Part shown: one piece after another, positions 1 to 64,000 of the stretch
Layout of the letters: every line of letters starts with the position of its first letter
Position numbering within the stretch: position 1 is the stretch's first letter
NCBI GenBank assembly: GCA_951828515.1
Contig: OX639992.1
Coordinates: forward strand, 2,830,217 to 2,894,216
From: an uncultured Poribacteria bacterium
Lineage (GTDB): Bacteria > Poribacteria > WGA-4E > WGA-3G
Length of the DNA stretch: 64,000 bases
Reading direction: 5' to 3'
Position numbers and translations under genes: made by a program
The notes under the pieces: generated by a model
The model's input: the letters and a program-made list of their open reading frames with translations, nothing else
Databases searched by the model: none
What the model was told of the DNA's origin: nothing

Positions 1-312
1 CAGGTAGCCCTCACTTCTGCCAACGCGATGGGGGCACAGGAGGCTGCCGATATCCCGCTACGCACCGCTCAAGAGATGCTTGTCACGGCTGAAAACGCAA
101 TGAATGCTGGGGATGTAGAGCAGGCATATCGACTCGCACTCCGCGCGTATCTTCACGCACGAATCGCAACTGAAATCGCCATCGCAATTCGTGAGGAAGC
201 AAACGCTCAAGAGGTACAGGCGCAGCTCACACTCGCCGAGCAGAATGTTGACGAAGTGCTCCAGAGACTTGAGACGATGAAAACTGAACTTGAGGCGTTA
301 CAGAAATTCTGA
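1..312 (+). CDS. DUF4398-like envelope protein, 5'-truncated by window edge
   Basis: The frame is open from the first base, so the ATG at 28 is probably internal and the true start lies outside the window. The visible ~103 residues are Ala/Glu-rich and helical. The pattern of short helices with alternating Ala (a hairpin around residues 30-60, then a Leu/Glu heptad coil to the end) resembles the DUF4398 domain of OmpA-associated lipoproteins. The next gene carries a similar N-terminal region fused to an OmpA-like domain, so the two are probably related and possibly co-transcribed, although 159 bp containing a palindrome separates them. No catalytic motif is visible. The DUF4398 assignment is by pattern only. 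Confidence 0.6.
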   Translation, partial: QVALTSANAMGAQEAADIPLRTAQEMLVTAENAMNAGDVEQAYRLALRAYLHARIATEIAIAIREEANAQEVQAQLTLAEQNVDEVLQRLETMKTELEALQKF

Positions 313-346
313 GGAAAGCAAGTGCTATAACCGTAGACCCAGACCC

Positions 347-371
347 GGTAGGAGCGGTTTCCTAACCGCTC
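347..371. repeat. GTAG-led palindrome, GCGG/CCGC stem (family E)
   Basis: GGTAG is followed by an inverted repeat whose core is GGTTTCCTAACC with GAGC/GCTC outer arms. Other copies with the same core but GTGC/GCAC outer arms occur near 39208, 39982 and 57117, so the stem changes in compensating pairs. It lies between two genes on the same strand. Confidence 0.7.
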
Positions 372-471
372 TGGAGAGGCTGTGTAACAATTCACGCAAT
401 CTTGGAATATACATTGAACGCGGTCAATTGTCACCGAGAACCCTCTTAACCGATAACCGACAACTATAAAC

Positions 472-2115
472 ATGAAATATTACGGATTTCTACTTTTAGT
501 TACATGCTTTATCGCATCCGGATGCACCGTACCAGAGATTGATGAAGTCATGCTCGCGACACAACTCCAAGACGCGCAGCAGGCGATCAATAATGCGGCG
601 GCGTTGGATGCTGAACCTGTGGTACCGGAAGAATACGGGCGTGCAGTGAAACTTCTGAATTTCGCTCGGAACTCGCAAGAAAAAGGGGATATCCCCCAAA
701 GTGCTGAATTCGCATATCAGGCGGAATTAGTCGCACAGATCGCCGGCGCAAAAGCCCGGCAGCACCACGCTCGGCAAAATGCTGTTACCGTCCGGGAACA
801 GATATACCAACAAATTATAAAGGCACATGAACACGAACTCGAAATCGCGCGTATCCGTGAGGCAATCCTTGAGGAGCGGCTCGCCCGTGCGATGAGCTCT
901 CGCGACAAGGGACAACAGCAGACAGAACAACTTTCAACAGAAATCACACATTTAAAAACATCGTTGCGTCAAGCAGAACTTCGCCTCTCACTCACAGGTG
1001 TAGAATCGCTCGTTAACATTTCAAAATATACCTATCCAACGATCGAAGCAACTGCGGACTATGAACGCGCCCAAGCATCAATCGCTTCAATAACTAACCT
1101 CATTGAACAAGAGGCATTCGTCGAAGCGGAGACTGCTATCTCGAAAGCACAGAGGTTGGTTGACAACCTTTACCAATTGGCGCAGAGAAACCAGAAGGCG
1201 GAGGCAGAAGCCAGAACCATCGCACACATCTCTATTGCGAAAGCAGAAGTAATCATCCAGCGTGCACAGCACCTCAACGCCAGCCAGCACGCACCGCAGC
1301 AGTTTCAAGAGGCAACTGGACAGTTGAAACGTGCAAGACAGGAGTTAGCCACCAATCGCTACGAACAAGCACAACAATTTGCGCAGCGAGCACAACATAC
1401 CGCCGACGAGGCAGTCATGATGGCAGAAGCGGCAGAATTTAGACAACGCGCACAGAGAGAATTAGATCGGCAGGAAGCGGAAGCACAACAAGCGGTTGAT
1501 ACCTTAAACAGGAAACTCACGGCACAAGCAAAGACACAAGTTCCGCAGTTAGAGGCGCGGCTCTATGAACTTGCCACTGCGGCTTATGCAAAGGCAAAAA
1601 CCGCATTCGTAAACAAGGAATATGAGGTGGCTGTCAAAACTTCCGCTGAGGGCAGCGATTATCTGGAACGCGCCATTGCAAACGCACAACAGATAACGTC
1701 GGCGAAGTCAGATTTACTAAAAGCAGCAAGGCAAATCCCTAAAGCCTCCGTTATAGAGCTGGAGAATAGTGTCCTCATCCGGATCAGAGGTAACGCGTTT
1801 GCCTATGGCAGCACGCAACTTCAAAAAGTATTTTCCCCGACGTTTGAGCAGCTCGCAAGGGTCTTACGTAGAGATGGTTTCAGTCGTTACCCTGTCCGAA
1901 TTGAGGTACACACGAGTGCCTTGGGAAATGCGAACGTCAATCGAAATGTAAGTATGGGGCGAGCAGACACAATCAAGAGATCCCTTGTTGAAGAACGTGT
2001 CAATCCGGAACGTCTCACCGCTGTAGGTCTCGGAGAAACCCAGCCTATCGTCGAAGATGGCGTGAACAAAGAGGTACAGAACCGCAGGATCGATATAATT
2101 ATCAAGACAAACTGA
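472..2115 (+). CDS. OmpA-family lipoprotein with long coiled-coil region
   Basis: 547 residues. The N-terminus is a lipoprotein signal ending in the lipobox IASGC (Cys18), so the protein is probably anchored in the outer membrane. Residues 20-105 resemble DUF4398. Residues 105-425 are Gln/Ala/Glu-rich helical coil with many AQ.A repeats. Residues ~432-547 form an OmpA-like domain, with the RAD and NRRIDI signatures near the end. Oddity: the family's Asp in the TDxxG motif is replaced (HTSALG here), while the Arg of the RA motif is kept, so diaminopimelate binding may be weaker or altered. The likely role is tethering the outer membrane to peptidoglycan or spacing the envelope. The ATG at 472 is chosen because it gives the complete lipoprotein signal. 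Confidence 0.85.
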   Translation: MKYYGFLLLVTCFIASGCTVPEIDEVMLATQLQDAQQAINNAAALDAEPVVPEEYGRAVKLLNFARNSQEKGDIPQSAEFAYQAELVAQIAGAKARQHHARQNAVTVREQIYQQIIKAHEHELEIARIREAILEERLARAMSSRDKGQQQTEQLSTEITHLKTSLRQAELRLSLTGVESLVNISKYTYPTIEATADYERAQASIASITNLIEQEAFVEAETAISKAQRLVDNLYQLAQRNQKAEAEARTIAHISIAKAEVIIQRAQHLNASQHAPQQFQEATGQLKRARQELATNRYEQAQQFAQRAQHTADEAVMMAEAAEFRQRAQRELDRQEAEAQQAVDTLNRKLTAQAKTQVPQLEARLYELATAAYAKAKTAFVNKEYEVAVKTSAEGSDYLERAIANAQQITSAKSDLLKAARQIPKASVIELENSVLIRIRGNAFAYGSTQLQKVFSPTFEQLARVLRRDGFSRYPVRIEVHTSALGNANVNRNVSMGRADTIKRSLVEERVNPERLTAVGLGETQPIVEDGVNKEVQNRRIDIIIKTN

Positions 2116-2121
2116 AGACTC

Positions 2122-2409
2122 GTGCAACACAAAGACCCTTATCTCGTCAATCAGGTCGCAATGAGCCTGTTTGGAGATAGATATATCATCATTTACGGGA
2201 ATACGATTCAGTTCCACAATCACTGTTACCATCTGCGGTCCATCAATACACCGGGGCATCCATACCGTGGATGCTACTACTTAGAGGACGCGAACACCGG
2301 TTTGGCTATGTCAAGCGATGTCGATTTTGCACCTCTTGGGGCATACGGCACGATTTTCGAGCCGCTGACAGGGGACATTATTGATTGTGAAACAGTACCG
2401 TACGGTTAA
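2122..2409 (+). CDS. small hypothetical protein, possible GTG start
   Basis: An open frame of 95 residues starting at GTG 2122, with an alternative ATG at 2161 giving 82 residues. It begins 7 bp after the OmpA-type gene and ends 70 bp before guaA, on the same strand. The composition is not low-complexity (many aromatic residues, several Cys and His), which favours a real gene. No known motif, signal peptide or membrane segment is recognised. Neither start has a strong ribosome binding site. Confidence 0.45.
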   Translation: MQHKDPYLVNQVAMSLFGDRYIIIYGNTIQFHNHCYHLRSINTPGHPYRGCYYLEDANTGLAMSSDVDFAPLGAYGTIFEPLTGDIIDCETVPYG

Positions 2410-2414
2410 TCGAA

Positions 2415-2440
2415 GTAGGGGCAGGTCTTGTGCCTGCCCA
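2415..2440. repeat. GTAG-led palindrome with TCTTGTG loop (family F)
   Basis: GTAG is followed by GGGCAGG, a TCTTGTG loop and CCTGCCC. The copies at 5584 and 5617 keep the loop but read GGGTAGG/CCTACCC (the second lacks the outer G's), so a C-G pair has become a T-A pair. It sits immediately upstream of guaA. Confidence 0.75.
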
Positions 2441-2478
2441 CTTGAGAAACAGTATCCTGCGGTTAGAAAATCAGAGAT

Positions 2479-4056
2479 ATGACGAACACCAACAACACAA
2501 ACACAGTATCCACACAGCAAGAAACCCTCCTCATTTTGGATTTCGGCTCACAGTACACGCAGCTCATTGCCCGCCGTATCCGTGAGCAAAACGTCTACTG
2601 CGAAATTTATCCGCACACGCTATCCCTTTCACAGATAGAAGCCATCGCACCAAAAGGGATTATTCTCAGTGGTGGACCCGCAAGCGTCTACGAGATGGAT
2701 GCCCCAAAAATTGATCCGAAACTCTTCGAGTTGGAAACACCGATATTAGGCATCTGTTACGGTATGCAACTCATGGCGGCACTGTTAGCAGGCGGGAAGG
2801 TCCATCCAGCGACGCAACGAGAATATGGGCACGCACCCCTCCAAATTCTTGATGCAGCCGATCCGCTTTTCGCAGGGCTTTCCTCACAATTTTCTGCTTG
2901 GATGAGCCATGGCGATCGTATTGAGGCACCACCCGTTGGGTTCCAAACAATCGCACAAACACAGAACGCTCCCATCGCCGCTATGGTGGATCCCGCACGC
3001 GCGTTTTATGGATTACAATTCCATCCTGAAGTTGAACACACCGAGGATGCCGACCGAATTTTGGCGAACTTCACACGTCGTATCTGTGGATGTCGTAACG
3101 CGTGGACAATGCGTGCCTTTATCACCCGCGCCACAGCACAAATACAGGAACAGGTCGGAGATGAACGCGTCCTATGTGCTGTGAGTGGTGGTATCGATTC
3201 GATGGTGCTGGCGACACTCTTATATCAAGCGATCGGAGACGCGCTTGTACCCGTTTTTGTTGACAATGGTCTCCTTCGGAAGAACGAAGCCGCTGAAGTG
3301 CTCAAAACCTGTGAGCAACTCGAAATTCCGCTCGTCGCTGTTGACGCAGTGAAGCCGTTTCTCAATGGATTGGCAGGAGTGACCGATCCGGAAAAGAAGC
3401 GGAAGGTAATTGGGGCACAATTCATCGAAACCTTCAAAACATCGGTACAAGAATTAGAACACAACTTCCGGTTCCTCGCGCAAGGCACACTCTATCCAGA
3501 TGTTATAGAGAGTGTCTCTGTGAAGGGACCGTCGGCTACGATTAAAACGCACCATAATGTTGGAGGACTCCCGTCCGACATGCCGTTTGAATTGCTCGAA
3601 CCCTTCAGAGAACTTTTCAAGGACGAGGTGCGAGCGGTGGGTGCGGAACTGAACATGCCGGCGCACGTCCTCGGGCGACACCCGTTTCCCGGACCGGGAC
3701 TCGCTGTCCGCATTTTAGGCGAAGTTACGCATGAACGTTTAGAGGTACTCCGTTCAGCAGACGCTATCTTTATTTCTGAAATTAAAAAGGCGGGGTTGTA
3801 TGACCAAATTTGGCAGGCTTTGGTTGTGCTTTTGCCCGTCAAAAGCGTTGGCGTGATGGGCGACGCACGGACGTATGAAAACGCGGTCGCACTCCGAGCT
3901 GTCACAAGTAGTGATGCAATGACGGCGGATTGGGCCCGCATACCAAACGATGTGCTTGCCAGAATCTCCAACCGTATCATCAATGAAGTGCAAGGCATCA
4001 ACCGGGTCGTCTACGATATTAGTTCAAAGCCGCCAAGCACGATTGAATGGGAATAG
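2479..4056 (+). CDS. guaA: GMP synthase (glutamine-hydrolysing)
   Basis: 525 residues, the normal length. It converts XMP to GMP using ATP and ammonia released from glutamine. The N-terminal class I amidotransferase domain has the nucleophile Cys93 in GICYGMQ and the His182/Glu184 pair in FHPEVEH. The ATP pyrophosphatase domain has the P-loop SGGIDS at 236-241, where the family usually has SGGVDS. The dimerisation domain carries [14 protein letters not shown] and ends in the characteristic [11 protein letters not shown]. All catalytic elements are present. It stands alone between repeat elements. Confidence 0.98.
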
Positions 4057-4237
4057 TTTTGGCTGTCGGCTATCGGAAACCATCAGCCATCAGCAAGAAA
4101 TTTTTGTGACGGTTGTGTTCAATGGGAATGCCACAGGGTCTTTTTTGCTGAAAGGGTTGTGTAGGCAATCCGTGATGATGGCTTCCGATCGCTTGAAAGC
4201 CGACAGCCGACCGCTGATAGCCGATTGCTAATTGCTA
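4057..4237. repeat. decamer-repeat element after guaA
   Basis: Two runs of the degenerate decamer GCTGATNGCC and its complement (4063-4095 and 4192-4232) flank a short unique core. It lies between convergent genes (guaA and the aminotransferase). The arms are inverted relative to each other, so the whole segment can fold into a long imperfect hairpin. Confidence 0.6.
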
Positions 4238-5419
4238 TTAGGCTGAATAGACTTGCGATGCAGCGTGAACAGCCGCGCCACGCTCTACACGATGCCCCGC
4301 CTCAATGAGAAGTTTTTCTAATGCACTCAGGACGAGCATAACATTTCGTTCGTTTGAAGATTCACCCATCAGCCCGATTCGCCACGCCTTTCCAGCAAAA
4401 ACACCCAAGCCAGCACCGATCTCTATGCCGTAGTCCGCAATTAAGCGTTTCCGAATCGTCGCATCGTCAATGCCGTCAGGAATACGCAGTGTGGTGAGCA
4501 TCGGGGCGCGGTAGTCCTTTTCGGCGGCAGGTTGCAGACCGATCGCTTTTGCCCCCGCCAGTAGCGCGTGGGCATTATGTGCATGCCGTTGATAGCGGGC
4601 ATCTAACCCCTCTTCCAAGATAACGCGCAATGCTTCCCGTAATGCATAGATAAGGGACATTGAGACAGTGTGATGATAACGCCGCTTTTCCTTCTCACCG
4701 TGCCAGTAGTTTTCGAGGAGTGTCATATCAAGATAGAAACTCTGGATAGGGGTTTTTCGGTTCTGAATTACCTCAACAGCACGGTCACTGAAACTAATGG
4801 GTGAGAGTCCCGGTGGAGCGGCGAGACATTTTTGGGTACAACTGTAGGCAATGTCAATGCCGAGGACATCCATATCTACAGGCTGTCCGCCAAGACTGGT
4901 CACACAGTCTGCCAGAAAGAGAGCCCCGCTTTGATGGGCAATCTCAACGGCATCTTTCAGCGGTTGCAGGACACCCGTGGAGGTCTCCCCGTGTACCAAC
5001 GCAACCAGTTTTGGGGTAGGTACTTTCGCGACGGCTTCAGCGATTGTTGCGGCAGAGATGTGTGTACCCCATTCCGCTTCTACGCTTGTCACCACTCCAC
5101 CGCAGCGGGCAGCGATATCGGCTATCCGCTCGCCGAAATACCCTTTGACACCTACGACAACACCATCACCGGGTTCAATAACGTTGGTAAGCGCGGCTTC
5201 CATTCCTGCAGTCCCCGTCCCGGAGACAGGTAATGTCAATCTGTTTTCGGTTCCAAAAACCCGGCGGAGCAGTCCGACTGTGTCGTCCATCACTTCGACA
5301 AATTGAGCGTCTAAGTATCCCAACATTGGGGTCGTCATTGCTTTGAGAACCCGCGCGTTGGCTTCGCTCGGTCCAGGACCGAGTAGCACGCGCGGGGGTG
5401 CTATTAATTCATCGTACAT
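4238..5419 (-). CDS. class V aminotransferase (serine/alanine-glyoxylate type)
   Basis: 393 residues. This is a PLP-dependent fold type I enzyme of the alanine-glyoxylate / serine-pyruvate group. The opening LLGPGPSEAN is the family signature, Asp171 (FLADCVTSLGG) would contact the PLP ring nitrogen, and Lys197 in TQKCLAAPPG is the Schiff-base lysine. It probably transfers an amino group from Ser or Ala to glyoxylate. The exact donor cannot be told from sequence. No partner gene of a glyoxylate or serine cycle is adjacent. Confidence 0.9.
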   Translation of the reverse strand: MYDELIAPPRVLLGPGPSEANARVLKAMTTPMLGYLDAQFVEVMDDTVGLLRRVFGTENRLTLPVSGTGTAGMEAALTNVIEPGDGVVVGVKGYFGERIADIAARCGGVVTSVEAEWGTHISAATIAEAVAKVPTPKLVALVHGETSTGVLQPLKDAVEIAHQSGALFLADCVTSLGGQPVDMDVLGIDIAYSCTQKCLAAPPGLSPISFSDRAVEVIQNRKTPIQSFYLDMTLLENYWHGEKEKRRYHHTVSMSLIYALREALRVILEEGLDARYQRHAHNAHALLAGAKAIGLQPAAEKDYRAPMLTTLRIPDGIDDATIRKRLIADYGIEIGAGLGVFAGKAWRIGLMGESSNERNVMLVLSALEKLLIEAGHRVERGAAVHAASQVYSA

Positions 5420-5805
5420 GGTTATCAGTTTTCAGTTATCAGTTTTCAGTTAGAGAGCCGTTTGTGGCGGATAAAACAAATGTAATTGCCACAGACGTGC
5501 TTGAAAACCGATAACCGAGGACCGCACCCTCCTTTTATAGTAAAGTCGAAAAATAATCGGTAATTCCATCCCGAAAAACCACTGTAGGGGTAGGTCTTGT
5601 GCCTACCCACACATTAGCGGTAGGTCTTGTGCCTACCCACACATTATCTATAATGGGTATCAGTTGTCAGGGGAAGGGTTCTCAGAAGAGGCGTTATCAG
5701 TTAACAGTCATCAGTTAAGAGACCTTGTGGTGGTTGCGTGAATTCCACAAGCCCTTACCGACAACTGAAAACTGATAACTGAAAACTAAAAACAGGATGT
5801 GGCAA
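5420..5805. repeat. gene-free repeat block: decamer arms plus two TCTTGTG palindromes
   Basis: 386 bp without a gene. It holds runs of a CAGTTATCAGTTTT-type decamer on both sides (5428-5455 and 5695-5790), family F palindromes at 5584-5609 and 5617-5640, and a fragment resembling one end of the TTATAGTAAA inverted-repeat element at 5535-5550. Nothing here looks coding. Confidence 0.65.
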
Positions 5806-8800
5806 TTACTCGCCACCACCACCGCCGCCACCGGCAGCACTACCACGAATTTCCAGGTTATTCGCTTGCATGTAACTCATAATCGTCTGGACCTGGCTGA
5901 TTGCATACGTGAGTGCCTGGTTGACTTTCGTGTCTACGGGCGGTGTTGTCTCATATTTTGCCCACAAACGGTTGAAGTAATCCAATGCATCGTTGAAATA
6001 CGCATCGTCGCTATCCGCTAACACCATGTATGCTTCACCAATCTGCACGAGACCGAGGTCTGCATATTTGGTCCCTGGATACGCCTCAATGATCTTCATG
6101 TACTCAGCGATAGCGGCTTCGACAGCAGGTTTCTGTTCCTCACCCTTCGCGAGTTTCGATTCATTTAGCAGAGACGTTGCTTGCTCATACTCGTAGAAAG
6201 CAAGAGCGTTCGCAGTGTCATTGAGATAGCCTTGCGCTGTGGATTTCGACTCCGCACCGATACCGGGCGTATTGATTGCTTTCTGGTAGTTCTCTATCGC
6301 CATCTGATAGAGACGGATCCGTTCCGGTTGCTCCAGCTCTTGCTCGGAGCCTGCGTTGTAGTACTTATTACCGATATTGATAAGCGCATCGGCAGTGTAC
6401 TGACTGTTCGGATACTCAGCGGCGAGGACCTCATTTGCCTCAAACAGCCGGTCATACCAGCGTTGCTTCGCCTCTTCATCGTTAGACTTTTCGGCGGCTT
6501 CACTGAGGAGCTGTGCACATGTCGAGATAGCATACAACGATTCGGCGGCACTCTTGTGAGTCTTGTTCACAAGGCGAACCTTCTCGTATTCTTCAATCGC
6601 TTTCTCAAACTGTTGCGCGGCATAGTGGGATTCGCCGACATGATACTGCCAGAAAGCGGCATCGTTGGCACTCGGATAACGACGCACCATATCACGGAAG
6701 ACCTCGCCAGCGGCAAGGAAATAACTCACCGCTTTTTCGGACATCTCACCGTCAATACCGACCTGCATCCGCCCAAGCTCAAAGTTCGCTGCGGCAGTGT
6801 AATTCAGGGCGGTCTCCGTGTTCTTGCGGAGTCCATCCGATTTCGGGAAGAGCCCCTTATCGACGTAACTCACGAATGTTGTGAGCGGTGTCAGGGCACT
6901 CGTTAAGTCTTGCGGAAGTTTCACGCCAATACCGACAGAATAGTAAATCTGACCGGATTGGAACAGCGAATTTTGCACATACGGAATGACCGTCTGTTTA
7001 TCCGCCTTTTCAACCGGTGCGGCGATCGAAGTGACCTCAAAGAATGTGCCTGCCGCGTTTCGACTTGCATCAATGTAAGGTTGCAGATCTGTGCCTGCCT
7101 CTGTGGAGAAGAGGGAACGCGCTTTGTCGGAATACAGGAAACCGAGGTTATATTGCGCAGCGGATTTCTCTGCTACAGTCGCATTCGGATTTCCTTTCGT
7201 CCGATCGACCGCTTCGACCGCTTCGGTGATCGCTTCATCCAAACGTCCCAATTCAACGTAGAGCGTTGAGCGACGGATACCCGCATCTGCCACCATCGAG
7301 GCAATATTTGTGTTACTTGAACCGCTATATTCTCCGATGAGAGTTTGGAAGGTTTCCAACGCCCGAGACGGTTGTTTCAACTGGTCTTGATAAATCAAGC
7401 CCATCCGGTAGTAGGATTGCGCTTTGACGATGGCATCTTCTACTAACTCAATGGCGTTCTGGTAACTCATCAATGCATCCTGATAAGTTTTCAGTTGCTC
7501 CTCTTGGGCAAATGCCATTGCGAAGTAGGAGCGTCCCTTCATGTCTGCATCGTCCGTGTTCTCAATAATGTATTGATACTCTTGCACCGATGCAGCGTAA
7601 TCGCCGAGAGTGCTATTGAGTTCAGCGAGACGGGAGTGTGCTTGGAAGATAAGGGACTGACGTGCCTCGTCTTCGGTTTGTCCCTCTAATGCGGTAACCG
7701 CTTTGAATGCGTCTGCAGCACCTTTGTTGTCTTCGAGTCCGAGCAACGCCAAACCGGCAGTGTAGTTAGCACTGATGAGGTTGTTCGCATCGTCTGTCAG
7801 CGTGCTCACTTTTTCTGCGGCACTTACAGCGTTCTGTAGGCTTAACTGCTTACTCCCTGCATCCGTCGCCGCTTGCGCGATCTGATAATGACAGACTGCC
7901 GCTTGGTACTGCGCGTTCGGTGCGAGTTCGCTATTCGGGAAAGTTTGCACAAAGAGGAGATACTCTGCAAGTGCTTCATCATAGCGTTTTGCACCATAGT
8001 AAGTGTGACCGATCTTCAGTTGCGAACGACTGCGTGCCTCTTCCGGCGCACCTGTGTTATCGACAATTCGCTTCAGCGATGCCACGAGCGCATCAATATC
8101 GACCTCTTCACTACTGTTTTCAATAGCAGTGGCTTTAATCAAGTCAATATGTCCGAGGGTCTTAAGAACGAGTTCATTGTCGCTGGATGCGTATTTATCG
8201 CTCGCTTCGTCGGCGAGTTGTAGGATAAGGGGCCATTTTTCGGCATCATCCTGCTTCTGTGCCGCGTCGCGATAGGCGAGTGCCAAGCCGTAATATGCTT
8301 CAACAGCGTTGGGGCTATCGGCATAGTCGGAAATCACGCGTTTAAACGCCGATTCGGAGGATTCCAAGAGTGCCGGATTTTCAGAAGCCGCTTGGTAATA
8401 GCAAAGCCCGACGAGGTAGAGCGCATCGTCTGCATATTCACCTGTCGGATTCCCATCGACCACAGCTTGATACTGGACAGCAGCTTCTTCAAACCGTTCC
8501 TCTGCACGGAGCAGGTCAGCGAGTTTAATCGCTGCTAACGAACGGTTGTCAGCGTCGGCAAGCTTGTCTAAAATGCTATTGTAGTAACTAATTGCACCCT
8601 CTTTGTCGCCCTCCTTGACATGACTATTGGCAACGAGAAGGAGTGCGCGTTCGTAGTATTCACTTGTGTCCGGAACAGATGCGTAGCGGTCGCGGGCTTG
8701 CGTCCAGTCACCGAGCATTTCGTGCGAAAGTGCTTCGTTCATGATACAGGCTTCCACCTGAGCGACACGCTCACTGAAATCATCGTAACGTTCCTGGGCG

Positions 8801-10512
8801 ACACCTGGCAGGAATGCATCGTCATTGAACATGGCGGTAGCTTCCTGATATGCCGAAACCGATTTCCGCAAGTATTCCTGATTGAAGTTGCCGCCTGCCT
8901 CGCCTTCCTGATGATCTTCAGGTTTGGCGGCTTCGTAGTAGGAGCGTCCTTCAAAGAATTTACCCATCAACTTGACGAGATGGAACTTCGGTAATGGACG
9001 ATAATCCCACAATTTCGCATATTCTTCAGCGGCTTCAACGTACTGTTTGAATTCAGTCCGCTTGATGTCGGCGAAACGGAGTTGCACCTCAGCCGCGAGG
9101 ATGTCGAACTCGTTATCGTTCTTGTTCTTCTCAATAAACTCGCGGGCAATTGTTTCCAACTCATCTTTGCGTCCGAGATCGTTGAGTGCCCAAATCGCGC
9201 CGTAGAGCGCGTGCGGAGCAACCGGATCCTGCGGATAGTCGTCAACCGTTTTTTGATACCATTGCAGGGAAAGTTCGAGCGTTGCCATTCCGGTTTCAGT
9301 TTCCCCAGCTTTTACCTGATCGCTGCCGAGTTTGTAGTAGGCTTCACCAATCTGGTAGGAGCAGTACGGAATAAAGTCGGTGGCTTCTTCGTGTTCATTG
9401 ATAACACGTTGATACGCTGTGGTTGCCTCACTCCAATTCTGTAAGCGGAAATGGCTATCGGCAATACCGAGTTTCGCTTCGGCGATAAAATCGCTCTCCG
9501 GGTATCCTTCAAGGAGCGTGTTATAGGCAACAATCGCGTTTTCATAGTCCCCTTGATCGAAGTAGGTACGCCCGATGGCAGACTGAATTTCTGATTGGAG
9601 TGTCCGGTCCGCAGTGTTTTGGAGTGCCAACTCGTAGTTGACGCGTGCGTTGTCATAGTCCTTCTGCCGGGCGTAAATCGCACCTTGGTCGAAGTAGGCC
9701 GCCGTGACGTATTGGCTTTCCGGGAACTGCGTGATGAAGTTGGTATACCGACCGATTGCCTCATCGTCCCTACCGAGTTGGTTCAAGCTATAAGCGGCTT
9801 TATACATCGCTTCGGCTTGCAGATCCGGGTAGTTCTTAAATTCCTCTGTAGCGATTTTATCGAACTCCTGATACGCCTGCTCGTAGTTGGATTCATTAAG
9901 GAACGACTGCGCAATCAAGTGCTGTGCGTCATCTTTAAAATCGGAATTTGGGAAACCATCAAGAACAGCTTTGAATGCTTGTCGGGAGTCTTCGTAGTTC
10001 TGCAGTTTATAGTTCAGCTGCCCGATAGCATACCAAGCGTTTTCGACGAAAAGACTATTCGGGAAGTTCTCAATGAGCTGCGTGAACTTCGGTTCCGCCA
10101 ATTCAAACTGCTCCGTCCGATAGAGGATGTGTCCCCAGAGATAGGTTAACCCCTCTTGGTGTTTCGGGATAGTTGCTGTCGGAGCAACCTTTTCGATGTA
10201 CTCAATCGCAGTGTCGTAGTTATTTACATCGCCTGACTGTTCAGCGAGACGTGAGTAACTAACCGCGATCTTATAATTGGCGAGGGTTGCGAAATCCTTG
10301 TCAATAACTTCGGTTTTCACACCACGCTTTGTGGATTCTTCGAGTGCCTCAGCATACTTTTCAATTGCGCCTTCATAATCCGCCTGTCCATACAGATCTT
10401 CAGCGGATTGGAAGAGTTGTTCCACCTTCTTCGAGCTACCCATCATAAAAGGTGAAAGGAGCGCAACTATTAAGGCGAGACCACCAATAATGCCCAAAAT
10501 CCTTGGGTTCAT
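5806..10512 (-). CDS. giant TPR-repeat envelope protein
   Basis: 1568 residues. A single hydrophobic segment near the N-terminus (about residues 5-25) acts as signal anchor or uncleaved signal. The rest is a long series of tetratricopeptide repeats of the BamD/YbgF type, with recurring 34-residue units such as A..Y.A.G..Y...Y..AI..Y..vi..yP.s. The protein ends in a Gly-rich tail of eight Gly in nine residues. Such solenoids usually scaffold envelope complexes or measure distance in the periplasm. No enzyme domain is visible. It lies downstream of a sigma/anti-sigma pair on the same strand, 244 bp away, and could be under its control, which is inference. Confidence 0.85.
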   Translation of the reverse strand: MNPRILGIIGGLALIVALLSPFMMGSSKKVEQLFQSAEDLYGQADYEGAIEKYAEALEESTKRGVKTEVIDKDFATLANYKIAVSYSRLAEQSGDVNNYDTAIEYIEKVAPTATIPKHQEGLTYLWGHILYRTEQFELAEPKFTQLIENFPNSLFVENAWYAIGQLNYKLQNYEDSRQAFKAVLDGFPNSDFKDDAQHLIAQSFLNESNYEQAYQEFDKIATEEFKNYPDLQAEAMYKAAYSLNQLGRDDEAIGRYTNFITQFPESQYVTAAYFDQGAIYARQKDYDNARVNYELALQNTADRTLQSEIQSAIGRTYFDQGDYENAIVAYNTLLEGYPESDFIAEAKLGIADSHFRLQNWSEATTAYQRVINEHEEATDFIPYCSYQIGEAYYKLGSDQVKAGETETGMATLELSLQWYQKTVDDYPQDPVAPHALYGAIWALNDLGRKDELETIAREFIEKNKNDNEFDILAAEVQLRFADIKRTEFKQYVEAAEEYAKLWDYRPLPKFHLVKLMGKFFEGRSYYEAAKPEDHQEGEAGGNFNQEYLRKSVSAYQEATAMFNDDAFLPGVAQERYDDFSERVAQVEACIMNEALSHEMLGDWTQARDRYASVPDTSEYYERALLLVANSHVKEGDKEGAISYYNSILDKLADADNRSLAAIKLADLLRAEERFEEAAVQYQAVVDGNPTGEYADDALYLVGLCYYQAASENPALLESSESAFKRVISDYADSPNAVEAYYGLALAYRDAAQKQDDAEKWPLILQLADEASDKYASSDNELVLKTLGHIDLIKATAIENSSEEVDIDALVASLKRIVDNTGAPEEARSRSQLKIGHTYYGAKRYDEALAEYLLFVQTFPNSELAPNAQYQAAVCHYQIAQAATDAGSKQLSLQNAVSAAEKVSTLTDDANNLISANYTAGLALLGLEDNKGAADAFKAVTALEGQTEDEARQSLIFQAHSRLAELNSTLGDYAASVQEYQYIIENTDDADMKGRSYFAMAFAQEEQLKTYQDALMSYQNAIELVEDAIVKAQSYYRMGLIYQDQLKQPSRALETFQTLIGEYSGSSNTNIASMVADAGIRRSTLYVELGRLDEAITEAVEAVDRTKGNPNATVAEKSAAQYNLGFLYSDKARSLFSTEAGTDLQPYIDASRNAAGTFFEVTSIAAPVEKADKQTVIPYVQNSLFQSGQIYYSVGIGVKLPQDLTSALTPLTTFVSYVDKGLFPKSDGLRKNTETALNYTAAANFELGRMQVGIDGEMSEKAVSYFLAAGEVFRDMVRRYPSANDAAFWQYHVGESHYAAQQFEKAIEEYEKVRLVNKTHKSAAESLYAISTCAQLLSEAAEKSNDEEAKQRWYDRLFEANEVLAAEYPNSQYTADALINIGNKYYNAGSEQELEQPERIRLYQMAIENYQKAINTPGIGAESKSTAQGYLNDTANALAFYEYEQATSLLNESKLAKGEEQKPAVEAAIAEYMKIIEAYPGTKYADLGLVQIGEAYMVLADSDDAYFNDALDYFNRLWAKYETTPPVDTKVNQALTYAISQVQTIMSYMQANNLEIRGSAAGGGGGGGE

Positions 10513-10756
10513 TCGTATTCTCCTTGTTTACGTCGTGCGCGCTGAAAACGCGCCCACGAGATTAAATACTAAACTAACTTCAAACACTTTCGATTTGTAA
10601 TAACAAAAAAGAAATTTTCTATAAATTCTACACAGATTGCTTCGCAGTGAGAACCCTACGGGGTTGTGTTGTTGTGTGCTACGTTCTTCTACAGAGATGC
10701 CGCCCCACTGGGGCTACAAACCTCTTTACTGACCGCTGATTGCCGACGGCTAATAC
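10513..10756. other. intergenic leader of TPR gene with palindromes
   Basis: Holds a GC-rich hairpin (GTG..CGCG loop CGCGCAC) at 10534-10557, just upstream of the TPR start, an AT-rich stretch at 10560-10630, a GCCGCCCC/GGGGC palindrome at 10697-10716, and a short decamer run at 10726-10756. No open reading frame is supported. Confidence 0.45.
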
Positions 10757-11755
10757 CTACAACTCACTGGAATCGTAGACTTCTGGAATAGACAATATTT
10801 CCAACGGTACATCTAATAATTTTTGTGAAAAGTCTTTAAATCCGCTCCACTTCCGCTCATACTGTTGGAGTCCATGCTGTCCGGCATCCATACCCTGTAA
10901 CAAGAGCAGAGCGTACCTACTTTCGGTGAGTACATCACGACTCGTGAGACGTGCCCAGAACGTCCCCTGTGCCGGAAGTTCGGCATAGGCAAGCAATTCC
11001 GAGTCAATGTCTAACGCGACACTCGGTACTGTATCAGAATCATTCTCTTGGAGTGCGGTGAAGATATATCCTTCTGTCATCGGTTCATCGGTGAATAGCC
11101 AGACATCGGATCCTGAGTCAACAACAAGGGTTTCTGTCGTACGCCCGCTACTGACATTTCGACGGAGGTCAGCCGGTTGAGTTCCGGTTTCCGTATCCTG
11201 CTTGATAGCAAGCGCAGCGGTGGGTTGGACCGAGGCAGGTGAATCGCCAGAGAAGAACCGAATTTTCGCTGCCGCATACAAACGACCGAGCCTGGAGCCA
11301 CCGTCATCGTGTGGCGAGACCTGGTTAAGCAGAAGCGGCGCAACAACTAACATCGCCAGCGTTAGCCCGAAAATGTAATACGGAAAAGCGTGTTGTCTTA
11401 TGGAGAGAAATCCGCCGAAACGAGAATGATCGATACGCCGATGGAGCCGGGTGCGTAAATGCCACCCAAGACGCAGAGCGACTGCGGAGAGGCGTTGGTA
11501 GAGGGCAGTTGGCGCGCTCTGTTCAATACGGTGCTGGAGTCGCGTTGTAAACCGGGCGTAATAGGCATCGGATGCCTCCGGTTCGACGTAGAAGTTTTCG
11601 AGGAGGTGGTTCGTTTTCTTCAGGTCTACGACTTCTCGTTTGCAATATCCGCAGGAGCGGAGGTGCAATGCAACATCGGCTGTCTGTCGTTCGGAAAGCG
11701 TCCCATCTATATAGTCAGATAAAAGGCGTTCTATTTTGTCACACTTCGATCTCAT
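10757..11755 (-). CDS. anti-sigma factor with HCC zinc finger
   Basis: 332 residues from the ATG at 11755, which has a good Shine-Dalgarno (AGGGGAAG, 4 nt spacing). An in-frame GTG 30 nt upstream lacks one. The N-terminal ~70 residues form a ZAS domain with the HxxxCxxC motif (HLRSCGYC) that typically holds an ECF sigma factor. One membrane segment (AFPYYIFGLTLAMLVVAP) follows, then a ~190-residue extracytoplasmic domain without a recognised fold. It lies 150 bp downstream of the sigma gene on the same strand, so it is most likely its cognate regulator. The outer domain would be the sensor. Confidence 0.87.
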   Translation of the reverse strand: MRSKCDKIERLLSDYIDGTLSERQTADVALHLRSCGYCKREVVDLKKTNHLLENFYVEPEASDAYYARFTTRLQHRIEQSAPTALYQRLSAVALRLGWHLRTRLHRRIDHSRFGGFLSIRQHAFPYYIFGLTLAMLVVAPLLLNQVSPHDDGGSRLGRLYAAAKIRFFSGDSPASVQPTAALAIKQDTETGTQPADLRRNVSSGRTTETLVVDSGSDVWLFTDEPMTEGYIFTALQENDSDTVPSVALDIDSELLAYAELPAQGTFWARLTSRDVLTESRYALLLLQGMDAGQHGLQQYERKWSGFKDFSQKLLDVPLEILSIPEVYDSSEL

Positions 11756-11905
11756 TGATCTTCCCCTCGAGAGTGTGTATTCCACACGTCTATTTTTTTA
11801 ATTTTACCTTGCGGAGGAATAGCGTCCGTTAGAACTGTCAGATGCGTTCCTTAGATCCGCCTGCACCGTTGTTGCAGGAAACCACCGGTTTGGTTTTAAG
11901 GAAAC

Positions 11906-12490
11906 CTAAACCTGACTCGCATCTACATACGATTGGAGCAAAGTTCGAAGCTTTTTGCGCGCGTAGTGCAAGCGCGAGCGGACTGTACCTTCGGAGCAAT
12001 TGAGAATTGAAGCGATCTCCGCATGCGTTAAACCTTCAAATTCATGAAGGATAACAACTGTCCGATGTTTCAGTGTGAGACTGTTGACTGCCTCTGTGAC
12101 ATGGTGTCGCAGTTCAGCTTTTTCAGCATGGGCATGTGGATCATTGGCGATCTGGGCACGGTATCGAGTGCTCGCTTCATAGTCCGCTTCCGATGCTGTC
12201 TCAAGTGTAGACTCTCGCTGACGCTCTCTACGCTTGACAAAGTTCAATGCTTCGTTGACCGTTATTCGGTAGAGCCACGTCTCAAAAGCCGCGTCCTTCC
12301 GGAACGTCCGAATCGAACGGTACACCTTAATAAAGGTCTCTTGCATGACATCATCGGCATCCGCGTGGTTCTTGGTGATCTGCATCGCGAGACGGTAGAC
12401 CATCCGCTTATATCTTTCCACTAACGGTGCCAATGCTGTCTCGTCGCCTTCGCAGAGGTCGGCAATGAGCAAGGCTTCAGTTCTTTCCAC
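11906..12490 (-). CDS. ECF (sigma-70 family) RNA polymerase sigma factor
   Basis: 194 residues. Region 2 contains DADDVMQETFIKVYRSI and WLYRITVNEALNFVKR (-10 recognition and core binding). Region 4 contains the helix-turn-helix LTHAEIASILNCSEGTVRSR. There is no region 1.1 or 3, as expected for RpoE-like ECF factors. The adjacent downstream gene encodes a membrane zinc-finger anti-sigma. The targets are unknown, and the TPR gene downstream is a candidate. The start ATG at 12490 follows GAAGGAGAAAGT. Confidence 0.93.
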   Translation of the reverse strand: MERTEALLIADLCEGDETALAPLVERYKRMVYRLAMQITKNHADADDVMQETFIKVYRSIRTFRKDAAFETWLYRITVNEALNFVKRRERQRESTLETASEADYEASTRYRAQIANDPHAHAEKAELRHHVTEAVNSLTLKHRTVVILHEFEGLTHAEIASILNCSEGTVRSRLHYARKKLRTLLQSYVDASQV

Positions 12491-12599
12491 CGAACTTTCT
12501 CCTTCAGGTTTCTGACTGATTAATGGGTTTAGACAACGCCTTTTTGAAAACCGTTCAAAAAAATAAGGACTTTATACGCTATTATAGCATTATTCCGAA

Positions 12600-12830
12600 A
12601 ATTGTGTAAAGAAAAATTTGGCTATCGGCAGTCGGCTATCGGCAGTCGGCTACAGCTATCCGTTCTGAGCCTCTTCAGTAAAGAAGTTAGCATTTTTTTG
12701 ACGCGAACGATTTCATCGGCTAGCACAATATATTGATTAGCATTGATGTATTTAAGGTCGCGGGCAAGAAGAATGAGATACTCCGTTTCACTGATTGCTG
12801 AAAGCCAACAGCCGATAGCCGATAGCCATT
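12600..12830 (-). pseudogene. fossil of a four-helix-bundle (IVS-type) gene between decamer repeats
   Basis: On the minus strand, from about 12793 down to 12665, the frame encodes ETEYLILLARDLKY followed by a second helix ending VKKMLTSLLKRL. This matches the C-terminal half of the intact gene at 19793-20155. The N-terminal half is missing and is replaced by the decamer repeat exactly where the intact gene reads TCAGCCAGTGAAAC, a sequence that resembles the repeat. The frame also runs into a decamer repeat at its 3' end. It is a clear decayed copy. Confidence 0.8.
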
Positions 12831-12868
12831 AAAAAAAGGGCAACGTATTGAAAATACGCCGCCCTTTT
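12831..12868 (-). terminator. rho-independent terminator of the Ig-like lipoprotein gene
   Basis: Read on the minus strand: an AAAGGGC..GCGTATT arm, a TTC loop, an AATACG..GCCCTTT arm and a run of T. It lies 20 bp after the stop codon. Confidence 0.85.
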
Positions 12869-12887
12869 CGTCGAAATAGCCTCGAAT

Positions 12888-13538
12888 TTACTCTTTACCC
12901 TTGGTTACAAAGGTTACACTGACATCAGTAGAGTTGCCAGCAGCATCGGAGACTTTACCCGCGATAACGTAGGTCGTCTCGTTGCCAATCTCTTTACCTT
13001 TGACAAGTTCAAGCGTCGCTTTGTTGCCTTCGACTTTTCCAAGCCAACCGACATCGTCGCCGCCTTCGGTCTGCAGCGCGACGTTACCAGAAACGTCTTC
13101 ACTGAACTCAAGTTCGATCTTCGCGTCGCTGTTAATAGCTTCGGGATCGACATCCTTGTCACCATCTTTGACGGTGCCGCCAGTGACTGTGGGTGGATCG
13201 GTATCCGGTGCGGTGACCGTATAGCTGAGTGCCTGAGTTCCATCAGCCCAAGTGATCGTCAATGCGAGCGGACCGGGGGTGAAGGGGCCTGTGATTGTCG
13301 CTGATTTACCTGCGACTGTGACAGTACCGGCACTTACCGTGACATCCGCGGGTGCGTTGTCAAAGGTAACCGTAATACTTCCATTCGCCGCAATTTCGCC
13401 ACCCGGCGGGGTTGCACTTACGAAGTTAGCTGGTGCAGCTTCTTCTTCTTCAGTATCATCGCCACCACAGCCGACTATCAGTGACATGGCGAGTAAGCCT
13501 GCCAGCAATAAAGCGAAAGTTCTAAACAATTTTGTCAT
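12888..13538 (-). CDS. Ig-like domain lipoprotein
   Basis: 216 residues with a lipoprotein signal and lipobox LIVGC (Cys24), then an acidic DDTEEEEA linker. Two beta-rich domains follow: residues ~38-110, rich in Thr/Val, and ~115-216 resembling the Big_5 / SbsA Ig-like type (LEFSEDVSG, SDAAGNSTDVSVTF). It is probably a surface or periplasmic binding or adhesion protein. The ATG follows AAGGAGTTAACT, a strong ribosome binding site. It has its own terminator and a long leader. Confidence 0.82.
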   Translation of the reverse strand: MTKLFRTFALLLAGLLAMSLIVGCGGDDTEEEEAAPANFVSATPPGGEIAANGSITVTFDNAPADVTVSAGTVTVAGKSATITGPFTPGPLALTITWADGTQALSYTVTAPDTDPPTVTGGTVKDGDKDVDPEAINSDAKIELEFSEDVSGNVALQTEGGDDVGWLGKVEGNKATLELVKGKEIGNETTYVIAGKVSDAAGNSTDVSVTFVTKGKE

Positions 13539-14100
13539 TAGAGTTAACTCCTTAAATTGTAAAGTTTATCAAAATACACCCTTTCAATAGGGTGTCCTAA
13601 AACTTTCGGTCCTTTCCCATAGACACTCACGAGAGCACTCGGGAAAGCCGGTTTCGGTTACGCTGCTGATTGTACAATTCAACAACGCCCTTGAAACCTA
13701 TGATCATATTCTCGTTAAGTCAAGTAACGTAGGGCTATTTCGTTTGTTGTTCCCTCCGCTATGCGTAAAGAACAAACCGACACGTTGAGAACAGAATTCC
13801 GCGAGGACAGTTAACAGAGTAAAACACCATTGGATTGTTGCACCCCTCGCCCGAAAGTCAATATCTAAACGAGTACCTTAAAGTTTAGCAAAAATTGCAA
13901 ACTTTGTAAAGGTAAAATTACGGATTTTCCCAAAATTATATGAAAATTAGTCTCTTTTGTCAAGAGAAAACTTCATTTGCCCGTAAATTTACCATAAATT
14001 TTAACGTTGTCAAGAAAAAAATTGATACATGTACTCGTAAGTTCAAGTTTAAGGACATTATATAGTATATCACAAATTGAAGAAAAAAGCAATTTTTTTT
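13539..14100 (-). promoter_or_regulatory. long leader/promoter region of the Ig-like lipoprotein gene
   Basis: About 560 bp without a gene. A perfect 7-bp hairpin (ACACCCT, 6-nt loop, AGGGTGT) lies at 13575-13594, some 35 nt before the start codon. A longer stem (CTTTCCC/GGGAAAG) encloses 13614-13650. The stretch 13880-14100 is strongly AT-rich, as expected for a promoter. The hairpin next to the ribosome binding site could affect translation or mRNA stability. I do not recognise a known riboswitch. Confidence 0.45.
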
Positions 14101-14296
14101 AATGGCTATCGGCTGTCGGCAAGGATGGCAGTCGGGGCGTTCCGCTGCGCTCCACTCTCAGCGGTCGGCTTTCAGCAAAGAGGGTTCTCTTAAAGGATGA
14201 ACTCTTTACCGATACCCGAGAGGTTTTTTCGGAAGAAAAAACCGCCCCGACTGCCGACTGCTATTTTTCTGACTACTGACTGCCGACGGCTGATGG
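14101..14296. repeat. decamer-repeat palindromic element
   Basis: Left arm of GGCTATCGGCTGTCGG type, a central AAAGAGGG...CTCTTT stem (14178-14209), an A/T-rich insert and a right arm GACTGCCGACTGC / GACTGCCGACGGC. It reaches to within one base of the dprA stop codon. The same architecture recurs at 45494, 52138, 53100 and 57180. Confidence 0.7.
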
Positions 14297-15265
14297 CTAA
14301 TTTTCAAACAATCCCATCTGTTCACTTGCTGCTCCACTCGCATACGTTTCAAGACGCTCTGGATGTGTTAGGACATCAACCACTTTGTCAACCTCGGTCG
14401 GTGTGAAAGGAAACGCGCCTGTCCTTATCAATTCTTGGGGTCCCTCGCGCAGCGCGTGCGCTGTATCCCAGCGGCATGCGATTACGGATCTGTCCTGACG
14501 CTGCGCATACCGTGCTGTATGCATCGCACCCCCAGTCTTTCGCGCCTCAGTCACAATCGTTGCTATAGAAAGTCCACTGATAATACGATTCCTCTGCACG
14601 AGGTTGCCTGGTGAGGGGACTGTCGGGAATGGGTGCTCTGAAAACAGGCATCCATGCTCATAAATCTTCACAGCGAGTGGGTTATTCCGTCCCGGATAGA
14701 TAGAAGACAGATCTGTGCCGACAACGCCAATCGTCTTTCCCATACCCGCGAGCGCACCGGAGTGTGCATACGTATCAATGCCGGTTGCCAATCCACTGAC
14801 GACCGTGAATCCGGCGAGCGCGAGTTGTGTCGCCAGCGAAAGCGTCAACTCGATCCCCTCTATGCTCGGATTCTGGCTCCCCACAATCGAGACACATCGG
14901 TCGCCAATTTCCGTTAACGTCCCGACGCTACAGAGAATCCCCGGCGCATCAGGCAAGTTTTTAAGTTGTGCAGGATAGTCTGGATCTTCAAGACACATCA
15001 CCCTGACATCCTGATCTTCGAGAGCACTGAGTCTCTCCCGAAAGGTCGGGAAATTACTGGATACTGTGAGTATGCGGGATGCGAGAACGGGATTAAAGGA
15101 GGGTAACCGCGCGATTTCGGGGAGTTCCGCTTCAAAAATTGCTTGCGCGCTACCGAAGCGTGCGATGAGCCGTCTAATCCGCACGCTGCCAAGCCCTTCA
15201 ACAGAGGCGAGTGCCAGCCAGTATTCAAGGGGTGTGTTGTTTTTTTTTGAATCTGTCATATCCAT
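14297..15265 (-). CDS. dprA: DNA-processing protein DprA
   Basis: 322 residues. DprA binds incoming single-stranded DNA and loads RecA in natural transformation. Here an N-terminal HhH/SAM-like region (ASVEGLGSVRIRRLI) is followed by the Rossmann-like core with SGLATGIDTYAHSGAL, the GKTIGVVGTDLSSIYP segment and the RNRIISGLS motif. The C-terminal winged domain seen in many relatives is short or missing. The start could be ATG 15265 or ATG 15259. It may help explain how a genome with this many repeats takes up DNA, although the protein is near-universal. Confidence 0.93.
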   Translation of the reverse strand: MDMTDSKKNNTPLEYWLALASVEGLGSVRIRRLIARFGSAQAIFEAELPEIARLPSFNPVLASRILTVSSNFPTFRERLSALEDQDVRVMCLEDPDYPAQLKNLPDAPGILCSVGTLTEIGDRCVSIVGSQNPSIEGIELTLSLATQLALAGFTVVSGLATGIDTYAHSGALAGMGKTIGVVGTDLSSIYPGRNNPLAVKIYEHGCLFSEHPFPTVPSPGNLVQRNRIISGLSIATIVTEARKTGGAMHTARYAQRQDRSVIACRWDTAHALREGPQELIRTGAFPFTPTEVDKVVDVLTHPERLETYASGAASEQMGLFEN

Positions 15266-15339
15266 TTACATTTCGAGGAAGTATTTCCTTTATACCTTAA
15301 TATATAATAGCACAGCATTGCGCTATATGTCAAATTCAT

Positions 15340-15357
15340 GCTGTGCTCGCTCCTACA
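15340..15357. repeat. GTAGGAGCGAGC palindrome, inverted copy (family D)
   Basis: GTGCTCGCTCCTACA is the inverse of the two direct copies at 15469 and 15514. All three lie just upstream of the RAYT remnant. Confidence 0.75.
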
Positions 15358-15413
15358 GCGGAAAAACGTTCACGCATATAAAGTAAATATGGAAAACTAA
15401 ATGACCCTGTAAT

Positions 15414-15446
15414 TTTCTTGACTTCAGGTTCCAGATGTTTTATACT
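15414..15446 (+). promoter_or_regulatory. sigma70-type promoter ahead of the RAYT fossil and liv genes
   Basis: TTGACT, 17 bp, TATACT. It is oriented toward livG and could drive the fossil and livGF. Two palindromes lie between it and the genes. Confidence 0.5.
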
Positions 15447-15468
15447 TTAACAAATTAGGCACACCCGT

Positions 15469-15537
15469 TGTAGGAGCGAGCTGGGCTCGCGATGTTTCTA
15501 TCTATTGACGCATTGTAGGAGCGAGCTGTGCTCGCGA
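15469..15537. repeat. pair of GTAGGAGCGAGC palindromes (family D)
   Basis: Copies at 15469-15492 and 15514-15537: TGTAGGAGCGAGC, a 3-nt loop, then GCTCGC. The family resembles the GTAG-led REPs known from Pseudomonas. The second copy ends 25 bp before the truncated RAYT frame, as expected for a REP next to its transposase. Confidence 0.8.
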
Positions 15538-15562
15538 TACTTCACACTAAATAATCGATAAA

Positions 15563-15675
15563 ATGGAAAACATGCAACACACACCAACTCGCGGACATCG
15601 TCAACTCCGGAAAGGCAGACAATCAATATCGGGTTTCTACTATTACCTCACAGTTTGCACCGTCAGAAAGATAGG
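15563..15675 (+). pseudogene. N-terminal fragment of a REP-associated tyrosine transposase (RAYT)
   Basis: The first ~36 residues (RGHRQLRKGRQSISGFYYYLTVCT) align with the start of the intact RAYT at 24196 (KGHHQLRKGRQSIQGAYYSVTLAT). After that the frame reads into the ribosome binding site and start of livG. The HUH motif and catalytic Tyr are gone, so this is a fossil. It marks an old insertion upstream of the liv genes. Confidence 0.82.
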
Positions 15676-15695
15676 AATCGAACGAGGAGAAAAAA

Positions 15696-16478
15696 ATGAA
15701 AAATACCCCCATACGCCTGCTCTCAACAGACGGAATCAGCCGGCATTATGGTGGTGTCATTGCATTGTCGGAAGTTACAATGGCTGTACACCCCGGGCAA
15801 ATCTTCAGCTTAATTGGACCTAATGGTGCAGGAAAGACGACACTCTTCAACTGCGTTACCGGTTTAGATAAACCGACATTCGGCACTGTTAACTTCCTGG
15901 GGGAATCTATTACTGGACTCCGTCCGGACGAAGTTACGGGACTCGGCATCAGCAGGACATTTCAGAACATACGACTCTTCGCAGAACTCACGGTCCTTGA
16001 TAACGTCAAAATCGGGAGACATCCCCGCACCACCAGCACGCTTGTCGGGGCGGTCTTCCGCACGAGTAGACAGAAAAGTGAGGAAGAGGCGATCACCACA
16101 CACTCGCACGATATGCTCGAATTTGTTGGGTTAGATGACATCAGCGATCAGACGGCAGGAAATCTCTCCTACGGCGACCAACGACGTGTCGAAATCGCCA
16201 GAGCCTTGGCAACCGAACCGAGACTCCTTCTCCTCGACGAACCCGCTGCCGGAATGAACCCGCAAGAAACGCAAGAACTCATTGATCTTATCTACGCGAT
16301 ACGAGAGCAAGCTGTCACCGTGCTTCTCATTGAACACGACGTAAAACTGGTGATGCAAATCTCTGACTGGGTTACCGTGCTGGACCACGGCGAAAAAATC
16401 AGCGAAGGGATACCCACGGACGTACAGAACGACGAACGCGTCATTGAGGCATATTTGGGGGCTTCTGAAGATGCTTGA
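15696..16478 (+). CDS. livG: branched-chain amino acid ABC transporter ATPase LivG
   Basis: 260 residues. One of two ATPases of the high-affinity Leu/Ile/Val importer. Walker A GPNGAGKT, signature LSYGDQRRVEIARAL and Walker B LLLLDEPAAGMNP are all intact, and the LivG-type insert between Q-loop and signature (PRTTSTLVGAVFRTSR) is present. The start follows GAGGAGAAAAAA. It overlaps livF by 8 bp. The binding protein and permeases (livK, livH, livM) are not nearby upstream, where a transposase fossil sits. Confidence 0.93.
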   Translation: MKNTPIRLLSTDGISRHYGGVIALSEVTMAVHPGQIFSLIGPNGAGKTTLFNCVTGLDKPTFGTVNFLGESITGLRPDEVTGLGISRTFQNIRLFAELTVLDNVKIGRHPRTTSTLVGAVFRTSRQKSEEEAITTHSHDMLEFVGLDDISDQTAGNLSYGDQRRVEIARALATEPRLLLLDEPAAGMNPQETQELIDLIYAIREQAVTVLLIEHDVKLVMQISDWVTVLDHGEKISEGIPTDVQNDERVIEAYLGASEDA

Positions 16479-17175
16479 ACTTCAAGACATTCATACCTAT
16501 TACGGAAACATACGCGCCGTTCGAGGCATCTCCGTTACTGTCAACGAAAACGAGATGGTCTGTTTGATCGGTGCCAACGGTGCCGGAAAATCGACGACGC
16601 TTATGACGGCATCCGGTATACACGCCCCCGTTGAGGGCAGTGTACACTTTGATGGCAACGACATCACAACGACATCGGCAGAAGAACGCGTCACACTCGG
16701 TATCTCGCAGGTTCCAGAAGGACGGCTCATCTTCCCAGATATGAGTGTTCTTGAGAACCTCGAACTCGGTGCCTATTCAAGAAACGATAAAAGTGGCATT
16801 AGAGACGATTTAGACAAAATTTTTCAGTTTTTCCCCGTCCTACAGAACCGGCAGAAGCAGCGCGGTGGCAGTCTCAGCGGTGGTGAACAACAGATGCTCG
16901 CAATAGGACGCGCATTGATGTCCAAGCCGAGGCTGCTCTTGTTAGACGAACCCTCCTTAGGACTCGCACCCCTTATCGTCAAACAGATTTTCGAGATCAT
17001 CCAGCAAATTAACACCGACGGCACAACTATCCTCCTTGTGGAACAGAATGCACAAATCGCACTGCAAGTGACCAATAGAGGCTACGTCATGGAGACCGGT
17101 GAAATTACAATTGAGGGCACCTCCGCCGACCTATTAGCCGACGAACGCGTGCGGCAGGCGTATCTCGGAGAATAA
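16471..17175 (+). CDS. livF: branched-chain amino acid ABC transporter ATPase LivF
   Basis: 234 residues from the ATG at 16471, inside the end of livG (8-nt overlap, translational coupling). Walker A GANGAGKS, signature LSGGEQQMLAIGRAL, Walker B LLLLDEPSLGLAP. It is shorter than LivG, as is typical. It pairs with LivG on the membrane permeases to energise uptake. Confidence 0.93.
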   Translation: MLELQDIHTYYGNIRAVRGISVTVNENEMVCLIGANGAGKSTTLMTASGIHAPVEGSVHFDGNDITTTSAEERVTLGISQVPEGRLIFPDMSVLENLELGAYSRNDKSGIRDDLDKIFQFFPVLQNRQKQRGGSLSGGEQQMLAIGRALMSKPRLLLLDEPSLGLAPLIVKQIFEIIQQINTDGTTILLVEQNAQIALQVTNRGYVMETGEITIEGTSADLLADERVRQAYLGE

Positions 17176-17232
17176 AAATAGGTTTGATATCCGAAGGCGA
17201 ATATGGTTTACTGTACACGAAGGAGAGACACC

Positions 17233-17694
17233 ATGAGACGATACATTTTATTCTCACTCCTCTTTTGTGGCATCGCTTCGCCCGCACTCGCTGCGTTGAC
17301 GGATGCCGACCTTGATAAGATCCGCTTGATCGTCAAAGAGGAAGTCAAGCAAGAGATTGAGAGTTCTGAAAAACGGATGAAACAGTATATTGATACCAAA
17401 ATTGATGCCGTTAATACCAGAATTGATGCCGTTAATACCAGAATTGATGCCGTTAATACCAAAGTTGATGGCGTTGGAAAACGTCTGGATGATAGAATTG
17501 ATAGTGTTGAGAAACAGATGACGTTCTTGCTGAATGTTATCTATGGATTGATCGCACTCATTATCATTGCTATCGGGATTCCACAAGTCATCATAGGATG
17601 GCGGAGCAAAAGAGACCACTCGCTTGAAAATCGGATTGAAAGGCTCACAGAGGAGATTGAGGCACTCAAGCGACAACACATCGTTAAACCTTAA
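17233..17694 (+). CDS. secreted coiled-coil protein with C-terminal membrane segment
   Basis: 153 residues from the ATG at 17233 (ribosome binding site GGAGAGAC), 30 nt inside the longest open frame. A cleavable signal (MRRYILFSLLFCGIASPALA) is followed by a coiled coil. That coil contains three tandem heptads IDAVNTR/K encoded by near-identical 21-bp repeats (17399-17465), then a strong membrane helix (~100-125) and a charged helical tail. The tandem heptads suggest length changes by slippage. No family name is recognised. It lies between livF and lgt, 6 bp before lgt, so co-transcription with lgt is likely. Confidence 0.72.
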   Translation: MRRYILFSLLFCGIASPALAALTDADLDKIRLIVKEEVKQEIESSEKRMKQYIDTKIDAVNTRIDAVNTRIDAVNTKVDGVGKRLDDRIDSVEKQMTFLLNVIYGLIALIIIAIGIPQVIIGWRSKRDHSLENRIERLTEEIEALKRQHIVKP

Positions 17695-17700
17695 AAACAG

Positions 17701-18528
17701 ATGTATCCTACAATTGTTGATTTCGGTCCCGTCGGTATCCATTCTTACGGGTTGATGTTAGCCACGGCATTTATTACAGTCGTCTTTGTTATACAATCCG
17801 AATTAAAGCGACGCGGTTTTGTTCCAGAACTCGCCTCGGCTATCGTTATGGCGGCGGCGATCGGGGGCATTGTCGGCGCGAAACTCTATTCTGCGTTACT
17901 CGACGGTCAAATCACTTTCCGAGAAATTTTCTCAACGAGTGGGTTAGTCTGGTATGGCGGTTTCATCGGCGGGTGTCTCGCCGTTATTATTGTAGTCCTC
18001 CGCTCCCCGAACCCATTCCTACCTACAATCGACATCGTTGGTCCGACGGTTATCCTCGGATACGGTATCGGTCGAATCGGCTGTCTTCTCGCTGGCGATG
18101 GCGACTATGGACCGCCGTCAGATCTACCATGGGCGATGGCGTTCCCCAACGGCACTGTCCCCACCACTATCCCTGTTCATCCGACCCCTATATACGAGAC
18201 GCTCCTGTCGTGTGCATTTTTCGGTATTCTCTGGTCGCAGCGCCGTAAGTTTGAGGCGACACCGGGGGCACTGTTCGGTGCGAGTCTTGTGGCGTTGGGC
18301 GTAGAGCGGTTTATCGCTGAGTTTTGGCGGATCACGCCTCGCGTGCTTGGATGGATGTCAGCGGCGCAACTTTTGAGTATCGCGGCATTCATTCTGGGTA
18401 TTGCGCTCATTCTCTGGATGCGCACCCGTCCCCGTGTGGTGGAAAGTGAAATCGGGAACCTCGTCAGTGAAACAACAGAACGTAAAAATACGAAACCTCG
18501 CCAACGGAGTAGACGCCGTCGACGGTAA
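17701..18528 (+). CDS. lgt: prolipoprotein diacylglyceryl transferase
   Basis: 275 residues with about seven membrane helices. It transfers diacylglycerol from phosphatidylglycerol to the lipobox Cys of prolipoproteins, consistent with the many lipobox proteins in this window. The Lgt signature region YGIGRIGCLLAGDGDYG and the HPTPIYE motif are present. A basic C-terminal tail (RQRSRRRRR) is unusual but plausible for a cytoplasmic end. The ATG at 17701 is 6 bp after the previous stop. Confidence 0.95.
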   Translation: MYPTIVDFGPVGIHSYGLMLATAFITVVFVIQSELKRRGFVPELASAIVMAAAIGGIVGAKLYSALLDGQITFREIFSTSGLVWYGGFIGGCLAVIIVVLRSPNPFLPTIDIVGPTVILGYGIGRIGCLLAGDGDYGPPSDLPWAMAFPNGTVPTTIPVHPTPIYETLLSCAFFGILWSQRRKFEATPGALFGASLVALGVERFIAEFWRITPRVLGWMSAAQLLSIAAFILGIALILWMRTRPRVVESEIGNLVSETTERKNTKPRQRSRRRRR

Positions 18529-18692
18529 GGGTCAACGCGTTTTCGATTCCGACTTCAAGAACGCAAGCCCCAGCGGGTTTGGTGAGAGATATCAAGGCGC
18601 ACTCCTCGAAATTCATCAACAAAAAGCAGTGGATTGCAAATAGATTTGAATGGCAGGTTGGGTTTGGGGCGTTTTCGTATGCGCGCTCTCAA

Positions 18693-18831
18693 TTATAGTA
18701 AAACCCATAATTAAGTTTACACTCTGTAATGCGGCGAGGTTAGGGGGAAACGCCCTATCAAAAACACCTCGCCAGCAATGTGGGGTTTTGTGTTTTCGAG
18801 AGTGTGCAAGTATTTTCGGGCTTTACTATAA
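18693..18831. mobile_element. 139-bp inverted-repeat element (TTATAGTAAA ends)
   Basis: Bounded by TTATAGTAAAACCC and its near-inverse GGGCTTTACTATAA. The arms extend further, with CACTCT near the left end answered by AGAGTG near the right. The centre holds a GGCGAGGT/ACCTCGCC palindrome interrupted by the 20-bp module at 18747-18766. A second copy lies at 34307-34427. It has no coding capacity, so it is MITE-like. Confidence 0.75.
18747..18766. repeat. 20-bp module nested in a GGCGAGG palindrome
   Basis: A segment differing at 2 of 20 positions from the module at 40793-40812. Here it separates the two arms of a family B palindrome. Confidence 0.7.
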
Positions 18832-18839
18832 TGCGACTG

Positions 18840-18920
18840 AACAAATGCCGCCCCTCTGGGGCTTGGTTTTTATGTTATCTGCGTTTCTACACAAATGCCG
18901 CCCCTTCGGGGCTAAACTAT
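18840..18920. repeat. two GCCGCCCC/GGGGC palindromes
   Basis: ATGCCGCCCC, a short loop and GGGGCT at 18845-18864 and again at 18895-18914. Further copies occur at 10697 and 34457. They lie upstream of the sulfotransferase-like gene. Confidence 0.6.
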
Positions 18921-18990
18921 GGTCTTCCGTTATCGAAACCTATAGACCTTTATGTAAGGTGTAAATATAAAGGTATAAAGGACGCACAGC

Positions 18991-19731
18991 TTGGACACAA
19001 AGCGCATCTGCCTCTGGTCGGGACCCCGCAACGTCTCAACCGCACTTATGTACGCCTTCGCACAACGCAGCGATACCGAAGTCATTGACGAACCCCTCTA
19101 CGCGCACTACCTCCATACAAAATACGGGGCACAGGCACTCGATAGCACACATCCCGGTGCAGTGGAAGTAATGGCATCCATGTCAACGGACGGCGCGCAC
19201 GTCATCGAAGAAGTAATCCTCGGACCCTGCGAGAAACCCGTGCTATTCATGAAACAGATGGCGCACCACCTCGTCAACATTGACCGGGGTTTCCTCCAAC
19301 AAACCCGCAACGTACTCCTGATCCGCGACCCGCGAGAGATGCTCCCGTCTCTCGCGAAGATCATCGGGACACCCACACTCGCCGACACGGGATTCAAGAC
19401 GCAACACGATCTCTTAACCGACTTACGCGCCGTAGGGCAATCCCCTTCAATCCTTGATGCGCGACTGTTATTAGAAAACCCGTCCAGTGTTTTATCGCAG
19501 TTATGCGAACGGATTGGGTTGCAATTTGAAACTTCCATGCTATCTTGGGAGGTAGGTGGCAACCCAGCGGACGGCGTATGGGCACCGTATTGGTATCAGA
19601 ACGTGCATCGGAGCACAGGATTTGCGCCGTATCGTCCGAAAGCGGAACCGTTTCCCGCGGAATTGGAAAACGTATTCGCCGTGTGTTCGGAGTATTATAA
19701 TGCTTTACGTAAAGACGCAATCGGCAATTAG
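18991..19731 (+). CDS. sulfotransferase-like protein (P-loop family)
   Basis: 246 residues from a TTG start at 18991, preceded by AAAGGA. The N-terminal SGPRNVSTALM occupies the place of the PAPS-binding loop of sulfotransferases, and VLLIRDPREMLPSL matches the second (3'-phosphate-binding) motif. It would transfer a sulfuryl group from PAPS, but the acceptor is unknown. Oddity: the stop codon is supplied by the decamer repeat that begins at 19722 (GCAATTAG), so the native C-terminus may have been altered by repeat insertion. Confidence 0.75.
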   Translation: MDTKRICLWSGPRNVSTALMYAFAQRSDTEVIDEPLYAHYLHTKYGAQALDSTHPGAVEVMASMSTDGAHVIEEVILGPCEKPVLFMKQMAHHLVNIDRGFLQQTRNVLLIRDPREMLPSLAKIIGTPTLADTGFKTQHDLLTDLRAVGQSPSILDARLLLENPSSVLSQLCERIGLQFETSMLSWEVGGNPADGVWAPYWYQNVHRSTGFAPYRPKAEPFPAELENVFAVCSEYYNALRKDAIGN

Positions 19732-19792
19732 CCGTCAGCCGTCAGCAATCAGCCGTCAGTGGTCAGCAATTAGCAATTATTTAGGAGCAAAT

Positions 19793-20155
19793 ATGCGAGA
19801 TTTCAGAGGGTTACAGGTGTGGGGAAGATCTCATCGGTTAACTCTAAAGATATACGAGTTAACATCGCAATTCCCTCGTGAAGAAACATATGGGCTTATA
19901 AGCCAAATCCGTCGCGCTTGTGCATCAATTCCAACAAACATCGCTGAGGGTTGTGGACGAGAAAGTCCTGCTGATTTCGCTCGTTTTCTTCAAATAGCAA
20001 TGGGTTCAGCCAGTGAAACCGAATATCTCATTCTCCTTGCTCACGACCTGAAATACCTCAATGCCAGCCAATGTACTGAGTTAATTGATACAATCATTAG
20101 CGTTAAGAAGATGTTAGCTGGTTTGCTGCGAAATATCAAAGCCAACAGCCAATAG
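19793..20155 (+). CDS. four-helix-bundle protein (23S rRNA IVS type)
   Basis: 120 residues from the ATG at 19793 (ribosome binding site TTAGGAGC). The sequence MRDFRGLQVW...TSQFPREETYGLISQIRRA...NIAEGCGR is the signature of the TIGR02436 / IVP four-helix bundle family, first seen inside intervening sequences of 23S rRNA. Here it is free-standing between two decamer-repeat blocks (19735-19780 and 20160-20270). Two broken paralogs lie at ~12665 and 40920. The function is unknown. Related bundles bind nucleic acid in diversity-generating retroelements (Avd), but no reverse transcriptase is present here. Confidence 0.9.
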   Translation: MRDFRGLQVWGRSHRLTLKIYELTSQFPREETYGLISQIRRACASIPTNIAEGCGRESPADFARFLQIAMGSASETEYLILLAHDLKYLNASQCTELIDTIISVKKMLAGLLRNIKANSQ

Positions 20156-20273
20156 TTTCTAAAAACCCGTATTTACCGACCGCTGACCGCTGACCGCTTC
20201 GCGCCTCTTGCTAATTGCTGACCGCTAATTGCTGACCGCTAATTGCTGACCGCTAATTGCTGACCGCTAATTG
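20156..20273. repeat. tandem decamer block (GACCGCTAATTGCT)n
   Basis: Four nearly perfect GCTAATTGCTGACC units run up to the stop codon of the UPF0182 gene, mirroring the block before the four-helix-bundle gene. Confidence 0.75.
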
Positions 20274-23200
20274 CTATTCCTCCTCCATCTTCTCAAGAAT
20301 CTGCTCGAGGAGCCGATCGCTATCCGCTTCCCGCTCACGATATTGCTGGACTAACTCCGTCAACGTTGACGGCTTCTCACCATTCGCTGGCGTTTCAGCA
20401 TTCATCGGGATCCCCAGCAGCAGCATATTCAACGCCTCATCGAACGTCTGCGCCGGTACCGCCTCGAGTTCATTCGATCCCGCTTTCAGGACCACCATCT
20501 CTAACTTCGGACGCCGCGGTTTATCATCATCCCCATTTTCACCCTCCGGCTTTTTCGCTTGCAGATAGATCGCCTCAAGATAGAACAGCGCGTCCTCAAT
20601 CGGAATAATCAACAGATTGCCCCGAATCACATCGTTCGCCGCTTGCCAACCGCGCTGTTGATCGCCGGTCTTCTTATTAATATCGTCCTCGACCTGCGTC
20701 GGTCCCGCGACCCCCGCATTCTCAGGTAACACATAAACGATGCGCTCACCATAATGCGGCGGATCGCAGCGTGCCACCATCCACGCCTTCAACTGCTTCT
20801 CCCGATCCCGTGGCGCGAATGGAATCACATTCACAAACTCGACCTGCGTCTCACCCGGCAACTTCAGCATAGCGTAGTAAGGCATCATCTCCTGATCCGC
20901 CTCTGAAGAGTAGTATGCCTCTTTCGGTATCGACCACGGGTTCCTATTATCATAAAACCCGCTCGCTTGCCGATAATAATTGCCGTAGAGTTTCGCTTGG
21001 ATCCGGGTCAGATAGTCGGGATACCGCAAGTGCGCCGCCAGCCCGTCCGGCATCTCGGATAGTGATTTAAAGAGATTTGGAAACGCTTGCTGGTAGGTTT
21101 GCATCACGGCTTCGTCTGCGTCATTTTTCTTGATGGCGTAGAAATCCACCGCACCGGTGTAAGCGTTGACGACAGCGACACCGGCATTTCGGATGTAGTT
21201 AAACGTATCGAAATCCGGCTCCTCATATAACTCGCTATCTGTAAGTCGCGTCTTATCGTCCACATACATCTGCGCATTCGGATAATACCGACTCGTCACA
21301 TAGAAGTCGATGATCCAGTACAACTGTTCGTCGTTAATCACAATATACGGGTCGGGATCGTAATTCAGGAAGGGTGCTATATAAGAAACACGGTCTTTAA
21401 CGAGGCGGTTGTTTCGGCGGGTACCGATCCGTCGGCGGAACATAATTTGGCTCTCCGGGGTCAATTTCTCTGAAATGAGGATCGGGAAGAAATCGAATCG
21501 GAGTGCGAAACAGAGTCGCCGGAACCAACCCCCTAAAGGCACACCACCGTCCCCGGTGTATGTATGCTGCATCCATTCAGGTATTTCTCGGGGTTCCACA
21601 ACGCTGTCAACACTTTCGGTATCCGAATTGCGTCCAGCACTATTTGCCTCGCGATCGGTGTTCACAATCATGTAATTGCGGATCATCTCACCGTAGTAAA
21701 TCTGTGGATACGACACTTTTAGTTCTTTGTATGCGCTATCTATCGGTGTATCCTTGACCCAGAGTTTCGGTAGACCTTCACCGACAAACTCGTTCACCGG
21801 CGCGACGCAGACCCCATAGCCGTGCGTAAATGAACGCAAATCCGTTTTCAGACGGTCCCACCCCGTAATCTCGGCACCGGGATCAATTTCGCGGGCGGCT
21901 ATCAGGACCTGCCGATATTCGCCGTCTACTGTGTATCTATCGACATCGGTATACGGATGGAAGTTGTAATGCGGTTTAATCTGCGTCTCTCGGAGTGCCT
22001 CGTACAGCACGCGTCGATCCCAAATCTGGATATTTTTCTTGACTTCGGCGTTCTCTGTTATCATTTCCAGCGTTGCAATCCCAGGCTCTTGATCGACCCT
22101 CACAATCTCATCGAGATCAAAGGCGAGACGTGTCTCTTCGATATGCCTCTGTAAGTACCGTCCTTCCTTGAGAAACGGTTCCACACGCATACGTGCCACA
22201 TGGAGTCCCAACGGATATGCGTGGATCAGCAGCACGTAACTCAATCCCCACACCGCCACGGTCACATACCACAACAGCCGTTTCCGCCAGAAGATGTTAA
22301 TTACGATAACAATTGCGATGCCTATCAGCACACCGCAATAAATCTTTGTGGCGCCAGCAAGGTGAAAGTCCACGTAAAATAAGCCGTGAAGCGTCCGCAA
22401 CCCATTCGTCAACGGTTGCGTATAAACCTTGTCCCAGAGGTTCACATAACTCCGCCACCCGTTGACGATCAATAGTAACAGCCATAAAACCGAGCCGTGG
22501 AAGATGATGTGTCGTTTCACACGCGCCATCGTGTGCGCGTCTCGACGGTAATAAAAATTATACAGCAATCCGACAACAACGCACGTTACCCACAGCGTTA
22601 TCTCTATCCAGAGGCTCATCCATCGGTAGAGCGGGAAACTAAAGAGGTAGAAATTCCGGTCCATCCCGAAGTGGAGAGATCCCTCTGCCGCGCTCCCTTC
22701 TTCGCTGGCGAGGTTTTCTAACCTCGCTACCGCTGCCGCGCTCCCTTCTTCGGTGGCGAGGTTTCCTAACCTCGCTACCGCTGCGTCGGGCTGATTTAAA
22801 TACCGGAGCACTATATCGTCCAACAGGAGCATCGGTATGGCGAGCAGAAGTGCCGCAATCAGCGTGATACAGATGACCACCCGATGGAAAGAGAAGGTCT
22901 GCGTATGTGTCCACCGTCGAAACTCGCGGGATTCCGGACACAAGATATGCGCGATCGCCGTGTTGGCGTTCATAAATCCAGCCGCGACGATGAAACAGAT
23001 ACCGAAGAAACCCCACCGGACCTTCTGGAGTCCCCAGAACACATCGGCATGTCCGACGTTTTCGAACCAGAGGTGTTCTGTATAGAGATGTGCCAAAGGG
23101 AAGAAGCAGCTGAGCGCGATCAGCGCACTCAGCGTCCAGAGCAGATACGCCTGCAATTTGGTGTGGACACCGCGCCGCCAGTAACCGCTCTGGCGATACC

Positions 23201-23279
23201 GAAAGATGCCCCATATTAAGGTAACACCGATAAGGAGTGTACTTAAAAGTAACTGTGCGATGGCAATATCTGCTGTCAT
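20274..23279 (-). CDS. UPF0182 family membrane protein with palindrome-derived insert
   Basis: 1001 residues from the ATG at 23279, preceded by GGAGG with 9-nt spacing. An upstream in-frame start is less likely. The N-terminal ~330 residues hold about seven membrane helices. The remainder is a large outer domain with the family segments DPYIVINDEQLYWIIDFY and YYAMLKLPGE. The function of the family is unknown. Oddity: between membrane helices, around residues 180-215, there are two copies of a 16-residue unit containing VARLxNLA. They are encoded by a 48-bp tandem duplication (about 22685-22780) that contains family B palindromes. Confidence 0.9.
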   Translation of the reverse strand: MTADIAIAQLLLSTLLIGVTLIWGIFRYRQSGYWRRGVHTKLQAYLLWTLSALIALSCFFPLAHLYTEHLWFENVGHADVFWGLQKVRWGFFGICFIVAAGFMNANTAIAHILCPESREFRRWTHTQTFSFHRVVICITLIAALLLAIPMLLLDDIVLRYLNQPDAAVARLGNLATEEGSAAAVARLENLASEEGSAAEGSLHFGMDRNFYLFSFPLYRWMSLWIEITLWVTCVVVGLLYNFYYRRDAHTMARVKRHIIFHGSVLWLLLLIVNGWRSYVNLWDKVYTQPLTNGLRTLHGLFYVDFHLAGATKIYCGVLIGIAIVIVINIFWRKRLLWYVTVAVWGLSYVLLIHAYPLGLHVARMRVEPFLKEGRYLQRHIEETRLAFDLDEIVRVDQEPGIATLEMITENAEVKKNIQIWDRRVLYEALRETQIKPHYNFHPYTDVDRYTVDGEYRQVLIAAREIDPGAEITGWDRLKTDLRSFTHGYGVCVAPVNEFVGEGLPKLWVKDTPIDSAYKELKVSYPQIYYGEMIRNYMIVNTDREANSAGRNSDTESVDSVVEPREIPEWMQHTYTGDGGVPLGGWFRRLCFALRFDFFPILISEKLTPESQIMFRRRIGTRRNNRLVKDRVSYIAPFLNYDPDPYIVINDEQLYWIIDFYVTSRYYPNAQMYVDDKTRLTDSELYEEPDFDTFNYIRNAGVAVVNAYTGAVDFYAIKKNDADEAVMQTYQQAFPNLFKSLSEMPDGLAAHLRYPDYLTRIQAKLYGNYYRQASGFYDNRNPWSIPKEAYYSSEADQEMMPYYAMLKLPGETQVEFVNVIPFAPRDREKQLKAWMVARCDPPHYGERIVYVLPENAGVAGPTQVEDDINKKTGDQQRGWQAANDVIRGNLLIIPIEDALFYLEAIYLQAKKPEGENGDDDKPRRPKLEMVVLKAGSNELEAVPAQTFDEALNMLLLGIPMNAETPANGEKPSTLTELVQQYREREADSDRLLEQILEKMEEE
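22685..22780. repeat. family B palindromes duplicated inside a coding gene
   Basis: Two GGCGAGGTT..AACCTCG palindromes, 48 bp apart, lie in frame in the UPF0182 gene and add about 32 residues to a loop. In the minus-strand sense they read GGTAGCGAGGTTAGGAAACC. Confidence 0.85.
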
Positions 23280-23294
23280 GGTGAAATGCCTCCT

Positions 23295-23326
23295 ATGAAA
23301 CATTATAGCATAGTTGCCGAGGCTTC
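23295..23326 (-). promoter_or_regulatory. promoter of the UPF0182 gene
   Basis: On the minus strand: TTGCGA, 17 bp, TATAAT with a TGC extended -10, followed by GGAGG and the ATG. This supports the start at 23279. Confidence 0.65.
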
Positions 23327-23329
23327 GCA

Positions 23330-23530
23330 AATTTGTCAGAATCAGGATTTACAGGATTTAGGGATTTTCAGGATGAGAAGGGATTCTTGATTGGAAAGCG
23401 TTCTCACGCCGTAGGTCGGGTAGAGCGATGAAGTCCCCAGGATCTTTCAGGTTACCCACAAATGTCTCCTTTTTCATGACACATTCAGAAAAATAGACAC
23501 AGCGAAACCCGACACTCCACTGCCCTGTGA
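23330..23530. repeat. GGATTTTCAGG run plus GTAGGTCGGGT inverted repeat
   Basis: A GTCAGAATCAGGATTT-type repeat at 23336-23374, then GTAGGTCGGGTAGAGC (23411) whose partner GCGAAACCCGAC is at about 23501. The copy near 39713 reads GTTGGGT/ACCCAAC, so the pair has changed on both arms. A 63-codon minus-strand frame here lies within repeats and is not called. Confidence 0.55.
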
Positions 23531-23589
23531 GAATGCGGCAGGTTTCCAACGATGCAATCCGGGTCCTCCGCGATTCAGGAAATTATTGC

Positions 23590-23620
23590 TTGACATTTAC
23601 CAGCCACCTCCGTTAAAATA
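23590..23620 (+). promoter_or_regulatory. promoter of the small coiled-coil gene
   Basis: TTGACA, 17-18 bp, TTAAAAT, then GAGGAGGC and the ATG at 23640. Confidence 0.6.
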
Positions 23621-23639
23621 TAACAGAGGAGGCATTTCC

Positions 23640-23918
23640 ATGGCGAATCATTTCAACGACTTACTGCTACAAACCCTAAAACAGATAAACGTCCGACTCG
23701 ATCGCCTTGATGGACGCATGGACCGTTTGACGGACGAAAAAGCCGATAAAACGGATCTCGACGTGACGAACGAAAAGTTAGACACCCTTAGTGGAGATGT
23801 TCGGGACCTTGGACGCCGTATGGACCAACTCGAGGGTGGGATTGGAACCCTCAAATGGATAATAGGGGCTGAAGTCGCCGTTATCGGCGTGATTCTCGCC
23901 TTCATCAAAGCGTGCTAA
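23640..23918 (+). CDS. small coiled-coil protein with C-terminal membrane anchor
   Basis: 92 residues from the ATG at 23640, with AGAGGAGGC just upstream. It starts without a signal peptide. Residues 10-65 are heptad coiled coil (RLDRLDGRMDRL and later GRRMDQLEGGI). A single membrane helix (WIIGAEVAVIGVILAFIKA) ends the chain, as in tail-anchored XhlA-like or DUF1640-like proteins. It has its own promoter. The role is unknown. Confidence 0.7.
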   Translation: MANHFNDLLLQTLKQINVRLDRLDGRMDRLTDEKADKTDLDVTNEKLDTLSGDVRDLGRRMDQLEGGIGTLKWIIGAEVAVIGVILAFIKAC

Positions 23919-23980
23919 CAGTTCCCTTCCACAAATTCTACGGATTCAAACGATGAAACTAAAAATCGTCATTCACAACT

Positions 23981-24181
23981 CTTTGGTAGGAGGGAACTCC
24001 GCTTCCCGATTCTTCTCCGATCTCTTTGGTAGGAGGGAACTCCGCTTCCCGACTCTTCTCCGATCTCTTTGGTAGGAGGGAATTCCGCTTCCCGACTCTT
24101 CTCTTTGGTAGGAGGGAACTCCGCTTCCCGACTCTTCTCCGATCTCTTTGGTAGGAGGGAATTCCGATTCCCGACTCTTCT
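23981..24181. repeat. five tandem REPs upstream of the RAYT (family A)
   Basis: Units start at 23981, 24024, 24067, 24103 and 24146, with periods of 43, 43, 36 and 43 bp. Each contains GGTAGGAG, then a GGGAA..TTCCC hairpin and GACTCTTCTC. All are in the same orientation. Inverted copies follow the gene. Confidence 0.9.
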
Positions 24182-24195
24182 CGAAAGAGAAAAAA

Positions 24196-24678
24196 ATGAA
24201 TAAAACGCTCCAAACTCTAAACAAAGGACATCATCAATTACGCAAAGGTAGGCAGTCAATACAGGGTGCCTATTATTCCGTGACACTCGCGACTGAGAAC
24301 AGAAACCCTCTCCTGACAACCCCCGGAACACCAGACATCATTTTTCAATGCTTCGATTGGTTGGAAACGAATGAACGTCTCCAGTGGATATGTGTTATGA
24401 TCATGCCGGACCACATCCATGCTGTATTCCAACTCGGAAACAAACAGACTTTATCTCAACTCATGCAATCTTTGAAGCGGTATACTGCTACACAGATTAA
24501 CACCCATCTCACCCGAAAAGGGTCTCTTTGGCAGGAAAATTATTACGACCACGGTATCCGCCGTGATGAATCCTTGAACAAAATTGTCCGGTACTGCTAT
24601 GAGAATCCTGTAAGAAAGGGATTAGTGGAGGCTGCCCGCGATTATCCGTATTGGCGATGTAAATATGAAATGGAATGA
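24196..24678 (+). CDS. REP-associated tyrosine transposase (RAYT), copy A
   Basis: 160 residues from the ATG at 24196. Y1 single-strand DNA transposase-like (PF01797 type): N-terminal KGHHQLRKGRQSI, HUH metal site in MIMPDHIHAVF, and the RYCYENPVRKGLV/YWRCKYEM C-terminus typical of RAYTs. RAYTs cleave and move REP palindromes as single strands. Here the gene is bracketed by five direct family A palindromes upstream and inverted ones downstream, the arrangement of a complete REP/RAYT unit. The start follows AAAGAGA. Confidence 0.92.
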   Translation: MNKTLQTLNKGHHQLRKGRQSIQGAYYSVTLATENRNPLLTTPGTPDIIFQCFDWLETNERLQWICVMIMPDHIHAVFQLGNKQTLSQLMQSLKRYTATQINTHLTRKGSLWQENYYDHGIRRDESLNKIVRYCYENPVRKGLVEAARDYPYWRCKYEME

Positions 24679-24679
24679 A

Positions 24680-24800
24680 GAGTCGGGAATCGGAGTTCCC
24701 TCCTACCAAAGAGATCGGAGAAGAGTCGGGAATCGGAGTTCCCTCCTACCAAAGAGATCGGAGAAGAGTCGGGAATCGGAGTTCCCTCCTACAGGAGAGG
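24680..24800. repeat. three inverted family A REPs after the RAYT
   Basis: Copies at 24680, 24723 and 24766, 43-bp period, in the opposite orientation to the upstream array. The first starts 2 bp after the RAYT stop codon. Confidence 0.9.
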
Positions 24801-24818
24801 GGTTGGAATGAACAACAA

Positions 24819-24928
24819 TGAGAATCCTGTGAGAAAGGGATTAGTGGAGGCTGCCCGCGATTATCCGTATTGGCGGTGTAAATATGAAATGGAATGAAGA
24901 GTCGGGAAGCGGAGTTCCCTCCTACCGG
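24819..24928 (+). pseudogene. duplicated 3' tail of the RAYT with its REP
   Basis: About 79 bp nearly identical to the last 27 codons of the RAYT (ENPVRKGLVEAARDYPYWRC), with few differences, followed by one more family A palindrome (24899-24928). There is no start or HUH motif, so it is not a gene. It records a local duplication of the gene end together with its REP. Confidence 0.85.
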
Positions 24929-25012
24929 CAATGGCATAAGGTTTGACACCCCTCCACATCGGTGTTATAAAGGGCAGCCATCACATTTGAATCCTGATTC
25001 AGACAAAAAAAT

Positions 25013-25315
25013 TTGACAAAATACATCTGTTACGCTATAATTAACATTAATTCAACCGCAAGAACGCCGAAATGCGCGTTTTTTACACCGTGTTGAAAGA
25101 AAATACTTGACAAGAATACCCAATTTCGGTAAAATTCCTACTTATGAAAAAACGTCTTGACTTTTTTTCGTAACTATTTTACAATTATGGGTGTTAAAAA
25201 GGGTATAGAAGATAAGGAGACCGAATCCTCGCCAAAAAATCGAGAATCGGAACGCTCCAGCCCAAATACATTTTTTCAAGGAAAACTTGACAAAAAACGC
25301 AACTCGGGATACAAT
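25013..25315 (+). promoter_or_regulatory. array of four sigma70-type promoters
   Basis: Four matches with exact 17-bp spacing: TTGACA/TATAAT (25013-25041), TTGACA/TAAAAT (25107-25135), TTGACT/TACAAT (25157-25185) and TTGACA/TACAAT (25287-25315). All point at the lamin-tail gene. No gene lies between them. The first is a perfect consensus. Confidence 0.7.
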
Positions 25316-25390
25316 TAACCTATCATATTGTATACGGGTCGTAACGCTCGGGAAATCCAACAGGATTTTCTTCAAGGTTTATTTACACTT

Positions 25391-25700
25391 AACAACGTTT
25401 ATACAAGTGGTTTGGCTCAACGTATAGTGATGTGTTACACAACACTGTAAAGCGAGAACCCCGAACCCGAATTTTCAGGCGTGTTCCGAAGGCAGCTACC
25501 ATTGGTAGAGGAGGTTCCCTAACCTCATAGACTTCAAAGTCACGCACTAAGGTTAGTTCAGAATAGATTTCATCCCTGAAAATCTGTTCTTACTGTTTGA
25601 TAATAAAGCACACGATGTGAAGTGTGCCGGGGCAAGAATCCCTACTGCCCCACGATATACGAATGTATTTTAGTTTGATTTAAATGGAGGAAAATTAGTA
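25391..25700 (+). ncRNA. conserved structured leader of lamin-tail gene 1
   Basis: About 310 nt conserved with 30426-30735 ahead of paralog 2. Possible stems: CTACC/GGTAG (25497-25510; in copy 2 CTGCC/GGTAG, a base pair kept as a wobble), AGATTT/AAATCT with an outer AGAA/TTCT, GCACAC/GTGTGC (25608-25627) and GGGGCA/TGCCCC (25629-25651). TTCAG before the second stem can pair with CTGAA in its loop. It ends at the ATG with GGAGGAAAATTAGT. It matches no riboswitch I know. Confidence 0.5.
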
Positions 25701-28700
25701 ATGTTGTCTAATAAATGGACATTTTCCTTAACGAGTTTAGTTGTAATTTTGGTGCTGGCACTTGTTGCACCTTCCGCCATGGCGGGCGAATTCGGCGTGT
25801 CGCTGAGTGTAGGCTCAGGCGTTGATGCAAGTTCTGAAGGCGAAATCCAAGTTGACCGCACAATTGATCCTGATGACACTGGTGCTCTTAATGCGGGTGA
25901 TGTTGTTATTATGATTCGCACGGATCAAGTTGTGGATCTTCAGTCTGACACTAATCAGTCTGCTACCGGTGATGATGCTGTAGCAAGTGGGACTATGCTT
26001 GGCAAGGATGATTTTATGGTCATTGCCTACAATGAATTTGGAGGCACCGAAGCGGTACCAACGCTTAATAACGTGACTGCGGTTCCCGAAGCCGACGGTA
26101 AAAACTTCATGGCGACCTTAAATGTGCCTGGTACAGCCGTGACACGGGTTCTTGTATACCTTGCAAAGCACAAGATTGAACTCGCCGATCCGAGAGCCCA
26201 GCTGAATGACGATGGCACGAGAAAAGCTGATGGTCAAAGTGCTGAAGCGTCCCTAACGATCCATTACGTAGCTGCAGATGGCACTGATCCGGATACTCCA
26301 GATGATAACATGAGTGATCCGACAGTGTATTCTATTCGGAGAGCCGCGGATCCGTTGCTCCCTGTCAAAGATGCGACAGTAGATGTTATCATCCTTCTCA
26401 GTGAAAAGCCGCATGAGTTCAAGAAGGCTCATGTGGATGTCACCAACGCTACGTGGGGCGATCCTGTCGCTTTGGTGGCATTAGATGAAGATGAAAATGG
26501 TGTTGATAATACTGATGGTAATGCAGATGACATGCCATCTACGGGTCGAGACGATATGCTGTATCCGTATGCATTGACGATTACGCCTACGTATAAGACT
26601 AAGGACGACATCGTCGTAAAAGTCAAAGCGTTTTCGGATCAGGTTTTGCCGACTGCCAACGAGTATGATGTCCCTTCACGGGAATCAGATTATGTTGAAG
26701 GTGAGGACAAACTGACGATCAAGGTTGGTAAAGAGGATCTCGCTGACAAGGATGCGGGTATCCGTATCGCCATTCCAGAGAAGATCGTCGTTGCGGCATC
26801 TGGCTACTTAGTCGTTGCCAAAGATGATGCCGATGGCGACGACAACCATGACAAACGGACGGACTCGACGCAGGTCGAATATGCTGGCGATCCGACGAAG
26901 GATCCAGCTGTGACGACGGTGCGTGCGCCGAATCTTCAAACCTACAACATCATCAAGGCGGGTTTACCGAACTTAGAGACGTTTCTTGCCAATGGGGGTG
27001 TCATTGATGTTGTGAGTCCACATGCTGGACTGATTATCAGTGAAGTGATGTGGGGTTCAGATGCGAGTCTGGGTTCAGGTAATGCTAAGCTGGATCCGAC
27101 GGACAACCAATGGATTGAGTTGTATAATCCGGGTGCCAAGTATACAACGGTGAAAGAGGATGATGCGACGGCAGCGCTTGAAGCGACGTATCTTGTCTTC
27201 TACCGTCCGAATGAAACGCCCCCCGCGAAGACGGCAGCCGTAGCAGCAACCGCGACGACAGCAGCTGTGCCAGCTGCGTTGCCAGCGGGAGTTACTGACC
27301 GTATCGGCACGATAGATGACAAAGGTGGGTATTGGTCGATCGCGGGTAAAGGTCAGAGTGGTCGAACGGGTCAAGGCGAATTCGCAACAGATTTAGTGGC
27401 TGTTATTCCGACACAACCTGTGGTTTCGATGTATCGTGTGATGGTTCCTTCGACGGCAGCAGGAGCAGCAGCGGGAGCGATGATGCCTGCGTATGGTAAC
27501 ACATCAGCAGCGTGGATGGCGTCAACACCACCCGCGGTTAACTTCAGGTCTGGTGCGGTAGGCGTCCGAATCGGGAGTCCCGGTGCGGGACGTCTTGTCA
27601 CGGCAGCCGAAACAGCAGCCGCAGCAGCCGCCGCGAAAGCGAAAGCTGACGCAGCCGCCGCAGCAGCCGCGAAAGCCTCGGATACGTCCGTCTCGATGCC
27701 GAAGGTGGGTCAAATCTACATCAGTGAACTGATGGTCGCTGGGGGTGGCACATTGCCACAGTGGATTGAGATCTCCAACGGTTCGCGGAGTGAACAGGTG
27801 AATCTGAGCGGTTGGACGCTGACGGTCAATAACGCCGCAGCAGATGCCGATGTCTCGGTGAGTTCGATAACGCTGACGATTCCCGAAGGTACGAAGATTG
27901 ATCCGAGTGGTCAGCACGATACCCCATCAACGGTCCTGGTCGTCACCGAACAGGGACGTAATAACCTCAGTGGTGCGGATGCCGCCGGTCAGGTGCTGAA
28001 CCTTTGGGACAGCAATCAGACGGAGTTGATTCTCGGTGGTATCACGAAACGTCGGTATGCGTTATTGAGCGATATGGCGTTCCAGATCACACTCGCACCG
28101 CCGGTGCCGATAGTTGTTCCTGCGGCGAAAGCCGCCGCGCCAACGACGGCAGCTGAGATCGCAGCGAAGAGAACCGCAGACGCAGCGAAGAAAGTCGCTG
28201 ATGCGAAAGAAGCCGCCGCTCGCGTAGCCGCAACCGATACCGTGGGTAACCTCGGTGCCGATGGTGCTGCTGCTTGGGCATTGCCGATGGATGACAGTGG
28301 TGCGCGGAGTTCGATTCTCCGTAGCCACGTGCAAGTCTCAGTCGGTCCTGCGGAACCCGAAGACGGCACGATGATGGATTCTTGGGGTCTCGCCTCAGAG
28401 ACGAGTTTCGCACAAGTGACACATATCCGTGCGAGCAGCTACTACGGTGCTGCGAACGATGTCGGTACCCCCGGCTTCCGTGCGGGTGGTGCATTGCCTG
28501 TCGAACTTTCCCACTTCCGTCCGGCACGTCAGGAGACTGGCGCAGTGGTGATTACCTGGTCTACGCAGTCAGAGCTGAACAACGCTGGATTCTTCATCAA
28601 GCGTTCGCAGCAACGCGACGGCGAGTTCAAGGTCATCAATGCGACGATGGTTCCGGGTGCTGGCACAAGTAGTGAAAAGCAGTTCTATACCTACACGGAT

Positions 28701-28859
28701 ACGACTGCGCAACCGAATGTCGTCTACTACTACCAGATAGAGGATGTATCTCTTGACGGTAATCGTCAGACCTTGACACGTGGCATCCGCCTGAAAGGGC
28801 ATGTAGGCGCTGCGGGTAAAGCGACGACGACGTGGGGCGACTTGAAGACACAAGAGTAA
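25701..28859 (+). CDS. lamin-tail-domain surface protein 1
   Basis: 1052 residues. Signal peptide (cleavage after APSAMA, ~28). N-terminal beta domain (30-160) diverges strongly from paralog 2. Then come a conserved region with an Asp-rich loop (KDDADGDDNHDK), a lamin-tail-like segment (LIISEVMWGSD, QWIELYNPG; ~450), an Ala/Lys-rich hinge, a second lamin-tail domain (QIYISELMVAGG..QWIEISNGS; ~670-780), a second Ala-rich stretch, and a ~140-residue fibronectin-like C-terminal domain (LPVELSHFRP, NNAGFFIKRS, YYYQIEDVS). It is probably exported to the cell surface. The C-terminal domain is shared by all three paralogs and may be a sorting or anchoring unit. The function is unknown. Confidence 0.8.
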   Translation: MLSNKWTFSLTSLVVILVLALVAPSAMAGEFGVSLSVGSGVDASSEGEIQVDRTIDPDDTGALNAGDVVIMIRTDQVVDLQSDTNQSATGDDAVASGTMLGKDDFMVIAYNEFGGTEAVPTLNNVTAVPEADGKNFMATLNVPGTAVTRVLVYLAKHKIELADPRAQLNDDGTRKADGQSAEASLTIHYVAADGTDPDTPDDNMSDPTVYSIRRAADPLLPVKDATVDVIILLSEKPHEFKKAHVDVTNATWGDPVALVALDEDENGVDNTDGNADDMPSTGRDDMLYPYALTITPTYKTKDDIVVKVKAFSDQVLPTANEYDVPSRESDYVEGEDKLTIKVGKEDLADKDAGIRIAIPEKIVVAASGYLVVAKDDADGDDNHDKRTDSTQVEYAGDPTKDPAVTTVRAPNLQTYNIIKAGLPNLETFLANGGVIDVVSPHAGLIISEVMWGSDASLGSGNAKLDPTDNQWIELYNPGAKYTTVKEDDATAALEATYLVFYRPNETPPAKTAAVAATATTAAVPAALPAGVTDRIGTIDDKGGYWSIAGKGQSGRTGQGEFATDLVAVIPTQPVVSMYRVMVPSTAAGAAAGAMMPAYGNTSAAWMASTPPAVNFRSGAVGVRIGSPGAGRLVTAAETAAAAAAAKAKADAAAAAAAKASDTSVSMPKVGQIYISELMVAGGGTLPQWIEISNGSRSEQVNLSGWTLTVNNAAADADVSVSSITLTIPEGTKIDPSGQHDTPSTVLVVTEQGRNNLSGADAAGQVLNLWDSNQTELILGGITKRRYALLSDMAFQITLAPPVPIVVPAAKAAAPTTAAEIAAKRTADAAKKVADAKEAAARVAATDTVGNLGADGAAAWALPMDDSGARSSILRSHVQVSVGPAEPEDGTMMDSWGLASETSFAQVTHIRASSYYGAANDVGTPGFRAGGALPVELSHFRPARQETGAVVITWSTQSELNNAGFFIKRSQQRDGEFKVINATMVPGAGTSSEKQFYTYTDTTAQPNVVYYYQIEDVSLDGNRQTLTRGIRLKGHVGAAGKATTTWGDLKTQE

Positions 28860-28889
28860 ACTCAGGGATATTTCTAACTAACCTACCCG

Positions 28890-28929
28890 AAGACAGAGCG
28901 GTGGACTCCGGTTCATCGCTCTGTCTTTT
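28890..28929 (+). terminator. terminator of lamin-tail gene 1
   Basis: AAGACAGAGCG, a 16-nt loop, CGCTCTGTCTTTT. The same terminator follows paralog 2. Confidence 0.88.
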
Positions 28930-29300
28930 GATTGTCAGAATCAGGATTTCCAGGATTTTAGGATTTTCAGGATGAAGACTGTCAGAATCAGGATTTTCAG
29001 GATTTTCAGGATTTTCAGGATAAGAGGGGTGTTGTATCCATTATATCCAGCCAATCTTTGAATTCGGTAAATCCTGATTCAGACGATCAACCGCTACTTC
29101 TCATCCTGCAAATCCTAATACCAAATCTAAAAAATGAATTCGCATTTCAGAGAGTCTGAAACTCGCTATGGGGTTCCGCATGTAAGAGGCGCAATGAATT
29201 GCGCCACTACGAACCGGTTTTTTGTTAATGAGAAACGGTTATTCAGAAATGGTATAAAATCCAGTAAATCCTGATTCAGACAATTAACATTTGGAAAAAA
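28930..29300. repeat. GGATTTTCAGG runs and a GTAGTGGCGCAAT palindrome
   Basis: Runs of GTCAGAATCAGGATTTTCAGG at 28934-28974 and 28980-29022 and inverse forms at 29064-29113 and 29266-29281. A palindrome GGCGCAAT/ATTGCGCC with GTAG on the minus strand sits at 29186-29216. Its relatives at 39445 and 40159 keep the TTC loop but have CGTGCGAT/ATCGCACG stems. Confidence 0.65.
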
Positions 29301-29301
29301 C

Positions 29302-29330
29302 TTGACGACCTATAGAGATATATGTTAAAA
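29302..29330 (+). promoter_or_regulatory. promoter of small membrane-protein gene 1
   Basis: TTGACG, 17 bp, TTAAAA. The expected transcript start (~29337) lies after the TTG at 29332 but before the ATG at 29359, which favours the ATG. Confidence 0.6.
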
Positions 29331-29358
29331 TTTGCAGAATAATGACTCGTCTGAAGTA

Positions 29359-29862
29359 ATGCAACACAACGATAGCGTTAACACAGAAGAACTTGATGAA
29401 AAGCGAGCCTCACTTTTCACCGTCCAGGATGTAGAGGAGGCGATCCTCTATTTCACCTATATGACAGTGCTGTACCCGCTTGTTGTCATTGCCCATGAAA
29501 TTTACCACGGGTGGAAAGGCGGATGGGAGACGACGTATCTGGTCCTCAAAAACGTACCCATCTTTTTCGGGATCGCGACAACCCTCATCCTTTTTAAAGA
29601 AGGAGTTGATATTATGTTGAGACGTTGGCAAGAAGCCAGAGAAATCAGTCGGCAAAAACGCGCAGCAATCGTAGAAGCTGCGAGAGCTGAAGGGAGAGCT
29701 GAAGGAATATCTGAAGGGAGAGCTGAAGGAATATCTGAAGGGAGAGCTGAAGCCCAGCGCACTTGGAACGAATGGTACCGCCGCCAAGCCGAAGCACGAG
29801 AGAAAGGACAGCCCTTCACTGAACCCCCGCCGACCCTCAACGGCGATACATTTGACGAATAA
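29359..29862 (+). CDS. two-helix membrane protein with repeat coil and PPP tail, paralog 1
   Basis: 167 residues from the ATG at 29359. Two membrane segments (~35-55 and ~70-95) enclose a HGWKGGW motif. A charged coil follows with GRAEGISE repeated in tandem (24-bp DNA repeats at about 29693-29750), and a C-terminal EPPPT. Paralogs at 45664 (RGWKGHE) and 63001 (AGWKGYK, EPPPTE) share this plan. It is an unnamed family here. The repeat number in the coil differs between paralogs. It lies between two lamin-tail genes and has its own promoter. Confidence 0.72.
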   Translation: MQHNDSVNTEELDEKRASLFTVQDVEEAILYFTYMTVLYPLVVIAHEIYHGWKGGWETTYLVLKNVPIFFGIATTLILFKEGVDIMLRRWQEAREISRQKRAAIVEAARAEGRAEGISEGRAEGISEGRAEAQRTWNEWYRRQAEAREKGQPFTEPPPTLNGDTFDE

Positions 29863-30425
29863 TCTTTAGGACTTACGATGCGATGATGTTTTGTGAAGTC
29901 ATTTTTGGGCGTATTTTAAGAAGTTTACCGTATAATCCGCGATTCAGACGCATTAGCCGTCAGCGGTCAGCAATCAGCAATCGGTAAAGAGGGATCTTTT
30001 CACCCTTCCATCTTTCTCATTCACCGCCCGCTAAATAATCCGCGAAATCCGTGTCATCCGCGATTCAGACGAACAAGCCCCCACTCTTATCCTGTTCATC
30101 CTTGAATCTTGTAAATCCTGATTCAGACAATAAACTTGACAAAAAATACAGCCTACGGTATAATTAACTGTATACTGGTAGGAGGGACTTCTGAATCTTG
30201 ATTCTGGCGATTCCCGACCTCTTTGGTAGGAGGGAACTCTGAATCCTGATTCGGACGATTCCCAAAAACTCGCTACACATTTTTTGAAGAAAAATTTGAC
30301 ACCACACCACAAATGTGGTATAATAATTACACAATTGCGGCAGAAAAGACTTCTAAACCCTAATTTGGGCGATTCCTTCATACCGCAAAAAAGGCTTGAC
30401 ATCTTTTCGTAACTCATTTACAATT
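29863..30425. repeat. gene-free repeat and promoter block
   Basis: Holds a fragment starting AGGACTTACG (29869), a decamer run (29955-29985), ATTCAGAC-ended repeats (30030-30130), two family A REPs each carrying a 16-bp insert (30177-30217, 30225-30263) and three promoters (next entry). No coding frame is supported. Confidence 0.6.
30136..30424 (+). promoter_or_regulatory. array of three sigma70-type promoters for lamin-tail gene 2
   Basis: TTGACA/TATAAT (30136-30164), TTGACA/TATAAT (30296-30324) and TTGACA/TACAAT (30396-30424), all with 17-bp spacing. The last abuts the conserved leader directly. Confidence 0.72.
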
Positions 30426-30735
30426 AACAACGTTTATACAAGTGGTTTGGTGCAATCTATAAGTGTGTGCGACACACCGTCATAACGAGAACCCCAGACC
30501 CGAATTTCCAAGCGTGTTCCGAAGGTAGCTGCCACTGGTAGCCGAGGTTTCCCTAACCCCCGCAGACTTCAAAGACACGCACTAAGGTTAGTTCAGAATA
30601 GATTTCATCCCTGAAAATCTGTTCTTGCTGTTTGATAATGAAGCACACGATGTGAAGTGTGCCGGGGCAAGAATCCCTACTGCCCCACGATACACGAATG
30701 TATTTTAGTTTGATTTAAATGGAGGAAAATTAGTA
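30426..30735 (+). ncRNA. conserved structured leader of lamin-tail gene 2
   Basis: Second copy of the ~310-nt leader. The two 3'-most stems (GCACAC/GTGTGC and GGGGCA/TGCCCC) are identical to copy 1, while the 5' part differs at scattered positions. The promoter at 30396-30424 would start the transcript at its first bases, so this segment is very probably transcribed as a 5' UTR. Confidence 0.5.
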
Positions 30736-33700
30736 ATGTTGTCTAATAAATGGACATTTTCCTTAACGAGTTTAGTTATAATTTTGGCACTTGTCTGTGT
30801 TGCGCCTTCCGCCATGGCAGGCGAATTCAGCGCGTCGATAACTGTAGGTTCAAGCGTTGATATAAGCTCTGAAGGCGGCATCCAAGTCGAAAAGGAAGCT
30901 GGTACTGATAGTACTGTAACTAAGATTATGGTTACTTTCGGTGCCGTAGTTAATCATGACGCAGATGCAATAGCTGCGCATACAGATGAAGATGGTATAG
31001 CTGTCGCAGCTGTCGCAAGTGAGATGTCTTTTGGTGCCGACGATATCCAAATTATTGCGTATAATAAATTTGGGGGCACTACCACCGGCGTAACCTTTGT
31101 GGATGTGGATGATCAAACAACTGATGATCAGTACGTAGCACCCGTAAGTCCCGCCGATGGCAAACATTTCACACTGATGCTATCACGAACAGCAGGCAGC
31201 GATGCCACGAAAGTGCTGCTATTCATGGCAAAGCATGGCACTGAACTTGCGGATCCGAGAGCCCAGCTGAATGACGATGGCACGAGAAAAGCTGATGGCC
31301 AAAGTGCTGAAGCATCCCTAACGATTCATTATGTGGAGGCGGATGTGGATGATCCGATGGTGCTTTCTATTCGGAGAGCCGCGGATCCGTTGATTCCGAT
31401 TACCGGTGCGACGGCAGATGTTATCATCCTTCTCAGTGAAAAGCCGCATGAGTTCAAGAAGGCTCACGTGGATGTCACAAACGCGACGTGGGGCGATCCT
31501 GTCGCTTTAGTGGCGTTAGATGAAGATCCTAATGGTCCTGATAACCAACCAGGCGATGCTACTGCCGGAGGTGATAACCCTGATGATGCTGCGTTACAGT
31601 TAAGATCTCAAGCAATGGATAACATGCCATCTACGGGTCGTGATATGATGGTCTATCCGTATGTATTGACGATAACGCCGACGTATAAGAATAAGGACGA
31701 CATCGTCGTAAAGGTCAAAGCGTTTTCGGATCAGGTTCAGCCAGATGCCAACGAGTATGATGTCCCTTCACGGGAAGCAGATTACGTTGAAGGTATGAGC
31801 AAACTGACCATCAAGGTTGGTAAAGAGGATCCACCCGACAAGGATGCGGGTATCCGTATCGCCATTCCAGAGAAGATCGTCGTTGCGGCATCTGGCTACT
31901 TAGTCGTTGCCAAAGATGATGCCGATGGCGACGACAACCATGACAAACGGACGGACTCGACGCAGGTCGAATATGCTGGCGATCCGACGAAGGATCCAGC
32001 TGTGACGACGGTGCGTGCGCCGAATCTTCAAACCTACAATATCATCAAGGCGGGTTTACCCAACTTAGAGACGTTCCTTGCCAATGGGGGTGTCATTGAT
32101 GTTGTGAGTCCACATGCTGGACTGATTATCAGTGAAGTGATGTGGGGTTCAGATGCGAGTTTAGGTAATCCGACGCACAACCAATGGATTGAGTTGTATA
32201 ATCCGGGAGCCAAATATACGACGGTGAAAGAAGATGATGCGACGGCAGCACTTGAAGCGACGTATCTGGTGTTCTACCGTCCGAATGAAACACCGCCTGC
32301 CAAGACGGCAGCCGTAGCGGCAACCGCGACGACAGCAGCGAAACCGGCTGCGTTGCCAGCGGGAGTGACTGACCGTATCGGCACGATAGATGACAAAGGT
32401 GGGTATTGGTCGATCGCGGGTAAAGGTCAGAGTGGTCGAACGGGTCAAGGCGAATTCGCAACAGATTTAGTTGCTGTTATTCCGACGCAACCTGTAGTTT
32501 CGATGTATCGCGTGATGGTTCCTTCGACGGCAGCAGGAGCAGCAGCAGGAGCGATGATGCCTGCGTATGGTAACACATCAGCAGCGTGGATGGCATCGAC
32601 ACCACCAGCGGTTAACTTCAGGTCGGGTGCGGTAGGTGTCCGAATCGGGAGTCCCGGTGCGGGACGTCTTGTCACAGCAGCCGAAACAGCCGCAGCCGCA
32701 GCAGCCGCGAAAGCGAAAGCTGACGCAGCCGCCGCAGCAGCCGCGAAAGCCTCGGATACGTCCGTCTCGATGCCGAAGGTGGGTCAAATCTATATCAGTG
32801 AACTGATGGTCGCTGGGGGTGGCACATTGCCACAGTGGATTGAGATCTCCAACGGTTCGCGGAGTGAACAGGTGAATCTGAGCGGTTGGACGCTGACGGT
32901 CAATAACGCCGCAGCGGATGCCGATGTCTCCGTGAGTTCGATAACGCTGACGATTCCCGAAGGTACGAAGATTGATCCGAGTGGTCAGCACGATACGCCG
33001 TCAACGATCCTGGTCGTCACCGAACAGGGACGTAATAACCTCAGTGGTGCGGACGCCGCCGGTCAGGTGCTGAACCTTTGGGACAGCAATCAGACGGAGT
33101 TGATTCTCGGTGGTATCACGAAGCGTCGGTATGCGTTATTGAGCGATATGGCGTTCCAGATCACACTTGCACCGCCGGTGCCGATAGTTGTTCCTGCGGC
33201 GAAAGCCGCCGCGCCAACGACGGCAGCTGAGATCGCAGCGAAGCGAGCCGCAGACGCAGCGAAGAAAGTCGCTGATGCGAAAGAAGCCGCCGCTCGCGTA
33301 GCCGCAACAGATACCGTGGGTAACCTCGGTGCCGATGGTGCTGCTGCTTGGGCATTGCCGATGGATGACAGTGGTGCGCGGAGTTCGATTCTCCGTAGCC
33401 ATGTGCAAGTCTCAGTCGGTCCTGCGGAACCCGAAGATGGCACGATGATGGATTCTTGGGGTCTCGCTTCAGAGACGAGTTTCGCACAAGTGACACATAT
33501 CCGTGCGAGCAGCTACTACGGTGCTGTGAACGATGTCGGTACCCCCGGCTTCCGTGCGGGTGGTGCATTGCCTGTCGAACTTTCCCACTTCCGTCCGGCA
33601 CGTCAGGAGACTGGCGCAGTGGTGATCACCTGGTCTACGCAGTCAGAGCTGAACAACGCAGGATTCTTCATCAAGCGCAGTCAGCAACGCGACGGCGAGT

Positions 33701-33933
33701 TCAAGGTCATCAATGCGACGATGGTTCCGGGTGCTGGCACAAGTAGTGAAAAGCAGTTCTATACGTACACGGATACAACTGCGCAACCGAATGTCGTCTA
33801 CTACTACCAAATAGAAGATGTATCTCTTGACGGTAATCGTCAGACCTTGACACGTGGCATCCGCCTGAAAGGGCATGTAGGCGCTGCGGGTAAAGCGACG
33901 ACGACGTGGGGCGACTTGAAGACACAAGAGTAA
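30736..33933 (+). CDS. lamin-tail-domain surface protein 2
   Basis: 1065 residues, same plan as paralog 1: signal peptide, diverged N-terminal domain, two lamin-tail segments, Ala-rich hinges and the C-terminal LPVELSHFRP domain. From about residue 385 on it is nearly identical to paralog 1, apart from a six-residue gap near DASLGNPTHNQ. Residues 30-160 and an inserted Asp/Gly-rich loop after ALDED (~265-290) are very different. This mosaic suggests gene conversion of the C-terminal half with selection for diversity in the N-terminal domain. Terminator and leader are also shared. Confidence 0.82.
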   Translation: MLSNKWTFSLTSLVIILALVCVAPSAMAGEFSASITVGSSVDISSEGGIQVEKEAGTDSTVTKIMVTFGAVVNHDADAIAAHTDEDGIAVAAVASEMSFGADDIQIIAYNKFGGTTTGVTFVDVDDQTTDDQYVAPVSPADGKHFTLMLSRTAGSDATKVLLFMAKHGTELADPRAQLNDDGTRKADGQSAEASLTIHYVEADVDDPMVLSIRRAADPLIPITGATADVIILLSEKPHEFKKAHVDVTNATWGDPVALVALDEDPNGPDNQPGDATAGGDNPDDAALQLRSQAMDNMPSTGRDMMVYPYVLTITPTYKNKDDIVVKVKAFSDQVQPDANEYDVPSREADYVEGMSKLTIKVGKEDPPDKDAGIRIAIPEKIVVAASGYLVVAKDDADGDDNHDKRTDSTQVEYAGDPTKDPAVTTVRAPNLQTYNIIKAGLPNLETFLANGGVIDVVSPHAGLIISEVMWGSDASLGNPTHNQWIELYNPGAKYTTVKEDDATAALEATYLVFYRPNETPPAKTAAVAATATTAAKPAALPAGVTDRIGTIDDKGGYWSIAGKGQSGRTGQGEFATDLVAVIPTQPVVSMYRVMVPSTAAGAAAGAMMPAYGNTSAAWMASTPPAVNFRSGAVGVRIGSPGAGRLVTAAETAAAAAAAKAKADAAAAAAAKASDTSVSMPKVGQIYISELMVAGGGTLPQWIEISNGSRSEQVNLSGWTLTVNNAAADADVSVSSITLTIPEGTKIDPSGQHDTPSTILVVTEQGRNNLSGADAAGQVLNLWDSNQTELILGGITKRRYALLSDMAFQITLAPPVPIVVPAAKAAAPTTAAEIAAKRAADAAKKVADAKEAAARVAATDTVGNLGADGAAAWALPMDDSGARSSILRSHVQVSVGPAEPEDGTMMDSWGLASETSFAQVTHIRASSYYGAVNDVGTPGFRAGGALPVELSHFRPARQETGAVVITWSTQSELNNAGFFIKRSQQRDGEFKVINATMVPGAGTSSEKQFYTYTDTTAQPNVVYYYQIEDVSLDGNRQTLTRGIRLKGHVGAAGKATTTWGDLKTQE

Positions 33934-33963
33934 ACTCAGGGATATTTTTAACTAACCTACCCA

Positions 33964-34002
33964 AAGACAGAGCGGTGGACCTCGGTTCATCGCTCTGTTT
34001 TT
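33964..34002 (+). terminator. terminator of lamin-tail gene 2
   Basis: AAGACAGAGCG, loop, CGCTCTGTTTTT. Near-copy of the terminator at 28890. Confidence 0.85.
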
Positions 34003-34009
34003 AATTTAT

Positions 34010-34155
34010 TGTCAGAATCAGGATTTCCAGGATTCTTGGATTTTTAGGATGAAGACTGTCAGAATCAGGATTTCCAAGATTTTAGGATTTTCAGGATGAA
34101 GACTGTCAGAATCAGGATTTCCAAGATTTTAGGATTTTCAGGATAAGAGGTGTTT
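34010..34155. repeat. three GTCAGAATCAGGATTTC units
   Basis: Three direct copies (34013, 34058, 34104) separated by about 45 bp, each ending GGATTTTCAGGATGA or similar. This is the repeat family seen after lamin-tail gene 1. Confidence 0.75.
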
Positions 34156-34306
34156 CTGGGTGGATAAAGCGACTTTAGAGGATCCGCTTCTTATAGTTAT
34201 CTTGATAAATATCAATAACGAATAATTTGTCTTCAGTCCGAGGAAGGCGCAGGTATACGGAATGGCAATCAGCAGTCATCCATCAGCGGCTATAATTCTG
34301 CGAATC

Positions 34307-34427
34307 TTATAGTAAAACCCGTAATTACTTATACACTCAAAGATGGGCGAGGATACAATCCTCGCCAGCGGGGGTAGGGTGTTTGTTCCCTGACGAACTG
34401 TAAACATATTTTTGGATTTTACTATAA
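34307..34427. mobile_element. 121-bp inverted-repeat element (TTATAGTAAA ends)
   Basis: Second copy of the element at 18693. The ends are TTATAGTAAAACCC and ATTTTACTATAA. The centre contains GGGCGAGGAT/ATCCTCGCC, a family B-like palindrome with a changed inner pair. Confidence 0.72.
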
Positions 34428-34454
34428 GATAACGGATAAGACGCTTTCCTACAT

Positions 34455-34645
34455 AGATGCCGCCCCTACGGGACTTGGAACTTTCGACCTCATGGAGGCT
34501 ACACACAGTGTAGTGACTAAATCCGGTGTTTCTACGGGTTCCAATAGGGGTCTTCAGACCCTCTCCACCCCGTAGGGGTGGTATGTCTATAGAAAGCGGC
34601 GTGTTCCCGCACCCGCACCCCGTAGGGGTGCTATGTCTATAATAG
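34455..34645. repeat. palindromes upstream of the Y1 transposase (family C)
   Basis: A GCCGCCCC-type palindrome at 34457, then CACCCCGTAGGGGTG followed by GTATGTCTATAGAAA at about 34571, and CACCCCGTAGGGGTGCTATG at 34617. The orientation is opposite to the tandem array after the gene. Confidence 0.8.
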
Positions 34646-34694
34646 GTAGCGACTTGCGTTAGACATAACAAATTCTGGGAGGATATAAGAACTT

Positions 34695-35174
34695 ATGGCG
34701 AATACCTATACTCAACTCTATGTACATATCGTGTTTTCTGTAAAAGGTAGACAGGCACTTATTCCGGAATGCCACAAAACAGAGCTTCATAAATATATCA
34801 CGGGTATCCTCACTCATAAGAAACAGAAATTGATTCAAATCAATTCGATGCCAGATCATATCCATATCTTGGCGGGTGTGACGCCAGATACTGCCCTGTC
34901 TGGTTTGGTGAAAGATATTAAAGTAAATTCGACGCGCTTTATCAATCAGAAACGCTGGACTGTGGGACAATTTGCGTGGCAAGCGGGCTTTGGTGCGTTT
35001 AGTTATTCGCATTCTCAGATACCCGAGGTGGCTGCATATATTGAAAATCAGGAGAAGCATCATTCCCACCGGACATTTCGTGAGGAATATCTTGCGTTCT
35101 TGGAGCGTTTTGGGGTTGCGTATGATGTGAAGTACGTTTTTGATTCAGTTGCGGATCTCCCACCTGAAGAATGA
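34695..35174 (+). CDS. IS200-type Y1 transposase, copy C
   Basis: 159 residues. N-terminal YTQLYVHIVFSVKGRQ, HUH motif SMPDHIHILAGV, and the late segment AAYIENQEKHH with the candidate catalytic Tyr. It is closer to IS200/IS605 TnpA than to the two RAYTs here, yet it is flanked like a RAYT: inverted family C palindromes upstream and a tandem array of the same palindrome downstream. No tnpB is present. The start ATG at 34695 follows GGGAGGATATAAGAACTT. Confidence 0.88.
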   Translation: MANTYTQLYVHIVFSVKGRQALIPECHKTELHKYITGILTHKKQKLIQINSMPDHIHILAGVTPDTALSGLVKDIKVNSTRFINQKRWTVGQFAWQAGFGAFSYSHSQIPEVAAYIENQEKHHSHRTFREEYLAFLERFGVAYDVKYVFDSVADLPPEE

Positions 35175-35202
35175 TCTATGGGCGCAGTATGCCTCCTTTT
35201 TA

Positions 35203-35576
35203 AGACATAGCACCCCTACAGGGTGCGGCACTTTAAATGAACGATTTTCTATAGACATAGCACCCCTACAGGGTGCGGCACTTTAAATGAACGATTTTCT
35301 ATAGACATAGCACCCCTACAGGGTGCGGCACTTTAAATGAACGATTTTCTATAGACATAGCACCCCTACAGGGTGCGGCACTTTAAATGAACGATTTTCT
35401 ATAGACATAGCACCCCTACAGGGTGCGGCACTTTAAATGAACGATTTTCTATAGACATAGCACCCCTACAGGGTGCGGCACTTTAAATGAACGATTTTCT
35501 ATAGACATAGCACCCCTACAGGGTGCGGCACTTTAAATGAACGATTTTCTATAGACATAGCACCCCTACGGGGTGT
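35203..35576. repeat. 50-bp tandem array of family C palindromes (7 full units)
   Basis: Seven identical 50-bp units starting at 35203, 35253, 35303, 35353, 35403, 35453 and 35503, plus a partial eighth at 35553 that diverges. Each has AGACATAG, the palindrome CACCCCTACAGGGTG, and a constant spacer. Spacers are identical, so this is not a CRISPR array. The perfect identity implies recent amplification. Confidence 0.95.
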
Positions 35577-35840
35577 GAAGAGACGTTTTATACCATTTCT
35601 AAAAGTTTATATTGCATTAACCGCACCTTCGTGCACAGACTAACAGTCTATGCGATAAGGGGGAAACCCAAACTAAAAGTTTTGCGGCGTAATCGCCCAG
35701 ATGCGACGTGCATCACGCTACAATTTCGATCAGAAATGGTATTACTTGAAAAATTCGTGTTTGAACGTCCAATATCTATAAACTCGTTGCTTGTAGAAAA
35801 ATTTGACAAAAAATACAACAAATGGAAGGAAAAACTAATA
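35577..35840 (+). other. upstream region of lamin-tail gene 3
   Basis: 264 bp with no conserved leader like that of paralogs 1 and 2. A TTGACA at 35801 lacks a convincing -10. The frame from 35631 is open into the gene but lacks the signal peptide start, so it is treated as untranslated. GGAAGG precedes the ATG at 35841. Confidence 0.4.
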
Positions 35841-38057
35841 ATGTTATCTAATAAATGGACCTCTTCCTTAACAAGTTTAGTTATAATTCTGGCACTGGCA
35901 CTTGTCGCACCGTACACAATAGCGGCAGAATTCAGCACGACACTGCGTGTAGACGATAACACGGATGTAAGTCATGCCGATGGTGCTCAGGTACAATATG
36001 GGGCACCGGTTGATATTAAGGTTCGTTTTGGTAAGGTCGTAAATCATGATGATAGTATTGCCGCAACCGCTACAGGTGCTGCGGGGAGTGGCACTGACAC
36101 ATTTGCGAAGGACGATGTTGAGATCATCGCCTACAATGCGTTTGGTGGCACAGTGACACCTCCGGGACTCACAGCAGCGGGTTTTCCCGCACCCGATAAT
36201 CCACCCGATGGTAAGAACTTCACAATACAGTTAGCGGCTGTCTCAGACACTACCGGCATCGTAAGCGTGCTCGTCCGTATACCGAAACATGGGGTTTATG
36301 TTGCGGATCCGAGAGCCGACCTTGATGAAAACGATGTCAAAACAGCGGATGGCAAGAATGCTGCTGCTGATATAACGATTCACTATGTCAATATACAGTC
36401 CACCCTGGGTTCGCCGGTGGTCCATTTTATCAAAAGACCGGGTGAATTCGCACTCCCCGTCACCTCTGCAACCTTTGATGTCGTTGTTCAGGTCAGTGAA
36501 GAACCCAAAGCGGGGACCTTCACGAAAGATAGTTTTTCGATTACAAACGCTGCCATCACTCAGGTTACAGTGTTAGGTGCCTTTGATGCAGATGCGGAGT
36601 TCGTTTCTACAGGACGAGAGGGTAAGGTTTATAAGTATCTTTTGACGATCACGCCGGCGTATAAAGACGGTAATCCGGACATCGTCATAAAAATTGAGTC
36701 GTTTGAGGATCAGGAGAAACCGACACCCATGAAGTATACCCCACCCGCAACGGACGCTGGGCGTACAGAGGGTAAGGATATGCTCACAGTGAAGGTTGGC
36801 AAAGAGGGACCGACAGACGTAATTGTGGTCATAGAGGTCTCAGTACCGAAAGATACAGTTATTCCCAGTGCTGACCCCTTGAGCCTTGCCCAAAATAGCG
36901 GTGCTGATAACACTGAAACCTCTGCACCAGTCGCCGCCACAAAGACAATGGGTGAAACCGTTGCGACAGCCGTAGATACATCTGTCGTGATTCCGGCGGA
37001 CGGTCAAATCTATATCAGCGAAATTATGTTCGCTGGTGGCGGTAACCTATCGCAATGGATTGAGATTTCCAACGGTTCTCGGACGGAGCAGGTGAACTTG
37101 AGCGGTTGGACGCTGATGATCGAGAACGCCACCGCCGATGCCGATGTGAGTGTCGGTGCGAAAGCCGTGTTCACGATCCCAGAGGGAACCCGAATTGATC
37201 CGAGTGATCAAAATGATACACCCTCAACGATCCTCGTCGTCACCGAACAAGGACGTAACAATCTTGACGGTGCGATGGCAGCCGGTCAGGTCGTCAATCT
37301 CTGGGTGGATCAGTGGTCGGAACTGGCGCGGTTAGGTATTACGGAGCGTCGTTATTCGCTGCTGAGCGATATGGCATTCAAAATAACGCTCGCGCCACCG
37401 GCACCAGACGTAATGCCGTCGGCAACGGATATAGTCGGCAATCTTGCTGATGATGGCACAGTTGCGTGGGCATTGTCGATGGCAACCGAGGGTAATGCGC
37501 GTAGTTCAATTATCCGGAGGCACGCGCCCATTTCTGGCGGTCCCTCGGAACCGAAAGACGGCACGATGGTGGGGTCTTGGGTGCTTGCCGCCGACACGAA
37601 TTTCACACAATCGACGCATCTTAACACACACAGTTACTACGGCTTACCGATTGATGTCGGCACACCCGGTTTCCGTGCTGGCGGTGCGTTGCCTGTTGAA
37701 CTTTCACACTTCCGTCCTGCGTGTCAGACGGAGACCGGCGCAGTGGTAATTACATGGTCAACGCAATCGGAGCTGAACAACGCAGGATTCTTCATCAAGC
37801 GGAGTCAGCAAAAAGATGGACAGTTCAAAGTCATCAATGCGACGATGGTCGCTGGCGCAGGTACAACGAGTGAAAGGCAGTTCTATACCTACACGGATAC
37901 AACTGCGCAACCGAATATTGTTTATTATTACCGGATAGAAGATGTGTCTTTTGATGGGGATCGTCAGACGCTGACACGTGGTATTCGTCTGAAAGGGCGT
38001 ATGGGAGTTGCGGGTAAAGCGACGGTGCTGTGGGGTGACCTGAAGACCCAAGAATAG
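35841..38057 (+). CDS. lamin-tail-domain surface protein 3 (short form)
   Basis: 738 residues from the ATG at 35841, where the signal peptide MLSNKWTSSLTSLVIIL matches the paralogs. It lacks the first lamin-tail segment and both Ala-rich hinges. It keeps the N-terminal beta domain (diverged), one lamin-tail domain (QIYISEIMFAGG..QWIEISNGS) and the C-terminal LPVELSHFRP domain. It is more distant than copies 1 and 2 are from each other. Same inferred role at the cell surface. No terminator like those of copies 1 and 2 is seen. Confidence 0.8.
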   Translation: MLSNKWTSSLTSLVIILALALVAPYTIAAEFSTTLRVDDNTDVSHADGAQVQYGAPVDIKVRFGKVVNHDDSIAATATGAAGSGTDTFAKDDVEIIAYNAFGGTVTPPGLTAAGFPAPDNPPDGKNFTIQLAAVSDTTGIVSVLVRIPKHGVYVADPRADLDENDVKTADGKNAAADITIHYVNIQSTLGSPVVHFIKRPGEFALPVTSATFDVVVQVSEEPKAGTFTKDSFSITNAAITQVTVLGAFDADAEFVSTGREGKVYKYLLTITPAYKDGNPDIVIKIESFEDQEKPTPMKYTPPATDAGRTEGKDMLTVKVGKEGPTDVIVVIEVSVPKDTVIPSADPLSLAQNSGADNTETSAPVAATKTMGETVATAVDTSVVIPADGQIYISEIMFAGGGNLSQWIEISNGSRTEQVNLSGWTLMIENATADADVSVGAKAVFTIPEGTRIDPSDQNDTPSTILVVTEQGRNNLDGAMAAGQVVNLWVDQWSELARLGITERRYSLLSDMAFKITLAPPAPDVMPSATDIVGNLADDGTVAWALSMATEGNARSSIIRRHAPISGGPSEPKDGTMVGSWVLAADTNFTQSTHLNTHSYYGLPIDVGTPGFRAGGALPVELSHFRPACQTETGAVVITWSTQSELNNAGFFIKRSQQKDGQFKVINATMVAGAGTTSERQFYTYTDTTAQPNIVYYYRIEDVSFDGDRQTLTRGIRLKGRMGVAGKATVLWGDLKTQE

Positions 38058-38101
38058 GAGGGCAGGGTCTCCGCGCTCGATTGATACGGTAAAAAATTAG
38101 G

Positions 38102-38130
38102 TTGATATTTCTCCGGATCTCGTGTATAAT
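38102..38130 (+). promoter_or_regulatory. promoter giving an apparently leaderless transcript
   Basis: TTGATA, 17 bp, TATAAT (38125-38130). The ATG at 38137 sits where transcription should begin, so there is no room for a ribosome binding site. Confidence 0.6.
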
Positions 38131-38136
38131 ACGGGT

Positions 38137-39054
38137 ATGGCACACTTCGATGAGTTGTTCAAACATTTGGCGGATTACGCTCCCAATCCACTCGCTGCCT
38201 TAGCACTGAATACGCCCAATGTGGAAGTCGGGGACCCGCTGAATACCGAGCAAATCACGGTTCGGATGCATCACAGCGATATGACGTTCCAGATCTGGTT
38301 GCCTGACAAAGCCGAGGACGCGATCCTGCATATAGAGGCGCAAACCGACGAGAGCCGCGAGAAACCGATGCCACTCCGGATTCTGATGTATTCCAGTTTT
38401 CTCGCACACCAGCATGAGAGGAACGTCTATTCCTCAGTTTTCTATTTCCGCCCGCCTGCCGGACGAACAGACTCGGGATACTACGAGTATGGAGACGAGG
38501 TGATGGGCGGCTTGCGGTTGAAGTATAATGTCATCCGTATGTATGAGTTAGAAGGCGAATCGTTTTTAGATCCGAATGCTGTAGGCCTGCTTCCGTTCAC
38601 ACCATTGATGCAGCCCCCTTCGGGTATGACATCTCAAGCCTGGGTCGAGACGTGTATAGAGACAACAAAAGCTGCCCCGGTAGACCGTCAGACGCGGGGT
38701 ACATTATTATATGCGCTCTCCGTTTTTGGAGCGTTAGTGCATCCGCCTGAGTTTTTTCAGGATCCAACATTGGAGGCAATCATGCAAGAATCTCCTGTCT
38801 ACGAACGCGTGATCCAACGCGGCATAGAACAAGGTATAGAACAAGGTATAGAACAAGGTATAGAACAAGGGTCGCGCGAAACGACTATTGAAAACACGCT
38901 GGCAGTCCTGACGGCACGTTTCCCGCGGGCAGATGTCACTGCTGTAAAGTCTATGCTTGAAGCGATTGCGGATCTTGAGCACCTGAAGCAGTTGCATCTA
39001 ACGGCTTCGCTGGCACCGAGTTTTCGCGCATTCCAAGAAGGTTTAGAGGCATAG
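38137..39054 (+). CDS. Rpn-family PD-(D/E)XK nuclease-like protein
   Basis: 305 residues from the ATG at 38137 (an earlier GTG-like start at 38122 lies inside the -10 box). The core AEDAILHIEAQTDESREKPMPLRILMY matches the Rpn / transposase_31 nuclease fold, where E-x-Q replaces the usual E-x-K. A tandem GIEQ repeat (4 copies, 12-bp DNA repeats at 38820-38868) links to a C-terminal helical domain with TARFP. Rpn proteins promote recombination or act as defence nucleases. The GIEQ run parallels the GRAEGISE run at 29693. Confidence 0.75.
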   Translation: MAHFDELFKHLADYAPNPLAALALNTPNVEVGDPLNTEQITVRMHHSDMTFQIWLPDKAEDAILHIEAQTDESREKPMPLRILMYSSFLAHQHERNVYSSVFYFRPPAGRTDSGYYEYGDEVMGGLRLKYNVIRMYELEGESFLDPNAVGLLPFTPLMQPPSGMTSQAWVETCIETTKAAPVDRQTRGTLLYALSVFGALVHPPEFFQDPTLEAIMQESPVYERVIQRGIEQGIEQGIEQGIEQGSRETTIENTLAVLTARFPRADVTAVKSMLEAIADLEHLKQLHLTASLAPSFRAFQEGLEA

Positions 39055-39375
39055 TGCAAAACTATACTTGACACCGCACCCCATTTTTGCGGAGGGCGAT
39101 GTTGGAAAACTTGCCCTCTGGTAACTGCCAATCCTGCCACGCCTCAAATCCGAGTAAAGTTCCGCTGATAAGGTCGTTCAACCTCACCTACGCGCTTCCA
39201 CCGACCTCGTAGGTGTGGTTTCCTAACCGCACCATAGGTGTCAATTTAGGGATATTTTACAGCCCTTGGTCGTCGTCTCGTAGGCTGGGTAGAACGGATG
39301 CCACCAAACCCCGTAGGGGTGCTATTGCTTCGCAGTGAGAATAGAAAGCGGCGTATGCCAGCAACCGCACCCCGT
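39055..39375. repeat. gene-free block with family C, E and GTAGGCTGGGT repeats
   Basis: A family E palindrome (39208-39233), GTAGGCTGGGTAGAACGG (39280), a family C half at 39310, and the left half of a further family C palindrome ending at 39375, where the TIR element begins. No coding frame. Confidence 0.6.
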
Positions 39376-39513
39376 ATGAAGTTTAAGAATTTAATCGGGT
39401 AATTTCTGAACGGTTTATCAATAGGACAACGACAAGCAGGAAGGTTCGTAGTCGTGCGATTCATCGCACGTCGTGTGGTCCAAGATTACCCAATTTATTT
39501 GTTAATCCTCATT
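39376..39513. mobile_element. TIR element inserted in a family C palindrome
   Basis: The left end ATGAAGTTTAAGAATTTAA and the right end GTTAATCCTCAT are imperfect inverted repeats. Left flank CACCCCGTA and right flank TAGGAGTGCTATG are the two halves of a family C palindrome, with TA on both sides. Internally it carries a GTAGTCGTGCGAT palindrome (39445-39470). It has no gene. Confidence 0.75.
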
Positions 39514-39559
39514 AGGAGTGCTATGTCTATAGAAAACGCATCAAGAAGACTCCATCATC

Positions 39560-40055
39560 TTGTAAATCCTTGAATCCTGTAAATCCTGATTCAGACGATG
39601 AACACCTACATGTCTCCATAAACAAGTCATCTTTTTCTAAAATTGACCCCTATGGCTCCAAAACCCACCCCGCCGCTGACGAGGTTTCTCACCTCGCCTC
39701 TTGAGTCTCGTAGGTTGGGTAGAACGGATGCCACCAAACCCGTAAATATCATAGAAAGCGAAGGTCGGTCCATACACGCCCCATTGATCAGAAACCGAGA
39801 GAAACCCAACGCTTTCGGCGTCAAGTGCCGGCACTTCTGCGGGTATGACGTTGGGTTTCGCTGGGGTATTGAGTGGGTATGCCGGCATGTCGTATTTCAG
39901 GCGTATTTGGCACCCCTACGTCTTCTTTTTGCGTTCCGCTCTACCCAACCTACGGGACCCGAAACCGCTAAATTGACACCTATGGTGCGGTTTCCTAACC
40001 GCACCGGTCATCGTTAGGAAATCTCAGTTCAGACAACTACCAATCCCATAAATCC
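39560..40055. repeat. nested GTAGGTTGGGT inverted-repeat region
   Basis: GTAGGTTGGGTAGAACGG at 39713 and its inverse CTCTACCCAACCTACG near 39940 bound ~240 bp. Inside, GAAACCCAACG and CGTTGGGTTTC form a second inverted pair (39800-39865). A family B-like variant lies at 39674 and family E at 39982-40007. The frame at 39643-40017 is low-quality and not called. Confidence 0.55.
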
Positions 40056-40780
40056 CGGTTCAGACGCATTAGCCGTCAGCCGTCAGCCATCCGCAATCGG
40101 CGAAGAAGTTTCTTGGGAAATCCTCAGCCATCCGCCAAAATGCCTCGCCCTCCTGTTCGTAGTCGTGCGATTCATCGCACGTTCCCCCTCCTGAAAATCC
40201 TTGAATCCCGCAAATCCTGATTCAGAATTAGGGGGGGTATCTCTGTAGAATGCAGTTGGACCCCTAACAGAGAACCCTGTAGGGGTGACATTTAAAACTT
40301 TGACGAGTTATACGTTTTTATCGCAAATAAACGCATTTTTTGTATCTTAACTTGACAAAATACGTTTAATAAGGTAAAATTAAGAAATATAGTATAGAAA
40401 CGCAATATTTTAGCGTATTATGCGTTGAAAACGATAGAAACGTAATATTTTCGCACAATTCTGAAATATCTACAGGTTCCCGAATTCAACGTGAGTTTGA
40501 TAAATCTTAGGATGGACGCATTTCCGCTTAGGGTCCCCCTGTCCCTAAAATCCAAGGGGATATAGGCGGTTGAGGATTCCGGGGGTTAACTCCCTAAAAT
40601 TGCCCCTATTTTGCCCAATGCGTGCCTGTCCTGACGGCTAACACTTTTTTTCAAATTCACGTTAATTCACCAGAGTTTGATTAAATGGAGGAGATGGGTG
40701 TAGCCTCATTCCAAGGGTCTCACCTTAATTACCCAATTTCTACACAAAAGCGTACATTTCCAACAGCCGACAGCCATCCT
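40056..40780 (+). other. gene-free stretch with orphan promoter
   Basis: Decamers (40070-40110), a GTAGTCGTGCGAT/ATCGCACG palindrome (40159-40183), an ATTCAGAA repeat end (40215), then a sigma70-type promoter TTGACA/TAAAAT at 40352-40380 followed by ~300 bp lacking an open frame but ending AGTTTGATTAAATGGAGGAGATG (40672-40694). That ending recalls the GTTTGATTTAAATGGAGG just before the lamin-tail genes 1 and 2. It may be the remains of a fourth such leader. Confidence 0.45.
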
Positions 40781-40882
40781 TGTAGGAGGGAAGAAACGCC
40801 CCAGCAAAAACACTCCGATTCCCGACGCTTGGTAGGCGTTGCTGACAGCCATCCTTGTAGGAGGGAACTCCGATTCCCGACG
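40781..40882. repeat. two family A REPs, one split by a 20-bp module
   Basis: TGTAGGAGGGAA at 40781 is separated from CTCCGATTCCCGACGC by exactly 20 bp (40793-40812). The neighbour at 40855-40882 has the uninterrupted form, including the same flank GCTTGGTAGGCG. Confidence 0.88.
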
Positions 40883-40919
40883 CTTGGTAGGCGTTGCTGA
40901 CAGTCGAAAGCGAATAAAT

Positions 40920-41162
40920 ATGCGGGATTTCAGGAAATTGCAGGTGTGGAAAAAATCTCATGGGTTAACGCTGAAAATATATAAGTTAACATCCCAATTC
41001 CCTCGTGAGGAGATATATGGACTGACGAATCAAATCCGTATCCTTCTTGCGCATAACCTGAAATACGTTAACACCAAACAATATGTTGAACTAACTGATG
41101 CAATCGTTAGTGTCAAGAAGATGCTAACTTCCCTACTAAAGACTATAAGATCTAAGAAATAG
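40920..41162 (+). pseudogene. four-helix-bundle paralog with internal deletion
   Basis: 80 residues: MRDFRKLQVWKKSHGLTLKIYKLTSQFPREE joins directly after QIR to ILLAHNLKY. About 40 residues (helices 2-3, including NIAEGCGR) present in the gene at 19793 are absent, in frame. Start and stop are intact, so it may still be translated, but the bundle cannot form normally. It is followed at once by decamer repeats. Confidence 0.8.
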
Positions 41163-41452
41163 CGATCGGCAATCGGCAATCAGCCGTCAGGCACCGTTGA
41201 TGACGTGTTAACGCTTTCGAGAAAGTTTGCCGTTGGACGATGGTAACTGATAACCGATAACTAAAAGGGTTGCATAGCAACCCGTGCTGAAAACCATTCC
41301 TTTAACGGCTGAAAGCCGATCGCTGACGGTTTCCAAAATTCTGACGGCTGACGGCTGACAGCCAACGGCTAAAATCTAATCGCTGACCGCTGACCGCTAA
41401 TCCGCTGATAGCCGACGGTCTCCGACAGCCATAAATTGAGGTATATTTTTTC
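41163..41452. repeat. decamer-repeat block
   Basis: Runs of GCGATCGGCAATCGGC type at 41163-41190 and GCTGACGGCTGACAGCC at 41318-41430 enclose a unique centre. They abut the next gene. Confidence 0.65.
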
Positions 41453-44400
41453 ATGAACAACTTAACCACGCGAAAAATCGTCCTTGGACTGCTGATGACG
41501 CTCGTGTTGGCGTTCAGCGTACAAGGCACCGCAGACGCGCTGACCTTAACAAGAAGAACAAGTGACGATCTCAAGACCCTAAGACGCGGCGATCAATTTA
41601 CGATAAACTTTAACGTTTCAGATCTTACCGCAACCAGTAGTGCTGCTGATGAGATACTTACGATTCCTGCAGTTCCTGACCTTACTTTGAAAAGAATAGG
41701 AAGTACTACTATTCCTTCTGCTGATGCTGGTAGTGATATAACACTGCATGAGGCGTATGATCCAAGTTCAGACGGTGCGGGGCACAAAAGTTACCAAAGA
41801 CTTCAGAATCGTGATTACTCTGTAACCTATCAGGTTGATAGCAATGCTAGTTACTTGGCGAAGTCAGATAGTATTGAGTCAGGAGGTGAGAGTGTACCGT
41901 TCACAGTTTACGTTGTGCCGAGAGATGATGGGGTCGGTACAACTGAAGTAGTGATCACACTCACGAGCCAAGCCGGTCCTGGATTTATTGCAAAAAGCGG
42001 AGCGGGTCCGATTGGGATTGCGATTGATAGTACCTCTAATCTCCCAGTTACTTATAGAATTATTGAGGGTTCTGGACAGATCTATGTAAGACATACTACT
42101 AACAGTGACCGAGTAAGACCGAAGAGATCCAGAGGACAAGACCTTTTGACATCTAGTGCTACCGATACTGGAGATATCCAGGTTTATCTGGATATGCGGA
42201 GTAGTAGTAACAAGGTTACTGTAAGGGTAGGTGACCAACATCGGTATGCCAAGACCTTTACCTTTATCTATGGACGGCCTGTACTCACAAAAACATCAAG
42301 TGGTGACGATCAGGAAGGTGCTTTCGGGGGGCAGCTCGCCAACGCACTTGAAGTTAAATTAACAGACGGGAAGGCGAAGGCTATTTCTGGGGTGCCAGTC
42401 CCGTTTGAACCGACTGAAGACAGCACAATAATTCCTGTCCTTGGGACAGTTGTATATGTTACAGCACAAAACGGGAACACTTTAGACAGCACTGCCATTA
42501 CAGGGAGTCCAGCTGCTTATACAGTCACGGTTAAGTCGAATAATCTAACGGGCGCGACTGCTGGGAATCCTGTCTGGGTCCAAACCAATAATAGCGGTGT
42601 AGCCAAGGTCTATTTACAATTGCTGGCGAGGTCAGGCACAGAAACAACTGCCCCGGAAACGGTTACTGTTAGCTTCCCCAATGCCTACAGTGAAATGTTT
42701 TCGGCTACGGCTGTCCATGAACGGATCTCATCAACACTTGAAACCCTTCCAATTGAGAAAGTCAAGGATAAGATTTATGATCTGACTGTTCGTGTTCAGA
42801 GGGGTGGACATAACTACTCGCTACAGAATGTCCAGTTTACTACAAACAAAGGGGCTTTCACGCGTACGAACGATACCCCACTTGCTGATAATGCGGATCA
42901 AAGAGATCAGACGGTAATAACTCAGGCGGATGGCACAGCGAGTGTCAGGTACTATGTAGGTGAAGATACAGCGTCTCGGAGAGTTAGCGTTAGGTTCACG
43001 GATCCACAATCTGGAAGTGTGCTGGAGGAGAGTTTTACGATTAATCCAGGTGGCACAAGTCGGGGTAGTACGACTCAACAGCAACAGCAACAACAGCAGC
43101 CTGGAACGCCAACGAACACCATCACCATTTCGCCATCGAGTACCACCGGCGCGCCGGGTAGCACGGTAACGGTGAGTGTCAGTTCAAGTCCTTCTGATGC
43201 CACAGTCACGCTGAGTAGTAACGATTTCGCGAATACCAACTTCTCGCCGCAAGTTGATGTAACGCCGTTTTCGAGTACGCTGACACTACCGAGTTCGGCA
43301 GGGACGTATACCTTCTTCGCTGTTGGTACGGTCGCTGGTACTGCGGCTTCTGAGTCGGCGGTTGTTACGGTCACATCGCCAGAACTCGGTACTCTGACGA
43401 TTTCGCCAACGGGTGCCGCGGTGAACGGCGTGCAAAGCGTTAGCATTACCGCCCGAACTGCAGATAACACGATTCCAGAGGGTGCTTTGTTTGTAACATT
43501 GGGCGGGACTGGGTTCACTACCACAAGCGTCCCAATTACTGGGGGTTCCGCTACCACAGGCGTTGCACTGCCGACCACGGCAAGCACCTATACACTGACT
43601 GTGAGTGCCACGGGATATAATCCAGCTTCGACGATATTAGTCGTCAGTGGCGGGACGGGACAACAACAGCAACAACAGCAACAACAGGTACCGACTGTCG
43701 CAGAACCAAGTAGCATCCAGATTAGCGGTCCAGCGACACGGAGCGGGACGGTGAACACGCAACTCGATTCCCCGCTGCTCGCCCGAGTCCTTGATGCTGA
43801 CGGTAATGGTGTCCCAAATGCGAGAGTCATTTTCAGGGTACGCACCGGACAGGGACGACTTTCGGCGCGTGGGAACGGACGCGCGGTCGGTGTCCAGACG
43901 GATTCAAGCGGTTTCGCACGTACGAACTATACACCCGCGAGTGCCAGTAGCACAGTCGAGGCAGAAGTTAGGCGTGTTACGAGGACCGTCGAGTTCACCA
44001 TCACGACGGGTACAGCAGTTACCACAAGAATTCCAGGTCCCAGTGGAACTCCTGGCACGATAAGTCCGACTGTGCTTGTCGGTACGGCGAATCGTCCGCC
44101 AATGATATGGGTAGACGGTGGCGCGATCTACGCACTTGTCGGCGCGAGCGTCGAAAGATTCGCACCGAGTGTAGATAACGCACAGAACCTCGCAGTCGGT
44201 AGCGGTAAAGTCTACTGGACGGAAGCGACGGGTGAGAGTGGTGGCACGATCAACTCTGCGAACCTCAACGGATCCGGGGTTACGGAACTTGCTTCAATCC
44301 TTGCGACACCGATGGGGATCGCTGTTGACACCGCCGGAAGTAAACTCTATTGGACGAACTCTCGTGGCAAAATCCAGAATGCGAACCTTGACGGGTCCGG

Positions 44401-45493
44401 TATCACTGACGTGATTCCGGGTGGCTTGGAGGGTGCGATGGATATCGCCTTAGCGGGTGGCAATGCGTATTGGACGCAAGGCGGAAACGTCCGATTTGTG
44501 AACCTGAGAGGTCAAAAACAGATTCGCAATGTTTCGACAGGGACGGATACCGCTGGGAGTCTCGCGATCGCTAACGGTAAAGTCTACTGGACGGAAGCGA
44601 CGGGTGAGAGTGGTGGCACGGTGAACAGTGCGAACCTTAACGGTTCGGGTGCGACACAACTCGCCTCAATCCTGGCTGCCCCGATGGGAATCGCTGTTGA
44701 TACCGCACGGAGCAAGTTGCTCTGGACGAACGCTCGTGGCAGAATCCAGAGTGCGAACCTCGACGGGTCAGGTATCACGAATGTTGTTGACGGTTTAGGG
44801 AGTCCGGGTGACATGGTATTGAGCAACAGTATCTCGGCACCTGCGGCGACAACGACAACCACAACGACGACTGCTGATAACTCAAAATATGATGTCAACA
44901 ACGACGGATCCGTTGATAACGCGGATGCGAGTTTAGTCGCTGCTGCTATGAATACCAGCAACACTCGATACGATGTTAATGGGGATGGCACGGTCAACTT
45001 CCTTGACCTGCTGCTGGTCTTCGATAACCGTGATCCGGGTGCGGCAGGCGCGCCGACCATCGTTGGTATGAAGTTGACGGCTGTTCAGGTAGATGTTCTC
45101 CAAGAACAGATCCATCTGTTGATTGCGACAGGGGATCGGTCGCCTGCCGCGATGCGGACGCTGGTTTACCTGCAGCAGCTGATAGCGACTGCACGTCCAG
45201 AGCAGACGCAGTTGCTTGCGAACTATCCGAATCCGTTCAACCCCGAAACGTGGATTCCATACCAGTTGGCGACGGATACGGATGTGCGACTCACGATTTA
45301 CAACACGCACGGTGTTGTGATCCGGACGTTGGAGCTTGGACATCAGTCGTCTGGCTACTACGTGGGTCGTGATCGTGCGGCGTATTGGGACGGTCGGAAT
45401 GCGTATGGCGAACAGGTTGCGAGTGGAATTTATTTCTACCAGTTCGAGACTGACGAAATGTCCACAATGCGCAAGATGGTAATATTAAAGTAG
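41453..45493 (+). CDS. 1346-residue secreted multidomain protein with dockerin-like and T9SS/FlgD-type tail
   Basis: Signal peptide (~1-29). Beta-sandwich regions follow to ~540, then a Gln tract (~543-551), Ig-like Thr/Ser-rich domains, a second Gln tract (~740), and a Big_1-like Ig domain (~755-855). Next is a beta-propeller-like part with two near-identical ~125-residue units containing GKVYWTEATGESGGT and SKLYWTNSRGK (LDL-receptor YWTD style, ~920-1115). Then come a Thr run, two EF-hand-like dockerin loops (YDVNNDGSVDNADASL, YDVNGDGTVNFLDLLL; ~1142-1180), and a C-terminal domain with NYPNPFNPETWIPYQLA and GIYFYQFE. The tail resembles type IX-type sorting or FlgD Ig domains. Probably an extracellular adhesin or cellulosome-like component. 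Confidence 0.85.
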   Translation: MNNLTTRKIVLGLLMTLVLAFSVQGTADALTLTRRTSDDLKTLRRGDQFTINFNVSDLTATSSAADEILTIPAVPDLTLKRIGSTTIPSADAGSDITLHEAYDPSSDGAGHKSYQRLQNRDYSVTYQVDSNASYLAKSDSIESGGESVPFTVYVVPRDDGVGTTEVVITLTSQAGPGFIAKSGAGPIGIAIDSTSNLPVTYRIIEGSGQIYVRHTTNSDRVRPKRSRGQDLLTSSATDTGDIQVYLDMRSSSNKVTVRVGDQHRYAKTFTFIYGRPVLTKTSSGDDQEGAFGGQLANALEVKLTDGKAKAISGVPVPFEPTEDSTIIPVLGTVVYVTAQNGNTLDSTAITGSPAAYTVTVKSNNLTGATAGNPVWVQTNNSGVAKVYLQLLARSGTETTAPETVTVSFPNAYSEMFSATAVHERISSTLETLPIEKVKDKIYDLTVRVQRGGHNYSLQNVQFTTNKGAFTRTNDTPLADNADQRDQTVITQADGTASVRYYVGEDTASRRVSVRFTDPQSGSVLEESFTINPGGTSRGSTTQQQQQQQQPGTPTNTITISPSSTTGAPGSTVTVSVSSSPSDATVTLSSNDFANTNFSPQVDVTPFSSTLTLPSSAGTYTFFAVGTVAGTAASESAVVTVTSPELGTLTISPTGAAVNGVQSVSITARTADNTIPEGALFVTLGGTGFTTTSVPITGGSATTGVALPTTASTYTLTVSATGYNPASTILVVSGGTGQQQQQQQQQVPTVAEPSSIQISGPATRSGTVNTQLDSPLLARVLDADGNGVPNARVIFRVRTGQGRLSARGNGRAVGVQTDSSGFARTNYTPASASSTVEAEVRRVTRTVEFTITTGTAVTTRIPGPSGTPGTISPTVLVGTANRPPMIWVDGGAIYALVGASVERFAPSVDNAQNLAVGSGKVYWTEATGESGGTINSANLNGSGVTELASILATPMGIAVDTAGSKLYWTNSRGKIQNANLDGSGITDVIPGGLEGAMDIALAGGNAYWTQGGNVRFVNLRGQKQIRNVSTGTDTAGSLAIANGKVYWTEATGESGGTVNSANLNGSGATQLASILAAPMGIAVDTARSKLLWTNARGRIQSANLDGSGITNVVDGLGSPGDMVLSNSISAPAATTTTTTTTADNSKYDVNNDGSVDNADASLVAAAMNTSNTRYDVNGDGTVNFLDLLLVFDNRDPGAAGAPTIVGMKLTAVQVDVLQEQIHLLIATGDRSPAAMRTLVYLQQLIATARPEQTQLLANYPNPFNPETWIPYQLATDTDVRLTIYNTHGVVIRTLELGHQSSGYYVGRDRAAYWDGRNAYGEQVASGIYFYQFETDEMSTMRKMVILK

Positions 45494-45566
45494 CCGTCGG
45501 CAGTCGGCAGTCGGTAAAGAGGTTTTCGTTTAACGATATCCTCTTCGCCGAAAGCCGAAAGCCATT
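45494..45566. repeat. decamer palindrome with TAAAGAGG centre
   Basis: GTCGGCAGTCGGCAGTCGG, then TAAAGAGG..CCTCTT, then GCCGAAAGCCGAAAGCC. It starts immediately after the stop codon of the 1346-residue protein gene. Confidence 0.75.
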
Positions 45567-45574
45567 AACAAACG

Positions 45575-45605
45575 AAGGCGCGGTTTCCACGCCGCGCCTT
45601 TTTTC
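45575..45605 (+). terminator. terminator of the 1346-residue protein gene
   Basis: AAGGCGCGG, TTTCCACG loop, CCGCGCCTTTTTTC. The TTGACA of the next promoter begins within its T run (45606). Confidence 0.88.
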
Positions 45606-45663
45606 TTGACAATCCTTAGCGTGCATGTTACCTTATACGCAGCTGAAGCGGACGTAGAACTTT

Positions 45664-46110
45664 TTGAAAAAAGACGGGACATTCTGGCGGGCCGTGAGGG
45701 AGTTTTGGAGAACAGGAAAGGCAGGCTTTGCCCTGTTTCTGATTTCTCTCTTTTTTCTCCTTTATGGTTACGTCGCTCTGGATTACGAAATAGCGAGAGG
45801 CTGGAAAGGACACGAATCCGTTCAAAATGTTCTAAAAGACATCTCGGCATTTATCCCCGTTGGTGGGGCGTTAATCGCAATAATAGTAGGAGGTATTGAC
45901 ATCATGATGTTACTGTCAGATTGGTTCTATGAGAGACGCGAAAAACGTATTCAGGCTGAGAGAGAAAAAGCCAGGGAAGAAGGGAAAAAAGAAGGCTACG
46001 CAGAGGGGTATGCAGCCGCAAAAGCAGAAAACGGTTCTGCCAGTAATGAAGCCCCTAATCCGCCACCGAAGCCTTCAAATGATCCACCAGAGGATACAGA
46101 AAATCCTTAA
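45664..46110 (+). CDS. two-helix membrane protein with charged coil, paralog 2
   Basis: 148 residues from a TTG at 45664 (a TAG nine bases upstream limits the start; a GTG at 45694 is possible). Two membrane segments (~22-42, ~60-85) with ARGWKGHES between them, then an Arg/Glu/Ala coil with EGKKEGYAEGYAAA repeats and a Pro-rich acidic tail. Relatives: 29359 and 63001. It follows a TTGACA-type promoter directly after a terminator. Confidence 0.68.
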   Translation: MKKDGTFWRAVREFWRTGKAGFALFLISLFFLLYGYVALDYEIARGWKGHESVQNVLKDISAFIPVGGALIAIIVGGIDIMMLLSDWFYERREKRIQAEREKAREEGKKEGYAEGYAAAKAENGSASNEAPNPPPKPSNDPPEDTENP

Positions 46111-46143
46111 TCCCATATTCAGCAAACCAGCCTCTACCGACGC

Positions 46144-46228
46144 TGGCGAGGTTTGTAACCTCGCCCGTATCAACTCACCTTTCTCCATCCTGCAAATCCT
46201 TGAATCCTGTAAATCCTGATTCAGACAA
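46144..46228. repeat. family B palindrome and ATTCAGAC repeat
   Basis: GGCGAGGTTTGTAACCTCGCC at 46144-46165, then the CTGTAAATCCTGATTCAGAC form at 46206-46226. Confidence 0.7.
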
Positions 46229-46236
46229 TTATCCCC

Positions 46237-46265
46237 TTGACCGGATCTCCGAAACGTGCTATACT
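46237..46265 (+). promoter_or_regulatory. promoter of the redoxin-fusion gene
   Basis: TTGACC, 17 bp, TATACT, followed 30 nt later by AGGAGGT and the ATG at 46298. Confidence 0.7.
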
Positions 46266-46297
46266 AAAAAAATAGAAAACATCAACAGGAGGTCCGT

Positions 46298-48196
46298 ATG
46301 AAACCCTATCTACTCACACTATTCCTTATACTCGCACTACCCTTCACAGGACACACAGCGTCCGAATACGCAATCACAAAAAAACACCGTGTCATCCAAG
46401 AGGCATCTTTACAACCGAGCGATGTCCCGATCGGCACAAAAATCTCGCACCTCACCTTCACAACACTCCGCGGCGATACACATAATTTACACACCCTCAC
46501 CGCACAGGGACCCGTCGTCTTCACATTCCTCGCAACCGAATGCCCTGTCGCGCAACGCTATACGATGCGTCTGAAACGGTTGCACGCCGAATTCGCGCCT
46601 AAAAATACCACCTTTGTCGCAGTCTATGCCAATGAAAATGATTCCGAAGACGACGTAAAAAACTATATCGCTAAAGCAGATTATCCGATAAAAAGAGGCG
46701 AGGTTGCAAACCTCGCCAGCGGTGATGTGGGATTGTTCTTTGTTGTGAAGGATACGACCGGTAAGCTTGCACGTGCGCTCGGCGCAACCATGACCCCGCA
46801 GGCCGTTCTCGTTGATACAACCCATACGGTCAGCTACCGCGGTGCCATCGACGATAACCGCTACGAGCCACGCGTCAAACACCACTACCTACGAGACGCG
46901 CTTCTCGCAACGCACACCGATACGCCTATCCCCGTGCAAGAGACACCCGCGTTCGGATGCACACTCCATCTCCCCGAAACCGATCTCCACGCAGAGATTA
47001 CCTATAGCCAGCACATCGCACCCGTTCTCCAGAAGAACTGCCAGACGTGCCATCGACAAGGCGAGGTCGCACCCTTCACACTCACCGACTACAGCGACGC
47101 AAAGGCGTGGGCAACCGAAATCGCTGAATATACACAGGCACGTCTCATGCCACCCTGGAAACCCGCCTCCGGCTACGGCGACTTCAAGAACGAACGGCAA
47201 CTCACGGATACCGAAATCCAGATGATCGCACATTGGGTAGAATCCGGCGCGCCCGCTGGTGACCTCGACGCTGTGCCACCCGCGCCCCAGTTCCCCGAAG
47301 GATGGGCACTCGGTGAACCCGATTGGATCGCTGAAATGCCAGTCACATACCAGATCGAACCCGAAGGCGAAGACGAATATCGGCAGTTCATCATACCCAC
47401 TAACTTCGAGACGGACATGTACGTTCAAGCCGTTGACGTGCAACCCGGCAACCGCAAGACCGTGCATCACGTCATCGCCTACTTAGATGTGAACGGCGAA
47501 GCCCGCAAGCTCGACGCACAGGACCCGAAGCCGGGCTATGTTACAGAAGGAACAGGACCCGGATTTGATAGCGCAGGAACAGTCGGGGGTTGGGCACCCG
47601 GCATTACGCCATCGGTCTTACCGGAGGGTGTCGGGTATCTCCTACCGAAAGGTGCCGACATCGTCATGCAGGTGCATTACTACCGCACTGGGCATCTCGA
47701 ACGGGATCGCTCGCGGTTGGGGGTATACTTCTCCAAAACGGCGACAACCGCGAAATTGCATATCGGAGATGCGACTAACAGCGATTTCGTTATCCCTGCG
47801 GGTGAAGAGTGGTATGAGGTCTTAGCATCGAAAAACTTCAAGAAAGACGTTTATCTTTTAGCAACGATGCCGCACATGCATCTACTCGGACGTGATATGC
47901 GGCTTGTCGCCACAACGCCATCCGGTGAAAAGCACAGCCTCATCTGGATCCAAGATTGGGATTTCAATTGGCAGGACATCTATCACTATCGCGAGCCGAT
48001 CTTCTTACCCGCTGGCACCCGTGTCGATCTCGTCTCGCATTTCGATAACTCCGCAGAGAACCCAGCGAACCCGCACGATCCACCGATCCCTGTCGGTTGG
48101 GGCGAAAAAACGACGGATGAGATGTGTATCGGATTTTTGTATTACGTCAAAGCCAGCGAATTTTCCCCGAATCTCACAACAACGACGCCACCGTAA
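46298..48196 (+). CDS. redoxin / cytochrome-c / copper-monooxygenase-like fusion protein
   Basis: 632 residues. A signal peptide (~1-22) is followed by an AhpC/TSA-like thioredoxin-fold domain (~30-195; TECPVAQRYT, VDTTHTVSYRG, so only one Cys in the active region). A cytochrome-c-like stretch with a CxxCH haem site (CQTCHR, ~250) follows. Last is a PHM-like copper type II domain with HHVIAYL, QVHYY and MPHMHLLGRD, whose His residues would bind Cu (~380-620). It is exported and probably an oxidative enzyme of the periplasm or surface. In-frame insert: RGEVANLASGDVG (~130-142) is encoded by a family B palindrome (46695-46717). Confidence 0.82.
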   Translation: MKPYLLTLFLILALPFTGHTASEYAITKKHRVIQEASLQPSDVPIGTKISHLTFTTLRGDTHNLHTLTAQGPVVFTFLATECPVAQRYTMRLKRLHAEFAPKNTTFVAVYANENDSEDDVKNYIAKADYPIKRGEVANLASGDVGLFFVVKDTTGKLARALGATMTPQAVLVDTTHTVSYRGAIDDNRYEPRVKHHYLRDALLATHTDTPIPVQETPAFGCTLHLPETDLHAEITYSQHIAPVLQKNCQTCHRQGEVAPFTLTDYSDAKAWATEIAEYTQARLMPPWKPASGYGDFKNERQLTDTEIQMIAHWVESGAPAGDLDAVPPAPQFPEGWALGEPDWIAEMPVTYQIEPEGEDEYRQFIIPTNFETDMYVQAVDVQPGNRKTVHHVIAYLDVNGEARKLDAQDPKPGYVTEGTGPGFDSAGTVGGWAPGITPSVLPEGVGYLLPKGADIVMQVHYYRTGHLERDRSRLGVYFSKTATTAKLHIGDATNSDFVIPAGEEWYEVLASKNFKKDVYLLATMPHMHLLGRDMRLVATTPSGEKHSLIWIQDWDFNWQDIYHYREPIFLPAGTRVDLVSHFDNSAENPANPHDPPIPVGWGEKTTDEMCIGFLYYVKASEFSPNLTTTTPP

Positions 48197-49463
48197 CCTG
48201 CTCTAAGCACTCACGCTGAGACTCCCGAAGCGTCCCCAAGACACGCGCACCCGACTCAGACGATATCCGCTGCACAAAATCCATCGTCATCTCACCCTCA
48301 ACCGCATCTACAAGGGTTGCCAGCGTAATATCCTCTAACGCGCGCGCCGGGAGATACCCATCCGTATCCCCTTCAATCTCATAGATTAACCCCGCCGCCT
48401 TGAACCGTTCAAAACTCTGATGCACAACCTCTACTGAAACCCCTGAACGCGTGGCAACCTCCTCTACCAAACACGCGCCTTCACCCTTAGCAAAACGCTC
48501 CGCAACGATCAGAAACAACGTAATAATACCAGAAGCGTTCAGATAACCATGCGTCTCATGGCGGAACCGACCGCGTGCAGCGTCCTGCCGATGGAGATGC
48601 TGAACAGAATTCGACACCTCCGCACCGAGCAGAATCACCACCCACGCCACATAAGTCCAGATAGCAAAGATGATCAACATCGCCAGCGCACCGTAGATGT
48701 CGCTATAGTTCTGCCACACTACCTCCAGATAACGTCCAAAGGCGATCTTCGCGATTTGGAAGAACGTCCCCGCTACGAATGTACCGAGCAGTGCCGAACT
48801 CCACTTCACGAACGTATTCGGCATCGCAATGTACATCAGGAAAAACAGGCAGTAGACCAGCACCCATGGGAACACATGTCCGAACACCCAGTTGGTAGCA
48901 TTTGAGAAAAAGAGCCAGATAAGCAGCGGTCCCACGGAGAGCAACGTATAGAAAACGGCGTATTTCTGAAACGCTTGCACCACCGGCAACCGCCGCCGCG
49001 CACCCCAAATATCGTTAAAATGCCGCTCCACCGACATGAATAGCATCGTCGAGATCAGCAGAAACAGCAGGAACCCGCCAACGCTCAGCCCGCCGAGATT
49101 TCTATTGGCAAATCCTGAGAGTTCTGATACAATCTCCTCAGCACTATAGCGCGGCAGGAAATTATCACGGAGCAGCCCGATCAACGGCGAGGTGTCATCT
49201 TCCACAAGACCAAACGTTTTCAGCAAAAACAGCGCAACCGCCGACAGCGGCACAAGACATAACAATGTGTTAAACGCCAACGATGATGCCTGCTGCAGAC
49301 ATTTATGCGCCATGAATTGATGGCAGACGTTCACGCCGAGACGTAAGGCAGCCCCCCGGACACCGCGAAAATATCCCGCATAGAACTTACGCGGTGTCCT
49401 CCGCTGGCGAGGTTTGTAACCTCGACTGGTGCTGTCTGGAGCGGGTTGCACGTGGTTATCCAT
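48174..49463 (-). CDS. YihY/BrkB-family membrane protein with C-terminal winged-helix-like part
   Basis: 429 residues, convergent with the previous gene and overlapping it by 23 bp. Six or so membrane helices span ~60-310, including the family segments QQASSLAFNTLLCLVPLS and WTYVAWVVILLGAEVS. The C-terminal ~110 residues resemble a winged helix (CLVEEVATRSGVSVEVVHQSF). The function of YihY is unsettled (once called RNase BN, and transport has been proposed). The near-N-terminal STSRGYKPRQRRTPR is encoded by a family B palindrome (49404-49424), so the N-terminus is repeat-derived. Confidence 0.88.
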   Translation of the reverse strand: MDNHVQPAPDSTSRGYKPRQRRTPRKFYAGYFRGVRGAALRLGVNVCHQFMAHKCLQQASSLAFNTLLCLVPLSAVALFLLKTFGLVEDDTSPLIGLLRDNFLPRYSAEEIVSELSGFANRNLGGLSVGGFLLFLLISTMLFMSVERHFNDIWGARRRLPVVQAFQKYAVFYTLLSVGPLLIWLFFSNATNWVFGHVFPWVLVYCLFFLMYIAMPNTFVKWSSALLGTFVAGTFFQIAKIAFGRYLEVVWQNYSDIYGALAMLIIFAIWTYVAWVVILLGAEVSNSVQHLHRQDAARGRFRHETHGYLNASGIITLFLIVAERFAKGEGACLVEEVATRSGVSVEVVHQSFERFKAAGLIYEIEGDTDGYLPARALEDITLATLVDAVEGEMTMDFVQRISSESGARVLGTLRESQRECLEQVTVASLL

Positions 49464-49523
49464 AAGAAAATTGGGTAAGTCCTACCTCATATTTTTCGGA
49501 AAGGTTATGTATCATCATCTCTT

Positions 49524-50225
49524 ATGACAGACTCCAAACCGGATTTGATTTCACGCTTAAAACGTAAACTTAGACAAAACCCGTTCTTATCCTACCTCAT
49601 CGGATGTCCGTATCCCGCCCCACGATGGAATCGATGTGTCAGAAAACTGATCCAACGTCTCGGTCCCGACGCGAAAATCTTGGACCTCGGTGCCGGCACT
49701 CGCCGCCGCGCCCCAAACGTCATCAACCTCGAAATCGAGATTACGCCTAAAGTCGATATTGTTGCCGATGGACACCTTTTGCCGTTCAGCAACGACACCT
49801 TTGATGCAGTCATCTCTGAAGCCGTCCTTGAGCATGTCCATTCGCCGAATCTCGTTGTCTCAGAGATCTACCGGGTCCTGAAACCCGGGGGCAATATCTG
49901 CATTGCCGTCCCGTTCTTACAAGGCTACCACGCCTCTCCTCACGATTATCAGCGATGGACAGTCCCCGGCATCATCCAACTCTGCGCCGCCTTCTCTGAA
50001 ATCGAAAGCGGTCCCTGCGCCGGTCCGACGACCTCTTTACACTGGATCTTCCGGGAATACATCGGGCTGATCTGTTCCTTCGGTAGCCTACTCCTCGCGA
50101 AAGCAATCTCCCTTATCATCGGATGGCTGACATTTCCCATCCTACTCTTAGATGTACCACTCTCCCTACATAAAGATGCCCATATTTTGGCGTCAGCCGT
50201 CTATTTCGTCGGAAAGAAGCCGTAG
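49524..50225 (+). CDS. SAM-dependent methyltransferase
   Basis: 233 residues. Class I Rossmann fold with the SAM motif ILDLGAGTRRRAPNVINLEIE, an acidic VADGHLLPF at strand 3, and EHVHSPNLVVSEIYRVLKPGG (methyltransferase_11 style). A hydrophobic stretch near 180-215 may contact the membrane. The substrate is unknown. It is divergent to the BrkB gene and ends 206 bp before the stop of a RAYT on the opposite strand. Confidence 0.85.
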   Translation: MTDSKPDLISRLKRKLRQNPFLSYLIGCPYPAPRWNRCVRKLIQRLGPDAKILDLGAGTRRRAPNVINLEIEITPKVDIVADGHLLPFSNDTFDAVISEAVLEHVHSPNLVVSEIYRVLKPGGNICIAVPFLQGYHASPHDYQRWTVPGIIQLCAAFSEIESGPCAGPTTSLHWIFREYIGLICSFGSLLLAKAISLIIGWLTFPILLLDVPLSLHKDAHILASAVYFVGKKP

Positions 50226-50402
50226 CACGTATGTTTCTGCCGCTGGTGAAGGAACCCCGCCCGTTAATGAGGATGGATGCGAACGTTACCCTTTCTACCA
50301 AAAGTCCACTCCTCGGCATTATATAGCACTTCACCAGGGAATGTCAAAAGAAAACATCTGTTGGCGAATCCCGTTCTCCGCGGAAGGACCGTTTCGTTCA
50401 CT

Positions 50403-50427
50403 GCTGGCGAGGTTTCCTAACCTCGCC
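50403..50427. repeat. family B palindrome at RAYT 3' side
   Basis: GGCGAGGTTTCCTAACCTCG, 5 bp from the RAYT stop (on the minus strand). It is inverted relative to the array on the other side of the gene. Confidence 0.85.
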
Positions 50428-50431
50428 CTTT

Positions 50432-50920
50432 TCACCAATCCATCTCATATTTACATCGCCAGTAGGGGTAATCCCGGGGCCTTTCTACAAGCCCCTTTTT
50501 TACAGGATTTACATAACAATAACGGATGATATTATTCAGAGCTGCTTCATTCCGCACCCCCCACTCCCTGTACTCAGGTTGCCAGAAATGCCCACGTCTT
50601 GATAAATATTTATTAATCTTGCGCGCTGTAAACAGTTTCAGCGAATGCAAGACTTTTGGGAGCGTTTGACCAGTCCCAAGTTCAATAATAGCATGCACAT
50701 GGTCAGGCATGATCATAATACATATCCACTTGAGTCGGCTCTCTGTTTCTAACCAGTCAAATGTTTCAAAGATGATCGATGCAACATTGTCATTAGCAAG
50801 AAGCTGCTGCCGTCGGTATGTGTTAATTATAATATGGTAATAAGCCCCTGGTATTGAGGTTCTGCCTTTCCGTAGGTTGTGGTTCCGGTATTTCGTACTT
50901 CTCCCGTTGGGGGTGTTCAC
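50432..50920 (-). CDS. REP-associated tyrosine transposase (RAYT), copy B
   Basis: 162 residues from a GTG at 50920 preceded by AGGAGGACGAAG. Shares NLRKGRTSIPGAYYHI, HUH motif MIMPDHVHAII, and RYCYVNPVKKGLV / YWRCKYEMDW with copy A, so the two are clear paralogs. Its flanks differ completely from those of copy A: family B palindromes, one inverted at the 3' side and 4 tandem copies at the 5' side. Confidence 0.92.
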   Translation of the reverse strand: MNTPNGRSTKYRNHNLRKGRTSIPGAYYHIIINTYRRQQLLANDNVASIIFETFDWLETESRLKWICIMIMPDHVHAIIELGTGQTLPKVLHSLKLFTARKINKYLSRRGHFWQPEYREWGVRNEAALNNIIRYCYVNPVKKGLVERPRDYPYWRCKYEMDW

Positions 50921-50950
50921 CTTCGTCCTCCTCTTGAATTTCGGTTCTAC

Positions 50951-51124
50951 ATGGCGAGGTTAGGAAACCTCGCCAGCGTTTACAATGGATGTCGTTTGTG
51001 ATGGCGAGGTTAGGAAACCTCGCCAGCGTTTACAATGGATGTCGTTTGTGATGGCGAGGTTAGGAAACCTCGCCAGCGTTTACAATGGATGTCGTTTGTG
51101 ATGGCGAGGTTAGGAAACCTCGCC
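50951..51124. repeat. 50-bp tandem array of family B palindromes
   Basis: Units start at 50951, 51001, 51051 and 51101 (last partial). Each has ATGGCGAGGTTAGGAAACC, CTCGCC and a constant 26-nt spacer. Copies are identical. The period is the same, 50 bp, as the family C array at 35203, although the sequences are unrelated. Confidence 0.93.
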
Positions 51125-51139
51125 TCTGACCACTGATGC

Positions 51140-51266
51140 TCAAAATTACGTAAGTCCTGTCAAAAAAAAACGGCGAGGTTTCTAACCTCGCCTACTGATT
51201 GCTGATGGGTTCCAATGGCTATTCTACTGACTGCTGGCTACTGATGGCTGACCGCTAATGACTAAC
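51140..51266. repeat. GTAAGTCCT end, family B and decamers
   Basis: ACGTAAGTCCTG at 51147 (one end of the AGGACTTACGC element), a family B palindrome at 51172-51193, then decamers to the stop codon of the dsRBD gene. Confidence 0.65.
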
Positions 51267-51785
51267 TTACCGAAACGTAATCTTATCCGCCTCTGCCTTT
51301 TCAAGCAGACTCCGGACAATCTCTAACGTCAGTTTGGAAAGTTTTTGCGAGAATTCGGCATCTGTAAGCATTCGGTACCGTGAAGGTTGCGATGTGGTAA
51401 GCCGTTCGTTCGCGATCGTTAGTGCGCTTGACACGATCGGTATAGGGGCTTCGAGCGGTGCAGACGAGTCTGGAGCAGGTTCCGAAATAGGCGCAGAGGT
51501 GACATCAACTGTATCACCCGCTAAAAAACTTTCGCGCCGCGAATTAATTTCGTCTAACGCCTGCTGTGCAGCGACTTGGTGTGCAAATCTTTTTGAACCG
51601 GGAATCGGCTCAGGTGTCTCATGAACCCAGTCCCCATAGGAGACTTTTACCTGCCACTGTGGGGAATCCGCCGGTCCGTGCTGCGTTTCAGTATAAGTCG
51701 GTTGACGCAACCCGCGTTCTTGGCAGTATTGAATCAAAAGCCCTTTATAATTTTCCAAAGCCTCGCCGTTAGCCAAGTCTGCCAT
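51267..51785 (-). CDS. double-stranded-RNA-binding-domain protein
   Basis: 172 residues. Residues ~8-85 form a DRBM fold: NYKGLLIQYCQERGLRQPTY, WQVKVSYGD and GSKRFAHQVAAQQALDEI, whose basic KR-H patch matches the RNA-backbone contact. The rest is a disordered acidic/Pro region and a helical end (LTLEIVRSLLEKAEADK). There is no RNase III domain. It starts after GAGGAGGG. It is 19 bp downstream of rpsU on the same strand, so the two are probably co-transcribed, pointing to ribosome or RNA metabolism. Confidence 0.8.
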   Translation of the reverse strand: MADLANGEALENYKGLLIQYCQERGLRQPTYTETQHGPADSPQWQVKVSYGDWVHETPEPIPGSKRFAHQVAAQQALDEINSRRESFLAGDTVDVTSAPISEPAPDSSAPLEAPIPIVSSALTIANERLTTSQPSRYRMLTDAEFSQKLSKLTLEIVRSLLEKAEADKITFR

Positions 51786-51804
51786 GCATCCCTCCTCAAG
51801 CTAT

Positions 51805-52047
51805 TTACCGAGAACTGTCACTACGACCACCATTGTAAAACTGTGGACGTTCACCGCCCATTCTACGGGGTTTCACCTTCCGCTGCCGTTTCATCTCAAT
51901 TCTGCGTCGTTTCTCGCTCGGTTTCTCGTAAAAACTCCGTTTTTTGATTTCTGTGACGATACCGGCTTTTCCACACATCTTCTTAAAGCGTGCCAGGGCG
52001 CGGTCAAACTGTTCACCTGAATCGACACTCACTTCTACTTGAACCAT
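51805..52047 (-). CDS. rpsU: 30S ribosomal protein S21
   Basis: 80 residues: [41 protein letters not shown] and a basic tail. S21 sits near the anti-Shine-Dalgarno helix and aids initiation. Slightly longer than in E. coli (71), with a Gly/Arg end. The strong GGAGG ribosome binding site lies just upstream. Confidence 0.95.
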
Positions 52048-52137
52048 TTTTTTAGCCTCCGTTAGAATATGAATTTACAAAAACACTTTATAAATTATAT
52101 CACATCTTGCACCGGATGTCAAATATTTCTTTGATGC

Positions 52138-52275
52138 TGGCTATCAGCGATCAGGTCGGTTTTTCTGACGAAAAACCTTTCGGCGGTCAGTCAAGAGGTG
52201 GTGGAAGGGGTGTTTTTGCTGGGGTGTCTCTCCCGATTTCCCTCTTTACTGATGGCTGATTGCTGACAACTGACT
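52138..52275. repeat. decamer palindrome with a 20-bp module
   Basis: GGCTATCAGCGATCAGG, then CAAGAGG...CCCTCTTT, then TGATGGCTGATTGC. Within the loop at 52211-52230 is the inverse of the 20-bp module (18 of 20 positions match). Confidence 0.7.
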
Positions 52276-52284
52276 GCTAATATC

Positions 52285-52313
52285 CTTGACAATTTATCGA
52301 CCCCCTGCTATAC
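52285..52313 (+). promoter_or_regulatory. promoter of the TauE-like gene
   Basis: TTGACA, 17 bp, TATACT. AAGGAGG follows at 52327-52333. Confidence 0.7.
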
Positions 52314-52340
52314 TCGCCTCACCAAAAAGGAGGCAGTACC

Positions 52341-53099
52341 ATCTACGAAATCATCATCCTCTGCTTCGGGGCATGGCTCACCGGTGTAAGCAAAGCCGGT
52401 TTCGGTGGCGGCATCGGGATGATCGTCGTCCCCATGTTCACGCATTTCCGTAGTGCTCGAAACGTCATCGGGTTGATGCTTCCGCTCCTATTCTCAACAG
52501 ATATCTTTTCACTCCGCCACTACTGGAAACGGTGGCATCGCCAAAGCGTCACACGACTGATCCTCGGCTCCCTACTCGGTATTACCTTAGCAAGCCTGAT
52601 TTTGAAGGACATTTCTGATGTCCATCTAAAAAAGGTCATTGGTGGCATCGCCTGCTTATTTGCGATATTAGAATTCCTGCGTCCGTATTGGCAACCACGA
52701 CTCGGAAATTCCGGGCAATCCGTCGAAACAGCACTCCAATTCAAAACGTGGCAAGGACTACTCGCAGGGATATTCGCTGGCGCGTTCTCAACCCTCGCGC
52801 ACATGGGTGGACTCGTCGTCGTCATGTACCTACTCCCCCAACGCTTGGGCAACACCGGTTTCGTCGCAACCACAACCGCCACCTATTTCCTACTCAACTT
52901 CATCAAAATTCCGTTCTATTTCCAGTTGCAACTTTTCTCTTTCGAGATTCTGATTGAAGCACTCGCGCTTCTCCCATTCATCGGATTAGGTGTGATAACA
53001 GGTATCTCGCTCAACAACCGCGTGCCCGAACTCCTCTTTTCGAGAATCGTTCTCTTCTGCCTATTCGTGACCGGTGTGCATCTCCTGTTGAGTAATTAG
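52341..53099 (+). CDS. TSUP-family permease (TauE/SafE-like), apparent ATC start
   Basis: 252 residues if read from ATC 52341. Eight or so membrane helices. The first, IIILCFGAWLTGVSKAGFGGGIG, carries the family's Gly-rich entry motif, and the second half repeats it (LLAGIFAGAFSTLAHMGG). The family exports sulfite or small organosulfur anions. The in-frame ATG at 52419 would lose the first helix. AAGGAGG ends 7 nt before the ATC, and no ATG, GTG or TTG lies in between. Either an unusual start codon or a sequencing error at one base. Confidence 0.75.
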   Translation: MYEIIILCFGAWLTGVSKAGFGGGIGMIVVPMFTHFRSARNVIGLMLPLLFSTDIFSLRHYWKRWHRQSVTRLILGSLLGITLASLILKDISDVHLKKVIGGIACLFAILEFLRPYWQPRLGNSGQSVETALQFKTWQGLLAGIFAGAFSTLAHMGGLVVVMYLLPQRLGNTGFVATTTATYFLLNFIKIPFYFQLQLFSFEILIEALALLPFIGLGVITGISLNNRVPELLFSRIVLFCLFVTGVHLLLSN

Positions 53100-53285
53100 C
53101 GGTTAGCAGTCGGCAGTCAGCGGTCAGTAAGAAGAGGCGTTAGAACTATCGGGACCCTCTTTCACTGACTGCTAATTGCTGACTGCTAATTGCTGACTGC
53201 TAATTGCTGACTGCTAACCGCTGACTGCTAACCGCTGACTGCTAACCGCTGACTGCTAATTGCTGACTGCTAATTGCTGACAACC
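53100..53285. repeat. long decamer hairpin
   Basis: Left arm GCGGTTAGCAGTCGGCAGTC, loop with AAGAGG..CCCTCTTT, right arm of eight GACTGCTAATTGCT / GACTGCTAACCGCT units. It begins 1 bp after the TauE-like stop. Confidence 0.82.
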
Positions 53286-53290
53286 AACTT

Positions 53291-53320
53291 GAAATATATC
53301 CTAAAATCCCCTATAATATA
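53291..53320 (+). promoter_or_regulatory. promoter of the oxidoreductase gene
   Basis: TTGAAA, 17 bp, TATAAT. A family B palindrome (53352-53372) lies in the leader between promoter and gene. Confidence 0.6.
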
Positions 53321-53412
53321 CAGCACAACAAAAGCCGCAATCTTCCGCCGCTGGCGAGGTTTCTAACCTCGTCTATCTTCCTAAACAGTAAAACAAACGA
53401 GGTCCAAAAATA

Positions 53413-54399
53413 ATGAGCTTAAAATGGGGTGTATTAGGCGCAGGCAGCGTCGCACAACGCAGAGCAATGCCGGCGATTAAAAAGGCGGACGGTGCAGAAC
53501 TCCACGCCTTGCTTTCACGCGACGCTACCCGGGCAAAACGGTTGGCACAGGAACACGGGGCAACCCATGCCTACACCACTGTTGATGCACTATTCGCAGA
53601 CGACGCACTCGACGCAATCTACGTCTCAACACCCGTTCACCTACACTGTGAGCAGGTAATCGCCGCCGCAGAACGCGGCTTGCACGTGCTTTGCGATAAA
53701 CCGATGGCACTTACACCACAAGAATGTACGGAAATGATCGCTGCCTGCGAAACGAACGGAGTCCACCTGCAAATCTGCTTCCTCTTCCGGTTTCACTCCT
53801 GCTTCCAACAGATCCGAGCTTGGATAGACGACGGACGTTTCGGCACGATCGTCCATGGACGTATGCCGTTTTTGAAACAGTACCAACTCACACCAGACGA
53901 ATGGCGCGCACAACCGGAACAGGGTGGAGGCGGATGCTTCATGGACCTCGGTCCGCATAGTGTCGATGTACTCCGTTACCTCATCGGTGAGGTGAACGCC
54001 GTTAGCGCGTTTTACAACACCACAACCCAAGACACCGCTGTCGAAGAAACCGGTGGCATCTTCATGCGCTTCGATAATGGCGCACAAGCTTTCACGGACC
54101 TCAGTTTTTCAGTGCCGCACTGCGATATCGTTTTGGAACTCTACGGCACAGAAGGTACGGTATGGATCTACAACGATGAGGGGTGGAAGATCAAAACCTA
54201 CTTTGCGGGCGAACAGCAATTAATCCCATCACAATACGAAGACCTGTATCAATATCAATTTGAGCACTTCGCCGCATGTGTACATGAGGGTGTGGCGCCC
54301 ATCACGACGGGGAATGATGGGTTACGAGCAAACGAGATTCTTGCCGCCGCATATCGCGCAGGCGAAACCGGACAGTTGGTGCCGTGCCTTGCCACATAG
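53413..54399 (+). CDS. Gfo/Idh/MocA-family oxidoreductase
   Basis: 328 residues. NAD(P)-binding Rossmann domain (WGVLGAGSVAQRRAMPAI; ~1-120) with the CDKP motif whose Lys is catalytic, then the C-terminal beta-sheet domain with GGGGCFMDLGPHSVDVLRYL (catalytic His/Asp). The substrate is probably a sugar or cyclitol. It has its own promoter and is flanked by decamer repeats. Confidence 0.92.
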   Translation: MSLKWGVLGAGSVAQRRAMPAIKKADGAELHALLSRDATRAKRLAQEHGATHAYTTVDALFADDALDAIYVSTPVHLHCEQVIAAAERGLHVLCDKPMALTPQECTEMIAACETNGVHLQICFLFRFHSCFQQIRAWIDDGRFGTIVHGRMPFLKQYQLTPDEWRAQPEQGGGGCFMDLGPHSVDVLRYLIGEVNAVSAFYNTTTQDTAVEETGGIFMRFDNGAQAFTDLSFSVPHCDIVLELYGTEGTVWIYNDEGWKIKTYFAGEQQLIPSQYEDLYQYQFEHFAACVHEGVAPITTGNDGLRANEILAAAYRAGETGQLVPCLAT

Positions 54400-55009
54400 A
54401 ATGGCTGTCAGCCATCAGCGATCGGCTATCGGTTTTCTCTTTCCCGGTAGGTGCGGTTTCATGAGTTTTAATAAAATATTTCGGTAATTCCATTTGAAAA
54501 AACGATTGTAGGGGGTTTTTGCTTGGGTGTTTCTTGGTCTTGTGCCTGCCCGCACATTACTTCATCTAACCGCACCGGGCATAATCATGAAATTACCGAT
54601 GACTGATCGCTGAAAGGATTTTTTTCAAAAAATCCGCCCTGATTGCTGACCACTGATAGCCAATACCGTGCCAAAATGGCACGGTAACCCCAAATTTATT
54701 TTTACAAACGACAAATTGTCACTTCATAAAACCTGCCAAAATGTCACGTTCTTCCGCGGAACCCTGATGATACGGCAGTTTCAGGGATTGGCACGAAAAT
54801 TGCTACTAAATATCTTGAAGATACGACGGCATTTTTACGCCGTCTAATGATCAAGACTTACGCAATTTCCTCAGTAGGTGCAGTTTTCTGACCGCACTTT
54901 CGTATGGTAATAGTTCGCGTAAGTCCCAATGATATAAAGAAACTGAGTGAAGGCATAGGAGCCTTCCCTCACAATTTTCACGCCATACTCTAAGGAGGAA
55001 TTCAGCAAC
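54400..55009. repeat. repeat-rich region before groES
   Basis: Decamers (54403-54432), a family E palindrome split by a TIR element (54451-54576; separate entry), decamers (54600-54662), and an AGACTTACGCA...GCGTAAGTCC inverted-repeat element at 54854-54926 with a diverged family E copy inside. A TATAAA at about 54935 could be the groES -10. No CIRCE operator (TTAGCACTC-N9-GAGTGCTAA) is present. Confidence 0.55.
54461..54566. mobile_element. TIR element inserted in a family E palindrome
   Basis: Left flank GGTAGGTGCGGTTTC and right flank TAACCGCACCGGG are the two halves of a family E palindrome. Between them lies ATGAGTTTTAATAAAATATT ... TTCATC. Inside, a family F palindrome is itself interrupted by the 20-bp module (54514-54533). 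Confidence 0.7.
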
Positions 55010-56943
<1,934 letters not shown>

Positions 56944-56958
56944 ACCCTTAGTACCACG

Positions 56959-56991
56959 AAAGGCGAGGTATTTATACCTCGCCTTTTTTAT
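56959..56991 (+). terminator. groEL terminator, resembling a family B palindrome
   Basis: AAAGGCGAGGTATTTATACC and TCGCCTTTTTTATT. The stem GGCGAGGT/ACCTCGCC matches family B with a different loop. It might have been co-opted from a REP. Confidence 0.85.
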
Positions 56992-56999
56992 TTATTGGC

Positions 57000-57221
57000 T
57001 ATCGGCTATCAGCAATCAGCAATCAGCAAGAATGGCAGTTAGCCGTCAGCGATCAGGTCGGTTTTTCTGATGAAGTTTAATAAAATATTTGGGTAATTCC
57101 ATGTTCCCCCAGACCCGGTAGGTGCGGTTTCCCAACCGCACCGGGTGTCAATAAAAATTACCCGATTAAATTCTTAATCCTCATGCGAAAACCTTTCAGC
57201 GTTCAGTAAAGAGGTTTTCGT
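57000..57221. repeat. decamers and a TIR element
   Basis: Decamers 57000-57055. A TIR element of the ATGAAGTTTAAT type at 57070-57184 with a family E palindrome inside (57117-57142). A segment at 52157-52190 (TTTTTCTGACGAAAAACC) resembles its empty site. Then decamer palindrome 57196-57275, reaching into the next gene's end. Confidence 0.65.
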
Positions 57222-58403
57222 TTAAGAACATCCTCTTGCTGACTGCCGACTGCTGACTGCCGACTGCTGACTGCCGATAGCCTCCAACAACCGTTCACAC
57301 TCCTGAAGCACAGTCGCAACCGCAATCGTGTGCATACACGGCGATGTCCCATCCGGAAGTGCTTGACACCCGTACTCGAATCCCAAATTGAGACACGGAC
57401 TACACGGTATCCGCGCACGCGCAATACTCGCATTACGACGCCAAGGCCCCCATTGCGCAAAATTCGTGGGACCATGCAACCCGATAACCGGTGTTCCCGT
57501 TGCCGCCGCGAGATGCATCGGACCACAATTACCGCTCACGACCAACGTCGCATCCGCAAAAAGTGCCGCGAGTTGGTTGACATCCGTCCGTCCCGCGAAT
57601 ACAACTGCTCGGTGTTTCGTTCGCTCAGCGATCTCTTCAGAGACCGCCACCTCATCAGGCGCGCCCGTCAGAACGATCTGTGCGCCGTACCTCGCAACGA
57701 GTGCATTCGCCAATGCCACATAGCGTCCCTGTGGCCACCGCCTGCGCGGCTCACTCCGTCTACCCGCTTCTGGATGTAGCACAATCAGCGGCTTCTCCCG
57801 TGAAATACCCGCTTCTGCCAACATTTCGCGCACCCACGCACGCTCCTTTTCACGCCACCAAACCTCAAGTCCAAGTTCCTCGACTGAACAGTTCAGTTCT
57901 GCTGCGAGGCTCAAGAAGTTGCGAACTTCGTGCCGTCCTTGGATGTGTGGCACTGTCTCTGTGAAGAGAAAATGACGATACTGTCCCTTCGTCAAAAACC
58001 CGACCCGCATCGGCGCGCCCGTTGCATAAGCGAGGAATGCACTCAATCGGGGCCAATGCTCTAAGTCGATTGCCCAATCAAACGCCTCGCGACGCAGCAT
58101 CGAAATCAGCCCCCATCCGGGTTTATCGAATGAGATACGTCTATCAATATAAGGGCACGCCGATAAATAATTTAGGTTCGTCGGGGACGCTAACATTGTG
58201 ATGTCGGCATCGGGAAAGGCGTGTCGTATTGCCCGAATGGTAGGGATCGCCAAAATCGTATCCCCCAAAGCGGAGAGTTGGATGAAAAGAATCTTTTTCG
58301 GGGAGGGTGTTGTCGGTGACCGCTTAGAAAATAGACGCAGCAAAACGCAAAGCGGGATACCAAGATATCGGTCTAAATGCTGTTGAAGCCGAGTAGACTG
58401 CAT
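57222..58403 (-). CDS. glycosyltransferase family 9 (heptosyltransferase-like)
   Basis: 393 residues from ATG 58403 (a TTG lies 6 nt further upstream). GT-B fold: KKILFIQLSALGDTILAIPT at the start and the donor-site GNCGPMHLAAATGTPVIGLHGPT near 320. It adds sugars, classically ADP-heptose, to the lipopolysaccharide core or another glycan. Oddity: the last ~18 residues (AIGSQQSAVSSRQSARGCS) are read entirely from a decamer-repeat palindrome, including the stop, so the native C-terminus has been replaced. Confidence 0.9.
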   Translation of the reverse strand: MQSTRLQQHLDRYLGIPLCVLLRLFSKRSPTTPSPKKILFIQLSALGDTILAIPTIRAIRHAFPDADITMLASPTNLNYLSACPYIDRRISFDKPGWGLISMLRREAFDWAIDLEHWPRLSAFLAYATGAPMRVGFLTKGQYRHFLFTETVPHIQGRHEVRNFLSLAAELNCSVEELGLEVWWREKERAWVREMLAEAGISREKPLIVLHPEAGRRSEPRRRWPQGRYVALANALVARYGAQIVLTGAPDEVAVSEEIAERTKHRAVVFAGRTDVNQLAALFADATLVVSGNCGPMHLAAATGTPVIGLHGPTNFAQWGPWRRNASIARARIPCSPCLNLGFEYGCQALPDGTSPCMHTIAVATVLQECERLLEAIGSQQSAVSSRQSARGCS

Positions 58404-58441
58404 AAGCAAATTTAAGGATTAACGTTTAAGTTTTGCATCCA

Positions 58442-59044
58442 CTAATTCGTGTAACCGTACAACTCAATCTCCGCAATCTTCGCGAGTGCCGTTGTCGGTC
58501 CTGTTACGCGGTATAATAAACGGCCCCGCCGCACCTGTCCCTCTTTGATTTCCACATTTTCGCGTCGTATCTGGACATTCTCGCGTCTTCGAGCGGCATC
58601 CTCCGTCGTCCGATGCACGATCAATTTAATGCCCGTTGTCGTAACCACTTTGTTGAGGCGGATATCGATAATTGGCTCCTTGTTATGCCGCTTGTCATAG
58701 ATTTTGTCCCACTCTCCACGCGAGTTGTACGCCATCAGCTCGAACTCTTCCAAATTCGCTGAGAGAATCACAATCCGATAGACTGATTTCTTCTCCGGCA
58801 AATAAACGATCGCCTCCGATGGGATATCAAGGTCGGTTACGACACTGCCCGATCCCTTCTTACGTTGAGATTGACCGATAGTCTCAGTTTTCCCATCAAT
58901 AATTGCTGGATCGCTGGCGGTTACGCCTGGCAGTAGCGCGTAGTTCTCGCTCCAGTTCTGACCGAGACTACAACCATAGTATAGACACGTCAGCCCCAAC
59001 AACAGGAATGCATACCCTTTGTATGATTTGAATTTAACACGCAT
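58442..59044 (-). CDS. lipoprotein with discoidin-like domain
   Basis: 200 residues. Lipobox LYYGC (Cys25). The remainder resembles a galactose-binding (F5/8 type C-like) beta sandwich, with a conserved-type ending IAEIELYGY. A 20-residue Arg/Glu-rich insert (ARRRENVQIRRENVEIKEG) contains a tandem RRENV. Its ATG overlaps the stop codon of the upstream gene (TAATG), so the two are translationally coupled. Confidence 0.7.
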   Translation of the reverse strand: MRVKFKSYKGYAFLLLGLTCLYYGCSLGQNWSENYALLPGVTASDPAIIDGKTETIGQSQRKKGSGSVVTDLDIPSEAIVYLPEKKSVYRIVILSANLEEFELMAYNSRGEWDKIYDKRHNKEPIIDIRLNKVVTTTGIKLIVHRTTEDAARRRENVQIRRENVEIKEGQVRRGRLLYRVTGPTTALAKIAEIELYGYTN

Positions 59045-60084
59045 TATCGCCTCTGACCTACCCTATTCGCTTCAATCTGATTGAGAATATCCTCTTTTGT
59101 CAGTTTGCGTACCTTGAAATGCAATTTCCTAAAGAACGGCACCAGATCCTCACCCGCCGCTTCGCTGAAATAGTAAACCAAAAAACTCGTCTTCATAGTC
59201 CCCACCAGTTTTTGATGCAAACCATCCGCTTCCATCAACCGAAAAACCCGGATATAAAAATCTTCACCGTATCGCTCCCACAACTCAGCAACAAGCGTAT
59301 ATGCATATCTATAGCGCCAATGCGTCAGTGGATTGTTTTCCGTATGTCCGCCCCAGTCCTCCAATTGGTTCACGCCATCAAGATCGACTTCCAGATACCT
59401 TTCAAGGCTATCAAACTTCGGGTGCGTGCCACCTTTCGCATATTCCGTCTGAATCAGGACAGCAATGCCTTCTGAGAACCAGACCGGGAGAAAATAGATA
59501 TTCGTAAAGGCATGGGTCAACTCATGGACGCGCACACCGTGTTTTTCATACATCTGTAATGGGAAATCCATCTGAATGCCGTTAACCACCTTCACATACC
59601 GTCCGTCCTGAACACCTGAACGATAGTCGGTGCGCGTAAACGCCGCGAGATTCGTTCCTCTATAGAGGTGATGCAGTGTCACGTGTATCTTATGCTCCGG
59701 CTTAAAACCGAAGAGCCGATCCATTGCATCGTAAAGACTTTCCATATAACCGAGTGCACTTTCTATGAATACCTTCCGTTCTTTTGCTTCGTCAAATCCT
59801 TTGAGTGCTCGCAAATCTTCAGCAAATGTGAGGGTATAGTGATCGCTCTCACCGAAGAGCGCGTCCGGTCTAACCGGAAGAATTTTCGCTTTCGACGGTC
59901 TCAGCATGAGGGAGGCTGAATCTCGTTTTTCGAGTATCCGCTTCTCTCGTCGTCGTTGTGCCTCCTCTAACGCCGCGCAACCGTTGGCAACAAAAAGCAA
60001 CACGAGTAACGCAAACACCGCTCGCGTTCGTATCACGCTATTGAAAATCGGAACAATAAGGCACAATTTACATCTATGTTTCAC
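59044..60084 (-). CDS. peptidase MA-like lipoprotein (HEXXH metalloprotease)
   Basis: 346 residues. Lipobox VANGC (Cys36). Zn site HELTH (187-191) with the downstream WFSEG (Glu205) as the likely third ligand, the gluzincin pattern of the peptidase MA family. The ends of the chain are helical. It is outer-membrane or periplasmic. Coupled to the discoidin-like lipoprotein downstream, suggesting the two act as a pair on a surface or matrix substrate. Confidence 0.82.
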   Translation of the reverse strand: MKHRCKLCLIVPIFNSVIRTRAVFALLVLLFVANGCAALEEAQRRREKRILEKRDSASLMLRPSKAKILPVRPDALFGESDHYTLTFAEDLRALKGFDEAKERKVFIESALGYMESLYDAMDRLFGFKPEHKIHVTLHHLYRGTNLAAFTRTDYRSGVQDGRYVKVVNGIQMDFPLQMYEKHGVRVHELTHAFTNIYFLPVWFSEGIAVLIQTEYAKGGTHPKFDSLERYLEVDLDGVNQLEDWGGHTENNPLTHWRYRYAYTLVAELWERYGEDFYIRVFRLMEADGLHQKLVGTMKTSFLVYYFSEAAGEDLVPFFRKLHFKVRKLTKEDILNQIEANRVGQRR

Positions 60085-60095
60085 TGTATTCCTCT

Positions 60096-61463
60096 TTAAA
60101 GCGGCACTGCCTTAGACGTATCACCAATGCGCCGCATGGTAATATCCTGTTCAATCGTCGGATCCGGTAGACCTGTTTCGGCAAGTCGGCGTTGCAGAAA
60201 AGCCTCCATATCTGCTCTCAAACGTACAACGATATCATCTGCCTCTTCAGCCAAATTATAGACTTCATCGGGATCCTCTTCAAGATCGTAGAGTTCCAAG
60301 TCCGGTGTCCCGTAAACGGCAGGTGTTCCACCGGTTTCAACAATCAATTTCCACTTCTGCGTTTGCCACCCACGCTTTTTCATCCATCCGCACTCCGTGA
60401 GATAGACCGCCTCCGTCGTTCCATCATGTGAACTGTTTTCCATCAAGGCACGTAGGGTTCTGCCCTCCATCTTTTCACGCGCCGCCACCGCTGTCAACCC
60501 TGCATAATCAAGAAGTGTCGGGGTAATATCGGTAAGACGGACGAGGCCACCAAGCCGTTGTCCTTCGGAAATAAGTGCCGGACAGTGAACGATTAACGGC
60601 ACGTGGCAGTTGGTCTCGTAAAGCCCATGATGATCATACCAGAGTTCGTGTTCATCGAGTTCCTCGCCGTGATCGGCGGTAATAATCAGGAGCGTCTCCT
60701 CAAGTTGTCCGCAATCGTCCAAATATCGGAACAACTGTGCCAGGCACGCATCCATATAAGCGATTGAGGCATCGTATTGCGCGTTCACATACCGCCTGTC
60801 CGTCCAAAGTCGTTTCTTCGCGATGTTGTCGGGATCCGATGGGTCTGGCGTGCACATCCACTGCCGGAAATAGTCCGTAAAAGGTTCACATGCGTAAACC
60901 GCATCCATGCTTCGATTGTTTGGGTCACATTCGTCCCCGCTATAAAACATCCGTTCAAACGGCAGCGGAGGCAGATACGGTGTGTGTGGATCCCAATAGT
61001 GAAGAAAAGCGAACCAAGGTTTATCCTGTGCCTGCGCGATGTCCAGAAGTTCAATCGCCGTTTCGTTAACCGCCTCCGCCTTCCGAGCATTGCGGTAACC
61101 CGTTTCCCATTGGTAGCCACGATACTGCGTTTCAGGGAAACCCCGCTGAAACCAGCGTCCCAAATTGTCCGCTGCAACGGTGAAATAACCCGACTCACTC
61201 AGCAGTTCAGGAACCGTCTTTATATCTGTCGCCAAGTTGAGTGTTCCACCCTGTGTAATAATTTGGTGGGACAAGACATCTTTGCCCGTGAACATCGTCG
61301 TATGGGCAGGGTGTGTCGGAATATGTGGGCTGATACACTTCTCAAAAAGCGTTGCCTTCTCTGCGAGTGCATCAAGGTGCGGCGTTGTTAAGTTGCGATG
61401 GTCATAACAACTCATGCTCGATGCTCGGAGTGTATCTAACGAGATGAGGATAATATTACGCAA
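60096..61463 (-). CDS. sulfatase-family hydrolase without the FGly cysteine
   Basis: 455 residues, cytoplasmic-looking (no signal). Alkaline-phosphatase superfamily fold: metal Asp10 in ISLDTLRAS, and late metal site TADHGEEL with DHHGLYETNCHVPL. The catalytic segment reads PTHPAHTTMFTG, so the position of the formylglycine Cys in CxPxR is Thr50 and the Arg is His54. It therefore cannot be a classical FGly sulfatase. It may be a Thr-nucleophile phospho- or sulfohydrolase. Starts 28 bp after the aminotransferase stop. Confidence 0.85.
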   Translation of the reverse strand: MRNIILISLDTLRASSMSCYDHRNLTTPHLDALAEKATLFEKCISPHIPTHPAHTTMFTGKDVLSHQIITQGGTLNLATDIKTVPELLSESGYFTVAADNLGRWFQRGFPETQYRGYQWETGYRNARKAEAVNETAIELLDIAQAQDKPWFAFLHYWDPHTPYLPPLPFERMFYSGDECDPNNRSMDAVYACEPFTDYFRQWMCTPDPSDPDNIAKKRLWTDRRYVNAQYDASIAYMDACLAQLFRYLDDCGQLEETLLIITADHGEELDEHELWYDHHGLYETNCHVPLIVHCPALISEGQRLGGLVRLTDITPTLLDYAGLTAVAAREKMEGRTLRALMENSSHDGTTEAVYLTECGWMKKRGWQTQKWKLIVETGGTPAVYGTPDLELYDLEEDPDEVYNLAEEADDIVVRLRADMEAFLQRRLAETGLPDPTIEQDITMRRIGDTSKAVPL

Positions 61464-61490
61464 AGATTTGGCTCCTTTTCCGCTATTCCC

Positions 61491-62636
61491 CTAATCCCCT
61501 GCCGCAACATCTGCTGAGGTCACTTGCGCCGCGCGAATCGCTTCACACAGATAAGTGATCCCTTCAGGAATATCATCCACATGGCAGTAGGCATACGCCA
61601 ATCGGATCGACTTTACGGACTCGTTTGCATAGTGGAAAGCACTTCCGTTGCTATAGCCGACACCTTTTGCCGAGGCGAGTTCTTGTAGTTTGTTGAGATC
61701 TGTGGTCTCCGGCAAATCTATCCAGAGAAAGAGTCCACCACGAGGTCGTGTCCATGTGCAGAGATCACTGACCTGCTTTTCAAGCGTCTCTACCACTGCA
61801 CGACATTTCGCACCCACAGCCGCATTCGTCTTCACAAGATGCGTTTCCAAGTGTTCCATGAAAAATTCAGCGACAATTGCACTTGCCAACGCACTCGTCC
61901 CACCGTCCCAGCGGTTCTGGTGAATTTGCCCCCAATAAGGTTCTTTCGCCACGAAATAACCTTGCCGAACACCCGCGCCTAAAATCTTGGAGAAAGTCGC
62001 AATGAAGATCACCCGATTAGAAGTATCCAACTTAAAAAGTGATGCCGGTGTCGGTGTCGATGTAAAGTCAATATCGCCGTAGCAATCATCTTCAACGATA
62101 AGTGTATCGTATTCTTCCGCCAAGGCTAACATCCGGTGTCGGCGCTCAAGCGAGAGAATTGCACCCGTCGGATTCTGATGGTTCGATGTCGTATAGATGA
62201 GCGATGGACGGATATTCTGGCGTTTGAGTTCCGCAAGTTTCGCCTCCAGCGCGTCCATATTCATACCATCAGTGTAATCCATCGGCACCCCCACGATATT
62301 TGCCTTGAAGTGCCGCATGATTCCCAAGGTGCCGCTGTAAGTATATTCCTCTGTCAGTACCGTATTGCCGGGATTAATCAGCGTCCCGAGTACCAATTCC
62401 AGTGCCTGCATGGAGCCTGAGGTAATTGAGATGTTATCAATCGGCAGTGGAACACCCTCGCGTCTTTCAAACCGCATTGATGCCAGTTCCCGCAATCCTT
62501 GATAACCTGATTCACCGGGATAGTTAACCAGATCGCCGCCCAACTTACGGAGAGCCTTTTCACTCGCGGCAATTAAACCTTCCGTCGGGAACGTGTACGG
62601 ATCCGGTCGTCCGCCTGTAAAACCAAAATCTTTCAT
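61491..62636 (-). CDS. PLP-dependent aminotransferase (class I/II, LysN/MocR-type core)
   Basis: 381 residues from ATG 62636, which has AAGGAG and 6-nt spacing. An upstream in-frame start lacks this. Fold type I: NITSGSMQALE-like segment at the start of the large domain, SNHQNPTGA, VEDDCYGD, and the Schiff-base Lys in ATFSKILGAGVRQGY. Resembles 2-aminoadipate transaminases. It has no DNA-binding domain, so it is not a MocR regulator. First gene of a compact minus-strand cluster. Confidence 0.9.
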   Translation of the reverse strand: MKDFGFTGGRPDPYTFPTEGLIAASEKALRKLGGDLVNYPGESGYQGLRELASMRFERREGVPLPIDNISITSGSMQALELVLGTLINPGNTVLTEEYTYSGTLGIMRHFKANIVGVPMDYTDGMNMDALEAKLAELKRQNIRPSLIYTTSNHQNPTGAILSLERRHRMLALAEEYDTLIVEDDCYGDIDFTSTPTPASLFKLDTSNRVIFIATFSKILGAGVRQGYFVAKEPYWGQIHQNRWDGGTSALASAIVAEFFMEHLETHLVKTNAAVGAKCRAVVETLEKQVSDLCTWTRPRGGLFLWIDLPETTDLNKLQELASAKGVGYSNGSAFHYANESVKSIRLAYAYCHVDDIPEGITYLCEAIRAAQVTSADVAAGD

Positions 62637-62739
62637 AATATTCTCCTTATTCTTGGCAGATTCCACATGAGTGAATTATAGCAGACTGCTTGAAAAAAAG
62701 CAACCCCGATATTAATTGTCAGTTTTTAATAGTTTTCAT

Positions 62740-62859
62740 AGGACTTACGCATGTTGCTCTTTTGTAGCATAACCTGTTAGGTTGTGCCAAAGATATTGAC
62801 GTTTTTTTCGGAAACTCACATCTAACAGTGCCTGATAAAATCAAAATTGCGTAAGTCCT
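62740..62859. mobile_element. 120-bp inverted-repeat element (AGGACTTACGCA ends)
   Basis: AGGACTTACGCA at 62740-62751 and its perfect inverse TGCGTAAGTCCT at 62848-62859. The interior is AT-rich and non-coding. Partial relatives lie at 29869, 51147 and 54855. It is MITE-like. Confidence 0.82.
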
Positions 62860-63000
62860 GTTTGTAACACAAACCGTTAGTTTGTGTCAGCCCCTGTACT
62901 CATAAAAACTGCAGTTGCGACAGAAAAATCCTATATGGTATAATAGATAACACCGCCTGACAATGTAACCGCAAAACTTTGAGGAATACCAAAACCGAAT

Positions 63001-63483
63001 GTGGTGAAAGATAAAACGTGCGGGTTGAAGGTGCCCTTGAAAGCGTTTCTGCGCAAAAATCGAGAATTTTGGAAAACGGGAAAAACGAACTTTGCCCTTA
63101 CCGTCGGTCTGATACTCGGAAGCCTCTTTTTAGGCTATGCTATCTATCAGGAAATAAATGCCGGGTGGAAGGGATATAAATCATTGCGTATCGTAATAAC
63201 CGACACATCAGTATTTGTCCCTGTTGGCGGATTAATTGCTGGTGTTTTAACACTCATAGGAGATTTAATGATGTTATGGTCAGACCGATCGGAGAAACGG
63301 ATTCAAGAAGCTGCTGCAAAAGCCGCTGCGGAAGCCGCTGCGGAAGCCGCTGTGAAAGCGAAAGCCGAAGGTATTGAAGAAGGCAAGGCAGAACTCGCGC
63401 AAAAGGTGATCGCTTGGAACATCCGCCGGATGGAGGCAGAAAGGAAAGGTGAACCTTTCAACGAACCGCCGCCAACCGAGTAG
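63001..63483 (+). CDS. two-helix membrane protein with coil and EPPPTE tail, paralog 3
   Basis: 160 residues from a GTG at 63001 (second GTG immediately after). REFWKTGKTNFAL leads into two membrane segments (~32-52, ~72-98) separated by NAGWKGYKSL. An Ala/Glu coil with tandem AAAEAAAEAA and a C-terminal GEPFNEPPPTE follow. The paralogs at 29359 and 45664 share the segment order. It precedes rimI by 23 bp on the same strand. Confidence 0.7.
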   Translation: MVKDKTCGLKVPLKAFLRKNREFWKTGKTNFALTVGLILGSLFLGYAIYQEINAGWKGYKSLRIVITDTSVFVPVGGLIAGVLTLIGDLMMLWSDRSEKRIQEAAAKAAAEAAAEAAVKAKAEGIEEGKAELAQKVIAWNIRRMEAERKGEPFNEPPPTE

Positions 63484-63506
63484 GGCACAGTCCGAAAGAT
63501 ACAAAA

Positions 63507-63986
63507 ATGGCGACCCAAAACCCGCTCCCAAATCTCACCTTTAAACCGATGCGCTTGTGTGATCTGCAGGAGATAATAAAAATCGAAAACGAGTGCTTTG
63601 AGGATCCATGGAGCGAAACTTATTACGCATTGTCTCTGAAGCGACCCCGGTCGTACGAGTATTTTTATCTGGCACGGCGCGAGAACATCATCGTCGGTTA
63701 CATCGTGTTCAGTGTTCTCCATGAGGAGGCACATATCCTGAACCTCGCCGTACCGGTTGCCTATCGGCGACAGGGCATCGGTAAATATCTGATCGCCTCA
63801 GCCTTGGAAATGATACAGACGCATGATGGACGCGAAATTTTCTTGGAAGTCGCCGTCAGCAATCTACCCGCGCAGTATCTCTACCGACAGTTCGGGTTCC
63901 GCATCTGTGGCATCCGAAAAAACTACTACGGACGTTATAAAGACGCTTACGTTTTCCGAAAAGGAGTAGAAATTCATGCTGTTTAA
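63507..63986 (+). CDS. rimI: ribosomal-protein-S18-alanine N-acetyltransferase-like GNAT
   Basis: 159 residues. GNAT fold: MRLCDLQEIIKIENECFEDPWSE, acetyl-CoA loop VAYRRQGIGKYLI, and FLEVAVSNLPAQYLYRQFGF with the NxxAxxLYxxxGF motif typical of RimI. It acetylates the N-terminus of S18 or other proteins. The start ATG at 63507 follows a Shine-Dalgarno-poor region. Confidence 0.9.
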   Translation: MATQNPLPNLTFKPMRLCDLQEIIKIENECFEDPWSETYYALSLKRPRSYEYFYLARRENIIVGYIVFSVLHEEAHILNLAVPVAYRRQGIGKYLIASALEMIQTHDGREIFLEVAVSNLPAQYLYRQFGFRICGIRKNYYGRYKDAYVFRKGVEIHAV

Positions 63987-64000
63987 CCTATTAAGTCAAA

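Follow-up and report, generated by a model that had tools for sequence, protein, structure and literature searches.

How can a module of 20 nt come to split one of two tandem REPs and leave its twin intact, and what kind of unit is it? The question arises at a locus in the window, the whole stretch of 64,000 nt that was analysed, which corresponds to positions 2830217-2894216 of a Candidatus Poribacteria genome assembled in one contig of 5.85 Mb (hereafter the host). A first-pass annotation had reported the split at 40793, with the intact neighbour as exact empty site, as well as three near-copies at 18747, 52211 and 54514; the split and its empty site are borne out by the sequence, and the near-copies were found where they had been placed (Table 1). 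From the comparisons presented here the module is read as a mobile element that is very small (about 21 nt) and non-autonomous, a reading to which we assign a probability of roughly 0.7.

The interrupted REP and its sister sites

The intact REP lies 45 nt 3' of the module and shows the same 37-nt downstream flank as the interrupted one. The direct repeats on either side of the module measure 37 nt (100% identical) and 27 nt (96% identical). The unit inserted here is best read as AGAAACGCCCCAGCAAAAAC, between GGGA and ACTCC. Empty counterparts are available for two of the sister sites: MITE copies without the module read TTAGGAAACCTCGCC, and the module-free relatives of the palindrome at 54514-54533 read GACCTGCCCC. 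The MITE that surrounds the copy at 18747 is represented by about 16 copies with identical context in the DNA read.

Table 1. Module copies and other features of the window (position 1 is the first nucleotide of the 64,000-nt stretch)
Feature	Position	Strand	Remarks
Module GAAACGCCCCAGCAAAAACA, GAAACGCCCCAGC type	40793..40812	+	between GTAGGAGGGAA and CTCCGATTCCCGACGCTTGGTAGGCGTTGCTGACAG
GTAG-type REP, interrupted	40782..40826	+	GTAGGAGGGAA, module, CTCCGATTCCCGAC
Intact REP, empty site	40857..40881	+	GTAGGAGGGAACTCCGATTCCCGAC; in tandem with the interrupted REP
Module copy GAAACGCCCTATCAAAAACA, TATC type	18747..18766	+	18/20; inside GGCGAGG..CCTCGCC, loop of the MITE palindrome
MITE, amplified together with its own module	18694..18830	+	ends TATAGTAAA..TTTACTATA, read by eye from the flanks
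Module copy GAGACACCCCAGCAAAAACA	52211..52230	-	18/20; in decamer-repeat hairpin AAAGAGG..CCTCTT
Module copy GAAACACCCAAGCAAAAACC	54514..54533	-	17/20; splits GGGCAGG..CCTGCCC
REPtron	23986-24925		between inverted GTAG-type REP A arrays: RAYT-like Y1 transposase gene (24148-24678)
PF05635 matches	12682-12795, 19811-20119, 40932-41039		one below the family cut-off
50-bp tandem repeat, seven copies	35202-35550		AGACATAGCACCCCTACAGG..

Anatomy of the unit and its junctions

To define the insert, each copy was matched to its closest relative without the element, and the unit that these pairs yield is about 21 nt long (about 21-23), with the consensus (T)RRGAAACRCCCMAGCAAAAAC. The inserts read AGAAACGCCCCAGCAAAAAC at GGGA^ACTCC, GCGGAAACACCCAAGCAAAAAC at ACCCG^ACCTAC and AAGAAACRCCCMAGCAAAAAC at GAGTCG^CCCGCGCC, CAGTG^CCTACC and similar empty sites; a further paralogous empty site is TTAGG^AAACCTCGCC. 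The 3' end is near-constant and falls after CAAAAAC, at times with one extra A, and the 5' junction varies by 2-4 nt (AA, GG, CA, GCG, AGGG). The right flank follows the consensus (A/C)CCY, with C at R+2 in 92%, and the unit lies immediately 5' of (A)CCY, facing its target in a single direction. The feature common to the targets is this sequence, and not a palindrome. The target is often YCG^CC, and the filled site then reads YTG through a C -> T change at the junction. Since YCG -> YTG is seen both at copies of the T hairpin repeat and in orthologous comparisons (host positions 193369, 1214969, 3011794 and 3246152), the change accompanies insertion.

Outside nested arrays, 122 full-length copies were counted as against two doubtful ones, and truncated copies were absent. 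Alone, the unit is unfolded or reaches only -0.3 kcal/mol, a GGG/CCC hairpin forming only if the variable 5' part is GGG. It has neither inverted ends nor a constant target duplication.

Copy number and host range

With up to three mismatches the module occurs 238 times in the whole host genome, as compared with no occurrence of the same pattern read backwards, which rules out chance matches, one of the alternatives that had been set against the original observation. Within one mismatch of the degenerate core GAAACRCCCHAKCAAAAAC the host carries 263 copies (control: 0). By this latter measure 35 of the 36 sampled genomes of the host genus, the host included, carry 11-263 copies, the sole genome with none being G021, and other genera of the host's order have 0-2 copies per genome. 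Among 84,980 species genomes the exact 20-mer was matched in 16 stretches, 15 of which belong to Candidatus Poribacteria MAGs and the remaining one, at chance level, to a Paceibacterota MAG; two matches in viral contigs were likewise judged to be at chance level. Rfam gave no match for the module, CRISPR-like arrays carrying its sequence were not seen in the DNA read, and the literature searched contained no paper on repeats in Poribacteria.

Flank statistics are based on 1.71 Mb of host stretches, partly picked around copies. These contain 130 copies within one mismatch, of which about 16 belong to the one MITE and the other 114 represent 52 dissimilar flank contexts. The module was met in REPs, in the MITE, in a tandem 85-bp hairpin repeat, in decamer repeats, in its own core and in the reading frame of murB.

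Evidence for movement

In the closest sampled relative, G030, 26 orthologous loci were located in DNA that is 79-98% identical. Three copies are common to both genomes, eight sites are clean empties and two are probable empties, the rest being rearranged, unreadable or undecided; of the roughly 13 loci that can be read, 8-10 lack the unit in G030. Because most of the readable sites are empty there, the movement is recent: the element has moved since the host split from this relative. Of 30 genomes of the genus compared at murB, 28 have no insert; the host and G030 are filled, with inserts that differ from each other and are both in-frame (+12 and +36 nt as against the others). Copies of the T hairpin repeat that carry the unit stand beside about 40 empty ones, including tandem neighbours at 352689 (empty) and 352817 (filled). 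The reverse case also occurs: one relative (L048) has an insert where the host, at about 1212630, is empty. This insert of about 65 nt contains a CCCCCTGATAAGGGG palindrome split by the inverse element. Precise loss is an unlikely reading of the differences between filled and empty sites because of the C -> T scar. Exact empty sites, both in adjacent copies and at orthologous positions, uphold the earlier view of a discrete short module set in unlike sequences; the word mobile as used here refers to genomes compared and not to movement observed.

Some of the copies have multiplied as hitch-hikers of the MITE and other repeat families, and the 20-mer might be a passenger throughout, namely a loop segment that varies within REP, MITE and hairpin families, spreads with them and crosses from one family to another through gene conversion or through template switching at short GG..CC homology. 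Such a view accommodates the MITE-B copies, amplified with the module in about 16 identical contexts, and the many copies within repeat families. It does not account for copies in non-repeat sequence such as murB, for tandem neighbours with identical flanks that differ by the unit only, for the same unit in about 50 dissimilar contexts, or for the presence of the element in G005, where the 0.4 Mb read showed no T hairpins and few REP A copies. We therefore regard it as rather improbable.

Genomic context, strand and hairpins

Copies lie mostly between genes: 111 of the 130 are outside ORFs of at least 100 aa, though such ORFs make up 83% of the DNA. Relative to the flanking genes, neither direction is preferred (41 vs 35). 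Non-MITE copies are biased in strand, with a ratio of 44/10 below 2.9 Mb and 23/37 above (Fisher p = 3e-6), and REP A and the 21-nt element switch their preferred strand in the same zone of the host, about 2.75-3.0 Mb, which includes the window. GC skew is weak, and the switch is not assignable to ori or ter because dnaA is located at 2.348 Mb.

Mobility of the REP/RAYT type, in which Y1 (IS200/RAYT) transposases acting on single-stranded hairpins would move the unit, agrees with this parallel change of strand and with the presence of a REPtron in the window. The distribution of Y1_Tnp speaks against it, G021 having five matches and no copies, and G012, a fragmented assembly, 166 copies and no match found; moreover, the unit forms no hairpin and bears no GTAG tag. 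We consider such an origin very unlikely. The window holds three of the six Y1 transposase matches in the 5.85-Mb host genome, and the genome's three matches to PF05635 (four-helix / 23S rRNA IVP) lie there too; it is possibly a variable island.

Slightly less probable still is an immobile site that selection keeps for its function, as protein-binding site, RNA motif, promoter or terminator. Strong sequence conservation throughout the genus and the location outside ORFs would suit such a site, but depletion in genes is equally expected of a neutral insert, and the neutral orientation, the predominance of empty orthologous sites in G030, the insertions inside murB and the unit's own core and the failure to match Rfam all argue against it. 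The most probable reading is that of a repeat, selfish or neutral, which serves no function for the flanking genes.

At least four pairs span the junction at 77% of nonredundant sites vs 63% of random intergenic ones (p = 0.056). Placement in hairpin loops (33% of sites vs 24%, p = 0.19) is not significant in comparison with random intergenic and shifted positions, and an immediate stem across the junction is no commoner than with shuffled flank partners. As a preference, the link to palindromes is weak. The first-pass annotation had expected the module mainly inside palindromes and had named a location mostly outside them as the contrary outcome. The result falls between the two: the sites are intergenic and many of them lie in hairpins, yet their excess over random intergenic DNA is slight. 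A palindrome as the defining target has to be abandoned, as the murB frame, the unit's own core and flanks without a stable hairpin are also hit.

The 85-bp repeat mentioned above (ACCTTGCGG ... ATCCGCCTGCGCCGTTGTTGCAGGCTACGG) is approximate in length, often tandem and folds into a hairpin; it was seen at host positions 224918, 311540 and 2708009, among others, with more than 60 loci in 1.7 Mb. Loci carrying it gave no Rfam match.

Self-nesting and arrays

The unit also inserts into its own core at a fixed point, between GAAA(CR) and CCC, which gives rise to nested arrays such as GGAAATTG-AGGAAATTG-GGGAAACG-(CCCTATCAAAAAC)3. At locus 1643647, a single inverse copy in G030 corresponds to two copies in the host, the second inserted inside the first. 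When 12 arrays were parsed by eye, left remnants equalled right blocks in eight and outnumbered them in four, which fits nested insertion better than slippage. Host positions 4737818 and 11960 carry the arrays (CCCTATCAAAAAC)5 and x3, which on the other strand read (GTTTTTGATAGGG)n; these G-runs resemble telomeres and lie within the apex of a hairpin. A mutational artefact of hairpins, by slippage or intra-molecular template switching with an insert drawn from local sequence, is hardly credible: foldable DNA does hold clusters of insertions and the (CCCTATCAAAAAC)n arrays of 13-mers resemble products of slippage, but matching left-hand remnants accompany 8 of the 12 arrays and the template is not local because the inserted sequence is the same at unrelated loci and in 35 species.

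Candidate enzymes and proposed mechanism

Elements of about 20 nt are too small to encode a transposase or to hold normal transposase sites. RVT_1 (PF00078) was absent from the host (G000) and from the copy-rich genomes G030, G012 and G020, so that an ordinary reverse transcriptase is disfavoured unless these genomes have lost it. A retroelement-derived insert is likewise at odds with a host without PF00078 and a module without 5' truncated copies, and the missing truncation is unlike target-primed synthesis of the LINE type. RVT_1, Y1_Tnp and PF05635 were each considered as required partners and rejected, as none tracks copy number across genomes.

For a mobile unit of this size, we propose that a trans-acting machine copies a fixed sequence into exposed single strands, with intergenic, foldable DNA preferred. 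The bottom strand at the target ends (R)GG, and the insert there continues GTTTTTGCTTGGGYGTTTC. Many copies have C residues after AAAAAC, with which this GG might base-pair so as to prime synthesis on a short RNA (or ssDNA) template, the other end being joined imprecisely. If the template ended in ..AAAAACC, such priming would account for the (A)CCY rule, and the runs of 13-mers would follow from newly made GGG that re-aligns. Such synthesis could involve a free RNA containing (U)RRGAAACRCCCMAGCAAAAAC(A/C)C and 3'-extended DNA ends GG + GTTTTTGCTTGGG. The templated step is put forward tentatively as the likeliest route, at somewhat less than even odds. More speculative, and on balance unlikely, is a dedicated non-RVT_1 machine with its own RNA or DNA template that would write the word of about 21 nt onto GG 3' ends laid bare in foldable DNA in a telomerase-like manner, including the iterated 13-mers.

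Comparison with known elements and significance

Small dispersed repeats (SDR) of Nostoc and other cyanobacteria were reportedly described by Elhai et al. in 2008. In later publications, SDR are about 20 bp long and possibly mobile (PMC2884548), and SDR5 is cited as inserted in HIP1 (PMC4390886). The module resembles them in size and high copy number (SDR about 20-27 nt; module 238-263 copies), in insertion into other repeats and mini-transposons with precise empty sites, in self-nesting (reported for some SDR families) and in restriction to one clade. It differs in its unrelated host lineage (phylum Poribacteria), in the (A)CCY target with C -> T at the junction and in having no stable structure of its own, whereas SDR4-6 are reported to have a common predicted fold with compensatory changes. 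The sequence comparison, made by exact 20-mer, gave no sign of homology, the one occurrence outside Poribacteria being at chance level; a weaker likeness to an SDR family may exist. The earlier remark that the unit could not be assigned to a known element class needs amending, as a comparable class exists: by analogy, the module is best read as acting like an SDR, of that kind by behaviour, unrelated in sequence and without demonstrated homology.

Other classes share single traits with the module. Rickettsia palindromic elements are about 100-150 nt long and palindromic and can sit in-frame in protein-coding genes, as the module does, but size and palindrome differ. One MITE family carries and multiplies the module, which itself has neither the terminal inverted repeats nor the constant target duplication of a MITE. 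REP/REPIN sequences with their RAYT partners (PMC3116915), including the GTAG class (PMC3733652) to which REP A of the window belongs, are like the module short, intergenic, high in copy number and biased in chromosome strand; the module differs in being non-palindromic and without GTAG tag, with a copy number that does not track Y1 transposases. Poribacteria are absent from the phyla listed for GTAG REPs (PMC3733652).

The module is far smaller than ordinary jumping genes, and its hosts are sponge-associated Poribacteria. It represents a second, unrelated SDR-like case in another phylum, with about 35 sampled species that have 11-263 copies and one that has none. How elements of about 20 nt move is a question raised by the cyanobacterial SDRs that, to our knowledge, has never been answered. 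Empty sites, tandem neighbours as controls and a reproducible CG -> TG scar make the mechanism testable by comparative and biochemical means. The inserts in murB represent a route for short in-frame peptides into conserved proteins. Telomerase-like writing, if true, would amount to a novel way of inserting DNA for what would be among the smallest mobile elements known, and one possibly common to the cyanobacterial SDRs.
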